A DNA stretch of 64,000 nt from Eutreptiella sp. 'Long Island Sound 2002' (Eukaryota > Euglenozoa > Euglenophyceae > Eutreptiales > Eutreptiaceae), in assembly GCA_964036045.1 (NCBI GenBank), contig OZ038385.1, forward strand, positions 57,445,919-57,509,918. The letters are read 5' to 3'. The first letter of the stretch is position 1, and each line of letters starts with the position of its first letter. Shown one piece after another: positions 1 through 64,000 of the stretch. Position numbers and translations under genes: made by a program. The notes under the pieces were generated by a model, which saw only the letters and a program-made list of their open reading frames with translations, was not told the origin of the DNA and did not search any database.

Positions 1-474
1 CTCAACAAGGAGCTCCGCCCCTTCTTCTTTTGGGCGTGGGACCAGAACATCGAGGTGAGGCCTCTTTGGGTGCTGTCGGATCAGAACCCCGCGGACCGAA
101 TTTCGAGGAGAGGGTTTGACGCGAAGGAGGCTCGCTTGTCTCACATCGTGTTTCTAACCATTGTGCATCGCTGTCGCATCAAACCGGTGGTAGACGTTTT
201 TGCCTCACACGGCAACTCTCAGTGCCATCTTTATGTCAGCCGGGATTTCGACCCGGACGCTTTGGCTTGCGACGCGCTCAAAACCAATCTCTCGGGGATG
301 CCTCTTCTTTATGCATGTCCCCCATGGAATCTAATAGGGCCTTTTCTCAACCATCTTTCCCGATTCCCCAAAACCCGGTGTCTGTTGGTGTGTCCCATGT
401 GGACGGGGTGCCCTTGGTGGCCCCAACTACTACGGCTCTCACATTTGTCGTACCGTCCTCGGGTCGTAATTTAA
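1..474 (+). pseudogene. DIRS-like retroelement pol, C-terminal part (RNase H end plus downstream domain)
   Basis: The frame is open from base 1, so the protein starts outside the window. The first residues carry NPADRISR (codons about 30-37), the usual end of retroelement RNase H domains. A domain follows with VDVFASHGN, a DPDALACDAL stretch and a proline/tryptophan-rich end (CPMWTGCPWW). This domain is typical of the pol C-terminus of DIRS-type and related retroelements. The stop is at 472-474. The 3' half overlaps the recombinase frame starting at 222, an arrangement known in DIRS elements. Without the upstream RT I cannot say whether the pol is intact. Confidence 0.7.
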
Positions 475-1485
475 AAACCCCATCAGGGCCTGTTTCAAGA
501 CTTTTGGAGAAAGCCGCTTCCGGCTCCAAGGGTATCCCTTGTTTGCGTGATGTTATCTGTTCCGTCTTTGGCAAAAAGAATTATTCTGAAGCATCAATCC
601 AAGCGATTCTGGAAAAGCTTGCGCCCTCTTTGAAGCGATATGATTCCTCTTTTCGTTTGTTTTGTTCTCTTGGCATGGAGATGGGATATTCGTTTCCCGA
701 TGTCACGTTGCCTCAGGTTGTCAATGTGCTTTCTACTATGCATCAAGTTTCCCCTTCTCAGGCGTCTTCAGCTTATTCTGCTTTGTTAAAGTTTCCTTAT
801 CTTAGATCGTTGTCCTTTGATCCAGCCATTCGTGCGCTTCGAAGGCGGTGGACAACTAGTGTACCTAAGTACGTTGTCTTTTGGAAGGGAGAGCAATTGG
901 TCACCTTTTTGGCAGCGTAAAAGCTTGACCATTCTTCAAAAATCCACGTGCGTGCACGTTTGATCATTGTTCTCCGTTTGTTCCAGTTATACCGCTCTTT
1001 TGATCTGTCGAATATGCTTAGAGTGTTGGCGACTTATGATGGCAAATGGTTTGTGCCCACCCGCCGAAAGGGGTGGGCGAATTTGCGATGGGATAGGGTC
1101 ATGTCCATTCCGTCTTTGCCCGACTTTTGTCCGCTAACCTTGTTACACTTGTATCTGCGTTTAACGCCCGAGGGCGCTTCTCCGGATGGCGTGGAACCCA
1201 AGCGTGTGTTTTTGGCAGTTGTTAGGCCTTTTGGTGCCATTGTCTTCCGATAGAATTGCTGCTGTGACCAAGGAGTTGTTGGTGTCTGCGGGCATCGACA
1301 TGGAGCTTTTTGGAGCCCACACAACAAGAGCTGTGGGCCTCGCCTTGCTTCGTGCCTTGGGTTTGTCAGCCTCTTTCCCTAATGCAGTGCGCGCGACACC
1401 TCTCGGCAAGGTCCCCCTTCTGGAAGGTTTTCCCAGAATCGCAGCATGCATAATAAGAGCAGGGAAATTGAAAGTGTCAGTTTAA
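222..1485 (+). pseudogene. DIRS-like tyrosine recombinase (broken)
   Basis: Reading frame 222-1253 overlaps the pol end by about 250 bases in another frame. It shows an N-terminal SAM-like core-binding part and, after an in-frame TAA at 918-920, the box I region (about 948-1030, RARLIIVLRLFQLYRSFDL). Near 1235-1253 the frame shifts by one and continues to 1485. The continuation holds the box II motif HTTR (in AHTTRAVG). No convincing terminal tyrosine motif follows, so the C-terminus is lost. One nonsense codon and one frameshift make this a pseudogene. It lies 3' of RT/RNase H, the normal DIRS order. Confidence 0.65.
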
Positions 1486-1683
1486 CGTTGCATGTTTCTT
1501 CAATAGATTTCGAAAAGAACAGGATGACAGAGGCGTCTGCAGGCTTTCTTTGTTGGTTTAATTGTTCTTGGATTGATCAATGCAAACGCCATTGGAAACA
1601 AATTTTTCAATGCTCTATTGCAAACGATCGCACAGGAAAATCAGCCTCTATTTAGTAATACCAGATTTGTGGGGTGTAACAGC

Positions 1684-3852
1684 TCAGACTAACCACACCA
1701 CAATGTCCCTTGCCAACTTTTCTGGTCTGTCCTTGAATTTGACATCCTTCAACGGCCATGTCATGGTGAGAAGCGTTAAACGGGCCAACTTCCATGATTC
1801 CAGAAATTGTTCGTCGGTTTTGGCTGGTGTGCAAGGTGTATTTTGCGCCAAGTGGGATGAGGGAGTTGATTGTCTGTGTCTAGAAATCCACATCATCATG
1901 CAATACTTCTTCATGCCACTAAAAGCACAATCGCGGCGGAGCACCACGGTGGCGAATAAGTTGGTGATGGTAGGGGTATGTTCGTAGCTGACTGGCAAGC
2001 TTTGGCGACTGCTGATCACGTAAGATTGAGAAACAGACACATTAATTTTCGGGTGGAGTTGCATTTGATAGCACATAGACGCACCAAACTTGATAAACCC
2101 TCATTCGAGGGTCCATAAAATTTGTGAACAAGTATTTGCGTTGAAGCATCAAAAAAGTCCCAACCTGTCCCTTTGAGTAGCACGTTTCTAATTCCGTGAG
2201 TTGCAACAACGCCATTGGCGGAGGCAAGTCCTTGAAGTGTGAAGTGCGACATTGCATCCCAAAGGAATGCAAACTTGGGAATGCCCTTTTCGTCCGATTC
2301 TCCTAGAAAAACGCAACGTGTGCGACACGTGAACTCAGCCACTTGGAATGCCAAAAAGCGTGCTAAAAAGGCGCACGGCCGTAGTTCCTTGACTTGGAGA
2401 GATCCCTTCTTCATTCCTTCATGTCGCGTTTTTCTATCCTTGTTTGTTTGGCTGGTTGGTGAAACGTTGAAAGAGGGGTCGATTGTTTCGAAGGAAAGAC
2501 GATATGCCATTTTTTCACAAGGGGGTCGCGTCGTGGTTTCTCTGCGTCGGAGCGATCCCCTCACCCTGCTCAGCTATCGCAATTGTTGTTGATAGTTGTT
2601 GTTGTTTCGGACGGATGGAACGGAATATATGAATGCATGTTTCTTGGCGGTTTTCTTTTCGTGCACGGTGGTATACGAGTCAATTTGGTTGAAGTTTACG
2701 ATGCGAGAGAGTAGTGGAGGTGCGGCGGTCGATTGGTTGCTACCTCGCCCATATCATTGATGGAAAGCAATCATGTATGCTGTCGTGACAAACGCAATGC
2801 CGAAGGCCAAGGCAAACGAGCAACAAGGCCCACCAAAACTTGTCATTGGCCTCGGACATGTCGCGCACTCCTTACCACGAGTAACAAATTACTTGAGCAT
2901 TTCAAAGGTGCAATTGACAGTTTCGGAATTTGCGAATGAGCAACAGTAGCCGCCGGCCTTAATCGCTTGTTGTGGTTGAGAATCGGTTGTGGTTAAGAAA
3001 CATGAGTTGCTCATTCGTGGGCCTCACGCACGCCAGGGATTTCCGCGAAGCAGCACGGCCTTCTGCAGACTTGGGCTTGCGGCCGACAAGCCACACAAGC
3101 CCGTTAAATCTCCAAACGGGTTTTCCGGCCGCGTGCGCTTTTTCGTTTGTGTTTACCATCACAACGGCGATTATAGTAAAGTGCTTTTTCATGCGAATCC
3201 CTCACGTCTTTGTCCACGCGTGGGCTTTGGCTTACTAGGCGGTCTTGGGTCAATTCCGTCGCCCAAAACAAATTCATCCTAAAATTTTCAACATTTTGTA
3301 AGCAAACGGACATCAAACAAACAAGGGAATACGCCTTACCACAATTGGGGAAATTTATTTGCATTGATCATGCTTTCACTCAACTGACTACACGAAAATC
3401 AACCAAGTCAAAGTGTGAATGGTTGAGATTTTGCCCTTGATAACATGAAGTTTGTCGTGACCACCCTTGTTCAACAACTCGCAACCGCACGTTGGTTTTT
3501 CATAAAAAAAAAAAAAGCTTGTCCGGTGCAAGTGCTCACGAATCGCCAAGCGGCCGTCTTCGTGGCAACGTGCGCAAACACATGGTTTGACATTGTGTTG
3601 CCTCCAAAATGCCTCCACGCACACCATCAATATGAAATACACGCCATCAACAAGTTGAAAGAGTCGGAGCGAAGCCCAAGTGCAAGTGTATTGGTGTGGT
3701 TCATTCGTGGGGTGGCTTGGGCCATGAGTAAGATAGCTTGCAGTGTCCATGCACCCCACCCCAACCCGCTCTATTTTGTAGTTATTGTGCCATTTTTGTG
3801 ATGGCATCAAGATCTTTGATGTGCGGAGCAGCCGCCCTCGTTGGTGTTGCAT
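1684..3852 (-). other. possible minus-strand coding remains, unidentified
   Basis: Several minus-strand frames look protein-like but give no family I recognise. These are 3852-3388 (with Cys pairs CVCARC and CGC), 3364-2959, 2564-2016 (best; a start ATG near 2508 gives MAYRLSFETIDPSF) and 2076-1684. They could be exons of one gene running 3852 to 1684, or remains of the element at the left edge. I could not fix splice sites. Treat as a candidate only. The plus strand here shows nothing better. Confidence 0.25.
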
Positions 3853-4699
3853 CGTCTAGCTTTGGTGATAGCCGGCAGGTATCTTTCCGTGTCGTGTAGG
3901 GGTGTGAAGATGCTTTGGTGGAGTTCTGCACAATTTTTACATGTGACCCCCTCTCCTTTCGTCAAGCCATCTCCTCCTTTCGCAACCTTGTGGTTTTGCG
4001 GATGTACAATGCAATGCGTGCACTCCTAGCCATACCTCCTCTACAAAATCTCTTGACGGATCAATAATCCATCCACTCGACATCCCTTGTTTGAGTGGTT
4101 GTCAGAATACCCTTGGTCAATTGTTGATTGCCCCCCCCCCCCTTTCATTCCAAAGGTCCCACCTACACTTTTGCTTAGCGTGTGTAAGATGTTCCGGTCC
4201 CTGGGGAGCCATGCCACATGAGGGAAACAACACTGCGCCGTTGACTAGGGCAGCCCTAGTACCGGCATTGAGAAAGGCACACATGTTTTGGCATGATTAA
4301 AGGCGTGTTCATGTGAGCATTCAACTCTTGGTTTACACATGTGAAGCTATTGCAAAGGTGATAATTTGGCACACCAATGGATGTGCCCTTCTAAACCACC
4401 AAGTGGTGTGTGGGGGGTAAAACCTAATTAAGGTGAGTGGTTAAGATCAGCAGAGCGCATTGTTTACAACGTCTTTCGGGAAACCTGACGTGCCCTTCAT
4501 ATTATCAAATATGTGGGATGTGCGTTGAATGGGTCCCGTGACTTTTTGGCTGTCGAGCCTTTGCTCGTTTGCGCATTGGGGTCCCGCAAGGGTTTAGGTG
4601 GCCAAATCTTTTCCACATATTTGCCTAGTTGTAAATATCTTGGTGCAGCAAAATCTCACCTTGACACATGATTCTCCTGCGTTTTGTGCCATTGTGTTT

Positions 4700-7600
4700 A
4701 GCAGCACCTTGAGGCCAAGTTCTTTACCGGTGGAAAGGTGCAGCTCGAGCATGCCATTTCCCTGAATCACGATACAAAATTATTCCGCTTCAAGCTCCCT
4801 GCCGGAAAGGAGTACAACGTGCCGGTTTCTAGTTGCTTGTCTTGCGAGCTCGTGTACAAGGGCCAGCGATTCCGACGGTGTGGCTCTCATCTTGCTCTCT
4901 CGTTGATGATACAGGGGACCACCGAGTGAGAATATGAGAGCCATTAATTGGGTGTGCAGTTTCATTCATAGCCATATTGCACAGAGTAGCGGCGTGGCCC
5001 TCGACCGATACCCGTTCAGCATTGCTCAAGGGCTGGCGAAGGTAAATCCGCACCAACAAGGCAAACGTGACCCATCTTCAGTGAACTGGGATTCATTCAT
5101 TCATTCCTTCAGTGAACTGTGAACTGGGAGCCCCACCCAAGTTTGTTTCCGCACGTTTGTCCCCCTAATTTGTCAACAAGCTTGCATGCAACATAATGTT
5201 GTGCAACGTGGGCTGTACAGTTTCCATATGCCAGGGTCATGTCAAACGGCAGAGGTAGTTCCAACGTATCGATGGCCTTGATTTTCGTCCATTCAAAACA
5301 TCGAGGGCCTACCACATATCCGATAAATCCAAGGATCTTGGGATTTGCGCCTATTTCAATGGTTGTTGGGATGATTTGTTGGCTTAAGTCAACGGTGATG
5401 AACATGAGATGACCCAGCTGTTGTCAAAGCATGTTGTCGATTTGTCAATTAATGGGAATTGGTAGCAGTAGCAATCAAGCAGAAGTTCTTCATTCAGGCT
5501 GCGACTAGACCGCAAAGTGCTTTTTTCGTGGGTGCCACAAACGTGACATGGCCCATGCGCAGTGGCATTTGTGCTCGATGAGAGCCCAGCACAGACGGCA
5601 AGCGGCATACGCCCATCATGAGTGCTAGGCACATTTGTTGGATGTGTTGTTCCATGAATGCTTTGGACGTTTTTTTTGCTCTTCGATGCACATCACGTTC
5701 TGGAGCTAACTAGTAGGAAATTTGTGCAATAGAAGTGGGGCAGGTCAGCTCAGAACCTTCCACTGTCCCGTGCACGTGTGTCTTTCTTTAGGCATTACAC
5801 CCCTGTTAATCCGAATGGCTCAAAGGGCTATGTGGATCTTCTCGTCAAACTATACCCTGGGGGCATGATGACACCATTGATGTGGAGCATGAAGCCTGGC
5901 GACAAGTATGGTCGAAGGAAGGTGCAAGGTTCAGCAATACAGAGGTTCCTCTGCAGGGAGCATTGCAAGGTGCCTTTGAATCTGCCAGTAGCAGCAAGCA
6001 TTATGACATTTTGGTCACATCAGGATCATTGCTCACACGCTTGACTGCGAATCCCGTTGTCTCATACATTTGGACAGGCCGCAACAGTTGAGAGGCCAGG
6101 CGTCGGAAAGACTGCATTTTGAAAACTCTTTTATTTGCGAAGAAGTAGCCATCTGGAGGTTCCACAAACGGCAGGGAATTGAGCATATGAGCACATGGAA
6201 GAGTTCATGAATACTGCGCAACCAAAATAGTGTCATGTGGGAGGTAAGACCAACCAGTTACATGCCTCCTGGGACACGCCTGTCGACACCTGCCCTTCTT
6301 TCTTCCTCTTCTCCATGCACTTTGGTTCCAGCACACGAAGTTCGTGATTTTCGGCGAGTAAAATTTTCTTGCAACCTGCCAGCAGTGCACACTGTGTGGG
6401 TGCGTTTAGATGTGGAATGATGATTTGCCTTTGTTTTGTTTGTTTTTCGGGACTACGTGTTGTTTCTGCGATGAGCAATGCATGTACAGTGCTCTGACTT
6501 TTTGGTTGCAACTGGCCTCAGGCCAAAGGTCACGGTTTGTGCTGCAGGATGAGCTTCAAGTACGCAGAGAAGGACACCTGGAGACCTAGCAAATATGACA
6601 CCGTGGGGATGCTGGCAGGTGGTGTCGGGATTACGCCAATGCTGCAAATCATACGCGAGGTATTTACCCTGGGAACTCGGGTGGCGTGTGTATATCGGTT
6701 ACCAGGTCACCATGGGAACCCAGGTCGCGTGTGTATTTCGGATACCAGGTCATCACGGGAGCCTGGCTTCGCGTAAATCGGATGCCAGGTCAGTTGTCCA
6801 TTTTTGGTTCCATTTCGTTCGGGTACCGGCAGATCAGGGCATATGGCCTCGAGAGGCTTACACGGCTCCGCTGCAGGTTGTGACCAATCCATACGATCGC
6901 ACCAAAATTAAATTGCTGTTCATCAATAAGACAGAGGATGACATTGTGTTGAGGCATGAATTGGACCGCCTTGCTATGGAGTACCCGGAAACTTTGGAGG
7001 TCATTTCTTGTCCCATATTTTGAGGTGTAATGCACATGTTCACAGATTTTCAAGTTGGACATATTTCTCAGCGCATTTGTTCACAGCAGGCATTCCCTTG
7101 GACTGCTGTATTGTATGTGTGTCCTGCACATTCCAATGGATCATAGGGCTGTTGGGACCCTCAGCAACTCTTTCAGACCCTCTCCTCACGTCTTCCTGTG
7201 GTGCATCTCTTGCACCTGTCAAAAACTGGTGACAATGTAGCCCACGAATTCTTCAAAAGCCCTCTGCAAGCACCCTTAACAACTCACCAAGTTTGTTGAG
7301 TGTAGCCAACGATTAGCAACCATGCGGAGAGTTGATGTGGGTTGTGAACACCACAATTCCGCAACCCTGCAGAACGCATGCCTCGCTCAGCGTAATTCAA
7401 TGAATGAAGCCATCGACAACCTTCAACAAGCTTCCACTGGTCAAGAAACACTCATCCGCCTTCTTCAACCCTCTACAACCCTCCACAGTGTACAACCCCA
7501 CCCTTCCGGAAGCCGTCACCAACTCTATAGAGCCCTACAAGGGGGGGGGGGGGGGATAATTTCGGGCGGGGGTAATTTCGTGGGAAAATTTCGTTTTTAA

Positions 7601-9356
7601 GGAAGGTGGCGAAATTTCCCCTCGCGAAATCTGGGAGCTTCGGCAGTGTGTGCGTGAGGCAGTGTAAGCTTTGGGATTTGAAGGGTGGCGAATTTTCCCC
7701 CCTCCGAAATGTTCTCCAGCGAAATAATCCCCGCACAAAACTACCCACCCCCCCCCCTATCCCTAATTCACCCTTTATATTGCTGTTTCTTACTACACGT
7801 TTTTCCAAGGTTTCCATCTGGTAATTCGGAGACCAACCATCGATGTCGCGAACGACAATTGTTCGCAGTGAATCTTTGTGTCCTCTGTGGGTTTTGCTGC
7901 AGTGGGCCACAGAGGTCTCAGTGATATTGTCTGCTGTATGTGTTTGCAGGTGATTTACCTTCTCACAAGGCCTGGTCCAGACTGGACAGGGGAAAAGGGT
8001 CCCATTGACGCTGAAAAGATCCGGCGGTACATGCCCTCACCAAATCGACCTACAAAGGTGCATCCTCCGCCCCTCTGGTTGAACCCACGTTGGACCCGGA
8101 AATTGCATTCTGGCAGTTACTGTTGCTTGACCTGAGTCTGCCACACCTTTGGTAGAGATTTCAGAGGTCTCCAGAATGTTCGACAGGGGTGATCGTTCGA
8201 TTTTCTCCACTGCACGAGACACGAACACGCTTCTTATCGATGGGGCCCACGGTTGCTCCTGCTTGGGCATTGAAACACAAAAGGCAAGTTCCTAAATTGA
8301 ACGAGGGGCACCCTGATTGGTTTTCAGTTGAAACAAGTGGTGAGTGAACCATAAAGGCAAAAAAACGAGCAAAGATGATGTGAAAACACCAGAAGCAAAA
8401 TTTTGTGTAAACGGAAACACACGACTCAAAGATCAGTCTCAATCATGAACTCAACATGGATAGAGCCTCCAGAAAGAGGCGAGGTAAACCATGAACGTGA
8501 AAGAAGCGCAACTGGGTAAAGGGTTCTTAGGATTGGACGGACACACCCTGATTAAACAGTGGCATGACACTCTTCATCATCTTTGATTACAGAGGAATAT
8601 GCTGCCGATTTCCTGAAACCTGAGGATTCCCTTCTTTTATTTGGAGGCCAACCAGGATGCCACATTTCAATCTTAGAGCAACCTGTTTGTGTAAATTCCA
8701 GCCCAATGAGAATATCTCTGTGTTTCAAGTTTTCACCAACAGCGATGTTCCCAGTTCAATCTTGAAGGAAAAAGAATGCCGCCCTTTCAACTTGTACCAC
8801 CCAGCAGCATTCATTTTCGACCTTGAACAACCAATCATGATCCCAATGGAACTCCATGGATCCCATTCCACCATACATCCCAGATATAGACCACTGCATT
8901 GCATGGGGTTTTGTGTGTGCTTCGGTTTTGAGTATACATCAGGGCATTCTAGTGCATCTCAGATTTTATTGTTGCATAGACTGTGGGCCCACACCACGAC
9001 GTAGCTGTATATTGTAGCATAGCACCAGTGTGCAGCAGGAGTTGCAGTGTACACACTGGACAGATCATACAGTCCTACCTATCTATGATATCAAGGGGAA
9101 ATTTTGAGGTTGTGCAGAATTGCTTAACGCATAAAATGCATCATTGCATCTTTTTCCTTCGTGATTGCAGGTGTATGTGTGTGGGCCACACGGGTTCTAC
9201 CACACGCTATGTGGGATTGGCAATTCGAACATCACCTACTGGACCAAATGCAAGTCGCCCCAACAGCCGAGTGTTCATACATACGACAGCCAAATGAATG
9301 AAGATTCGCTGTTGGGGCGAATGGGCTATTCATTGTCGCAAGTTTGCGTGTTCTGA
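4700..9356 (+). CDS. CBR: NADH-cytochrome b5 reductase, multi-exon
   Basis: FAD/NAD(P)-binding reductase that passes electrons from NADH to cytochrome b5 for lipid desaturation and related reactions, usually at the ER or outer mitochondrial membrane. Exons seen: about 4700-4829 ([14 protein letters not shown]), 5792-5905 ([19 protein letters not shown], the FAD motif R-x-Y-T-P with H for the usual second position, then GGMMT and MKPGD), 6548-6659 ([17 protein letters not shown]-binding glycine motif), 6877-6999 ([14 protein letters not shown]), 7950-8057 ([14 protein letters not shown]), probably 8595 to about 8639 (donor unresolved), and 9171-9356 (VYVCGPHGF, then [15 protein letters not shown] ending in TGA). 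Junctions join in phase with GT-AG sites except as noted. The start exon and the exon between 4829 and 5792 (normally G-x-x-V) were not found. The last exon is about 20 residues longer than usual between CGP and the terminal F. Confidence 0.85.
5109..5691 (-). other. minus-strand ORF cluster inside a reductase intron
   Basis: Three overlapping minus-strand frames (5691-5494, 5632-5384 and 5405-5109) have balanced composition. Examples are [10 protein letters not shown] and [17 protein letters not shown]. They lie in the first large reductase intron, opposite to its direction. No family was recognised and no splice sites were settled. They may be a nested gene, an element fragment, or chance. 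Confidence 0.2.
6672..6792 (+). repeat. 43-bp tandem repeat, three units, in a reductase intron
   Basis: Units start at 6672, 6715 and 6758. Each reads GGAAC/GC..., then CGCGTGTGTAT..CGG, then ACCAGGTCA. The third unit is shorter and more diverged. The array lies between the exons ending at 6659 and starting at 6877. Confidence 0.75.
7540..7762. mobile_element. fold-back (MITE-like) element in a reductase intron
   Basis: The left arm is a G-run followed by ATAATTTCGGGCGGGGG and AATTTCG blocks. The right arm is its approximate reverse complement (CGAAATAATCCCCGCAC, then a C-run). Arms are about 45 bp and imperfect, with about 100 bp between them. CCCTA occurs just outside both ends and may be a target duplication, but the flanks are low-complexity. 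No ORF. Confidence 0.45.
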
Positions 9357-12300
9357 GGATTGCATATCTCTCTGGGACGGTGGAGAAGGTGCCAACACGG
9401 AACGTTTTCAGGGGTCGGTGCCATTGTTGCTTGATTTGTGCTCACTGAGTGTCCCGTAGGTAGGGGTATGTGGGGTATATTCGGAAAGCCCTTGAAGAGG
9501 GCTTTTCGGAGATGTATGGTTAGGGGGGGGTCCGGAACCACATTTTTTCCAAAATTGGCCGTTACTGTTGACAGGTTGGGGTTTTTTTGCCTGTTCTGGT
9601 CTGGTTTCAGACAGACTGCACCGCACCCCTACCCCCATTACTCCAACATATGGGCATATGAGGGTCAAGCCATTCGGGTGGATTTGTTGCATTTGATGTG
9701 TAGAAAACATGTGCAACATGGGTCCCCTCAAGACGCCAATATGTTGAAGACTAAGACCAATAACTACTTTGGACACCCGGGTGATCTGGTGCAACTTGCA
9801 GCATCAAGCTCACCAGAGTGCAAGAAATCAAAGATGGCAGAATTTCTCAAACAGGCTGTCAAGTTGGGACATGAGACCACAATATTTGGATTCAGCACGT
9901 CAAAACGCATCCACTTATCCCCTTTCACTTTCCTCCAACTCCACAATATGTCGGAGCACCCAGGGGAACAGCTGCGCATCTGCTCGCATGGATGTGTGCA
10001 CATGTGTATGTTTGGTATTTATTGGCTTTGCGCACAGACCTGTGGCTGTTCAAAAAGGCAAGGTTACAAGGACGCGGTCCCAAATGGTTCTGCACCAGGA
10101 TTTAGTGCAGCAGCATGCAATCCCGTCCCCATAGTCTGTGTCAAGAAGGCCGCCTCTACTCTGAGCCCGTATTTTTTATTTATTATATTTTTTTCCTTTT
10201 CAACTGATGCAGTGGGATTATTTCCGCAGGCACTGTCCGCAAAATTTGTGCACTGGAGCACACTTTTTGGACGTTTCGCAAGGGATCGTCAGTGCAATCA
10301 CAGATGCATATTCTTGTACCGATGCATCTACTGCACATTCTAGTTCTGCAAACCCCAGACGTCCACAGGAAATATAATACTGTTAACATTTGACATTTAA
10401 TATTCATGCAATTGATATTCACAGTCCAAAAATCAATGCATCAACGTATTTTTTGGGGTTTTAATATCATCCCCACAACCCACAAAAAGGCGAGTGTGCG
10501 ACCCCTCACCGAGGTAGAAGGGCGGAAGGAGAGGGCCGAGCAGAGTTTGGGCGCCTCCTCCCCCCATACAGGCCCCCCACTTATGGAGCACGGCGGCCGA
10601 GAGGGACGAAAAATGGTGCTTCAGGGGAATGTGTAAAATTGGGCGTAGCGCCACTGCACTGCAATCCCCATGGTTTTGAAGAAGCGGCAAGGAGCAGATT
10701 CCACTGATGTGGGCTATTTTGTGTTTTTTTGTCTGTTGGTGTGGCCGCAGTATCAGAGCCAGTGCCGGGTACGGATTGAAATGGCTGCCCTCAAAAGGAC
10801 TGGATCCAACAACGCTTGGGGGCCAGCCCATAGCCCAGGCAGTCAAGGATGGCAATATTATGGAATGGGCATGTTCCACCATCGTGTTGTGCTTCGTTGA
10901 AGTTCATGTACAGCAGATTCCGCAAGGCCCTCTTTCTTCCTGCTGACCAACAAGAGGTTTTTCTTTTCTGCCAGGTGCCACCACATGTACAGCTTACGGC
11001 CCTACTCTCATTGGCTTGGTATCTGACTGATAGAGCGCAGCCATTCGTTTTTCCCAGGTAACAGGATGGAGCAGCAGAAGAGGCAGTTTGAGACCCAGTG
11101 ATGTTCGCAAACTCTGTGTCACCCGCCATCTGTTGCGAAAGTCCGAATTTTCCTGATGCCTCATGAGAGCAGAGGCATTTTTGTGCTAAACAACCCCAGT
11201 CCACCCTAGACCCTGGACCGAAAAGTTGATGTAAACCCTTGCTCGATACCCCATCTCAGTTGATGGCCCTATTACAGGAGTGCTCACAACTAAGCAGTCC
11301 ATCACCCTGTGCGTGATGGTGCAATGACCAAGATGTGCTGCAACAAATGCATTGAAGAGGCATAGCAAGCATCAAGCAAGCACAAAATGGGAGAAAATCA
11401 TAACTCAGCCCTCGTGCCTCGGATCCCACCCAAATTTTGATGGACGATATTCATTTATGAAGTGGAACACAAAGTTTGACAAAAAAACAGAAGTGGCAAG
11501 CCGTGCTGGGCCTGTCAGTGGAGGTGGTGTGTTCCTAGAACTGGAAAAAAGGCTGCTTCTTGTTTATTTGGTGTGTATACAACGTATGTGGTTGGGGCCC
11601 TACACAATCAAACCAATCCACATTTTGGGCACTCTTTGGTATCTTTTTGACCCGACTCAAGCCTTTTGACCCAACTCAAGGACCATTTTTTCTGGGCCAA
11701 CAATAGTTGATTTGTCACTACATCATGGCTTTTCGTGGCCTCTGGTGCAAACTGTCTTTGTGACTCTAACATCTGTTGTGTTTTACAGCCTGGTGCCAGA
11801 CATGGAGAGGCGCGAATTGTCTCTCTGACTCTAACCTGGACCCAGTTCCTAATCTCCCACCTGTCCCTGTCAGTGATGGATGGCGGGCCTGATTCCCCAG
11901 ATGCTCCCCAATTTGTTGTATTTACCTTCTGGTCCCAGGCAGAAAGACTCTTTACTGGGGTTGGTGATTTTTGTGGGAGATATGGGTAGTCCAGTTTCCC
12001 TCTCACATTTGACCACCTCAAAAATATGTCAGTTTTGCCTGAACCAAAACCAAGTATTTATGCTGCGGCATGGGGAAATGAAGTACGAACTGGTTTTGCC
12101 ATTATGCTTTCTGCCTGGATGGTTCGCGAAATAGACAACCCAAGTCCAGCCCTTTGCCCCAGGCTGACCCTCAAAGGCCCCAAGGCTGCATGATTCAAGC
12201 ATCTCCAGGACCCCCTCCCACCACACACTGGGCAGGGTGCACATTAAAGTGGGCGAGAGGGGAGGCCCTGCAACCCCTCGAGAATAAGAGGGGGAGGGGG

Positions 12301-13650
12301 GTGCAGAAAGGGCTCAAAGGTCCATAGCCCATTTTGTGCGGTTTGTGCACCATTTCAGGGGAGGTTTGAGGTTCTGCATGCTTTGGTTTGCATGTCTTTA
12401 TGGTCTCAAGTATTCAGAAATGTGTAGGTCTCATTGGCAGTGACTGGATTGGGTCTGTGGGATCTTGTATTGTCCACGGTGTGGAATTGTTCTGCAAAGA
12501 TTATGCTGGTGCATTGCATGTGCACATGCCATTGACATTGTCACCATAATCTGGAATTGTGTTTGCAAATGTAGCGCCAGGTTGGATGTGCATTTTTGTT
12601 CTGCAATGCCGCCCCTTGGTCCCTCCTGCAATGCAAAAAGCAAAAAAACAGATGCACACTCATGCTCAATTACACACCACAGCGTGCCACAGCGCCTCAC
12701 CCAAAAACATAAAAATTCTGCAGCAAGGAATCAGGCTCATGGGAGGGGGGGTCTGGAGATTCCCTACCTTGAATCCCTGAGTTTGCATAGTCAAGGGGAG
12801 GTGCGGGGATCACAAGTCCTTGTGCAACAGCTGCTACAGCAGGTAGAGTATGGGACCTCAGGACATGTGGAATGCACAAGCTTAGAACCCAAATATCTGT
12901 AGCCCAACACAAGGAGCTGAAATGGGTACGACTGGTGAAGGGTTTGCAACATGTGGAGTGTGCAAGACTGAATACCAAAAAATTGTGGTATCATGATAGT
13001 TGCTCAAATGGGTGCGAATTGGGATTAGGGATGCTCGATTACTTGGGACGAAAAACCAAAATCCTCTTAACTACATGCATCCCTATGGTGAGACGAAGAG
13101 CACCTGGCCCATAATCACCTGCTACAAAGCCACATATCAGACATGGAGTGGTGTTTGCAGGTTTTTGGGTCCCGTGTACCCCCTGAATCTACGAGCCCGG
13201 TAATAGGGTCAGGGTATAGAAAGAGGGCTCTGGGGGCCACCTCCGGCAGATGAATTTTCATCAGCCCCTGGGTGCATTGCCAGAGATGATGCTGTGCATG
13301 CTGTGCATGCTGTGCATGGGCTATGGTTCTGTGGTTGCTGGTGAGTTGCAGTCCACCACCTTCCGCAATGTGACAGTTTTGGAGGGGAGCTACGTTTGCA
13401 CTCTGCACCACTGCACTCAAATATGATAGGCTCGCCACGGTGGGCTGAGGCAGATGATCGTCTGTCTGGATTCTTATCCAAGGGCTGTTGTGGTCAGGGG
13501 AAACTCAGCTCTTGCGCAGCAAATAGTAGGGCTTTATGGTGGAATGATGGGTAAAGCAGTGGAACCCAGGTTCCCTCTGGTCTAGCAAAAAGGCAGGCTG
13601 AAAAGGCCACAATATTGCCAGTGGCGCAGCACAATCACAGTGAGCTAGAG
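9357..13650. other. no gene recognised
   Basis: Only short or low-quality frames occur here. The longest, 9438-10343 (+, 301 codons), has no domain and odd composition. An 86-bp direct duplication lies at 12863-12948 / 12949-13034 (ACATGTGGARTG... and AAATGGGTRCGA in both). A 9-bp microsatellite (TGTGCATGC, three copies) lies near 13290-13318. Small undetected exons cannot be excluded. Confidence 0.5.
12863..13034. repeat. 86-bp tandem duplication
   Basis: Two diverged copies start at 12863 and 12949. Matching landmarks (ACATGTGGA, GCAAG, CCAAA, AAATGGGT) are all spaced 86 bp apart. Confidence 0.6.
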
Positions 13651-13942
13651 GTTCTTTGCGCTATGACCCTGGTTTCCGATCCACGCGAGACAATGGAGGA
13701 GATTGGTGCTTCTTCTTCACGGGTGGATCCTCCAAAGAGTGTATGACTGCAAAGCTCAGCTGCCAAGTACTCAAGTCACAAGCAGTAGTTGCGATGATCT
13801 TCCTTCTGTCACTGAACAGAGGAGGATTGGCAGTTGGTGCACTAGACGCCCCGACAGCTTTGCTTTGTTTAGCTCTATATGAACAGCACACAACGAGCCG
13901 CTTTGCTGTCTCTAAAGCCACCTAGAAGTCCGCCCTAGTACA

Positions 13943-15031
13943 ATGGGAGCGGACAACTTTGTGAGTGATCGTCGTGATCGTGCAGCAGTGGAGCGTGAAA
14001 TGGATGCGCTAGAGCGTAGGATTGCTGAGTTTAGGGGGCCGCGTGCGCGGCCCTTCATGTTGGCGGCTGTGCAGTAGATGGGCACCTCACCTTTGTTGTG
14101 GGTATGGCAGTGCGACATGCTGGCTGCACTCATCCGTTATGGCAAAACAGATGCTGCTGAAGCCCCGAAGGCAAGATGCATCGTGGTCTAGTCCGTGTGG
14201 CAAGTGCTCTACAGATGCGTTGAAGTGCGGTAGCCGGGGTATGCAGCCAAAACGCAAACCACCGCTGCAACGAAGCCAAGTGCACAACCAAATCGAGGAC
14301 CACCGGGTGCCTGTTTTAGATGTGGTATGTACAGCCATTGGGTGAGATCATGTGTGACACAGCCGTCAGCGTCACAGCAGATGTCCGAACGAGCGGTTCC
14401 GATTCCAGTGAGTGTGTGCACATTGTTACCGCACCAACGCCGCCCGGGGCAGCTTTGCCCACAAGAGTTCGAGGCGGGTTTAATCAAGTGGGGGGTGAGA
14501 CGCTATATATGGTGTTTAGTACTAGTCGTACGTTTAATGTTGCTAGCCCCCCACCGTACCCGTGCGTGGAGTGCAATCAAATGCACTAGAGCTAGCAGGG
14601 GTGCTCCTTAGGGCATGGGCCAAGACATGATGGATCCGGGGACCGTGCCCATCGCGATGAGCTCCAACAGCGGGGCGCCTTCCGGCCAGCAAGGGGGCAT
14701 CGAAGCAACCATACCCCCAGTGTCTGTAGATAAATTACGGGGTCTTGCCACCAAAATGTATGCTGTCTAGAAATCCGACTTGGCACATTGTGACTTCGCC
14801 GTGGCACTACACAAATGGGCCCAAGGTACACTCAAATCTTGGGTACGACACCTCCGACTACTGGGCAGGCACAGTGCGCTATCTGTGTACCGGATAGCGC
14901 ATAGCTGGGACAGCTATGCGCTATCCAAGCTGTGCGCTATCCTAGCTTCCGAAAGTGCTCGCAACATGCCTAAGACACCTCGCTGCAGAAGGCCACCTTG
15001 TGTGGCGCATTATTGTGGTACGCCTCTGTGA
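13943..15031 (+). pseudogene. retroelement family B gag, copy 1 (CCHC zinc knuckle; five in-frame TAG)
   Basis: One frame runs from ATG 13943 to TGA 15029-15031 (363 codons). It is interrupted by TAG at 14075, 14189, 14231, 14609 and 14768 and by no TAA or TGA. The N-terminus is charged and helical (REMDALERRIAEF), as in gag proteins. A zinc knuckle, CFRCGMYSHWVRSC (CX2CX4HX4C), lies at 14312-14353, the nucleic-acid-binding motif of gag. An exceptional hairpin lies at 14892-14926. If TAG is a plain stop, this is a decayed gag. If TAG is read as sense, the frame is intact. It is followed by repeats (15160-15425) and YR/RT parts of the same family. Confidence 0.65.
14892..14926 (+). other. perfect 16-bp hairpin within gag frame
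   Basis: GGATAGCGCATAGCTG (14892-14907), three-base loop GGA, then its exact reverse complement (14911-14926). The motif GCGCTATC also occurs just before (about 14876) and after (about 14935) the hairpin. Confidence 0.85.
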
Positions 15032-15159
15032 GAAATTGGGATTCCTAGCACCAACAGTGCAGAAGCTACATTGGGCCATGGCCATAGGAGCGCATGGAGC
15101 GTACCACCACGACCCGCCAAAACGCATTTGAGCAACACCATGCTTGCTTGTACCCCCCC

Positions 15160-15425
15160 CCCCCCTTGTATAATGTATAAGCTACGCCCTGGTCCAATCT
15201 ACAGTAGGCATGTGGACCGTGTTAATTTTGTACATATTTTAATTACGTACGAAATGTAGTGTGGCCACATAAGACATGGGTTTGTCGTCACATTTGCCAA
15301 TTTCAGCACATGTGGCCTGCGCACGTGTGTGTCGGCAGTTGTATGTGTTGCAAGCCACACCCTTGTCCAAGCTATAGCAGGCGTAGGGACCGTAATAATT
15401 GTGTACATTGGCGTAGCTTACACAA
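15160..15425 (+). repeat. family B non-coding repeat, two tandem copies
   Basis: A block of about 60-75 bp (..CCCT.GTCCAA.CTA.AG.AGGC.T.GGACCGT.TTAAT..) occurs from about 15166 and again from about 15348. A third copy lies at 58741-58870, just upstream of another gag frame. The downstream tail (AAATGTAGTG.GGCCACATAAGA) is shared by the first and third copies. These are probably the terminal or split direct repeats of the element. Confidence 0.6.
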
Positions 15426-15937
15426 GGGGGGGGGGGGGGTATGTATGGCCCGCAAAGCCAGGCGGCCAAAGGAGTTCATTACCGTCGCATTGGCAGCCCT
15501 CAGTGTTGCCCAACTCTTGCGCCGCCAGTATTTGCCAGTCCGACGTACGAGTGCCGGGACACGTGCAATTCTTCCACAAGAAACGAGCCGGTGCATGGGT
15601 CCAAACCGAATTAGGCTCATGGGCAGAAGCATGGCGGTCGGCCTTGTTTGAGCACCCCGCGGTGCCTTCCAAACTAGACTACCTCCCCATTGGCGTGTCA
15701 TCAAGTGCCCTCCGCTCTATGCGAGCCCTGCTCTGGGGCACAAGCCAACACGAAATTGGTCGGCATGCATTGAGACGAATGGGGGCGACACTGCTAACAT
15801 TTGCCGGCGTCTTGTTGTTCGTCATCACACGCTGGGGATGTTGGGCCAGCCAACTCCAGGCCTGTGTGTACTCAACCCCCCCTCTGGAACATCTGCTTCT
15901 CAGTGCCATTACCGTGGCCGAGCAACGGCGATTATGA
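15329..15937 (+). pseudogene. family B tyrosine recombinase, C-terminal half
   Basis: The open frame ends at TGA 15935-15937. From about 15500 it looks coding. It contains the YR catalytic box RHALRRMGAT (His codon at 15764, Arg at 15773), then FVITRWGCW and a tyrosine at 15869. This matches the H-x-x-R ... W ... Y pattern of tyrosine recombinases of the DIRS/Ngaro type. The box I arginine part is not recognised, and the 5' end of the ORF lies in the non-coding repeats. It sits between gag and RT of the same copy. Confidence 0.55.
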
Positions 15938-17083
15938 ATACAAGCCCACCATGGTGGAGCAAATTTGGCCACTAGCACTCCTCCGCATGGACACAAGTCC
16001 AGGCACGCAAGCATCGCCCATCCTAGTCTACAACAACGATTCCCATGAATCCCAACACATGGAGTCCTCCGATTGTGAAGACGGGAACGTATTGGGGTCC
16101 TCTGCAGCACCTTGTCGAACACCCCGTCGCTAGGGCGCCGCGGCAGTGCGCCATCGGGCCATGCGGACAGCTGCGCGTGCCCGCAGCGCTGCGTGTGTCC
16201 GGATTGCTGCCAGGTTGCGTTCCAAATGCCGCCTTCGACGGGCATTGCAGCCTCTACGACCACCATAGGCACCCAACACTTCGCTTGGCGGCGACTCGTA
16301 GCAACAATCCGCTCCCAAGGCCCCATGGGAGCACATCCCCGAGCATCAATGCGGGCAGTGCGGCGCAAACTGGGCCGAACATCTATCAGATGCAGCACTG
16401 CGGATGTCCGCGTTATGGCGACTTCCCCATGCCCGTGTATTGGAGTTGTTGAAACGTTGGTGGAATTGTGCAATTCACGGGACATTTGGCTTGGCAGAGG
16501 AAGCGCTACATCCCAATGGCCCGCCCCCCCCCCCCCGACCCAACGAGTTCACCTGTTTTGAACTCCACTGACGCAGCTACGGTTGAATTTGCGTCACGCG
16601 GCATTGGCCCTGCACGAAATGTGAATGTGCCACCAGATTTTGTGGTCCCTCTAGGCATGCAGATCGTCTTGCGTGCAGGAGCACGCACACCCCCTCAGAG
16701 CCCTCGAAGCGCTGCCCCAAGGCGGCTGCCATGACATGTTACATACCCTTTGCCATGATGGCCTCCTTGTGGAGACATATCAGGAGGCAAATGCACAGCT
16801 CTTTGTAAAATAGAAAAGTGTAGATAAATGTGCAATTGTTTTGAACATGCAGGCATTTTATCGAGCTTGCATCTTCAAATCCCACCCGTTTTGCCTCCCA
16901 ACACTGGAGGGACTGGCAATGGTGCTCCGTCAATTCTACACCGCCCCGTGGGCATGTAAACTAGATTTAAAGAATTGTTATTGGATAGTGCTACTCCCCC
17001 CAGATATGCAACAGGTGATTAGAATAGCAGTTGGCTCCACAAAGTATGCGATTGTATGTGTGCCCTTTGGCTGGCACCAAGCT
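15801..17083 (+). pseudogene. family B pre-RT region and 5' half of reverse transcriptase, copy 1
   Basis: Frame 15801-16535 continues through TAG at 16131, 16266 and 16299. The coding frame then shifts at a C13 run (16524-16536) and shifts again near 16735. The RT frame contains TAG at 16811, then NMQAFYRAC, LPTLEGLA, KLDLKNCYW (first catalytic Asp region) and VPFGWHQA. It stops matching RT at 17083, before the YLDD motif. Similarity to copy 2 (55295-57740) is clear, for example DAATVEFASRGIGPA against DAVTIELVGRGLGPA and FVK*KS against FVKCKS. The copy is 3'-truncated and frameshifted. Confidence 0.65.
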
Positions 17084-17104
17084 CGAGACACGGTCCCCAA
17101 ATCG
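17084..17104 (+). repeat. 21-bp exact repeat, upstream copy
   Basis: A 21-bp sequence beginning CGAGACACGGTCCCC is identical at 17084-17104 and 29270-29290. In both places it follows the RT codons H-(Q/P)-A of family B in the same frame. It is followed here by a 14-bp inverted repeat with one mismatch (17105-17118 / 17137-17150, GATCCCCTGTTTGT). Confidence 0.8.
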
Positions 17105-17207
17105 GATCCCCTGTTTGTCTTGCCCCCTTTTCATTTACGAACAGGGGATCACTATCTCTGTGTGTGTGCAGATTTGTTGAAAATTTATTGTGTTTTTGTG
17201 AAGCAGC

Positions 17208-20135
17208 ATGCAGGTCTTTCGTTCCCAGTTTAAGAGTGCGTCGTCTAAGGCCCCAGACCAAGGAGCATCGGGCTCTGGGGCGGACGCGTCGGTGCAGGAC
17301 ACCAGCCAGATGTCGCCTGAGGAGCTGCGCGCGTTGCTGCAGTCCCAGCAAGAGGCGATCGGACATCTACAAGCACGGTTGGAGAGCCTGGCCGTCGCGG
17401 AGAGAAATACGGTGCCGGACTTGACCGCAGAGGCAGTGGAGCAGATGCTGGGGGGCGACAAAGTGGCCAGCTGGATGCGCCAGTCAGGCGAGGCGCTGCG
17501 GGACTACGTTAGAAGCGCAAGTGCTGCACCGGTCAGGCCATCCGACGTGATGGGCAATGCGATGGAATGCCCGAGGGGCGACAGGCTGGCCTACAGGATT
17601 TGGGGTATCATCCTCGACTCCCAGCAGGCGTACGCCCAGAGGTTCGCGTCGGAATCCAGCAGTCGGGCGGACCCGTCCAACCCGCTGGATGCAATGAGCT
17701 GGCCAGATGCGGTCAAAAACGGGGGACCGTCCTTTAAGTATAAGGGCATCGACTTCGCGATGCGACAAGGCGTCCTTCATTGGATGACAAAGAAAGGAAG
17801 GTGGGTACCAATATCAGCCCGCCCGTCTGGTGACTGCCAGAGATGCGCAAAAGAGGGCGTCCCATCGGAGCAGTTGAGGCACTGGCATTTCTAGTGTCCC
17901 CACTGGTCCTGACGGGACTGTCGCCACTGCGACAGGGCGGGGTGGGGATGGCCGTGTTGGTGTGAAGATTCCAAACCCGCGCGTCCAATCCCCACCCGGG
18001 AGGCCTTACCTGCTGCCAGAGCGACCTTCAGCGCGGCGGCGGCGGGGTGGGCAATGGCGATGGCGGCCGTTGGATCATTTAGGGTGGCGGCCGTGGGCGT
18101 TCGGGGCTGGGCCCCAAAAACGCAAGCCAGATACCGTTCCGCCCTGTCCGCGGTGGCGAAGTATGAGGGAACCAGGGCTTTGCGGACGCCGCTTACTGAC
18201 ACGCTGTCTGACTTCTTGGCGTCAAGGGTCTTTATGGGGCAGGCTAGATCCACCCTCAGGGGTTATGTGTCCGCAACTCGGGCGGCAGAAGATATCAGGC
18301 TGCTCCCGGTCTGTGTTCAGGCCATCCACTGGAGACTTGCAAAGTTTGGAAAGCCGACACCAGGGCAGCCATACCTGGGACCAGAGGGTCTCTTCCTCCT
18401 GTGGGCCAGAGCGGCCTCGCCGGTTGAGCAAGCAGTGGCAGCGTTGGCGAGCCTCAGTTGGCTTCTCTTCTTGCGAGTCTCTGAAGCGGTGTCCATCACG
18501 CCAGCGGGACTGGAAAGCGATTCCGTGGTCCTGTTCGTCACTACCAAAGTTGGCGGCCACAGGGAGGTGCGGCGCCCACTTTATGAGTGGGGACGCTCGT
18601 GGGTCCGATTCCTTAGATCCTACGCCGCGGCAAGCTGCATCCCGGAGGGTCAACCGTTGGTTAGGGGAGGGGTTGAGGCAGTGGAGAAGATCTTCGCAGA
18701 CCTCCTCCGTGATTCCCCGTATAGTGGCCATCGGTGGCATTCCCTGCGGCGGGGGGGCGCTGCGGCCGCCTTCCACCGCTCTCCAAATGTGGCCTATTTC
18801 GTTTGGTGGGGGAGGTGGAAGCGGCTGGCCACGGCGTTGGAGTATGCTCTGGGCTACTCTGACCCTGCGGTGGTTGGGGCTTTGGTGCTTCCATGGCCTG
18901 TTGGTGGCCAGGCTCCTGGTGAGCGTTTGGCTGTGCTGCTGGCCGACCTGTGGGGTGACCCCATGTATGCTAATCCCGAAAGGAAGTCCCCGAAGGCGTC
19001 GCTGGAGATCGCTGCCCCAGTGCCTGCGGGGCCTGTGGTATCTCTTCCTGATATAGATGTGGCGCCGCATCAGGGGGAAGTGGACGACGTGGGGTCTGAT
19101 TCGGATTCTTCGTCCGTCCCCTCAGAGTCTTCGGCCTCCGCCGTGTCCACAGCAAGTGCCTGTGGCTCCCCCGCGAAGCCCACACCGCCCGATGGTCCGG
19201 GGGAACGCCCCCCACAATTCACGCCGGGAACCGGACCTCAGGTCGTGAACGGCAAGAGGAGGCTGCGATCTAAGGGAACGGGCAAGACACCGAGAGGTGG
19301 CGCAGCAGAGGTCGACGGCGATGGTAAACCGAGGCCCAAGCGGCGAGTCATTGGTCTGGGCGGTTCCTTATCTGTCCAGCGGCATCATGCGGCGAGCGCG
19401 AAGGTGGGCCTGGGTAATGCAAAAGCCAGACGACCTGCCTCCAAGAGGAGGCATCCTGATGGGCCTCCAGTCGGGCCTGCCAGCAAAGTGGCTGTGCGTT
19501 CCCCACAGGAGAGTCAGGGCCAGGGCGGCAGTGCAGCGACAGGCAAGCGCGGGGGGGGGTCGCCTGGAAATTCGCCCCCCGTGGGAGCGATTCGCGAAAC
19601 CCCATCTGCCTGTGACGAACCTGTTGGTGGCCCAGTGCTGAGTTCAGCGCAGGGATCACTGCAGATTATCACATTGGCGGATGGGGGGCCCCGCCCTCTG
19701 ACCAGGGCAGACCTGTTGTATGTACGTTCGGAACCAGTTCCGTTATTTGTCCGGTTTTTGCAAGCCTTCTTTACCTTTTTGCCGTGGCTTCACCAGGCAC
19801 TATCTTGCGGGGTTCTGTTACTCATGAAACGACTCCATTTGTTTGTGCTTCGCTTGTTTGTGACGTGTGAGGACTACCGTTTGCGGTCAGCGCCGGATAT
19901 AACTTTTAACGCACTGTCAGAATTTACCGCTGAGTCTTGGCAGGCTCTTTTGCATTTGTCTACGTCGCCGGTGCCGCAGGTGGGCAGGGTGGACCCACAG
20001 CTGGTGGAGAGGGGTTTGGGGGCGGTGGGTAACTACACAATTTCCGATGATCTGTGGTGTGAGTTGGCCCCCCCTGGTTTTGAGGCGCCTGTGTCTGATT
20101 TTCACTTGGAGAGAGAAAGTCACTCGACTAATAGG
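17208..20135 (+). CDS. family A gag-like region fused to tyrosine recombinase (5' part of polyprotein)
   Basis: Starts at ATG 17208. Codons 1-228 are gag-like with a predicted coiled coil (EELRALLQSQQEAIGHLQAR). A Cys/His-rich stretch follows (CQRC..HWHF..CPHW..CRHC..CWC). It is crossed by in-frame TAG (17892) and TGA (17910), and the frame then stays open to the transposon junction. The YR domain has all expected residues: Arg codon 423 (FLRVSEAVS), Lys 447 (TTKVGG), H-x-x-R 511-514 (HSLR), a tryptophan pair (WWGRW) and Tyr 546 (ALEY). A 300-codon basic, Ser/Pro-rich linker leads to the RT. An unbroken ORF can also start at ATG 18054. YR presumably integrates circular or extrachromosomal cDNA. 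Confidence 0.75.
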
Positions 20136-20160
20136 CTTAGGCGGCTCTATACGCACGTAG
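20136..20160 (+). repeat. left terminal inverted repeat of the 6.5 kb transposon
   Basis: 25 bp identical to the reverse complement of 26633-26657. Homology stops abruptly inside (ACTTCG against CAAAAT). Preceded by ATAGG. Confidence 0.9.
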
Positions 20161-20432
20161 ACTTCGTTGCTAAAAGGCACGATTCATGGCGATTTCAACA
20201 TCCGTTTTTTGCACCTAAAAAAAGCATATCATTTTTTCGGCCAACCCCACGTGGATTTTCATCGTGGGATACAACAACCTTGCCTTTTGTTGCTTCCAGA
20301 GGTGTACGTATACACCCCCTATTCCGGGCTGAAAATTGTATCATTTAAAATTTTTGGGCACTGCAGTGCCCAAAATTTTGAAATGGCTTTTTTCAGTGGG
20401 TTCTCCAGTACACCTCTGTAGTCATCTCCACA

Positions 20433-20590
20433 GGTGATGTCATACTGCAGCAGCATGCATCAAACCTTGGCATACCCGTTATCCATGGGTCATCGCACCG
20501 CGGTGTTATACTCGGAAGGCCACGTACAATGTACCTTGCCCAATCAATTCCATTCCCGTCCAAATGTGCACTTGAAAATGGACTTCCAGT
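20433..20590 (+). other. possible 5' exon of the first transposon gene
   Basis: After an acceptor-like ACAG at 20430-20433 the frame is open and protein-like (GDVILQQHASNLGIPVIHGS, then HRGVILGRP). It ends near the palindrome centred at 20604. No family was recognised, and the link to the ORF at 20914 is not shown. Confidence 0.3.
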
Positions 20591-20913
20591 ACTTTTGGGC
20601 ACTGCAGTGTCCAAAAAATTGAAAACTCCGTATTTCACTCCTATTGGTTCCCATTGCGTAACACCTGACAAAGGACGTATGAATCATCGGACGTTGGTAC
20701 TCATCCTCTGCTCATTGGAAATATATTGCCGGTTGTCTGACTGCCACCTTGGAGTGTACCCAGGCTTTGGAACGTCCCACGTCCATTGGGGGATACATTG
20801 TTTGGATCTTCGCTAGCTGCTTCTGGTCTATGCCGCATCAGGTTTGTTTTGTGATGGTGCCTCTGTTTTCTTTGTCCCCTTACCTTTGCTGCCTGCGAAC
20901 AGGACTTTTGTCC

Positions 20914-23219
20914 ATGGATGCGGCTCCCTTCCGGCAGTTCCTTAGTTCGAAGGTATATGCTTCAAAGGAGGATCTATCCGAGGCTGTGGGTGTGGATAAG
21001 GGTGCCGATGCGTTTTGTACGTGGGTGTTAGATCTCCGGTTGGAGTGGAGAAGTAGGCGGTCTGTTGGTGAATACATCCAACAAAGGGACAGACGGACCG
21101 TTAATTGTCTGCCGGACCAATGGTTCCGTGTTGCTGAGCAAGAGATTTTTAATATATGGTCTGTTCTACACAAGAGGTGTCGTCCACGTGCCAAGAGGGC
21201 TGTAGGTGTTCAACCCAAGAGTCGTGTGCAACGTAGGTGTTTGGCTCACATGGGTCAATGTTCTTACAATGTACCCTCCTTTGCAGTTCAAGGAGCAACT
21301 GCGTGCACCAGTCTTTGGCAGACCTTGGAAGGTAAACCCGCTGTTCTATGGTTTGATAATTTTTATAGACGTAACTTCCGGCCTGTGCCTGGTAATGAGA
21401 ACCGGCCCCTTAATTGTACAGCTGGTGCTATCATACTCTTGAAACGACCTGTCGACATTATGCCGTCTTTTCCTAGCCTCTCGGTCTTGCGGCAGAGGAT
21501 TGGGTACACTGCAGACTTGTTGGTGCAGAGCCATAAAAACTTCATTGATGGCTTGCAAGGGTTGATGGACGACCCCATCCGCCTTCAACATGTTCGTTGT
21601 CCCTTGGACATACGACGGGATAATGTTACCAGCCCAGCTTGGACCCCCTTTTTTCTCACAGACCTAACTGTGTCCGCTACCCCCGACCTTGTCTCTATTA
21701 TTCACGGGCTCCAGGAGGTGCAGCAGCACACACAGCACCGTCTTCCATTGTTGGTCGACGAAAATATTCACTACCGTGTCCTTAAGCTCGTTTACAGCAT
21801 CAGCTATGCTCGGTACAACGTGCCCCTGTTCATTACACGTACCCCGGTAGTGTACGGCACATGGCACCCATATAAATATTGTGTAACCCTGTGCTACAGA
21901 AGATTCTTCCCTTTATTTACCTATTTTTCCTATGGTTCACTCAATTTGGGCACTGCAGTGCCCAACTTTCCGAAACTCATCTATATGGAGCGTATGATTC
22001 TGGTGCTCTTGCACTTGGCCCATAAGTGGCGCCAACCTTTGGAACAGAAGTTACAGACTCTAAGGGGTTTGCACCGACCGGGTAACGCTAATACAGCACA
22101 CTTCTTACACAGGTGCAAGGGTTGGTAACACTGCTGTATGGTTACATTCCAGCCTTGTTTATTATTGGGTCGCAAGTGAGGGATTGTCATTGGTCTGCAC
22201 AAGGAGAGCAGCACGCTGCAGGGCCATTGTTGAGCCGTTGTCTACACGTCCTTCTGAGGCTCACCCTAGGTTATGAGGACAAGGTTGAATATGTGCGCAC
22301 CATTGTTGTTGCTAGGCTGTTGTGGTCCCAGTGGTTTGCTCGCTTACCTGGGGTGGCACACAGTGAGGAACCGTGTGAGGCCCTGTTAAGCCGTGTTGTG
22401 CACTTAATGGCACAACACCCTGGGAACTGTACGTTGCAACAGGTGCATGACCTGTTTATACTCACTCCCGTTGCAGACCAGACCCCAAAGGACCTGCAGT
22501 ACGTTAATGTTCCCAAGGGACTGCCACAACTGGTTGATCGTCGTTTCACCAGATTGATGGCGCGATTCGATGTTGGTGTTATACCCCCCCTGGTCTGGTC
22601 CAGTCAGAAGTCGAGTGTCGTGCAAGACAGGTGGGATCCTGCCAAGATGGATTTTCCTTGCGCCCTAGATACGGTGCTCACTGCAGAGCATTACCGAGAT
22701 CTATGTGCCAAGACATTGCAGACACTTGTTAAACCTGTTAAAGTTGATGTTGATGTGATGACAGAGCTGGGTAGACACGTGCCACAGCGTCCTCCAGGTG
22801 ATATGGACACAACAGTAGCACAGGCACAGGACATGTTACGCGCATGTAATACACCAGACCGGTACAAGCGACGCCGGCCAGCACGCGCTTTTGCGCAAAG
22901 GGAACCCGCCCGGATACCCGCCCCCCCCAATGCTGATGGCGACAGTGACAGTGATGAGGACCCCCCCCCCCCTGCTGGTGGGGCAGCCGGAGATCCAGAC
23001 CTGAGGGCTGCTGATTTTGTGGGTGATGATGGATGGGACCCAGACCCCCCCCCTCCAGAAGCAGTGTCTGTTCACAGTGATGATTCCGACGCCCCCGTGG
23101 CTGTCCTTTCGGAGCTGAATGAGTTTGACCCTCGATTTTTACCAGGTGCATCCGACTGTGATGCTATTTCTGCCATCTGTGTTCAATCGTCGAGCGCTGC
23201 CAGTAGTCATCAACATTAG
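20914..23219 (+). CDS. transposon gene 1, candidate transposase (two adjoining ORFs)
   Basis: ORF one (ATG 20914 to 22128) and ORF two (22113-23219) are in different frames and are probably joined by an intron ending CACAG at 22112; GT 22003 is in phase, giving a 110-nt intron. A further in-frame intron 21206-21286 is possible. Motifs include AVLWFDNF, LLVDENIHYRVLKL, YGTWHPYKYC and FPKLIYMER. The C-terminus is acidic and proline-rich (GDSDSDEDPPPP). The Asp in LWFDNF and the later conserved-looking block recall RNase H-fold transposases, but I cannot prove family membership. As the largest gene of a TIR element it is the best transposase candidate. A palindrome is read in frame at 21946-21965 as LGTAVPN. 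Confidence 0.5.
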
Positions 23220-23300
23220 AAGCCTGTAAATCAACAATTTGAACCCTCGTGGCCTTTTGTAGTGTGTCGTGTGACCCTTTGTTAGCCCCTTTGCTAAGCT

Positions 23301-25976
23301 ATGCCTTCGGATACCAAACTGCCGGAAGGGGATGAGCAGCAGACCGCATCGCAAGCCGTTCACACAGCAGAGAAGACACGGGCGCAGTCGGGGCAGGCTC
23401 CAGTGAAGCGGACGGGGACCGACCGGGCAACGGAAACATTCCGGACAACGTGGATCAAAAAGGAGCTGGTCAAGATACAGCTGACCAAGATAAAGTTTGA
23501 CACCGACCTCACGCGTGGGCAGACCAGAGAGAGGGACGAGGACTCAGTACTATCGCGGATCGCAAGCCTGAGGACAAATCCACCCTGCCGGCCTATCTCA
23601 AACATTCTCATATGGCGAAACGAAGGTACACTACCATCCTGTCACACACGCGTCGTAATTTTCACACAGTCTGGTCGTTTGGGCACTGCAGTGCCCATCT
23701 CGCTGATATCCCCCATCTACCATCTCCCTGTGGTGCATTTTTCTATCAGCTGAAATTCCCTACTGCTTGGGCGGGGCTCATATCCTGACGGCACTCCAAA
23801 GACTTCACCGAGAATACTGTGAGAAGTCACGGGCACTGCCGGACTGGTTACAACACGTCTACTGCGAGGAGATCAGACACGACTGTCCTGTTGACATCAG
23901 AGAGATTATTGGAGGCGATCACAATGCGGTACAACACTCAGTGAGCAAGCTGAGTATGGGACAAGTGGCCGCTCGAATTTGGACCGAAGTGCAGAAGGGC
24001 AAAGCGAAAGAGATGCTGCTGGTGGCTCTGCGGAAGTGTGGCCGGCTGGGCGAGAAAACCTCTGTGGTATGAGAGATGCACGATGAGACCACCGTTGTCA
24101 GTCCTTTGCGTACCTGTGGCCTGTCCAACACTGTATCCCTGCCAGGACTCAATCTGGAAAAATTGGAGACCGCTGGTCTCATTACTGCAGATATCTGGTG
24201 GCCGCGTGGCTGAGTTTATTGACACCTTTGAGAAGACTGCCGGTGAAGGTATTATGTCCTCTGAGCACCTGTTTTCGTCGTCTTTTGGTGTTCATGGGAA
24301 CTGCAGTGCCCAAATTCGATGCGACCCTAATTTTTGCACTGCAGTGCTCAACCCATACACTCTGCGGCCGTTGACGGGACTGCATGGCGACCAGATGGAT
24401 GAAATACTGCTGTACATGGCTGGAGATGGGGCCAAGATCGCAGGACTACATGCCAAGGCCAGACTGTTGAAGCGGGACCGCCTGTGGGAGATGCTGTACC
24501 TTCACCCGGACAACACGCTCATCCATCCTTCTCGACGTATGTTTATGGGGCGGCTAGGTCTGGCGCGATCGCTGTTGACCCCCCCCCCCCCCGAACCCAC
24601 GACGTAAGGCTGTTTCGATCCCAGTGGTACCAGTGGTCTCCTGTTCTAACAGTGAACGTGCATGAAATGCAAAGAGTCCGCAAACTGCTTGCAAAGTCGC
24701 CGAGGGCCGCCAAATTGTCACTGGGGAAATGGACCTGGAGTGCCGAAAATCCCTTACCAAGCTGGGACACCATCCAGAAAGCACCGCTGTGGCAGGATGA
24801 GGAATGGGCTGACCTGAGGATTGCGCTGGCGAGGCCTGTCAAGGAAACTGCAGTGACAACGACTGATGGGGAGAAATCAACAACTATCTGGCTCAACAAG
24901 CCGCAGGATGGGACTGAAGCAACCGGAGCTCGAGCAGAGGCAATTGCGTTGGTTCTTGGCAAGGCCATCCCGTATACGATTGCATTGAGGGAGTACAAAG
25001 CGGTATGCAACCATTAGGCATAAGAAACGGATCGATTTCGCATTGCTGGTCACTTTAGGCACTGCAGTGCCCATCTGTAATGAAATGTGCTTTTGACAAC
25101 AGGTCTTCATTGAGTGTACGAAGGAACAAATGGACGATATCCATCCCCTGGTGCTGAAGGTTGCTGCGAAGTTGGTACCTGTGGCTATTGGTGGAATGGC
25201 GGCCGATGTTAAGTTCCTGGTTAATCAATTGCGCGACTCTGAGGAGTGTGGAGGCTGGCAGTATATTATGACCTCTTTTTTTTGATCAGGCAGTCGGTCA
25301 CCCGACCTATCGGTTCGAGGAGAGGACTATTTGCTTCTGTGTCCCCGACAAGTTTAGGGTGAAGGTCCCGAATATTTTCATTTGCGATCAGGGTGCATAC
25401 GGCAGCACCATTGGTCTGGCAGCGGCTGGTTGGCTCCTGCGTGTGCTTGGTATTGTTCCCCGACGCGACAGACAGTCCGAGGATGAAGTCTGGCTCCTGC
25501 TTTTGACAGCATCGGCTGTATTGCCAGCACAGCTCCCGTCCTGCCTTCCTGAGTCCCCCTGTCTGGCAGCTTGCTTCACTGGGCGCCAGGGTTTGTTTAA
25601 CGAATTCTGTGAACAGCTAGCGGCGTATGTGCAGGAGATGGACTGTGTCTACTTGGTTAACTGGGACGCTTGGATGCCAAGGATTAGGGACTGTATGCCA
25701 GTTGTGGTGCAGCGGCCTGGGGAAGGGGAAGATGAGGAGGGGGGGGACGATGTGGAGGAAGAGGAGGATGACGAGATCGTGCTGGTCGGAGGTGGTGACA
25801 GCAAGAAGAGGAGCACCCCCAGCAAGAAGAAGCCGTCCTCCGACGACAGTGGGGATGAGGTTGATGATCCCCCCAAAAGGCCAGCCAAAAAGGCCAAGGA
25901 CAGTACCCCCCTCAATATGTTTCACGCCAAAGTAGGTCAGGCCAAGGGTAAGAAGGCTCCACCAAAGAAGAAGTAG
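23301..25976 (+). CDS. transposon gene 2, multi-exon, unknown function
   Basis: Exon 1 starts at 23301 (CCTTCG..; ATG MPSDTKLPEG) and ends at 23625. Intron 1 is 23626-23749 (GT..AG) and restores frame into EIPYCLGGAHILTALQRLH. Further exons include about 24182-24240, about 24360-24537 (MDEILLYMAGDGAKIAGLHA), about 24634-25002 and 25103 to about 25219. The last exon is 25290-25976. Intron 25003-25102 is in phase zero (EYKA then VFIECTKEQ). The C-terminus is acidic, then strongly basic (KKRSTPSKKKPSS ... KKAPPKKK), suggesting nuclear or DNA binding. No known domain was recognised. The stop is TAG at 25974-25976. Introns 1 and 25003-25102 each carry the palindrome near their midpoints. Confidence 0.5.
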
Positions 25977-26632
25977 ACTGCGTTGTGCGGTTGGCACTGC
26001 CTGTGACCATGTCAGTAGTTTTTTCGCCTCGATTTGCACACTGTCGCGCATCCTGTTCTATGCAGGTGTGAGACTGGTGCCCTTTTTCATGTTTTGGTAA
26101 TTTTGGGCGCTGCAGTGCCCAAACTCAGCGACTCGCCCTTTTTTTACCCCTGCTGGGCCATTTCTTTTGCAGGCATTGTTGTTGTCATTTATTATTGGAT
26201 TGCCTGCACTGGCGGCGCCTCCGTTGTTGGTCGGCACCACTGGTGGTGCATCATTCTTGACGCTTCGCATACAATCACAGTGACTGGGTCAGCAGACGCG
26301 GTAACAAAAAGCAAACCAGACTTTTGCATGTGTTTGCCTGTCGTCCTCCTTGCTTCATTTTTTAGGTTGCATTTTACGGCATGGTTTGAAATGCAGCAGC
26401 GGATGATTTGGAAGAATTGGATTTTTCTTTGGATGGACACTGCAGTGCCCAAATTTGAAGGGGATACATGACTTTTGACTGGCACATGTTGTACCCCCTA
26501 CACACAGTCATTTTGGATAATTCACAGGTTTTTTGGGGGTGTTCTCTGCAAAGCACAATTGTGCAATTTTTCAAAGTGGTTTTTTAGCCCCCGTTTTGGG
26601 GTGGTACCCATTTGGGAACTGTGGCAATTTTG

Positions 26633-26657
26633 CTACGTGCGTATAGAGCCGCCTAAG
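26633..26657 (-). repeat. right terminal inverted repeat of the 6.5 kb transposon
   Basis: Exact reverse complement of 20136-20160. Followed by ATAGG (26658-26662), the second copy of the target duplication. Confidence 0.9.
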
Positions 26658-26662
26658 ATAGG

Positions 26663-28112
26663 GAGGCTTTGGTGCGGCCCATGGTTAAATGGTTGTTGCG
26701 TGAGGAAATAGTTACCATTATGGATGAAAGTTGCCCCTTGAGGGCGACCTGCTGGCCATTTGTGATCCCGAAGTCCACAGAGAAAGTGTCCCTTATCTTT
26801 AATCTCGTTGAATTCAATGAGAGCTTGCATAAGCCGCTGTCTTTCTCGCTGGATGGTTGGGAGCAAATCTCCAAGAAATTGGCGGATTGGCCGGCCGATA
26901 GGCCGTTGTTTTGTACACACGTGGATCTTAAAAACGCTTTTTGGAGTTTTAAGTTACCAAGACGGCACGAGAGGGCCTTTCGGTTCCGGATGCGTTGGGA
27001 AGGTGTGGAGAGAGTGTTTTGTATGTCGCGGATGCCGTTTGGTTGGAAACATTCCCCGTTGTTCTGTCAGACGGCGTTGGGAAGGATAGTGCGACCCTTG
27101 ATCCCGGAGGGATACACCCTCTTCCATTATTTAGATGATTTTTTGATTTTGGGGCCGGATCCAGCGCGTTTGCGTGTTGTGACTGCTCGCGTGGTCAGGG
27201 CGCTAGAGGAGGCTGGTTTTATTGTGTCGGGGAAGAGTACGTTGGAGCCGGTTACGGACATATTTTTCCTAGGGAAGTACATCAATTTAGGAGTGCGCAC
27301 GATCCGTTCACATCCACGGGCCTTCCTCCAGATGTTCAACATTTGGCTCAGGCTGGCCACGAGGTCCAGACCTTCTTCCCGGTTACTCTCCAAGGCACTG
27401 GGCTTCATCCATTGGCACTTTAGACCCCGTCTGGGGGGGGGGGCCACTGCTCGCGGGGAGCTATTGTTGTGATCGGTGGGGGGGGTTTGAGAGACCCACG
27501 CCACTGAAGGTGCTGCATGGACTGTGTACCGCGATCGTCCGTTGTATGGAAACTTGGGAACCTCCGGCACCGGCACGCCTTGCTGTGTTTCATGCATTGT
27601 CTGCTACGCCCGATTTGTGGGCTGTTCGCCACTGTGTGATGTTTGGGGATGCTGCTTTGGATACCATTCGATATAGGGGAGGGGCATTCATCCCGCGATT
27701 GTCAGGTGTCCGTTCCCAGGTGATTCCCCCTGCACGTCACACACAACAGAGCGCTGAGCTTTGGGTCTTGGTGTGGTTGGTGAGGTTGGCGGTCAGGTTG
27801 GGGTGGAATTATGTTGTGCTGGTCACGGACTCTCAGGTATCCGCGTGCCAGTTGGTGGCCCTGCGGGCATCCACGTGGCTGTCAAGGCAGCAGAGGCTAC
27901 TGAGGGCCCTGGTTCTGAGGTTGCTGCAGTCTGGTTTGATTGTGGAGGTCCGGCTGGTACCGGGCGTGTTACAGCCGGCTGACCCGCCGAGTAGGTTGGA
28001 TTCCAATTTCCAGTCTAATGTGCAGCGGGCGTGTATCCGTGCATTTCAACTCTGGCGGGTGTTGCTGAAGCACCCCCGCGAGGTGGTGTCGGTGGGAGGG
28101 TTGGTCTTGTGA
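26663..28112 (+). CDS. family A reverse transcriptase-RNase H (3' part of polyprotein)
   Basis: Starts directly after the transposon's target duplication. RT motifs in order: PLRATCWPFVIPK, THVDLKNAFW (catalytic Asp at 26924), MPFGWKHSP, HYLDDFLILG (YLDD at 27128-27139), GFIVSGKSTLEP and FLGKYI. The frame ends early at 27472 because of a G11 run at 27433-27443; with ten Gs it would continue into the RNase H frame. RNase H shows FGDAALD, QQSAELW, VTDSQVSACQ and QPADPPSR, i.e. the D-E-D pattern and the usual end motif, and stops at 28110-28112. It copies element RNA to DNA and removes the RNA strand. Confidence 0.8.
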
Positions 28113-28178
28113 GGTGTTCTCTGTTAGTTTTGGGGAAACACATGGTTCGCCATTTTCGCGGTGCTCAGCGCTTTTACC

Positions 28179-28661
28179 ATGCCTAAACGTGGGAAACGCC
28201 GCCGCCGCAGGCGTGGGAAGTTTCGTCACCGCCGGTCGGTGGAGGCGCTGCAGCGCTGGCGGGAACGTGCGCAACAGCACCTCAGGGTTGTGCTGGAGAG
28301 GCGCCTTGCCTGGCGGCCGGTGAAGCGGATCTGGCTGGGTCTGGCTGCTAGGCTGGTCTTCATGCGGCCTTGCTCGAAGGAGGATGCTCCGGGGGTGCTG
28401 CAGTTGGCGGCGCAGGACCTGGCAGGCCGTCTGCGTGGTGTTGCGGAGCAGCAGACGACCCCGACCGGTGATGCGAATGTTAAAGGAATAGGCGGGAATC
28501 ATCTGTGCCGCCATCGTTGGATTGTGAGGGTTGGGGATAGTAGGCTGTACCTTAGTCTGTCGTCGCACACGAAGGCTGGGGGCCAGCGTCTGCCCTATAT
28601 ATGGGTCCAAGGGAAGCAGGTGTTGGTGCGGCGCGTGTGCTTCATGTTCCGTGCTTTGTGA
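28179..28661 (+). CDS. small basic protein downstream of RNase H, unknown
   Basis: ATG 28179, 160 codons, TGA. The N-terminus is extremely basic (KRGKRRRRRRGKFRHRR), then helical and Arg-rich, suggesting nucleic-acid binding. It begins 66 bases after the RNase H stop on the same strand. No family recognised. The region near its end (CTATATATGGG.CCAAGGG, about 28596) is repeated at about 28817. Confidence 0.4.
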   Translation: MPKRGKRRRRRRGKFRHRRSVEALQRWRERAQQHLRVVLERRLAWRPVKRIWLGLAARLVFMRPCSKEDAPGVLQLAAQDLAGRLRGVAEQQTTPTGDANVKGIGGNHLCRHRWIVRVGDSRLYLSLSSHTKAGGQRLPYIWVQGKQVLVRRVCFMFRAL

Positions 28662-28679
28662 GCGCCCGCCGTTCTGAAT

Positions 28680-28862
28680 ATGCGGGGTCTGGAGTATGGG
28701 GCCTGTGCATGCTGGCACTGTACCCTGGGGTTGGCGCCGGCGCCGTGGCTGTTTGTCTGCGGGCACCAGGCGCTGCCCCCCTGTGAATTCGAGCGCGATG
28801 GCTGCGGCCCAACGCCTATCCTATATATGGGACCAAGGGGCGCGCGAGAGGTGAATTGTTGA
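28680..28862 (+). CDS. small Cys-rich ORF, unknown
   Basis: 60 codons from ATG 28680. Cys/His pattern CACWHC ... CGH ... PPC could bind zinc. It follows the small basic ORF by 18 bases. Length and lack of homology make it uncertain. Confidence 0.25.
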   Translation: MRGLEYGACACWHCTLGLAPAPWLFVCGHQALPPCEFERDGCGPTPILYMGPRGAREVNC

Positions 28863-29207
28863 ATTGTCTTGGTGCTTTGTCCTTTGTGATCAAAACAGAA
28901 CGTATACCACTGGGGATTGGTTCATTGTCATCAAGATGTAGCCACCAGCATGGCTACGCCTGTCACACTGACATTTGCTTAGCGCCGTATAGTGGCACAC
29001 TGGCCGCCAAGGTTGAGACCTATATACGATGAAGAAATAGTGTGATGCAGGCAATTGAAGTTCAGTGGTACTGCACTGCCATCAACTTGTACAATGAAGG
29101 TGGCAATACCATAACAGTGACCCAATAACTGTACTGTCACTTCAGTACTATACACACAGTTCATTGTCCATCATCCAGTGGCAAAACTAAAGTTATTTGC
29201 ATAACTT

Positions 29208-30350
29208 CAGTTTTGCTGGTGTCAACCGACCCTCCCCCCCTCCTCATGCTAGAACTCAATCACCCTGCACGAGACACGGTCCCCAAATCGAATCAAAACA
29301 GCAAACGAAAATTATTGGGGAAGAAAACCATCTCATTCTTGCACATACTGATCTCTGTCTGCAATGGTGCCCCAAGATATGTGCAGACCCAGGCTGTCAT
29401 ACAAACGCATGCGCGCATGTGCCTCAATAGTTGCCTGCCTAGGTGAACTGTTGAAGCATAATGAAGCATAGGATCAGCTGGATTAATTGTTGATTCCGCC
29501 AAAAAAAAAAACCCACAGAGACTCCAATCTATGGGCAACACATCGTAATATTCAGTGTTGCACCGCAAGGTGCAAGGCGGCTCTGCCACTGCAAAGTTGG
29601 GCCAACGCGCCCATGTTGTTGAGAACCAACTATACATCCTTTCCCATATATTTACGCGTCTCATCGACATAGCACATAGCACATAGCGCCCCATATGGTT
29701 CGGCAGATTGTTGTGTGCCCTACGAAATTTGGGCCCCAAAGGTCCCCACAAACCCAAAAGGTAGGCACCTTGTTGGTGTGGGTCAAGCGCAACGTGCATG
29801 CCCCACCTATCGCCTCCAATAAACCGGTTGCAACCGCCGGAGGTGTGCGTCGTGCCTAAAAAGGGCTGTGAGTAAGCCATGGCCATGCATCTGCCAAAAA
29901 ACGACTAGAGATATTGCCCGGGCGCCCTACCAATGTGATCTTGCCTTAAAGACATTTCAAGTTTTTATAATGATAAGGGCGGAGAGAGAATTTCAGCCAA
30001 CGCGCGACCAAATCTGCCACCACACTGGGTGATGGCGCAATTGTAGGACCTAATGGATTCAAACATTTCCCCATCCATGACAATGATTGGACTGGTGTGA
30101 GAATGCTCTTGGGGCTAAAAATATAGCCTGCATCTCCCAGCACTTGTGCAGCCCTTATCGTAGTTTGTTGCACCACCTGAAAATTAGAGCCAATGAAAAG
30201 TAAATTGTCCAGATATTGGATGATCATTGTTGTTTCCGGCTCTAGGGCCGACAATATGCGCGCGATCAAACGCTGGACTAGGCTAGGGCCGTGCAGGGTG
30301 ATTGAGGTCTAGCATGGGGAGGGCGGGGGGTTTGGCCGACACCAGCAAAA
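29208..30350 (-). pseudogene. family B RT-RNase H fragments, inverted, with a 62-bp inverted repeat at the ends
   Basis: Minus-strand frame 30300-29946 holds QYLDNLLFIG (YLDD box with N for the second D), GYIFSPKS and LSWMGK, like copy 2. After TAA, TAG and a frameshift, 29886-29293 holds an RNase H remnant (MHVALDPHQQGAYLLGLWG and NPADPM). The RT lacks the region between LDLN and SLVQ. The start of this copy (30290-30350) is repeated in inverted orientation at 29208-29270 (landmarks TTTGCTGGTGTC, CATGCTAGA, TCAATCACCCTGCACG). The 21-bp repeat (29270-29290) follows there. Heavily decayed. Confidence 0.6.
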
Positions 30351-31178
30351 ACATGTCAATGTTCAATGGGGATATTGAGGGTCATTTCCTCTGGTGATGC
30401 CCCGTTTTTTGTGTTCATAGATGTAGATGAAATTATTGGGTGGACAGACCATTGATGTTGCGGGCACTACGTCTTCTTTGCCGGTTTACTCTTCTCAGGA
30501 TGGCAATCCAGGGTCATTTCACACACCCATAGGAGCGTGCACAATTCTGCATAGTTGTGCATAATTTTGCATTGCATCATCGGACCTTGCCCGGTGCATA
30601 TTTTGCCCCCTACCCCCTACCCCTCTCAGAGAGGCTCAACTTCTGATACTATTTGATTTTGCTTGCTGGCACCCCTCCCCCAATTGTGCAACCACCACAC
30701 TGTTCAACGGCGCTATTTGCAAGGCCACTTTTTTTGATTTGAAATTGAATGACCGTGGGACTTGAAATGGCCTCACACATCCATCATGCTGCGTACAAAA
30801 TACAACTCACCATCTGAAATATGGGCCAAACCCAACACCCCTGGATGCTTTTGCCACATAATATCTACACACTGATGGTTGGCGGAGTGATTACCATCAG
30901 ACTGCTTAGAACTCAATTTCGTCCTGCAGATGTCACAGCTTGTCCATGCTATTTCCGACTGCTCTGCTTTTCATGTTTTGATCTGCATTGTCCTGTCATT
31001 GTCCATGGTGTTGTCCAACAACCACCCTGGTCAAACAGAATTTCTTTCTCCTTAAAAACACTCAGCCAACCATTCCTCTGGTGAATCGCAAACTTTGCTG
31101 GTCATTGTGCATCTGGGGGGGGGGGATCTCCCATCCTGACACTTCGTGCTTTATTTACAGTTGGTCTTGTGTGTTGCC
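30351..31178. other. no gene recognised; upstream of the methyltransferase gene
   Basis: AT-richer DNA with short frames only. An acceptor-like TTTACAG at about 31154-31160 precedes the first coding exon, so a 5' non-coding exon may lie here. Confidence 0.4.
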
Positions 31179-34100
31179 ATGCCCCCACTGCAGCAGGACG
31201 TTCCAAAGGAAGAGAATGTGTACGAGAGCACTAGATCCCTCCATGAGTATCTCATGATGCATTTTGGCACCAAGACTGATCTGATTGAGCCCGAGTTCGA
31301 GCAATATGCCCCGCTTTCTGCCCTTGATTTCCCCAAGCGATGTGCAGAGGAGTGCTGGGCTGTGGCAAGCGACCCTGCCAGTGCAGGCCTTGGGGGCAGT
31401 AAGGCCCGCGTTTTGGATGCTGGGTGCGCTGTGGGGCGCTCAACGTTTGAGCTTGCACGCTTCTTTGAGGATTGTGTAGGTGTGGACCCAGAGGGGAATG
31501 AGGAGGAGCAAGAGTGGCAGGGGTCAGGGTTCAGAGGGTCCAGGGCAACTTCTGTTACCTTCTACCTTTTTGCTGTAATTAATCTAGGTGTTTGAATGTC
31601 TGCAACCTGATAGGAGCTTAACCCCCCCCTGACCTGTGATACATCCTAGGAGCAGGGATGGTTGAGATTCTTGAATGCTCCTTGCTGGTGCTCCCGCAAG
31701 GAATATTGGGCAGCCATATTTTCCCTTGGGTTCCATGCCGTCCAGGATGTGGTATGCCCTCCGCCCAAATTCCTTAATCACCAAATGGCAGGTGAAGTTT
31801 GCTGTGTAGCCTGTGCCTCCCTACATGATTCTTTTTATGTTTTGTTCATGGTTTTTGGACAACAATAAAGATTCTGATTTTGACTCCAATACTGACACTG
31901 TTTGGGCAAGATTGCCTGTGGAGTTTTTGGTTTTGGGTGCCAGTGGCCCGCCGGATTTAACCGTACCTGGGTTCGGCTGACCTATCGGCTCGGCGTACTT
32001 ATCGGCTCGGCGGACCTTCGGCCGGCCGAAAGTCCGGCCGTACCTTCGGCCAGTACGGTTTAATCCGTCACCCCCCCTTGTACTATTACCCCCAAATACT
32101 AACAACCCCCCCCCCCCCTATTATTACTAACAAGACTCAGCTGTACACATAGAAGGCGGTGCACACACAAGGCGGAACGCACAAAAGGCGGTCTGTGGCC
32201 ACCGCAGGAGTCATGTTATTGAAGGGGCCACAGGCAAGGCGGTACACACAGAAGGCGGTGCACACACAAGGCGGAACACACAAAAGGCGGTCTGTGGCCA
32301 CCGCAGGAGTCATGTTATTGAAGGGGCCACAGGCAAGGCGGTACACACAGAAGGCGGTGCACACACAAGGCGGAACACACAAAAGGCGGTCTGTGGCCAC
32401 CGCAGGAGTCATGTTATTGAAGGGGCCACAGGCAAGGCGGTACACACAGAAGGCGATGCACACAAAAGGCGGAACACACAAAAGGCGGTCTGTGGCCACC
32501 GCAGGAGTCATGTTATTGAAGGGGCCACAGGCAAGGCGGTGCACACACAAGGCGGAACACACAAAAGGCGGTCTGTGGCCACCGCAGGAGTCATGTTATT
32601 GAAGGGGCCACAGGCAAGGCGGTACACACAGAAGGCGATGCACACAAAAGGCGGTCTGTGGCCACCGCAGGAGTCATGTTATTGAAGGGGCCACAGGCAA
32701 GGCGGTGCACACACAAGGCGGAACGCACAAAAGGCGGTCTGTGGCCACCGCAGGAGTCATGTTACTGAAGGGGCCACAGGCAAGGCGGTACACACAGAAG
32801 GCGGTGCACACACAAGGCGGAACACACAAAAGGCGGTCTGTGGCCACCGCAGGAGTCATGTTATTGAAGGGACCACAGGCAAGGCGGTACACACAGAAGG
32901 CGGTGCACACACAAGGCGGAACACACAAAAGGCGGTCTGTGGCCACCGCAGGAGTCATGTTATTGAAGGGGCCACAGGCAAGGCGGTACACACAGAAGGC
33001 GGTGCACACACAAGGCGGAACACACAAAAGGCGGTCTGTGGCCACCGCAGGAGTCATGTTATTGAAGGGGCCACAGGCAAGGCGGTACACACAGAAGGCG
33101 GTGCACACAAAAGGCGGAACACACAAAAGGCGGTCTGTGGCCACCGCAGGAGTCATGTTATTGAAGGGGCCACAGGCAAGGCGGTACACACACAAGGCGG
33201 TGCACACACAAGGCGGGACACACAAAAGGTGGTCTGTGGCCACCGCAGGCGTCTTGTTATTAATATACAGAGGGGGGGGTTGTTAGTATATCGGGGTATT
33301 ACTACAAGGGGGGGTGACGGATTAAACCGTACCTTCGGCCGGCCGACTCGGCCGGCCGAAGGTACGGCCGTACTTTCGGCCGGCCGAAGGTATGGCCGGA
33401 CTTTCGGCCGGCCGAGCCGGCTGGCCAAAGGTACGGCCGTACCTTCGGCCGGCCGAAGGTCCGGCCGGACTTCCGGCCATTTTTTCGGCCAAAACAAGGG
33501 GGGGGTGACGGATTAAACCGTACTTTCGGCCGGCCGATCGGCCGGCTGAAAGTACGCCGAGCCGATAGGTAGGCCGAACCCCAGGTACGGTTTAATCCGG
33601 TGAGCTGGTGCCAGTCTTGGAGGCAGGTTGTATTTTGCTCAAGGACATAAGAGTTTTAGAGCCCATGGACCAGTGAACCATTTCATTGGCCCTGGAGCCC
33701 AGGGCATGCAGTTCTGATGAAATGCTTTCTTGGCCTGCATTTATGGTCGTTGTTTTCCATGTTTACCAAAGTTTTCATGTACTGTGATGGTACTGTCCCC
33801 CTAGGAGGGGGCGGGGGGCAGGGCCAGGAGTGGGGACAACAGTATGTGGGTGGGTGGGTTGGGGGGTGGGTTGGAAGTTGATTCATGAAAAGGTTTCCCT
33901 GTCTGCTCGCAAGCAAAGTATACCATTTGGGCAAGGGCTGTTGTGGCAGAGAGCTTGCTTCCGCCCTCCCTACTTGCGGAGGCTTGAGGGAGAGCAGGGC
34001 ACATTTTCTGGAGGAAGGATGTGAACCGAAGTCGATTGATGGTTGTTCAGGATGTGAGCTTGATAAACCCTAGCACGCCATGTACGACCCCCCAGTACAA

Positions 34101-37100
34101 CCAGCACTGAGGGCCCCAACATGTCTCCAAAATGCAGAGAAACACTGGAATCAAGACTTGGTCATCAACGTTTTGTTCCCATGGAACACAAGCTGTGCAC
34201 CTGCCTGTCTGCCTGTGGCTGGTCAGCAGCGCCAACCACATCATCATCCCACCAGATTTCCTTTGCAGAAAATAGTGGATGATGGGCCATCACCTGGATG
34301 TAGATTATCTGGAGCACCATGCTCAAACCCAAGGAAGAACAACTGCGTTGGCTCAGCCATTCGAAGGTTCCCCTGCAAATACACTGCACAAAATCCATAA
34401 TTCACGAATTTCATTTTGTTTTCAGAGGGCAATCGATGGTGAGGACCATGGTGAGAGGTTTGCCTCCAGATCACAGCCCTCTGCACACACCTGGGGCTGA
34501 GACCGGAACCCAGGCCACAGAAGAGGGGGTACAATGCTCAGATGCCCACCCAAATCTGTCCATCAGGCCCACGCTGTAACTTGTCTATTGTAGGAATGGA
34601 TTTCTCGCAGAGTTTCATTGATGCCGCCAACGCCCTCAAAGAGGCCGGGACCATGGGTTACACCATTGCAACCGAAGGCGACCTGACCAAACCTGCCACC
34701 GCAACTGTGGACTCCGCCATTGATCGTCAACGCACCACCTTTAAGCAGGGTCTGTCCGCTGCCCTGATGCATGGCATATGAATGTGCGCCTACCTTTGTG
34801 GTTCAAATTTCTCCTAAAAGAATAGCACCCTCCTTCACAAGCGTGCATCCACGTCCAACGCAGGAGGTATGATTTTTACATTTGCCACGTGTCCCCTCAG
34901 ACTGTGACATCCTCTCCTCCTTCAAAGGCAGGATGTGAGACAATGGTCAAGCCAGTGCAATGGTGCAACTCTTCAACTGGAAGGTGGGTGCGACGTGCGG
35001 GGCATGGGTTTCATGTGGTGCAAGTGCCATACCTGCCCAGGCCTGACCCCAGGGTTCTATAGAACAGGTCTGTAGCACAGGAACAAATAGACCGTCCGCC
35101 TGAACCCCTAACCCCCCCACCCCCCTCTAGTAAAAATGATTTCCCCCGGCTGTTGGGGTAAGCCACGAGGAGGATTCCCTACTCAAAAGGTGTACAAGTA
35201 CGTACACACGAAAGTACCAACCAGCATACTCACTTGGCCTTTACGCCCCCCTTCCCCCCCCCCCCCTCCAGGGGGGATACAACGCCAAAGTTCTCAGCGG
35301 AAAATTCAGGGCATATTGATCACTGTTGTTGTAAACATACCAGTCGGCACAGGTGGCACTGGACCCAGAGTTCTGATTTCTTTTTGCTTCACATACTACA
35401 CAAGCTGGAATTTTGGGGGCCTCCAGGATTCCCAGGCGGAGGGCCCCAGTCAGCGAGCCAGAGAGTTGCAGTGTGCACTGCACCGGGTCATCAATTGGAT
35501 GTTGTGCTTCGCCTTTACAGGAGATGCATGCAGCCTGACTGCAGAGGCCTACGGGGGCAAGTTTGGAGTCATTCTTGCAGCCAATCTCCTTTGCCGCCTT
35601 CCGAAGCCTCGTGCGTTCTTGGACTCCTTGCCTGATCTCCTGGTGCCTGGGGGCTTGCTGGTGATGCCCAGCCCCTACACCTGGTTGGAGTCCTACACCA
35701 GGAAGGAAGATTGGATTGGGGGTTACACTGATGCTGAAGGTTTTGCCCTCGTGCCACACTCCGTAGATTTGGAATGCATCTGGAGCATGATGTGGTCCCA
35801 GAGTAAGTTGGGTGGATAGCTTAAGGTGCACCAGAATCAACCAGGTCGTACACCCCAATTCCTTCAACCCCCTCTGGGTGAGGCTTGTAGTCCCAGGGGG
35901 ACCGCCGGGCCTGGACCTTGTATGCGACCCCCCCCCCCCAGCCCCCCCCCGTTTTGAGAGATAGTGGGTTGGGGGGCATGGCGCCAACGGCGCTCAATTT
36001 TTTTCGTGCATGCCTTTTCATCAAACCATCCATGCTTTGAGCGCTAGATTAGCAAGACGGGGCACTATGCAAATGTCGTTTGTTGCAAAGTGAAGATCCT
36101 GCATTCGGAGCTCTTCCCTGGCTTAAGTGCAGTCCCCAGCAAAGACGAGAAAGCGCTGTTATCACACCCCACCCCCACCTTGGGAGCCCCCCCCCCCCGG
36201 CCGAACCGCCAATACCCCCCCCCCCCCCACAAACCCTCCAGCGACCCCCCGCCCCAAGTTTTGACAGATAGCTGGGGGGTGGGTCGCATCAGGACCCCCC
36301 CGGGCCTGTAGTGCAGGCCAAAATAACGGACGCCCTTGCTGCAGTGTGCCGCAGAGGAATTTTGAAACTGTTTCACTGCAACACATGCACCTAATTTGTC
36401 ATTGGGTGAGGGTTCCATGAAGGGGAGCTCCCAGAAACCCCACTCTTTGAGACCCCTCTCCGCAACCAGCTTTGTATCTTTGTTTACCAACTGCGCTGCT
36501 CCTGAGCATACAGCCACATAACATAATGCCATAGCATGCCAGGTTGTGCATATCGGTTGCGTCTGTGTTTTCACGGCTCAGCCCCTCTGGGGGACCCCTC
36601 AACCCCATTGGCTGTGGGCCCTTGCCCCCCAATTGATCCGAACCTCCACTCCATATTTCACGGTCCGGCAATGCTTGCTTGTGCTCGTAGGGGAGTGGAT
36701 GCCACAGGGGCAGTTTGATGCAATCGTGACCAGTGTGACAGCCACTTCACTTTCACTGACAAAACCACCCCCCTCCAATACATGTACAAGGGTCAGAGCA
36801 CGCCAAACGCTGCAGGTATGGACCCATGATGCAGGAGATCTCCAGAGAGACACTTGGGGAAGAGCACACCATGGGATTGTGCATAGCTTAATGCAGCACC
36901 TGCAAGAAGGGGGGTAGATGTTTAAGAATGCATTTCATGCCTGATTATTCACACACCCATTGTACTGCAGCATTACTATCTTCAATTTGCATCCACATCC
37001 CCATTCTGGGTCTCCATCTGCGCCCATATCTTCGTCCCCAACCCACGATCCGAACTCTGCATCTCATCGCCAAAATGTTCTCCATTCCCCTCCCCATTGA

Positions 37101-37488
37101 AATGCACAAATGGAATTCATGAAAACCTGGAAAACACTGTGGTCAGATGCCGATATGTATGCACCAACATACATATCGGCATACATACATGCACAAAGCA
37201 TGTGAACATGCATTTTCACGGTTGTGCACGAGCGACTTGGGAATCCCCATGCCATATGATATCAGGTTTCTCCGCCATTTGTTGCTGTCTTCTCTGCTGT
37301 CCCTGCCACTCAGATGGCCTTTTCTTTGCCCAACAGGTAATCCAGTGACTTCTTTTGAGGGTCTGCAGAAGATCCTAGGACCCAAGTTTGATCTGGTTAA
37401 GACCATCGATATGCCGTTCTTCATTCGGGAGACCCGTCGCAAGAACCAGTGGAGTGTCTCCCACTGCACAATTTGGCGGCTGAAATGA
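31179..37488 (+). CDS. 4-mercaptohistidine N1-methyltransferase-like protein (OvoA C-terminal domain family), four exons
   Basis: SAM-dependent methyltransferase like the C-terminal domain of OvoA, which N-methylates 4-mercaptohistidine to ovothiol A. Exons: 31179-31479, 34594-34749, 35521-35739, 37337-37488. All junctions are GT-AG and in phase, giving 275 residues and a TGA stop. Visible: YESTRSLHEYLMMHFG (N-terminal family signature), CAEEC, VLDAGCAVGRSTFELAR (SAM-binding motif I), GMDFSQSFIDAA (motif II), IATEGD, ILAANLLCRLPKP, LLVMPSPYTW, GLQKILG and the C-terminal HCTIWRLK. It is a stand-alone domain; no sulfoxide synthase part lies nearby. Intron 1 (3.1 kb) contains a transposon with a minisatellite. 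Substrate is inferred from the family. Confidence 0.85.
31945..33606. mobile_element. non-autonomous Mutator-like element (9-bp target duplication)
   Basis: A 9-bp direct repeat, GGTGCCAGT, flanks it (31936-31944 and 33607-33615). Inverted ends of about 55 bp share CCGGATTWAACCGTACCTGG, then GTTCGGC and CTATCGGCTCGGCGTACTT. The motif GGATTAAACCGTAC (either strand) occurs five times: outer ends, about 32056, about 33317 and about 33510. GC-rich GGCCGGCC arms lie inside the ends. No transposase. A 9-bp duplication with long TIRs is typical of MULEs. It lies in intron 1 of the methyltransferase gene. Confidence 0.8.
32150..33256. repeat. 99-bp minisatellite, about 11 units
   Basis: Each unit contains three or four short AAGGCGG-x-ACACAC blocks followed by GTCTGTGGCCACCGCAGGAG and ATGTTATTGAAGGGGCCACAGG. 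The period of 99 is a multiple of three, so long frames stay open on both strands. These are not taken as genes. Unit variants lack one or two AAGGCGG blocks. Confidence 0.9.
35880..36320. repeat. C/G-rich fold-back region in methyltransferase intron 3
   Basis: Long C-runs near 35930-35950 and 36190-36240. GGGCCT..ATGCGACCC at about 35888-35925 recurs in inverted form at about 36282-36310. Probably a small fold-back element. Confidence 0.35.
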
Positions 37489-38054
37489 CTGGGCAAGGCC
37501 AGAGCTATCCTCCACTGACGACACTGGGCATTGCATGAGGAGCATCAATTCCTTGCTTGGCCTCTTATCATGCTTAATGCGGCTAAGCCAATGCACTGTT
37601 CCCAAACAACAGGATTGGTTGTAGGTGCTTAGTCACGGTGCTCCCAAAAATGGCGCCTGCCGCCTCAGTTTTGATGGAGTCAGTTTGAGCGAAGGAAGAA
37701 ACACACACCGTCATGATTGGCTTTGGTGTGCTGAGCTAGTAACTCGCCAGGAGAGCATGTTGCCGAACTCTGCCAATGCATTTGCATATTTAATTACCAG
37801 TTGCGGGCTGCCGCATGACATGCATGATGCCAGGCTAGAGCTGCACACGGTCCGACAGGCGTGCGGTTGTAGCACTCGCAGTGCATCGAAGGTTGAACGC
37901 TCAGGCCATGCGCCTGCGGGTAGTGTTGGATAATGAATTCCACTGCAATGATTTGCGCGTTGGTGGATTCCAAGCCCTGCTGGGCGTTATATATCGTTTG
38001 GGCACAGGCGCGTCCGTGCGCGTGTGTGCGTGTGTGGATGTATGTGCGACGAAA

Positions 38055-38088
<34 letters not shown>

Positions 38089-38183
38089 TGCGTGTGCGTG
38101 ATGCTTGAAGCCACCTATGAGGGACTGCTCTGTTAAGCAGTGTGGGATGATTGCTTCTCGTCAGGCACAGACCATATGAGAAT

Positions 38184-38220
<37 letters not shown>

Positions 38221-38420
38221 AGAGAGAGAGAGAGAGAAGATGCCATGCCTGATGTGGTGTGGCAAGCTAAGCAGTGCCCTAGATTGTGACCGTCCAATTG
38301 AAGCAAGATTCTGTATTTGGCAGCAGGTTAGCAGGATTCACCCTTATGAATGCGTTTGATTGTAATGCTCGATTGCATTTTTGTAGCAGCTTGTCGGTGT
38401 GTGTGTGTGTGTGTGTGTGT
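38055..38420 (+). repeat. microsatellites (TG)n, (GA)n and (GT)n
   Basis: (GT)n at about 38056-38090, (AG)n at about 38184-38237 and (TG)n at about 38397-38420. Confidence 0.9.
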
Positions 38421-38814
38421 CTTTTGCGTGCGTGTGGCATAGTACATGTGACTAAGTGGCAGTGGCAGCGGCAGTGGCAGCGGTTGTGGTGCAAGACACA
38501 GACAGCATCGGCACCCAATTCAGTGGCCATGACGACAGTTGTGAAGACGAACAGCAACCATGCAGAGTGTTCAACTCACATGAGACCTGTGTATTCGGAT
38601 GCAACCACAAAGCAACGTTGACATTTCAAGTTTGCCCAGCTTGTGTGGTTTGCAAGCAAGACCCTCTGCCTGCTGTTTGTTTGCTGGGAACGACCCTCAG
38701 TCCTACACGGTCAGCTGGGAGTTCAGCCACCCCAACTGCAACATGCGGTCTCCAGGACAGTCTCATTTTACAGGCAGGGTACATCATTTGGGGATTGTCA
38801 ATCATCTGTGCCAG

Positions 38815-39205
38815 AGACAATCACGGAAAATCACGCGGAATCAGGGAAATCATTAAAAGTTATGGAAACCCAAAAAAAAACATGGAAATAACGGAAAGCC
38901 ATGGAAAGTCACTGGAAAGTCAAGGAAAACAATGGAAAATCACGGCACGACATGGAGAATTATGCAACATCACGGAATTGTCGGATTTGATGTGATTCCG
39001 TGAACTTCCTTCTTTTCTGTGATGTCTCATGATTTTCCATGATTTTACATGATTTCCTCTGATTTTCCATGTCTTCCCATGATTTTCTGTGATATTCCAT
39101 AAATTATTCATTACCGCCAGTGATGTTCTGTGATTTTCCACAGAGAGGCACGGAAAATCATGGCAAATCGCAGAAAGTCAAGGAAAGTCATGGAAATCAC
39201 GGACA
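38815..39205. repeat. degenerate ATGGAAAATC repeat cluster, inverted in the middle
   Basis: About 9-11 bp units (GGAAAATCA, CGGAAA) on the plus strand at 38820-38975, in reverse-complement form (TGATTTTCCATG) at 39020-39110, and on the plus strand again at 39135-39205. A short stretch of the same kind recurs at 42820-42850. Confidence 0.7.
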
Positions 39206-40003
39206 GATTTCAGCACCAGTGCACTACTGCCGGCTGGCTCTACCTTTTGGCTCTGAATTTGGCTTTGGTGACCCGCAAGATGTTTGAAATTCAGGGAACT
39301 TCTGAGGCTTGAGAGAATAGCAGCCAGTGTGTGCAACCAACTGTGCTGCCTTATAAGTTTGCTAGCACTCCTCCAAATCATCTCATGTGCAGAGGCAACC
39401 CAATCCCAGTTTCTTTTGAAATCTTTCACCTTGTTGCATTGACTCATGGGTCATCTTTTTGGTGCAGCCTCACCAATCCACAGGTGAGGCTGCCAAGGTT
39501 TATGCAAATATGCTGTGCATGGTGAACGAACATGTGCTGGGGCTGTGGCGCAGATGCTCAAACCAAAGACAGACGTGACAGAGGAACACCAATCTTCAGT
39601 GTGGAAGATTTCTCACATTGCATCCACACCTCTTTTTCTTGATTTTGAACAACCTACGGAAACAGCTGCTTAAGATGGAATTTGGACTTCGTCCATTGCT
39701 GCAAATAAATTTCTCATGTGTGCCAACACTTCTCCTCTTTGCTGTTAACACGTAGTCAGGTTTTGCAATCCAATGGTTTGACCCGGGATTGGTGCACACG
39801 TTGTGACGGACAGCCGATTGCGGTACCATTTAAGCTATCTTCGCCGCAAAGTGCGCTCAGAGGCCTCGTTTGCATCAACATGGGGTCGCACCATCCTCTA
39901 ACAAAAGTTTCCATACATCTTTCTTGACGCCAATATGCCTCCATACAGCTTGAAGTCCAACAAAAAAAAAGGCCATGCACACGGATACCGGGGAAGTGGA
40001 TAC

Positions 40004-40006
<3 letters not shown>

Positions 40007-40081
<75 letters not shown>
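40007..40081 (+). repeat. (GT)n microsatellite, about 75 bp
   Basis: Uninterrupted GT repeat. The rest of 37489-41900 shows no recognisable gene. Confidence 0.95.
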
Positions 40082-40082
<1 letters not shown>

Positions 40083-41926
40083 AGACAGGGGTGTTGTAAC
40101 GTAGAATATTGAACACCGAAATCACAGCATAAATACCTGTGCACAAATGGCAGCAGCAAGCATGTGTTGAGTGTCACGGTAGTGCAACACCACCATGTAT
40201 CTAGTACCATGTCGTTGCTTGAGGATTTGATGCTCCTCCACTGCTAGACCTGAAGAACTCAGGACACTTGGCTTTTTTTGGGGGGGGGGAGTCAAAACTT
40301 CCAAGCGCTCATTGCAGTGTTTTTGTGGAAGCATGTAAATTATGTCAAGCAAGGTTTTTTTTTCCATTCCATGTTTGGCATGAGTTACACAGTTGCCACC
40401 ATCGAGCTGGAAATGGCCAAAATCAAACAAAATCTATGACAGCACATCCCCGGCAGATATCCACCTCCTTGGAGCATTCAAGTGAAAATGGATTCCAACC
40501 TGTTGTGCAAAAGCGTGCCCAATTATTGGGCCCAGGTGCATATTTTCCAAAAGCATTAATGACCTGACACCCAGGGTATAAGTCACTGATTTGTAACAAT
40601 GCGTGGTCCAATATGAAAATGCTGCAGTCTGGAGGTCCATTTATTCAATTGATCCTATACTGGGGCTATGCTTTCACCATGATTTCTGACCATGGGCTCA
40701 CCTTCAAGTGCGAACCAGGGGCATTTTGGAGAGGAAGCACAGAAACTCCAATCAGCAGACCATCATGGCACAAAGAAGGCAACAGGTCTACCACTGTGGA
40801 AAATCATGACGTGTTGGAAGGATTGGTGTGTCCCCAAGACTAAGGCAAATAAAACGCACATGTGTGTTGTGATGCTGCCCATCTAGACACAAGACTCAAG
40901 AGCACCAGGACCCATCCTCACAGTGGGCATGGATGCAATCCCGCCCCATGAAGCTCCTAGGGTTCAGAGCAACAGTGTTGGCAGAATAGCCAGCTCTTCT
41001 GCAAGTTGCACACCCTTGCGTTCTTCAAGGGGGTTGTGTGGATTGCCTACTGGTCCATCCCTATCCCCCCCCCCCTTCCGACAACCTTCATCAAATAAGC
41101 AGGCACTAAAAGATGTTGCACTAGATATGCAACACCATACTCAACCAGCATTTGTGGACCAACCTCCAAGAGGACTGTCCTTTGAAACTGCGTACAAACA
41201 AGCGTACACTAGAGAATTGTTCGAAGTGCGGAATGGCAAGTGCAGTGGGGTGGGGTACTGGGGGGGTGAAAAATTGGCCATTACCACCAGATTGTCCAAG
41301 CACAGCAACCCTGTCCAACTGTTGGTTATCTGATTTCAGGTTTTTGTGGTCAAGAATGCAAGATGATACGTGTGTGTATGTGTGTGTGCCGGTATTGTAG
41401 TGGGAAAGAGGGAGAACATTAGAGTCTTTTACGCTAAAATGCCCTTAATCAACACTCTACCAAGCACTATCCAAGACTCACATGCCCCTGGGACCCTAAA
41501 AAGGTGAGAAACGAGGTGTCACATACTAATTTTGATCCCTCTATGCTTTAGAGTTGTATGTTGTGAATGAAGAAATTTGGCCTTTACTGCAAAAACACTT
41601 TTACTTGCAACTACAGCAAAAACCAAAACTTGTCTTTACGGAAAAGACGTTGCTTACACTTTGGGGGGGGGGCGGTAATGCGCTGGGCACGTGCCAGGCA
41701 TCTTTTTTGACTCGTGTCCCACCGGTGACCTTTTAGGGGGTGCACTCAGGGGGTGCACTTAGCGCAGTGCAGCTATTTGGGTGTTTGCCCATACTAGAGA
41801 CCCATACTTTGAGATGCTAGGGGCATCATTGTTACCCCTAGCGTAGGTTTTGAGATCTGATTTTGTCCCGTTTGTTTGGGGATCCCCGAGAATCCTTTCA
41901 ACCATTGTCCTCATTTTCCATTCTTT

Positions 41927-42634
41927 ATGACGCATTTCACAGACTCCATGCCCATCAGTTCCATTGGCGGGATATGGAGTGCAGACTTGTGGAATCCTAA
42001 CTATGCGCCGCATGTTTACAAGGAGACTGTTGCCGTTGATATGTTGGGCAACATTATGTGGATTTGCCCCTTGGCCCCCGGGACATCAGCTGATGTTTTG
42101 ATTTGGGATGGGTATGGACCTTCTCGTACCCGAGGTGATTTCTTTGATTTTGAAGTTTGGGGCCATGATGGTGCTTGTTAAGGCCGGATTCATGTCATCG
42201 TGCCATTCATTGGAAGAAAGAATGGCACTTTGACAGCCCGCCAACAATGTTACAATGATGTGCACGGGTGGTATAGGGCACGCATTGAGCAGCTGTTTGC
42301 TCGGTTGTGGCATTGGGGTTTGGTTAGGAACATCCAGTGTGGTGGCCCCAATGAGTTGCATCGATCAGTCCGTATTTTGTTGCATTTTACCCAATTTTGC
42401 ATTCGCAGGCAAGTCCGTCACCCCATGCTTCAAAGGAGCGTATGCACTCCACAACCAGCAGTAAAACAAATCAACCTCAAGTCCATGTTGGATGGGATTG
42501 TTGAGCGGTCCTTTAGCTTGGCGAGAGTGATTGATGTCAAAAATTGGCAGAACATGGGCAGGGAGATGCATGAAGCTTGCGTAACCATGTTCTGCAACGG
42601 TGATGTGGACGAACAATTGGTGAAGTGGCAATAG
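41927..42634 (+). pseudogene. PIF/Harbinger-type DDE transposase remnant (DDE_Tnp_4)
   Basis: The frame contains VDMLGNIMWICPLAPGTSAD (second catalytic Asp region), VWGHDGAC, then an in-frame TAA at 42179-42181 where the family normally has a Gly-Tyr-x-Gly turn. It continues with GRIHVIVPFIGRKNG, LTARQQCYNDVHGWYRARIE and LFARLWHWGLVRN, matching the C-terminal part of DDE_Tnp_4 proteins (R..VE..F.RL.W). The first Asp region is not recognised upstream. One nonsense codon, probably 5'-truncated. Confidence 0.65.
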
Positions 42635-43315
42635 GTAGATGGACTTGCCTTCTATTTCGTTTTGCCCTCCTGCACGCCTTTACCTCTCATTTTCTCACTT
42701 CTTCTTGCAGGATGTCATGTCTTGTGGCAAGTGGGGCTAAGCCAACAAATTGCTTGCTCCTGGCGCCCTAGAACCAGGTTTTCAATGTATAAGGGGAATT
42801 TTGCTGCCATGGAAATGCCACGGAAAAATCACGGAAAATCATGGAAACGTTTTTGGACCAAAATCACGAAAAGGCGAGAAACCTTGCTCCCCAGAATGCA
42901 GGCCCTGAGACGGTAGGGGTTGTGCAGCCACTTTGATTCCTCCCAGCTTTGAGGACCTGCGATGGCGGGGTTATGTGACCACTTTAATTCCTCCTCGCTC
43001 TGGGGCTTGAGACAGTGACCGAACAGCGTCACACATCGACTTGAGGGCAAGGCAAATTTGACCCTTCCACGGCCCTCGAGGGTACGTCTCTAGGGTTTTG
43101 GAAGAATACCCCTGCCATCGTGGGGCACCCTGATCAAAGAGTGGAGAAATCAAAATGGTTACACGACCCCTGCCATCTCAAGGCCCCCAAAGCAGTCAGA
43201 AACCAAACCAGGGGCAAGGCCCTTGCCATCTCAGCACTTTCCCCCCCAACCCCCCAATTATAGCCCCGAACAGTGAAAACCCCCTCAAAACCTGTGTTTT
43301 CAAGTTTGGTCCGGT

Positions 43316-43377
43316 TAATCATGTCATCCACGGGGGGGACGTCTCCTCGGTTCTGGTACGCGACTCCCCCCCCCCCC
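43316..43377 (+). repeat. half of a fold-back element (family also at 48906 and 53444)
   Basis: Sequence ACGTCTCCTCGGTTCTGGTA then CGCGACT and a C-run is shared with 53451-53485. The right half is missing; LINE copy 1 is inserted in the C-run. Confidence 0.6.
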
Positions 43378-43389
43378 CCCCCTCCCTGC

Positions 43390-45220
43390 AGTGGCACTCT
43401 GTGTATTTCCGAAATGAGTTCCGCTGCTCCTACTACAACACGAAATTGATCCGGCAGGGGGTGCTGACGTGGGGTCAATTCCAGAGCTTGGAGGACGCAA
43501 GATTGTTCAATGCACTGCCTCGGACATGGAAAGGGGTCTACAATCATGGCGGACGACTCCTCAACAAAGTCATGTCACAAGGGGGGTTTGATACCCCCGC
43601 AGTCCATACCCAAAACTGGACCAGGGCATGGCTGCTCCAGTTCTACGCCTCTCAGCCAGGGGTCCGCGACCCGCAAACACCGGAGGTATGGGAACAGCTG
43701 GCACAGGCACAGCTACCACCGAGGGCTCAAGACTTTGCGCGAAAGGCGCTGTGGCACAAACTGACCGTACATGCAAGAGTCTACAAGAGGTCAGGCACTG
43801 ACAAGTGCCCGGTTTGCTCACAAAAGGAGACGATCAAACACGCGATGGTCGAATGCCCCATGTTCAAAGCAGCAGCGGCGGTTATACAGCACTACTATGG
43901 CCAGGTGACAACTGATAACGGGACATCCACAGTTCGAGATATGATGGAGTCCGACGACCAAGAATGGTTGCTGAAAACGAACCAAGGCTGGGCGATGTGG
44001 TCAGCAAGAAGTGCCCATTGGTGATATCGATGCGAAGTCAAGGCAGGAGCGTCGCCAGTGTTCACGTCATACCTTACAACATGGCTAAGGGAGCTATGTG
44101 AGTGGGTGGGATTTTACACAGGGGAGCACAGGGAACAATGGAAAGGATTTCAAAAATCACTGGAACAACTTCGAGACACCGGAGTGCAGCCACGACAAGG
44201 GGAAGTGCAAGTACATGGGGGACTGAATGCGTGGTGGCAAACACACACGGAATGCTTCACCCAAGAAAAATCAGCCGACAATCACAGTTGGCAAAGGGCA
44301 ACGGAGCCACGCCCGAAGCGCCCGAGGCAGGCAGGCCCGGGAGTGCTACAAGGAGTGCAAGAACTGATTGCAGAATTGGTGGAGAAGGGCTACAGGATAG
44401 TGTACACTGATGGATCGTCGAAGCGACTGGGCCACAAGGACATGCGCAGGGCCGGGGGATTTGGCGTGTTCGCGGCGGAAGACGACCAAGGACCAGAGGT
44501 GCGCTTCTGTGGCTACGTACCAACACATTACAGGCAAACAAACAACGGAGCAGAGCTTTGGGCAGCTGTAGAAGCCTTGCAGGGTTTCTGGGTGCCAAAA
44601 CTGGCAATCCTCACCGACTCGCAGTACCTGCAGCTGGGAGCGACTGGCAGGGCCCAACACTGGAAGTCAAAGGGATGGACAACCACATCTGGAAAACTGC
44701 AAGTCCACGTCCCAGTCTGGGAAATGCTGCTCCAGGAAATGGCGACGCCGGGAAGAGAAGTCAGGTGGGAACATGTCCCAGCACATGTCAACGTGCAGGG
44801 AAATGAGATGGCGAATGGATTGGCCATGGAAGGCATGTGTTCAAGCCCACTGTGGTCACAGCATGTTGCGCCAAAATCATCATCTTGGTCAGAGTCCACG
44901 GTAGGTTTGAGGGGAGGGTCGGGATCAGAGTCAGAGGGCACAAGGGCACTCTGGTCATCCCTGGGTATGGTACCCATGGACAGTGATGAACTGACAGGGG
45001 AAGCATCCGGGGAGCCAGAGCGCCACGTGGGATGGGACCGTACTCCTCAAGCAATACAGAAAGTGAGGAAATGAGACCAGGACACACACACCAGGGAGTG
45101 CTGTCGAGTGCACTGTCAGCAGCAGACACATTGTCCTTCAGCACTGATGTGAGTGACACCAGGCGACAGCGCAAGAAGCGAAGGCTCAGGAAACGCAGGA
45201 ACCCAGGGCAGGGTCGATAA
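43390..45220 (+). pseudogene. LINE ORF2 C-terminus: zinc finger and RNase H, copy 1
   Basis: Same protein as copy 2: HSVYFRNEFRCSYYN, zinc-finger CPVCSQKETIKHAMVECP, RNase H motifs YTDGSSK, NNGAELWAA, LTDSQYL and VPAHVNVQGNEMANG. Broken by TGA at 44022-44024 (CGA in copy 2) and by a 2-base insertion near 45021. The correct frame ends in a basic tail (RRQRKKRRLRKRR) at TAA 45218-45220. Confidence 0.8.
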
Positions 45221-45277
45221 TGCCAGAGCTAGAAGCCCTTGCACAATGGAACAGACATCCCACAGGCACCAAGCACG

Positions 45278-45313
<36 letters not shown>

Positions 45314-46119
45314 GAGCACAGAGGGAAAGGAATAGAGAGGTGCAACAGGAGAGAAAGAGAAGGGGAGAGCAAGAGAGAATGGAAGGGAGAGAGTAGGAGA
45401 GAGACCCACAGAGCGAGAGACCGGGGCTAACCGGCGCAAAGGGAGGTGGTGGGTTCGAGCTGACCAGGGTTCGAGCTGATCAGGGTGGGTTCGAGCTGAC
45501 CAAGGTAAAAGGGACGCCACGGCGGCACGGAACAGCCGAGAAATGTCAAGAAATGAAAAAGCAGGGCGCCGAAGCGCCCCTGAGCCACAGGCTCGACACG
45601 TTGTCACGTGTTGAACAGCCAAAGCAAGACTGGGGCGGCGAGAGTGCGGCCCAAGTGGGGATGACGGAAGCAAGTAGGCATGAATGTGTGGGCGGCATGC
45701 GCATGCATGGTGGGGAGCTGAAATGGTATGCGCCACACGCCAAACAGCAATGATTTGTTAAATTGCCTGACAGACGGAGCACATACTGAAATGCCGAGAC
45801 GCCTTTGCGCCAACCAAGGCGCCATTGCGCCCCTGAGGATTGAGTATGACACGTCCTCACGAGTCAGAGAGCATGTGCATGACAGGGTCACGACCTGCAG
45901 GGCAAGGGTTAGAGACTAACCGGCACTGTGGGTGGGTGGTGGGTGCGAGCTGACCTAAATGTCCAGAGGACCAGTGCCTATGCACAGTCAGCAACCACCT
46001 GGTGTGGTACAGAACTGGTCTACGCTGCAGTGCAGCAAGCAAAACACTGAACAATGTGGTTATGACCATGCGCCTGTGACACGGGGGCGTATGCGAGCCC
46101 AGTTTCCATTGCCTCATGG
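43390..46119 (+). mobile_element. LINE copy 1, 5'-truncated, with 12-bp target duplication
   Basis: Near-identical to copy 2 from its zinc-finger/RNase H coding part to the 3' end (...CTCATGGCCCCC). CCCCCTCCCTGC flanks both ends (43378-43389 and 46120-46131). It lacks about 0.9 kb of the 3' region present in copy 2 (about 62117-63057), and has an (AG)n tract at 45281-45309 there. Confidence 0.8.
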
Positions 46120-46336
46120 CCCCCTCCCTGCCCTCCGGGCCCCCTTAGTTGCCAAGGGTCAACAGCTACTGGCCATACATATGGTGGCGCCGAAGGCGCC
46201 CAAAATTTTTTTTTTTCATTCCCCTTGCCCATTTTGTCCACTTTGCCCCCCAACACTATCCTTGAACCCAACCTTGACTCTAATGCCCACCCCAACCCTC
46301 AGCCTACTCCTAACCCTACCCACAAACCTTACCCTT

Positions 46337-47390
46337 GACCCTAACCCTAATCAAGAATGAATATTGGGACCGAGCTGGTGGGGGAGGGAACATCAGCAAT
46401 GACTGGTGAGGGACATCAAGAATGATTCACACATTGATGGCTCTTGACAAAGTGAAATCAGCTTGCAAGTGAACCCCATCACCACGAGGCCCACTTTCAA
46501 GGCTTTTTGGACTTCTGAGGGGCCAAAATGCCCCAAAATGGGCTCAAAATGGGCTCATTTTACCCGTTTGTGCACCCCAAATGGTCCAGGATGAGGTTTG
46601 GAAAAATGTGTTTTTGACCCACTTTTGACCCATTTTTGGTCCCAAAACAGCCCATTTTCAAGGCATTTTGGGATGTTCGGAGGACCAAAATGGGCCACCA
46701 CAAGCCCAAAACGGTCCAAAAACACTTGTTTTAGCGTCGCACATGGTCTAGGATCATTTTTGAGAAAAGTCATCTTTTTGCCCCTACTAGACCCTGTTGA
46801 CCCATTTGGGCACCCGCATGTTTGGGCTTGGGCTTGCAGCTTGCCGCAGCCTAGTGGGCCTAGGTATTGGGGTCTAGGCGTCTGTTTGGGCAATTCTGAG
46901 GGGTGGAAACCACAAAAAGTGGGGGGTTGCGGGTGGAGTAGGTGCCCTCGGAATCGCATTTTGAGCCATGTAGCCAAAGGTATGGCCTATTCTTGGTTTG
47001 TGGCTGTCGGCATTTGGAGCTTCTGGGGCCCTTTTTGGGCCGTTTCCGGGACATATCATGGAGTCAGAGGGCCGCAAAGAGCTCGTTGACACGGGGAAGT
47101 CAAGCCGCATGTGTAGTGTACCCACCGTTTTTCTTCGTTTGGCCGTTTTGAATGTGTTCCAGGGCTTTTTTGGCCCAAAAATGGCTGTTTTTGGCCCTAA
47201 ACTGCAGCTTTTGAAACTGAGGTCCGCCACTTGCGAATCCTGTTCCCGGCCGCCACCGTTGAGTTTCTGGCTCATACTTTGTGTGGTTGTCCCTCACACC
47301 CATAGGTATCATCCACCAAAATTTCAGCTGAATCTGAAGCACCACGACGGAGTTCTGATTTTTACCCATTTCGCGCGTGCTGCTTGCTGC

Positions 47391-47431
<41 letters not shown>

Positions 47432-48705
47432 AAACCTGGTAGGTCCACCCTAGACCCTAAAAAGGGTTATAAAACCAAGACTGGTTCCACCAGCTCGGTG
47501 ACCCTAGCCCTAACCCTAACCCTACCCTAATCAAGACTGAATATTGGGACCGAGCTGGTGGGGGAGGGAACATCAGCTATGACTGGTGAGGGACATCAAG
47601 AATGATTCACACATTGATGGCTCTTGACAAAGTGAAATCAGCTTGCAAGTGAACCCCATCACCACGAGGCCCACTTTCAAGACCTTTTGGACTTCTGAGG
47701 GGCCAAAATGCCCCAAAATGGGCTCAAAATGGGCTCATTTCACCCGTTTGTGCACCCCATATGGTCTAGGATGAGGTTTGGAAAAATGTGTTTTTGACCC
47801 ATTTTTGACCCATTTTTGGTCCCAAAACAGCCCATTTTCAAGGCATTTTGGGATGTTCGGAGGACCAAAATGGGCCACCACAAGCTCAAAACGGTCCAAA
47901 AACACTTGTTTTAGCATCGCACATGGTCTAGGATCATTTTTGAGAAAAGTCATCTTTTTGCCCCTACTAGACCCTGTTGACCCATTTGGGCACCCGCATG
48001 TTTGGGCTTGAGCTTGCAGCTTGCCGCAGCCTAGTGGGCCTAGGTATTGGGGTCTAGGCGTCCTTTGAGGCAATTCTGAGGGGTGGAAACCACAAAAAGT
48101 GGGGGGTTGCGGGTGGAGTAGGTGCCCTCGGAATCACATTTTGAGCCATGTAGCCAAAGATATGGCCTATTCTTGGTTTGTGGCTGTCGGCATTTGGAGC
48201 TTCTGGGGGCCTTTTTGGGCCGTTTCCGGGACATATCATGGAGTCAGAGGGCCGCAAAGAGCTCGTTGACATGGGGAAGTCAAGCCACATGTGCAGTGTA
48301 CCCACCGTTTTTCTTCGTTTGGCCGTTTTGAATGTGTTCCAGGGCTTTTTTGGCCCAAAAATGGCTGTTTTTGGCCCTAAACTGCAGCTTTTGAAACTGA
48401 GGTCCGCCACTTGCGAATCCCGTTCCCGGCCGCCACCGTTGAGTTTCTTGCTCATACTTCGTGTGATTGTACTTCACACCCATAGGTATCATCCACCAAA
48501 ATTTCAGCTGAATCTGAAGCACCACGACGGAGGTCTGATTTTTCCCCATTTCGCGCGTGCTGCTGCTTGCTTGCTGCTTGCTGCTGCTTGCTGCTGCTTG
48601 CTGCTGCTGCTGCTAAACCTGGTAGGTCCGCCCTAGACACTAAAAAGGGTTATAAAACCAAGACTGGTTCCACCAGCTCGGTGACCCTAGCCCTAACCCT
48701 AGCTT
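46337..48705 (+). repeat. two 1180-bp tandem units with CCCTAA telomere-like junctions
   Basis: Unit starts (TCAAGAMTGAATATTGGGAC) are at 46351 and 47531, exactly 1180 bp apart, with few differences. Telomere-like CCCTAACCCTAA sequence lies before unit 1 (46337-46350), between units (47501-47530) and after unit 2 (48681-48720). Each unit starts near ACCGAGCTGGTGG and ends near its reverse complement CCACCAGCTCGGT, a 13-bp inverted repeat. Each has a (CTG)n tract near its end (47390-47430, 48560-48613). Long frames inside are conserved only because the units are near-identical. Confidence 0.85.
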
Positions 48706-48774
48706 GCCCCTAGCCCTAGCTCTCACCCGAGGCTCGGGTTAGAGTGAGTGTTGGGGTCCAAAATGGAGAGCAAT

Positions 48775-48990
48775 GATGCCCCCCCCCCCCGCCCCCCAAC
48801 CCACCACCCCAAACCGCCCCACCTGGACCCCCCCCTCCCAACCGCCCGCCGCCCCCCCATCGCCCTTCCCTGAACCCCCCCTCCAATGCCCCCCCCCCCC
48901 CCCCCCTGGGGGCCTTCGGCCCACTTCTACCTGGGGGGGGGAGTCGCGTCTAAAAGCGAGGAGACGTCCCCCCCGTGATGTCATCCAGTT
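48775..48990. repeat. C-rich tract and half of the fold-back element
   Basis: C-rich DNA (48779-48905) followed by GGGGGCCTTCGGCCCACTTC, a G-run, CGCGTCTAAAAGCGAGGAGA and CGTCCC, shared with the right half of the element at 53444-53565. Confidence 0.65.
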
Positions 48991-49533
48991 TCTGAGAACC
49001 TCCCCTCCCCCGGGCATCTCTGGGAAGCTGAGCAGAGCAGAGCAGTTTAAACTGGGCAGCTGAGTCAATTACTGTCAGGCTGCCAGCCCTGTTCCGGCTC
49101 AATGGGCTGAAATGCCAGTCTTTTGTCATGCAATTCCTCTGCACTACCACCACACCACTTCATAAGGAATATCCCTGTCCTGACCCCTGGAACCCATGAG
49201 CACGCGGTATAGGGATAACTGGCCACGCTACAAAATGGATGACAGAGGTCTGTTAGTATCCATTGGTGGTGTGCGCCTATGAAACCCTATGAAACTCTTG
49301 TGAAACACCTTTCTTGTCCTTTGCTGGAGGAAGGCAAACCTTGGACAGGGAGCATGCAAACACATTGCAGGCTGTTGAAAGCTTGGCCCATGCTGCTGTC
49401 GGAGAATTTTCGTGGGGAGAGGCAGGGGACCATCTCTCCTTTGGTTGGTGCTGCTTAGTTAGTTAGACAGTCAGGCTTCACTGTTTCCCACCCCAAAACA
49501 CCTTTTGATGGCGTTCTTTGTTGGTTCATGCAG

Positions 49534-50022
49534 GATTTTTTAACCATGTCATTCTGTAAGGGTCCCGGTCGAGTGATGCTCCCAGGGTTCCAAGCATCCT
49601 TCTCCCCGTCTGACCATCCAAGTGTGCGAGCACCACCCCATGGCAAGGGCAGCTGCATTATGTTTTTGTTTCCGGGCTACGTCATTGACACCCCTGGAGA
49701 ATACGCGGCTGCCATCATCATTACTTTTTTGATGGGCTGGTTCAACGGGTTTCTGACCTATGCGCGGGTTCACCTAGTCAACAAGCATGCTGGTCGTCTC
49801 AAGGGCTGGCAGATCCGAATCTTGGTGAGTTTGCTATACGGTGCGCAGATGGTGAACGCTTACTGGATGATGCTTTTGGTCATGCTGTATGAATCATTGA
49901 TCTTTACAGCTTTGATTTCAGGGCTTACCGTGGGCTATTTCATGTTCTACATTGGGCCTCAGGAGAAGAAGGATCGTTTGGTTGTCCAGAATGCACCCTG
50001 CTGTACCGTTGCAGAGAAGTGA
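49534..50022 (+). CDS. CTR: Ctr-family copper transporter, 3' exon
   Basis: Copper(I) permease of the Ctr type, which forms trimers in the plasma membrane or a vacuole-type membrane. The exon probably starts after the acceptor TGCAG at 49533; the ORF can also start at ATG 49528 or 49546. It shows a short N-terminus with MSFCKGPGRVMLPGF, as in algal Ctr proteins. TM1 is PGEYAAAIIITFLMGWF, TM2 contains MMLLVM (M-x3-M copper-binding motif) and TM3 contains GLTVG (G-x3-G packing motif). A CC pair near the C-terminus (NAPCCTVAEK) may bind copper. The stop is TGA. The 5' exon, if any, was not found. Confidence 0.75.
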   Translation, partial: DFLTMSFCKGPGRVMLPGFQASFSPSDHPSVRAPPHGKGSCIMFLFPGYVIDTPGEYAAAIIITFLMGWFNGFLTYARVHLVNKHAGRLKGWQIRILVSLLYGAQMVNAYWMMLLVMLYESLIFTALISGLTVGYFMFYIGPQEKKDRLVVQNAPCCTVAEK

Positions 50023-52099
50023 TTAATGTTTGGTGTATGACATCTGAGTTTGGCTGGGTTTTCGCTGTGCATGTACAGATATCTTCACTGGGTCTTTAGT
50101 AGAATCAGATTGTTCTTTCTGCTCTGGTTGGCAAAACCGAATTTTTTTTTGGCAAAGGTGGTTTGCTTTGCACCACCACCAACAAATATTCTGTCCCTTT
50201 CCAGGCCCCTGGAACCTGCCAAGGCCTGGGTGGAAGGCCTGGGTGGCCTAATGTCGCAAGACCTAGTCTGGCCCTGCCTGTCCTTTTTTTCTTGGGAAGA
50301 CGGGCATTTTGACAGGTTGCTCTTTGCTTGGCAAAGCAGCGCGGCTTGGTGCACTGCAGTGCATGGCACATGCAGCACAGCCAGAAAAGGAAGGGGTGTG
50401 AAGTTTTAGGAGCCAGCCCAATTGGGTTGTGCCCTGCAGCTAGAGCAGTGAACACTGGACGGTGTGGGCAGATGCATTAGCAGACTGCCCCTGTGTTGCC
50501 AAACACTGTTGGTATGGCGCCAGGGGGGGGGGTCGTCGTGTGCGTGACTCATCATCGATTGAGGTCCTCACACACAATTTACATGCTGGGGGTTATTCTG
50601 CAACACAGTGGAAACGGGCCTGTGGCCAGTGCTTGTTCTTCACACTTCAGTCAGGTTGTGGATCAGGCAAGTCTGTCAAGCTTACTACTGTCTCCAGCAC
50701 TCACCCTGTATGGAGCATGCAACCCACCCAACTCGAAATACGGGCGCCCATCAGACCGTAATCTTGGGGTTCAGAGGAGCATTTCGCCCTCCCATGGGCA
50801 ACATGGTGGGGAGCATTTGCGGCATTCTGCCTGTTGGGTGGGGAAATGCTATTCTTCAGATTACCACATTGTAGACATGCAGATATATGCAGGGCTGGCA
50901 TGCAGAGTGTGTTTACGGCAGGCATGTTTTGCATATCTGGTATATATTTGATCTAAGCATATTTGTACACAGCTTGGTTCTGCCTGATGGCTAGGGCTTC
51001 ATTCAGAAGTTACTGTTGCAGGCTGTCTGGCTTTTCGGTCTCCCTTTGAGGGTTACCACTCACAAAGTCCTGTTTCGCAACATCTTTGAGGCCCATCAGG
51101 ATACTTTGCTGTGTGTTACAAGCAGTGTCGGCGAGCAACCTGCAGTCGTAGACTGTACTCATGCGCACACTGGTTAAATAGCCCTGACTAGCTCCGTCAT
51201 CCTTGGGCACAGTATGGTCACAAATGTCTCCCCCGACCCTGCTGGTGCCTCTGCTCACACTCTTCTGACATTATTTAGCGTCGACGTGTTTGATGAAGTG
51301 CACACTTTCAGTTGCATCATGTGCGTTACAGGACTGTGGCAACTTGGAATTGCCAGAGTGGGAGCATGGTTGCAACAACAACCGCATGGGACCCTTTTAT
51401 TTGTGGGATGAGAAATGTAATCTTCCTGTCCATGACAGTCTCAAAGATTTGTCTCAGGCCTGCAACTCAGCACCTCGGGGAGTGGTGCCATGTAATTGTG
51501 CAGACAAAAGGATGGGGGACATTTTCCTTGCTTGGTTCTCTCATACTCTGCCCACCACACAATTGCACCATAATGGCATTCTGCATTTTTATCATGACCC
51601 AAGCACTTGCGCAAACCAATACAAGACCATTTTTTAGGTGAGCCCAATTTTTTTCTTGGCGGAGTTGAGTGACAGGTTGGTACAAGTCAATCAATGAATG
51701 CTGGCTGGCCACGTGCAAATGCCAGTGGATTCTCCATTGGTGAAGCACCAAAAACCAAACACTGCCATCCGTCAACCACCAACCAGTGTTGGTTGTCAGT
51801 CAATGGTTTGTCAGGTATTTGCTGAGTGCTGTGGGGATAGCTGAAATGCAATGGGTGCATAGTAGATGGTGAGATGGTTGCAGTGCTTTTTGGTCGGAAA
51901 ACAAACACTCACAAACTATGAAAGCGTTCAAGAGGAGGGTAAATTGGGCATACCAGCATGATTTTCCCAACACACAGTTTCGACCATCTAACCCTAATCA
52001 CAGGCATTTGTGATTAGAGCAGGATTCTCATAGGCCACCCGAAGCGCCCCCCCCTCCCCCATTCAGCCTTTACAGCAACACCACCTCCCCTTCCTCCAG
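50023..52099. other. no gene recognised
   Basis: Only short frames without family motifs (for example 51290-51637 +). No repeats of note. Confidence 0.4.
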
Positions 52100-52235
52100 T
52101 ATGCCGGTTGCATGTTGTCAATTACCCCATTCAGTGACCCCAAGGGTGTTGGGTGGCTTGATGATTTGCAACACTCTCTTGATGCTGTGCTGTGTGCATG
52201 CGGACAACAGGCCGAGGCCGAAAAGCTGATACACA
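52100..52235 (+). other. candidate internal exon, gene unknown
   Basis: Bounded by a pyrimidine tract with CCAG (52096-52099) and by GTATGT (52236). It encodes an open, protein-like stretch (MLSITPFSDPKGVGWLDDLQ, then LDAVLCACGQQAEAEKLIH). No partner exons or family recognised. Confidence 0.3.
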
Positions 52236-52695
52236 GTATGTTTTTACACACCAATTTGTATCATCTTTCCTTCCCCTTTCTCTTTGAAGTTATGTGCCTT
52301 TGAGTGGTTGCAGTCCACTTTCAGTGGTTGCAATCCAGCAGCTCTTGGTAGGTGGCTGTTCTAAATAGAAGGGTGCACCTACACCTTTGCTCAGCTTCTT
52401 CTTCTTGTTCTTCACGGGGCTGCCTCTTTACCCTAGAGACCTATGTTAAACCAATATGCTTAATTTTAATTTTTCAGAAATGAAAGGGGATAAAAATTAA
52501 CCTGTCAAATATTAATATGTTAACCCAATTTTGGCTCGTTTTGCACCGCTTTGCTTGTGCGCGTGCTATGCCCATTAAGGGTTTTTGGTTGGTAAAAGGG
52601 TGCACAACGGGGTGGTAGAGGGGTTCCATACTCTTTGAGGTAGTTTCATAGGGCCACATCCTTCTCCCCTGTCCCCCTACTCACAGCACTCCCAA

Positions 52696-53265
52696 CTACC
52701 CTATTCTATTGTGTAGCTCTTGTTGTGCCTTTCTCTCGGGACACCATTCTCGAACTAAGTATGACATGCACGCGTTTGAGTGGGGCCAAGAGCTTGCGTG
52801 ACCCATTGGTCTCGCAACTCCTTGGTGAGTGGGTGGCCCAAGGGCAGGGCGCGATTGGATGTAACGGGCCCAGGATTGTAGCGGCCAAGAGCGGCCGCTT
52901 GTAGGGGGCTCTGGCACGGACATGGGTGGGTCTAGCGCAAGGGGCTTCACCAACTCCTTCCATGTGTCCGTGAAGCGGTCACGTGAAGGGATGGGTCGGG
53001 GGAATGGGAGGCCCGTCGCAGCGGTGTACGCGGCCCCCCGGCCAGTCATGAACTCCAACACATGCCGGAAGCCGGACTTGGGGACATTCAAGTCCATAAG
53101 TAGCTCGATCAACTCGGGTGCCGGGAAGAGGACGGAGGCATATTGCTTCACGGCCTCTATTTGTTTGTTGCGGATGAGGGGGAGTTGGGCAACCTCGGTG
53201 GCCTCGTACCAACGGGCCTTAGCCAAAGGGGATGTGGACACCATCAATTGGAAGAGGCCACTCAC
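52696..53265 (-). other. possible element protein fragment on the minus strand
   Basis: 189-codon minus frame with balanced composition (RNKQIEAVKQYASVLFPAPE, DRFTDTWKELVKPLALDPP). It abuts plus-strand coding-like sequence at 53270-53450. Family unknown. Confidence 0.35.
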
Positions 53266-53269
53266 TTTC

Positions 53270-54840
53270 CTCCTCCGGGGGGATGCTTACCTGTGTGCCG
53301 ATGGAAGTTGGACCCAACTATCCATTGGGCTCCTCAACCACGGCGCATGGGCCCGCACACCCCCCTTCTTATGGGTCATTAGGATGGCCGTATGCAGGGA
53401 TAAGGACATGGCCGCGCTCGCGACCATATGGTCCCAAAACCTGCAGGCACGGGGGGGGGTGTCTCCTCGGTTCTGGTACGCGACCCCCCCCCCTGGGGGC
53501 CTTCGGCCCACTTCTACTGGGGGGGGGTCGCGTATAAAAGCGAGGAGACGTCCCCCTCGTGCCTGGAGGTATGCGGCCGTTTTGTTTCGCTTTCGTTTTT
53601 GTGTTAATTTCTCGAGGTTAATATTTAATATTTCGCAGACATTAACTCCAACTGAAAAACTAATCCAATATGAACCTCGAAAAATTAATGCAAAAATTAA
53701 TCCCCCTTTTGTTGCAGGTGTTGCAGTCCGTACATGACTCCAAGAGGTTGTATTGGGGAACGAAGTGGGTGCCCAGTGACTTGGTCATCGGAGGGGACCA
53801 ACCCTTTGTGAGACGTCTTATTGGCGTCTCAATATCGCCCATGGTGGGCTCTTTTTACAATATGGGTGTGTGGGACAAGGTTGCGGCGGCATGGGTAAAG
53901 GCAGGGGTGTGCCGCACATTGGAGGGGGAGGCGGTGGCCCGCCTCCGCTATTAGGAGACAGGCCTCAGCTTGGAGAATGGGGGGTGCATAGGGCCATTGT
54001 TGCATGGCCATGGGCCGCCTCCAAGTGGCCTTCATTGAGGCCCGCCTCGGGGACCTTCCCAAGGACAACGCCACGGCCGTGCAACGCGTGCTATACCGGG
54101 CATGCACAGGTGTCAAGTTGGGTTCCTCGGCCGCACCTGACGGAGAGGAGGCACGGGCGTTGTTCCTTGCATGGGAGGAAATCGGGCCACTATTGGCCTA
54201 TGCCCCGGAGGATGGAGAGTGGCAAGCCGTGGTTGCCATGCGGGACCTCCTCTGGGACTTGTACTCGGATACTCCATCTCGCGCTGACCTACGGGCCGCC
54301 GAGGTCGCGCGGGCCTACCGCTTGCATTGCTACAAGGCCGCCTGCCAATCGCACTACCTCTTCTACCTGGAGGAGGACGTGACATTGGCGGTGGCTAATG
54401 CAGCGGAGCTTGGGGTTGGTTTGGGCGCGGTGTGCGCCGATGTCGTTGAGAGCCTCAACACCATTCTCAAGCGGGCCTACAACGACCACACGGCCCGCGG
54501 GGGGGGGGGGGGGGGGCGCCGGGGGCAACGGCATTACAACGGGAGGGAGAGGTGGTCTTGCAGGCTTGGGGATGGTGGTTTTTAAATTTTGACCTTCCAT
54601 TGCGACACCATGGGGCGCCTCATACCGCCCTGTGTACCATGGCCCAACTCATGGCCACCCAAAGCCCTCTACCCTCCACCTTCTCTTTGCCACCCCCGAC
54701 TCTTGTTTCACCAAAGGTGATCCCTTGGCCTGCACAAGCCCTGCAGGAGGGCTGTGCAGGTGATCAACCCCTATTTGCGGGCACCGCGCACGCCCACATG
54801 ACCCTTGAGTGGGTGTTCCACCGCCTAGTGCGCTGCTAGA
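53270..54840 (+). pseudogene. transposase-like element protein, fragments (frameshifted)
   Basis: Three blocks in order: 53280-53445 (AYLCADGSWTQLSIGLLNHG, WVIRMAVCRDKDMAALATIW), then after an insertion 53720-53950 (KRLYWGTKWVPSDLVIGGDQ), and 54004-54500 (AYRLHCYKAACQSHYLFYLE, GAVCADVVESLNTILKRAYN). A G18 run at 54499-54516 shifts the frame, and it resumes at about 54535 (VLQAWGWWFLNFDLPLRHHG). I read this as a repeated element protein, possibly a transposase, from its style and disruption; no catalytic triad was proven. Confidence 0.4.
53444..53565. mobile_element. 122-bp fold-back MITE, complete copy
   Basis: Inverted arms of about 45 bp: CAGGCACGGGGG.. TGTCTCCTCG .. TACGCGACCCCC against the reverse complement of GGGGGTCGCGTATAAAAGCG..CGTCCCCCTCGTGCCTG. 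The loop holds GGGGGCCTTCGGCCC. Half copies lie at 43316-43377 and 48906-48990. Inserted in the transposase-like gene. Confidence 0.75.
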
Positions 54841-55154
54841 TTCGCTGGCACGGCGAAGGCAAGGGCACCTAGCGCCGGACTCAGCGTGGGGGCACGTGGA
54901 CCTGGCGCCCACTGCCGGGTGAGCCCATGAGCTTTGTGCCGGAGGCCATTAGTGTGGGCTCTCTCAACTCACTCAACCTGTGCGGCGATCCTCGTGGCGT
55001 GCGGTTTGGAACCGCACATTTCCTTGTCACCCTGCAACATTTGGTCCCGTTGGGATGGTGCAGGCAATGGCGACAAGGAAAGAGGGTCGACTTCACGGTG
55101 CAGTGGACGGCGGTGCTAGCTGGACCGCGACTAGTGTATGACCCTGCCGTGCAG

Positions 55155-55176
55155 CCTAGGTTAGCAATAACCTAGG
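55155..55176 (+). other. hairpin with GCAA tetraloop
   Basis: CCTAGGTTA, loop GCAA, TAACCTAGG: a perfect 9-bp stem with a GNRA loop. Followed by a G-run (about 55187-55201). Function unknown. Confidence 0.6.
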
Positions 55177-55294
55177 TTTTGCCTCGGGGGGGGGGGGGGG
55201 CAGACTAGGCTTCAAGTCGGGACAGTACCAGCCTGCCACCCCCCTGCTTCACTGAAGTGTTCTTTGTTTGCTTGGGACCAGATCAGCGGCAGCC

Positions 55295-57890
55295 ATGGTC
55301 GCGCTTGGTGCCCCTATCTCCGCCTTGTGCATCTGGAACAGATGGACCTCGCAACGGCAGGCATGGGAATACGCCGTTCTAGGGCCAGACTGGGAATTCG
55401 AGCTCCCAGATCAGGCCCCCTAGCCGCACCCGGTCGCAAACGTCACCAAATTGCCCCTGTCCTCGGTCCAGCTTTGGCCTACGGGCACCTTCGGGCGGCG
55501 CACAGCCCCCGACGCTTCAAGCTCCCCTATTATCATCATGGTCGACAGTGATGACGAAGGGGACGACCCTGGCGCAAATCGTGGAGTGGCCCCGGGAGGA
55601 CGGGAACGACGTGCGCGCACTCCGGGCCGACGACAAGACGCGGCACACGCCCCGTGTGCGCGTTCGAACTCGCCTTTGCAGACCCAAAGCCCGGCGGTCC
55701 CGCAGCGATGTTTCATCCGCATATCGTTCTCGGCACGAGAAAGTGCAGCCCGCAAGCGCAAGCCCTCAACCGACTGCGCCACCATCGCCGCACCAGGGGC
55801 AGGGCAGGGGCAGCTGGTCCCCACCCCAGACTGCCAGCCAAAAGTGCGGAAAGCCGATAAGTGAGCACATCCTGGATGCGGTGGTCCTGACAGCGGTCAA
55901 GGCGTCGGTGGACCACCGCCGGGCGGAGAGCTTGCTGCATATGTGGTGGGCTGATTCGCACCGCTGGGCCCTCGATAGGCCCAAGGTCAGCCCAGATGAC
56001 GAAGCGCTGCTGCACGACACGCTCCACCACCTGGTGACGCATGGCCCGCCAGACGAAGCCTCGTCCCCACAACTTGGGGATGGGGACGCTGTCACCATTG
56101 AACTCGTGGGCCGGGGTCTGGGCCCGGCGGGTTCGGTGCAGGTCCCAGATAACCTCTGGGCCCAATGGGCATATCCCAATTTCCGGCAAGCGGGCGAGAC
56201 AACCCCCACAGCACAAGAATCGTTGTGCCCTTAGGTGGTGGCGTTGCTGCACCAATTACATGCTATTGCTGATGGCCTCATCAACAAATCCCCCCTGTCA
56301 CCGAATGCCCGTGCCTTTGTTAAATGCAAAAGCCTAGCAAAGTGCACGCTCATCATTGATATGCAGGCCTTCAATCATGCCCGCTCTTTCAAAGCAAGGC
56401 CGTTCCGGTTGCCCTCACTTGAGGGCCTCGCAGGGCTGCTGTGCTCGGTGCGGGGGGGGGGGGGCGTGGGGGGCCAAGATTGATCTCAACAGCTGTTACT
56501 GGAGCGTGCACCTCCCACCTGCGATGGCTGAGGCGGTGCGTGTAGCCGCGGCAGGCACCACCTACGCCTTGGTTCGTGTGCCGTTTGGTTGGCACCAGGC
56601 ACCTGGCCTGGTGCAGCACCTGATTGCGGCTGTACTGTTTGAGCTAGCTAATACACAAGTAGTCATTGTCCAGTACCTGGACGATATACTTTTTGTGGGT
56701 CGGGACAGGTTGATAACCGGGGGGGGCCCGGAGGTCCCCACTGGGGCCCCCACAGTCCGCGATGCATGGGAGGCATTACAGCATGTCCGGAGGCTCACGC
56801 ACACCGACTCAGGGTCGAGCACGGGAGCGACAGCCATCCGGGTCATGGAACCCGGGTCGGTGGACACGTACACCAGCGCGCTGCGACAAGCACTGCTGGC
56901 CAGCACACGAGACGAGCTCCTGGTGGACGCCGTGGAGAGGAGGCTCAATGCCTTGGCAGCCAAGCGAAAGAGCGGGTCAAGCGCGACTGCACCCAGGTGG
57001 CGCGTGACACGGCGGCGCATTTGGCCCGTAAAGGTTTCCTTGTCAGCCCAAAGTCAGTCCTCGATGCCACCCAGTCACTTACGTGGATGGGGAAGCAGCT
57101 CAGTCTAGATAGGCCTCGTGTGGCGCATAAGCCCGAAGGACTGGCTGACATTGTGGGCCTCTGGGTTGCTTTCAGCTTGTCCCACTACACGCGCAAGCCC
57201 CTACAGAGGCTGCTAGGGTGCATCGGATGGTTGGCTCGCCCGGGTTTCTTGGCAGGGTGCTTCCTCGCGGGAGTGCGCACGTGGCTTTGTCTGGGACCTC
57301 CTGCATGTTGTGTGCCTTTTGCCGTGTGTAGGGGCCTTTTGGAGGCGATCGCGGCGGGGGGGGGTAGGGGATGGGAGCCGCAGCCGACCGAGGGGCCGGC
57401 TATTCACGTGTACAGTGATGCTGCTGCTTGCCCTTGCGCGCCAGGAGGGTTTTTTGTGGGGGTGTGGAGCTCGGAGGGCCCTGCCATCTGGAGGTGCCCA
57501 CGGTGGGTTAGTAGCGAGCAGTTAGCTGAGCTGTTTGGGGTAGTGTGCGCACTCAATGTTGCGCGGAGTTCTGGTTGTAGGCATGTAGATCTGGTGATGG
57601 ATAACGTGGGCGCGATAGCCCGGATCCTCTGGGGCCGCGCCTCCACATTGATGGTGGCCCACAGGATTGTGTATAGCGACTTAGTCGGCTATCAGACATT
57701 AGACATCAAGCTTTTATGGACCGCCATTACCCAACCATGAACCCCCGTTCCCCAATCCCCTTGATTATGCACTACATCAACTTCCCAAAGTCGCCGCTCA
57801 TCTTCCAAGGGAAAAGCGGTCTACTGTAGAGGATCTCTTTTGGGCTGCTGCAGCCGCAACCACAGTGCATCACCTCAAAAAGCATTCATA
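55295..57890 (+). pseudogene. family B pol: pre-RT, RT and RNase H, copy 2
   Basis: Starts near ATG 55295. TAG codons at 55421 and 56232 are read through in otherwise continuous homology. The frame shifts near 55850, at a G13 run (56452-56464), near 56980 and after 57720. RT motifs: MQAFNHARSF, KIDLNSCYWSVHLPP, VPFGWHQAPGLVQ, QYLDDILFVG, then a stretch of about 90 codons absent from the 30 kb copy (about 56712-56975), then GFLVSPKS and TWMGK. RNase H: IHVYSDAA, SSEQLAELFGV, VMDNVGA, and in another frame NPLDYALHQLPKVAAHLPRE. TGA ends the main RNase H frame at 57738-57740. Confidence 0.7.
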
Positions 57891-58270
57891 GCCTTGTATC
57901 TCAGAACACTCCAACCCAAGAAGGGTATGCATACCCTGCGCTCCTCAAACTTCCTCAAAATCAAAGTTGCAATGGCAATCCTTGACACTTGACTTCCTCT
58001 GTTGGTGGTATTGGCTGCGCGCTAGTTCCTATTTTTTGCCAACCAATGGCAGGTTGGAAGCCGGATGGGACAGTGCATGTACAGGGCTCGGACCCCTTAG
58101 GATGCATGCCACGGCGAGTGCTAGCCGGGTCGTATTGGGACCGCAGCCAGTCGACTCCATTACCCCAACAAGGATCGCAGCCGTGGCGCCGCTTACCCGA
58201 GCTAGTGGCTCTCCTGATATTCCTAGCCTGGTCTCACCTACGGACGGACACATTACAATGCCTGCAAGAT

Positions 58271-58735
58271 AATCCCAATGTAATTGCTGTACTCCGGAGT
58301 GTTCTGCAATCGCTGTGTGCCCACCTCCCCCGCAAGAGACAGGAGGGAAAAAGCACACAGTGAACGAAAACAGGAGTTTGCAGGGAGGAAGCACCTTGGA
58401 AGGAAAGATGAATCTATGGGTCTCAACAATACAGGAGACTACGTGAGCTTCACCATCAACATAAGGCCGTTAGGCGTGGCACTGCGTAGTGCATATGCAA
58501 GGGGTAGACCAAGCAGGTAGTGAACAGAGACAACTCCCCAGGTAAAGCTGGAACACGTGCCAAATGTGGAGCACTCGTTTGTACTATATGCCCTACTTCT
58601 TGAACCAGGCGGTTGCCTGAGAGCTCACATTACACTCTTTGAACTTGTTGAGCCCGAGGAAAAAAAAAGATAATCCCAATGTAATTGCTGTACTCCAGAG
58701 TGTTCTGCAATCGCTGTGTGCCCACCTCCCCCCCC
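58271..58735 (+). repeat. 64-bp direct repeat between family B copies 2 and 3
   Basis: TAATCCCAATGTAATTGCTG... at 58271-58334 and 58672-58735, one substitution seen, 401 bp apart. The second copy is followed at once by the family B non-coding repeat (58741-58870) and gag copy 3. Confidence 0.8.
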
Positions 58736-58740
58736 CCTCT

Positions 58741-58870
58741 TGTAATAGCCACGCCCTTGTCCAAGCTACAGTACGCGTAGGAACCGTATTAATTGGGACC
58801 TAATTTCAATTTGGTACCAAATGTAGTGCAGCCACATAAGATATTGCTTTGATGACAAATTTGCCAGTGA
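58741..58870 (+). repeat. family B non-coding repeat, third copy
   Basis: Matches 15166-15310 (CCTTGTCCAAGCTACAGTA, AGGAACCGTATTAATT, AAATGTAGTGCAGCCACATA). It immediately precedes gag copy 3. Confidence 0.65.
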
Positions 58871-58904
58871 CAAGGGAAGGGTCAACACTTGTTATGACTG
58901 TACG

Positions 58905-59693
58905 TTGCCGGGACCTCCGGTCCACCTAGCTTCTGGGTGCACCTGTACTGTACATAATGGACCTTCTACTGTCTTGGGTTCTCCAGAGTACACTCAATTA
59001 TACACCGAGCGCCAAGAACTCAAAAAAAGACTAGTAGAGCAAGGGATCGGGAACCAAGGGATCCAGAACCAAACAGTGGAGGCCTTTATGGGAGCGGCGC
59101 GTCTTGGACATTTGGATGTAGAGACCTTCTTGGTGGCCAGCCGATGCTATCAATAGCGCAAATATCTGTGTGCAGACTCTAAGGGACAGAGCTTTGGACC
59201 AAAGCCAGTAGAGATCGCCGGAGCATGTGTCAATGTGGCATTGGAGGAGGCAAAAGCGGCACAGGCGGACGTACCGGGTATGGCCACACAAGACATAGCG
59301 GAACTGGTGCAGCTAAAGGTAGCGACAAAATTAGAAAATGAAAGGCTGAGGGCGGTAGCACTTCCAATGAGAACAAACCGAGAACTAGACAAATAGCTAG
59401 CGGAGCGACTCCCGTATCAGTGGATGCAAACATAGGTGGTGGGGCTGAAGGAGTTTTGGAAAAAGGACAACAACTAGGCCAACCACGTCCTAGCCAAGAC
59501 AGTGTGGACAATGGTACACGAGGAGCTACACAACCAACGACAAAGCAGGACTGCCCATTGGCCTAATGGGGCCCACTACTATGTATGTGGACAGCCCGCC
59601 CATTGGGCGAGAAATTGCCTTCAGGCGGTGACAATAGGGACCTTGCACCAGGCACACGTAAAATTTCACATGTTGGAGACCAAATGGTCATGA
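58905..59693 (+). pseudogene. family B gag, copy 3 (four in-frame TAG, ends in TGA)
   Basis: One frame of 263 codons has TAG at 59154, 59394, 59433 and 59475 and no TAA or TGA until 59691-59693. Helical, charged region (TERQELKKRLVEQ, LENERLRAVAL). The zinc knuckle is present but degenerate: YYVCGQPAHWARNC, with Tyr for the first Cys. Near TVWTMVHEEL it aligns loosely with copy 1 (SVWQVLYRCVE). The element is cut by LINE copy 2 at 59748. Confidence 0.6.
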
Positions 59694-59748
59694 CTAGCAG
59701 CAAGGGTTGGACTTTCGACCTAAACGCCCCCCCCCCCCCCCGTGCTTT

Positions 59749-62082
59749 CGTCGCGCTAGGGTGGTATCCACGCTGCAACTGTCAATGAACGAACGTGCAT
59801 TCATGCTGACATCATGGATTCTACCGGTCGTGGCATGGGTATCCAAGGCATATTACGCCCCAGTCTCGGTGATCAGACAACTGAAGTTGGTGTATCACGT
59901 GTCTATGGGTACCAACAGCTGGGGAATCACCTTACCAATCCTCTCACGACCAAGAACGCAAGGGGGACTGGCACTACCAGAACCAGAACTGTTTCTTATG
60001 CACCAGGCGGCGGCTCCGTTCGTCAGCCTGTTGGGAGAGCCTCACAAATTCCCTGACAAGGCAGTGGAGACCTTCTATGCATGGGCAACAGCCATAGGGT
60101 TCACACCATCCAAGGACAACCTTCCATATATTCAACTGGGCATGGTCCGAACGGCAGATCTCACATTTTTGGGATGGTCAGCGAAGGCACACTCCAACAT
60201 TCAGCGAGTGGCCCCGCAGGTGGCCCCCCCGACAAACCGGGACCGCCTGCCGTTGTGGCACTCGGTGTATTTCCGAAATGAGTTCCGCTGCTCCTACTAC
60301 AACACGAAATTGATCCGGCAGGGGGTGCTGACGTGGGGTCAATTCCAAGCATTGGAGGACGCAAGACTGTTCAATGCACTGCCTCGGACATGGAAAGGGG
60401 TCTACAATCATGGCGGACGACTCCTCAACAAAGTCCCGTCAAAAGGGGGGTATGATACCCCCGCAGTCCACATGCAAAACTGGACCAGGGCATGGCTGCT
60501 CCAGTTCTACGCCTCTCAGCCAGGGGTCCGCGACCCGCAAACGCCGGAGGTATGGGAACAGTTTGCACAGGCACAGCTACCACCGAGGGCTCAAGACTTT
60601 GCGTGCAAGGCATTGTGGCACAAACTGACCGTACATGCAAGAGTCTACAAGAGGTCAGGCACTGACAAGTGCCCGGTTTGCTCACAAAAGGAGACGGTTA
60701 AACATGCGATGGTCGAATGCCCCATGTTCAAAGCAGCAGCGGCGGTGATACAGCATTACTATGGCCAGGTGACAACTGACAACGGGACATCCACAGTTCG
60801 AGATATGATGGAGTCCGACGACCAAGAATGGTTGCTGCAAACGAACCAAGGCTGGGCGATGTGGTCAGCAAGAAGTGCCCATTGGCGATATCGATGCGAA
60901 GTCAAGGCAGGAGCGTCGCCAGTGTTCACGTCATACCTTACAACATGGCTAAGGGAGCTATGTGAGTGGGTGGGATTCTACACAGGGGAGCGCAGGGAAC
61001 AATGGAAAGGCTTTCAAAAGTCACTGGAGCAACTTCGAGACACCGGGGTGCAGCCGCGACAAGGGGAAGTGCAAGTACATGGGGGACTGCATGCGTGGTG
61101 GCAAACACACACGGAGTGCTTCACCCAAGAAAAACCAGCCGACAACCATAGTTGGCAAAGGGCAACAGAACCACGTCCGAAGCGCCCGAGGCAGGCAGGC
61201 CCGGGAGTGCTACAAGGAGTGCAAGAACTGATTGCAGAATTGGTGGAGAAGGGCTACAGGATAGTGTACACTGATGGGTCGTCGAAGCGACTGAGCCACA
61301 AGGACATGCGCAGGGCCGGGGGATTTGGCGTGTTCGCGGCGGAAGACGACCAAGGACCAGAGGTGCGCTTCTGTGGCTACGTACCAACACATTACAGGCA
61401 AACAAACAACGGGGCAGAGCTTTGGGCAGCCGTGGAAGCCTTACAGGGATTCTGGGTGCCAAAACTGGCAATCCTCACCGACTCGCAGTACCTGCAGTTG
61501 GGAGCGACTGGCAGGGCCCAACACTGGAAGTCAAAGGGATGGACAACCTCATCTGGAAAACTGCAAGTCCACGTCCCAGTCTGGGAAATCTTGCTCCGGG
61601 AAATGGCGACGCCGGGACGAGAAGTCAGGTGGGAACATGTCCCAGCACATGTCAACGTGCAGGGAAATGAAATGGCGAATGGATTGGCCATGGAGGGCAT
61701 GTGTTCCAGCCCACTATGGTCACAGCGTGCTGCACCAACATCATCATCGGGGTCAGGCTCTACGGTAGGTTTGAGGGGAGGGTCGGGGTCAGAGTCAGAG
61801 GGCACAAGGGCACTCTGGTCTTCCTTGGGTATGGTACCCATGGACAGTGATGAACTGACAGGGGAAGCATCCGGGGAGCCAGCGCCACGTGAGATGGGAC
61901 CGTACTCCTCAAGCAGTACAGAAAGTGAGGAAATGAGGACAGGGCACACAAACCAGGGAGTGCTGTCGAGTGCGCTGTCAGCAGCAGACACACTGTCCTT
62001 CAGCACTGATGTGAGTGACACCAGGCGACAACGCAAGAAGCGAAGGCTCAGGAAGCGCAGGAACTCAGGACAGGGTCGATAG
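59749..62082 (+). CDS. LINE ORF2 C-terminal part: RT thumb, zinc finger, RNase H
   Basis: Open to TAG 62080-62082 (778 codons), 5'-truncated by the insertion. The N-terminal part looks like the post-RT region of LINE proteins (FMLTSWILPVVAWVSKAYYA, LSRPRTQGGLALPEPELFLM). The zinc finger is CPVCSQKETVKHAMVECP. RNase H1 motifs: YTDGSSK (Asp), NNGAELW (Glu), LTDSQYL (Asp), AHVNVQGNEMANG, where the usual fourth Asp is Asn. A Ser/Gly/Glu-rich linker and a basic tail (RRQRKKRRLRKRR) follow. It is a truncated LINE, not expected to move by itself. Confidence 0.85.
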   Translation, partial: RRARVVSTLQLSMNERAFMLTSWILPVVAWVSKAYYAPVSVIRQLKLVYHVSMGTNSWGITLPILSRPRTQGGLALPEPELFLMHQAAAPFVSLLGEPHKFPDKAVETFYAWATAIGFTPSKDNLPYIQLGMVRTADLTFLGWSAKAHSNIQRVAPQVAPPTNRDRLPLWHSVYFRNEFRCSYYNTKLIRQGVLTWGQFQALEDARLFNALPRTWKGVYNHGGRLLNKVPSKGGYDTPAVHMQNWTRAWLLQFYASQPGVRDPQTPEVWEQFAQAQLPPRAQDFACKALWHKLTVHARVYKRSGTDKCPVCSQKETVKHAMVECPMFKAAAAVIQHYYGQVTTDNGTSTVRDMMESDDQEWLLQTNQGWAMWSARSAHWRYRCEVKAGASPVFTSYLTTWLRELCEWVGFYTGERREQWKGFQKSLEQLRDTGVQPRQGEVQVHGGLHAWWQTHTECFTQEKPADNHSWQRATEPRPKRPRQAGPGVLQGVQELIAELVEKGYRIVYTDGSSKRLSHKDMRRAGGFGVFAAEDDQGPEVRFCGYVPTHYRQTNNGAELWAAVEALQGFWVPKLAILTDSQYLQLGATGRAQHWKSKGWTTSSGKLQVHVPVWEILLREMATPGREVRWEHVPAHVNVQGNEMANGLAMEGMCSSPLWSQRAAPTSSSGSGSTVGLRGGSGSESEGTRALWSSLGMVPMDSDELTGEASGEPAPREMGPYSSSSTESEEMRTGHTNQGVLSSALSAADTLSFSTDVSDTRRQRKKRRLRKRRNSGQGR

Positions 62083-62286
62083 TAGCCCCTGCACAATGGT
62101 GCAGACACCTCGCACAGTCTGAAGCACCTGTGTTCTGACGCAGAATTTGCAACACATGAGCTGCGTCTTGTCGCAGTAGAGCCTGCGACACACGAGCTGT
62201 GTTCTGTCGCAGTGAGCAGCAACACGCACAGGAGAACACCAAGCAGCTGAACGCCGCGTCCTGTCGCGGACAGGCACCCAGGCGTC

Positions 62287-62886
62287 ATGCCGTCTGGGAA
62301 GACGCAGCAGGAGAAGGGAACTCACCAGCAGCGGTATGGCCCGTACACACACATCCAGTTCAAGGTGCAAGCACTGAGTCAGCTGGACGCCATTGCGAAC
62401 GAAGGACTGCAAGCAGTTGAAGCAGAACTGACCACAATGGCCTGGGCCCGCAATCAGCAGATCTGGATCCGACTGGACCAACCACATGGCACCAGGATGC
62501 ACTGTGAGATTGTGGACAACCATGGGGAACCGCTGCAGATGAGCAATCAGGAGCTCTATTCGGTGATGGTCCAGATCAACTGGACCCTGAAGACCCAGGC
62601 TTTGGCGAACATGCAGGTCCAGTGGCGACCCAAAAGTGCAGGCAAGTGGCACCCGTTCCAGTGGGAGGCGATCCTCCACTGTCCGACAGCAGAAGGGCAT
62701 AGAGCGGTGCCCTCCTCGGTAAGCAGAATTGGCGATTGCATGCATGTGTGGCTGGCAGGCCGAGCGGACCTCTTGCGACTGTTCCAAAGAACGCTCTTCA
62801 GGCAGGCGGACCCGGTACCCGGGGACGCTGTGCGGTCCCTTTACACACTGCTGAACACACCCCCATGCGAAAGAAGATATGCATGA
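62287..62886 (+). CDS. extra ORF in LINE 3' region, unknown function
   Basis: 199 codons from ATG 62287 to TGA 62884-62886. Balanced composition with repeated Trp (QIWIRLDQPHG, MVQINWTLK, VQWRPKSAGKWHPFQWEAI). No domain recognised. It lies in a segment of about 0.9 kb that LINE copy 1 lacks, 204 bases after the ORF2 stop. It could be a third LINE ORF or part of another element inserted in copy 2. Confidence 0.45.
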   Translation: MPSGKTQQEKGTHQQRYGPYTHIQFKVQALSQLDAIANEGLQAVEAELTTMAWARNQQIWIRLDQPHGTRMHCEIVDNHGEPLQMSNQELYSVMVQINWTLKTQALANMQVQWRPKSAGKWHPFQWEAILHCPTAEGHRAVPSSVSRIGDCMHVWLAGRADLLRLFQRTLFRQADPVPGDAVRSLYTLLNTPPCERRYA

Positions 62887-62923
62887 CAGGGGGTGACAAC
62901 AAGGAGAAGAAGAGTGAAGCGCA

Positions 62924-62970
62924 TGGTGCCATGGTGCCATGGTGCCATGGTGCCATGGTGCCATGGTGCA
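62924..62970 (+). repeat. (TGGTGCCA)n microsatellite
   Basis: About five 8-bp units directly before the tRNA-like sequence. Confidence 0.85.
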
Positions 62971-63045
62971 GATGACCCATCGTCGTGGCCCAGTGGATAC
63001 ACCGCACCTCTTCTGTCCCGTGGAGGATGGTTCGAACCCCGGGGG
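62971..63045 (+). other. tRNA-like sequence (SINE head or tRNA pseudogene)
   Basis: TGGCCCAGTGG matches the A box (TRGYNNARNGG) and GGTTCGAACCC matches the B box of tRNA genes, at tRNA-like spacing. Acceptor and T stems pair poorly, so it is not a functional tRNA. Confidence 0.4.
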
Positions 63046-63907
63046 GGATAGAAATGCACCAAGCAACCCGAACCCCCTTTTTTGGGCGCGGGAGAGAGGG
63101 AAAGAGACACAGAGTTAGAGAGAGAGAGGGTAGAGCACGGTGAGAAAGGAACAGAGAGGCGCAACAGTAGAGGATGAGCAGGGGAGAGCACGAGAGAATG
63201 AGGGAGAGAGTAGGAGAGAGACCCACAGAGCGAGAGACCGGGGCTAACCGGCGCAAAGGGAGGTGGTGGGTTCGAGCTGACCAGGGTTCGGGCTGAGCAG
63301 GGTGGGTTCGAGCAGAGCGAGGTGAAAGGGACGCCACGGAGACACGGAACAGTCAAGAAATGAAAAAGCAGGGCGCCGTAGCGCCCCTGAGCCACAGGCA
63401 CAACACGTTGTCACGTGTTGCACAGCCAAAGCACGACTGGGGCGGCGAGAGTGCGGCCCATGTGAGGATGACGAAAGCAAGTAGACATGAATGTGTGGGC
63501 GGCATGCGCATGCATCGTGGGGAGCAGACGTGGTATGCGCCACACGCATAACAGCAATGACTTGTTGAGTTGCCTGACAGAGGGAGCGCATGCTGAAATT
63601 CTGAGACGCCTTTGCGCCAACCAAGGCGCCATTGCGCCCCTAAGGATGGAGTTTGACACGACCTCACGACCTGCAGGGCAAGGGTTAGAGACTAACCGGC
63701 ACTGTGGGTGGGTGGTGGGTGCGAGCTGACCTCGATGTCCAGAGGAACAGTGCCAATGCACAGCCAGCAGCCACCTGGTGTGGTACAGAACTGGTCTACG
63801 CTGCAGTGCAGCAAGCAAAACACTGAACAATGTGGTTATGACCATGCGCCTGTGACACGGGGGCGTATGCGAGCCCAGTTTCCGTTGCCTCATGGCCCCC
63901 CGTGCTT

Positions 63908-64000
63908 CTGAAGGCCTCGCTAGGCCCAGGCCTTGGTGCCTCTAGGCCCTAGTTGGGTTGTGACAAGGCCGGCACTCATGGCCCCTGCGTGAGCGCACTG
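63908..64000. other. continuation of the DNA interrupted by LINE copy 2
   Basis: After the second target duplication copy, unique sequence resumes (CTGAAGGCCTCGCTAGGCC). It should be the next part of family B copy 3, but is too short to identify. Confidence 0.3.

Follow-up and report, generated by a model that had tools for sequence, protein, structure and literature searches.

According to PMC10045372, the Repbase scheme divides eukaryotic DNA transposons into 23 superfamilies, 21 of which use a DDD/E transposase. In the same source a C/DxxH motif, located between the second D and the E, is common to the P, hAT, MuDR, Kolobok and Dada superfamilies, and in P it is placed directly after strand 5 of the fold (PMC8230255). 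The CACTA-Transib clade is described as carrying C(2)C and H(3-4)H motifs between the second D and the E, mostly together with CA..TG ends (PMC12730594), and an insertion domain within the RNase H fold is presented as a feature of P that is common to hAT and RAG1 (PMC8230255). Target site duplications are given as usually 8 bp in hAT (with hAT5 also on record), 2-5 bp in the CACTA-Transib clade and 7-8 bp in the KDZ families Kyakuja, Dileera and Zisupton (PMC12730594), and as 4-5 bp in Ginger2/TDD (PMC10045372).

Here we analyze a 64,000-nucleotide stretch of DNA from Eutreptiella sp. 'Long Island Sound 2002' (the window), located at C8:57445919-57509918 of an assembly of 2.28 Gb and 2205 contigs, which also served as the genome searched. 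The window contains a 6,522-bp insert that is a DNA transposon bounded by terminal inverted repeats (TIRs) and placed precisely within a retroelement coding for a tyrosine-recombinase-like (YR) part and a reverse transcriptase (RT).

Insertion into a retroelement

The insert and its surroundings are composed of the following features:

17913..20135, + strand: interrupted retroelement polyprotein, 5' part, tyrosine-recombinase-like (sub-threshold Pfam match, 0.041)
20131..20135, no strand: left 5-bp target site duplication ATAGG (flank letters; single copy at empty sites)
20136..26657, no strand: whole transposon insert, 6,522 bp (inverted ends, duplication and empty sites)
20136..20160, + strand: left 25-bp terminal inverted repeat (25/25 complementary to right end)
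26633..26657, - strand: right 25-bp terminal inverted repeat (25/25 complementary to left end)
26658..26662, no strand: right 5-bp target site duplication ATAGG (flank letters; single copy at empty sites)
26663..28109, + strand: interrupted retroelement, 3' part, reverse transcriptase (PF00078, 2.4e-16)

The original prediction of perfect 25-bp inverted ends (20136-20160 and 26633-26657) is borne out at all 25 positions, and the duplication ATAGG that it named stands at both 20131-20135 and 26658-26662. When the retroelement flanks are joined through a single ATAGG, an open frame continues from the YR side into the RT, which agrees with the proposal that removal of the insert causes no frame change; downstream of the RT, a further frame has an RNase H-like match below threshold (Pfam, 0.065). 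With up to three mismatches allowed, an 18-bp core of the TIR matches the window at the two element ends only (0.02 matches expected in shuffles).

Uninterrupted copies of the retroelement, on whose existence the original prediction had staked itself, are present in the same genome: of 143 candidates for a 120-nt probe across the junction, 40 were scored, at 95-98% identity over 117-120 nt. When empty sites were aligned with 300 nt per side, a single ATAGG was found at the junction in 6/6 loci. Five of these loci aligned gap-free, one of them over 599 nt, whereas the alignment of the sixth contains a single gap. These uninterrupted copies with a single ATAGG therefore establish both the insertion and the 5-bp duplication, and, since empty copies are present, the insert is not common to every copy of the retroelement. 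That it is native to the retroelement, or was produced by faulty assembly, has a practically negligible probability: the 40 scored copies do not have it, its ends occur elsewhere by the hundreds with 5-bp duplications at differing target sequences, and we found no point in favor of such an origin.

A high-copy family

Genome-wide, each strand has 185 exact matches to the 20-bp end (185 + 185; reversed control 0), and the 25-bp end with two free positions is present 339 + 350 = 689 times. Among 100 listed places with an exact end, 80 make up 40 convergent pairs at most 15 kb apart, 16 of them spanning 3.40-3.42 kb and 11 spanning 6.48-6.53 kb; neighboring ends within the same distance were never oriented ++ or -+ and only once --. 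Inverted TIR pairs thus exist well beyond the window, as the original prediction requires.

In 21 copies chosen by their CTT..AAG end (the window copy and L009-L028), exact 5-bp duplications flank 18 and the remaining three match at 4 of 5 positions. The termini read CTT..AAG in these 21 copies, and four variant copies have the same start. Any target preference is at most weak, with A/T at position 3 in 16/18 and G at position 4 in 10/18 duplications (strand not normalised). Terminal inverted repeats on many copies and a duplication of fixed length are properties of the class II TIR order. Divergence from the column majority is 0.75-2.4% in an alignment of 13 of the 15 long copies, from which the rearranged or deleted L020 and L021 were left out; the family is high-copy and rather young.

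Shorter members also occur. L028, which is 833 bp long, derives from the element by internal deletion and is flanked by a 5-bp duplication of its own, and L023-L027 have only about 0.24 kb on the left and 0.6 kb on the right in common with the long element, at 84-94% identity; the center of the two that were inspected is fold-back-like, without long shared ORFs. In viral contigs, 21 stretches fitted the pattern, none of which encoded a relative, and no TIR was found.

As a separate observation on the assembly, COX1 is found on dozens of its small contigs, most with equal score, and COX1-like pieces also lie on chromosome contig C3. For the translated COX1 of one small contig (L053), PDB 8IUF from Euglena gracilis (PMC10884005) is by a wide margin the top match, at 719 bits compared with 433, and this single gene would make the host probably a euglenid. 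A second COX1, on C42, has seven TGA codons, which points to another organism within the assembly.

Gene 1, a predicted DDE transposase

The first of the two genes of the element is:

20914..23219, + strand: gene 1, predicted DDE transposase of about 770 aa (frame-broken in the window copy)

An intron at the frame change was considered and rejected, as P0001 reads straight through the site and the window copy is hence frame-broken. Gene 1 is 97% identical to P0001 (288 members) and 96% identical to P0002 (66 members). Among the 15 long copies it is open from the start over 674-700 aa in five, in two of which (L017 and L021) the exact string sought at D282 or the Glu is absent, and in the 13-copy check no copy is open to its end. 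Changes by codon position 1/2/3 number 51/51/90 and 79/45/94, an excess at the third position.

Relatives of gene 1 extend beyond the family. Distant ones, 29-54% identical, are found in other records without Pfam domains (2722 candidates), and a profile search gave 54 matches, the weakest at E 6e-15 and none with a Pfam domain (7998 candidates scored). Matches to P0011 in the genome (65 scored of 8155 candidates) are 38-40% identical, and 43 of these 65 have gene 1 frames without internal stop, a count from a biased set because the 65 are the best-scored matches. The 22 gene 1 relatives matched no Pfam transposase model and produced four stray weak matches, the best at E 0.084 (HMMER filters drop most matches above 0.1); the gene 1 profile had no match among PDB sequences.

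The structural comparison rests on two gene 1 models with pLDDT 77 and 81. Foldseek gave no significant match with them. In VIA-align, the 33 best of 50 rows for the first model are all DDE transposases or RAG1, after which unrelated chains follow at Z 4.0, and for the second model the same is true of the 18 best of 50 rows, with unrelated chains from Z 3.2; KDZ, CACTA and MuDR chains are absent among the best 50 rows per model, which excludes nothing. In a set of 22 sequences, five of them near-identical to the first, D148 is conserved in 16/16 and D282 in 20/21 sequences with a letter at the position, and E485, E486 and E489 are each conserved in 11/13. The RNase H fold with an acidic triad is thus present in gene 1 as a prediction, and gene 1 is predicted to encode a DDE transposase. 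The original prediction spoke of two cargo genes that match no family. The lack of a match stands, in that no Pfam model fits the ORFs of the element at E <= 1 (gene 2 searched as exon pieces), but the word cargo is misleading because gene 1 is a DDE transposase by its predicted fold.

Gene 2, a second protein

Downstream of gene 1 lies a gene with four introns:

23301..25976, + strand: gene 2, about 758 aa, five exons, acidic and basic tail, no recognised relatives (frame-broken in the window copy)
23626..23749, + strand: gene 2 intron 1, GT-AG, contains a palindrome
24067..24145, + strand: gene 2 intron 2, GT-AG, without palindrome
24249..24344, + strand: gene 2 intron 3, GT-AG, contains a palindrome; its acceptor CAG lies within the next palindrome
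25003..25102, + strand: gene 2 intron 4, GT-AG, contains a palindrome

No fewer than 11 of the 13 copies retain the GT-AG borders at each of the four intron sites. Gene 2 is open throughout in none of 13 copies (the window copy and 12 others), the best having its first stop at aa 640 of 758. Over the 13 copies its changes by codon position are 130/131/216 (p 2e-7; not significant in every exon singly). The intron borders used for the counts of divergence, codon position and palindrome change lie a few bases off the final borders, and the codon frames hold. In the genome at least 161 matches to gene 2 were found (of 2730 candidates, 150 were scored); identity is 87-99% in all that were listed, and there is therefore no diverged or host version among them. 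A 674-aa frame at C13 was considered as an intronless gene 2 and rejected, being a gene 1-gene 2 fusion via internal deletion.

The coding signal of gene 2 and its retention in many copies would also suit the reverse assignment, with gene 2 as transposase and gene 1 as accessory. We regard this as very improbable, given that the predicted DDE fold belongs to gene 1, whose conserved acidic residues fall in the secondary-structure elements where such a fold has them, and that the distant relatives are those of gene 1, whereas the search with the gene 2 protein matched only P0007, a fusion by deletion (7998 candidates scored). The gene 2 protein would, tentatively, most likely be an accessory DNA-binding factor.

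A palindrome present nine times

A 22-bp palindrome recurs along the element (no strand assigned):

20353..20374: copy 1, TTTGGGCACTGCAGTGCCCAAA, starting 218 bp from the left end
20594..20615: copy 2
21945..21966: copy 3, within gene 1 coding sequence, reads GTAVP
23678..23699: copy 4, in gene 2 intron 1
24293..24314: copy 5, in gene 2 intron 3
24331..24352: copy 6, degenerate, spanning the end of gene 2 intron 3
25054..25075: copy 7, in gene 2 intron 4
26102..26123: copy 8, 3' noncoding
26432..26453: copy 9, about 204-226 bp from the right end

Nine of the ten matches in the window (up to three mismatches) lie in the element, with 0.88 expected in the whole window. Genome-wide there are 373 exact copies (reversed control 0). 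On contig C1, 24 of 34 palindromes lie at most 7 kb from an end (0.26% by chance), 21 of the 24 within 260 bp; of the other ten, four have a listed match to gene 1 or gene 2 at a distance of 4.2 kb (two) or about 7 kb (two). A second family was considered as the source of the palindromes away from exact TIRs and rejected, as all four places fetched turned out to be members of this family whose ends are variant. An intronic position for the palindrome at 21945 was likewise rejected, as P0001 reads through it and it is coding.

The palindrome stands about 0.2 kb from each end, an arrangement that is retained in a non-autonomous derivative, and in the 3.4-kb derivative palindromes are found as well in sequence that the long element lacks. 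The noncoding palindromes change less than other noncoding positions (14/1988 in seven copies vs 432/20508, p 2e-6; the degenerate copy with 9/286 and the coding copy with 0/286 were left out). A nucleic-acid hairpin or a site for a host factor is possible, and the simplest interpretation is that a dimer binds there. The nine palindromes would most likely be dyad binding sites for a dimeric protein coded by the element itself.

Proposed mechanism

Taken as a whole, the insert is very probably a class II DNA transposon moved by DDE cut-and-paste through the gene 1 transposase, with a putative accessory role for gene 2 and putative dyad sites in the palindromes, and it is not assignable to a described superfamily with the tests used. 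Gene 1 would give rise to a transposase whose RNase H-like domain is predicted to contain the aspartates D148 and D282 and, as C-terminal Glu, one of E485, E486 and E489. With the 25-bp ends as its recognition sites, this enzyme would cut the element out and insert it into a target whose two strands are joined 5 bp apart, which would leave the 5-bp duplications. Gene 2 may supply the second protein, a putative accessory DNA-binding factor, and the nine palindromes could be bound by a dimeric protein of the element.

Comparison with known superfamilies

We found no description of this TIR family in the literature searched, including the available portions of PMC12730594, PMC10045372, PMC8230255, PMC12455990, PMC10884005 and PMC6681497, and the transposon group is likely undescribed. 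We consider it rather unlikely that the element falls within the P or hAT (C/DxxH) branch as a strongly diverged offshoot, with nothing new at the superfamily level. For such membership speak the P element and Hermes, which take the top two places among the structural matches of either model, and a conserved His directly after strand 5, where C/DxxH has its own. The models also place an insertion domain between strand 5 and the last helix of the RNase H fold, as in P, hAT and RAG1. Against membership, the place of C/DxxH, the signature of both P and hAT (Hermes), reads GxWH in the gene 1 family, where the C/D position is Gly in 19/20 sequences and Ala in the remaining one and the His is present in 20/20, and no Pfam transposase model, P or hAT, matched the 22 members (HMMER filters drop most matches above 0.1). 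Identity of gene 1 to the P element and THAP9 is 8-9% over the structural alignment. The P element makes an 8-bp duplication, compared with 5 bp here. In hAT the duplication is usually 8 bp (PMC12730594), or 5-7 bp in some lineages, and hAT5 is on record; exact 5-bp duplications flank 18/21 copies of this element.

The 5-bp duplication fits CACTA, Mirage, Chapaev, Transib and Plavaka (CMCT), with 2-5 bp, and Ginger2/TDD, with 4-5 bp. The motif pair of CMCT does not recur in gene 1, where C(2)C is found in 1/11 readable sequences and H(3-4)H in 6/11, the latter at differing places, and the CTT..AAG ends differ from the CA..TG termini of most CMCT elements, including Transib/RAG1. The integrase-type D-E spacing of Ginger2/TDD is short, about 35 residues. 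It is 200-213 residues in 10/11 readable members of the gene 1 family and 274 in one (P0020 was dropped from this count as a false string match). The KDZ families resemble the element as eukaryotic DNA transposons that often have more than one gene, but differ in their 7-8-bp duplication, and none matched in Pfam. The original interpretation is supported, with the amendment that a duplication of 5 bp is not odd alone, given the CACTA-Transib clade, hAT5 and Ginger2.

Our tentative proposal, to which we give not quite an even chance, is a new eukaryotic DDE superfamily, represented in one euglenid genome and other records, with 5-bp duplications, a GxWH signature replacing C/DxxH, a second protein and a nine-fold 22-bp dyad as the internal site of that protein in transposition or self-regulation. 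A lineage with a P/hAT/Transib-type fold but without their distinguishing signatures would fill a gap between them. As the family is high-copy and rather young and has stop-free gene 1 frames, what the second gene and the palindrome do can be tested directly. The element is unusual in its isolated transposase sequence, in which the signature motif is altered, and in having a second gene and a recurring palindrome. By its models, gene 1 would work like a P/hAT/Transib-type transposase, yet, given GxWH, the scarcity of C(2)C and the CTT..AAG ends, it departs from a tested signature of P/hAT and of CACTA-Transib alike.

Derivatives of the transposon

Non-autonomous and fused forms of the DNA transposon were observed. 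Five loci (L023-L027) are non-autonomous relatives of 3.4 kb; in the two inspected, the inverted-repeat centre is rich in GACAGACAGA/GTCTGTCTGT runs and has palindromes of its own. Through internal deletions, gene 1, which encodes the predicted DDE transposase, and gene 2 are joined as a single long open frame in L054 (C13:48227700-48233300) and in P0007, a protein-search match.

Palindromes far from the ends found, and a gene 1 relative

Six exact copies of the 22-bp palindrome lie on contig C1 of the genome assembly (G000), more than 7 kb from any transposon end found and from the listed gene matches:

G000:C1, 55936023, 56482783, 62906718, 64260020, 116039885 and 116040126: exact palindromes distant from the ends found

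For those at 55936023 and 62906718, the nearest end found is 8-9 kb away. P0030, a distant gene 1 relative (38% identity), has GTAVP at the site matching the palindrome position in the transposon's gene 1.

Other repeats and COX1

The window holds further repeats:

43134-45071 and 59698-62079: LINE-like element, two copies (zf-RVT and RNase H)
32011-33572: array of a ~99-bp repeat, flanked by palindromic repeats rich in CGGCCGGCCGAAGG

Dozens of small contigs of the assembly (C38 to C2191) carry COX1 with mostly identical scores, and a different, second COX1 with seven TGA codons is found on C42. The mitochondrial genome of Euglena is fragmented, and the spread of COX1 over dozens of small contigs is consistent with such an organization here.

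The interrupted retroelement

The retroelement that harbors the transposon is split into two parts and has at least 40 scored copies in the genome:

17913-20135 and 26663-28109: interrupted retroelement (tyrosine-recombinase-like region, RT)

The recombinase-like region, which has a sub-threshold Pfam match (0.041), lies upstream of the RT. In DIRS elements the RT usually lies upstream of the tyrosine recombinase, whereas in the interrupted retroelement the order of RT and recombinase-like region is reversed.
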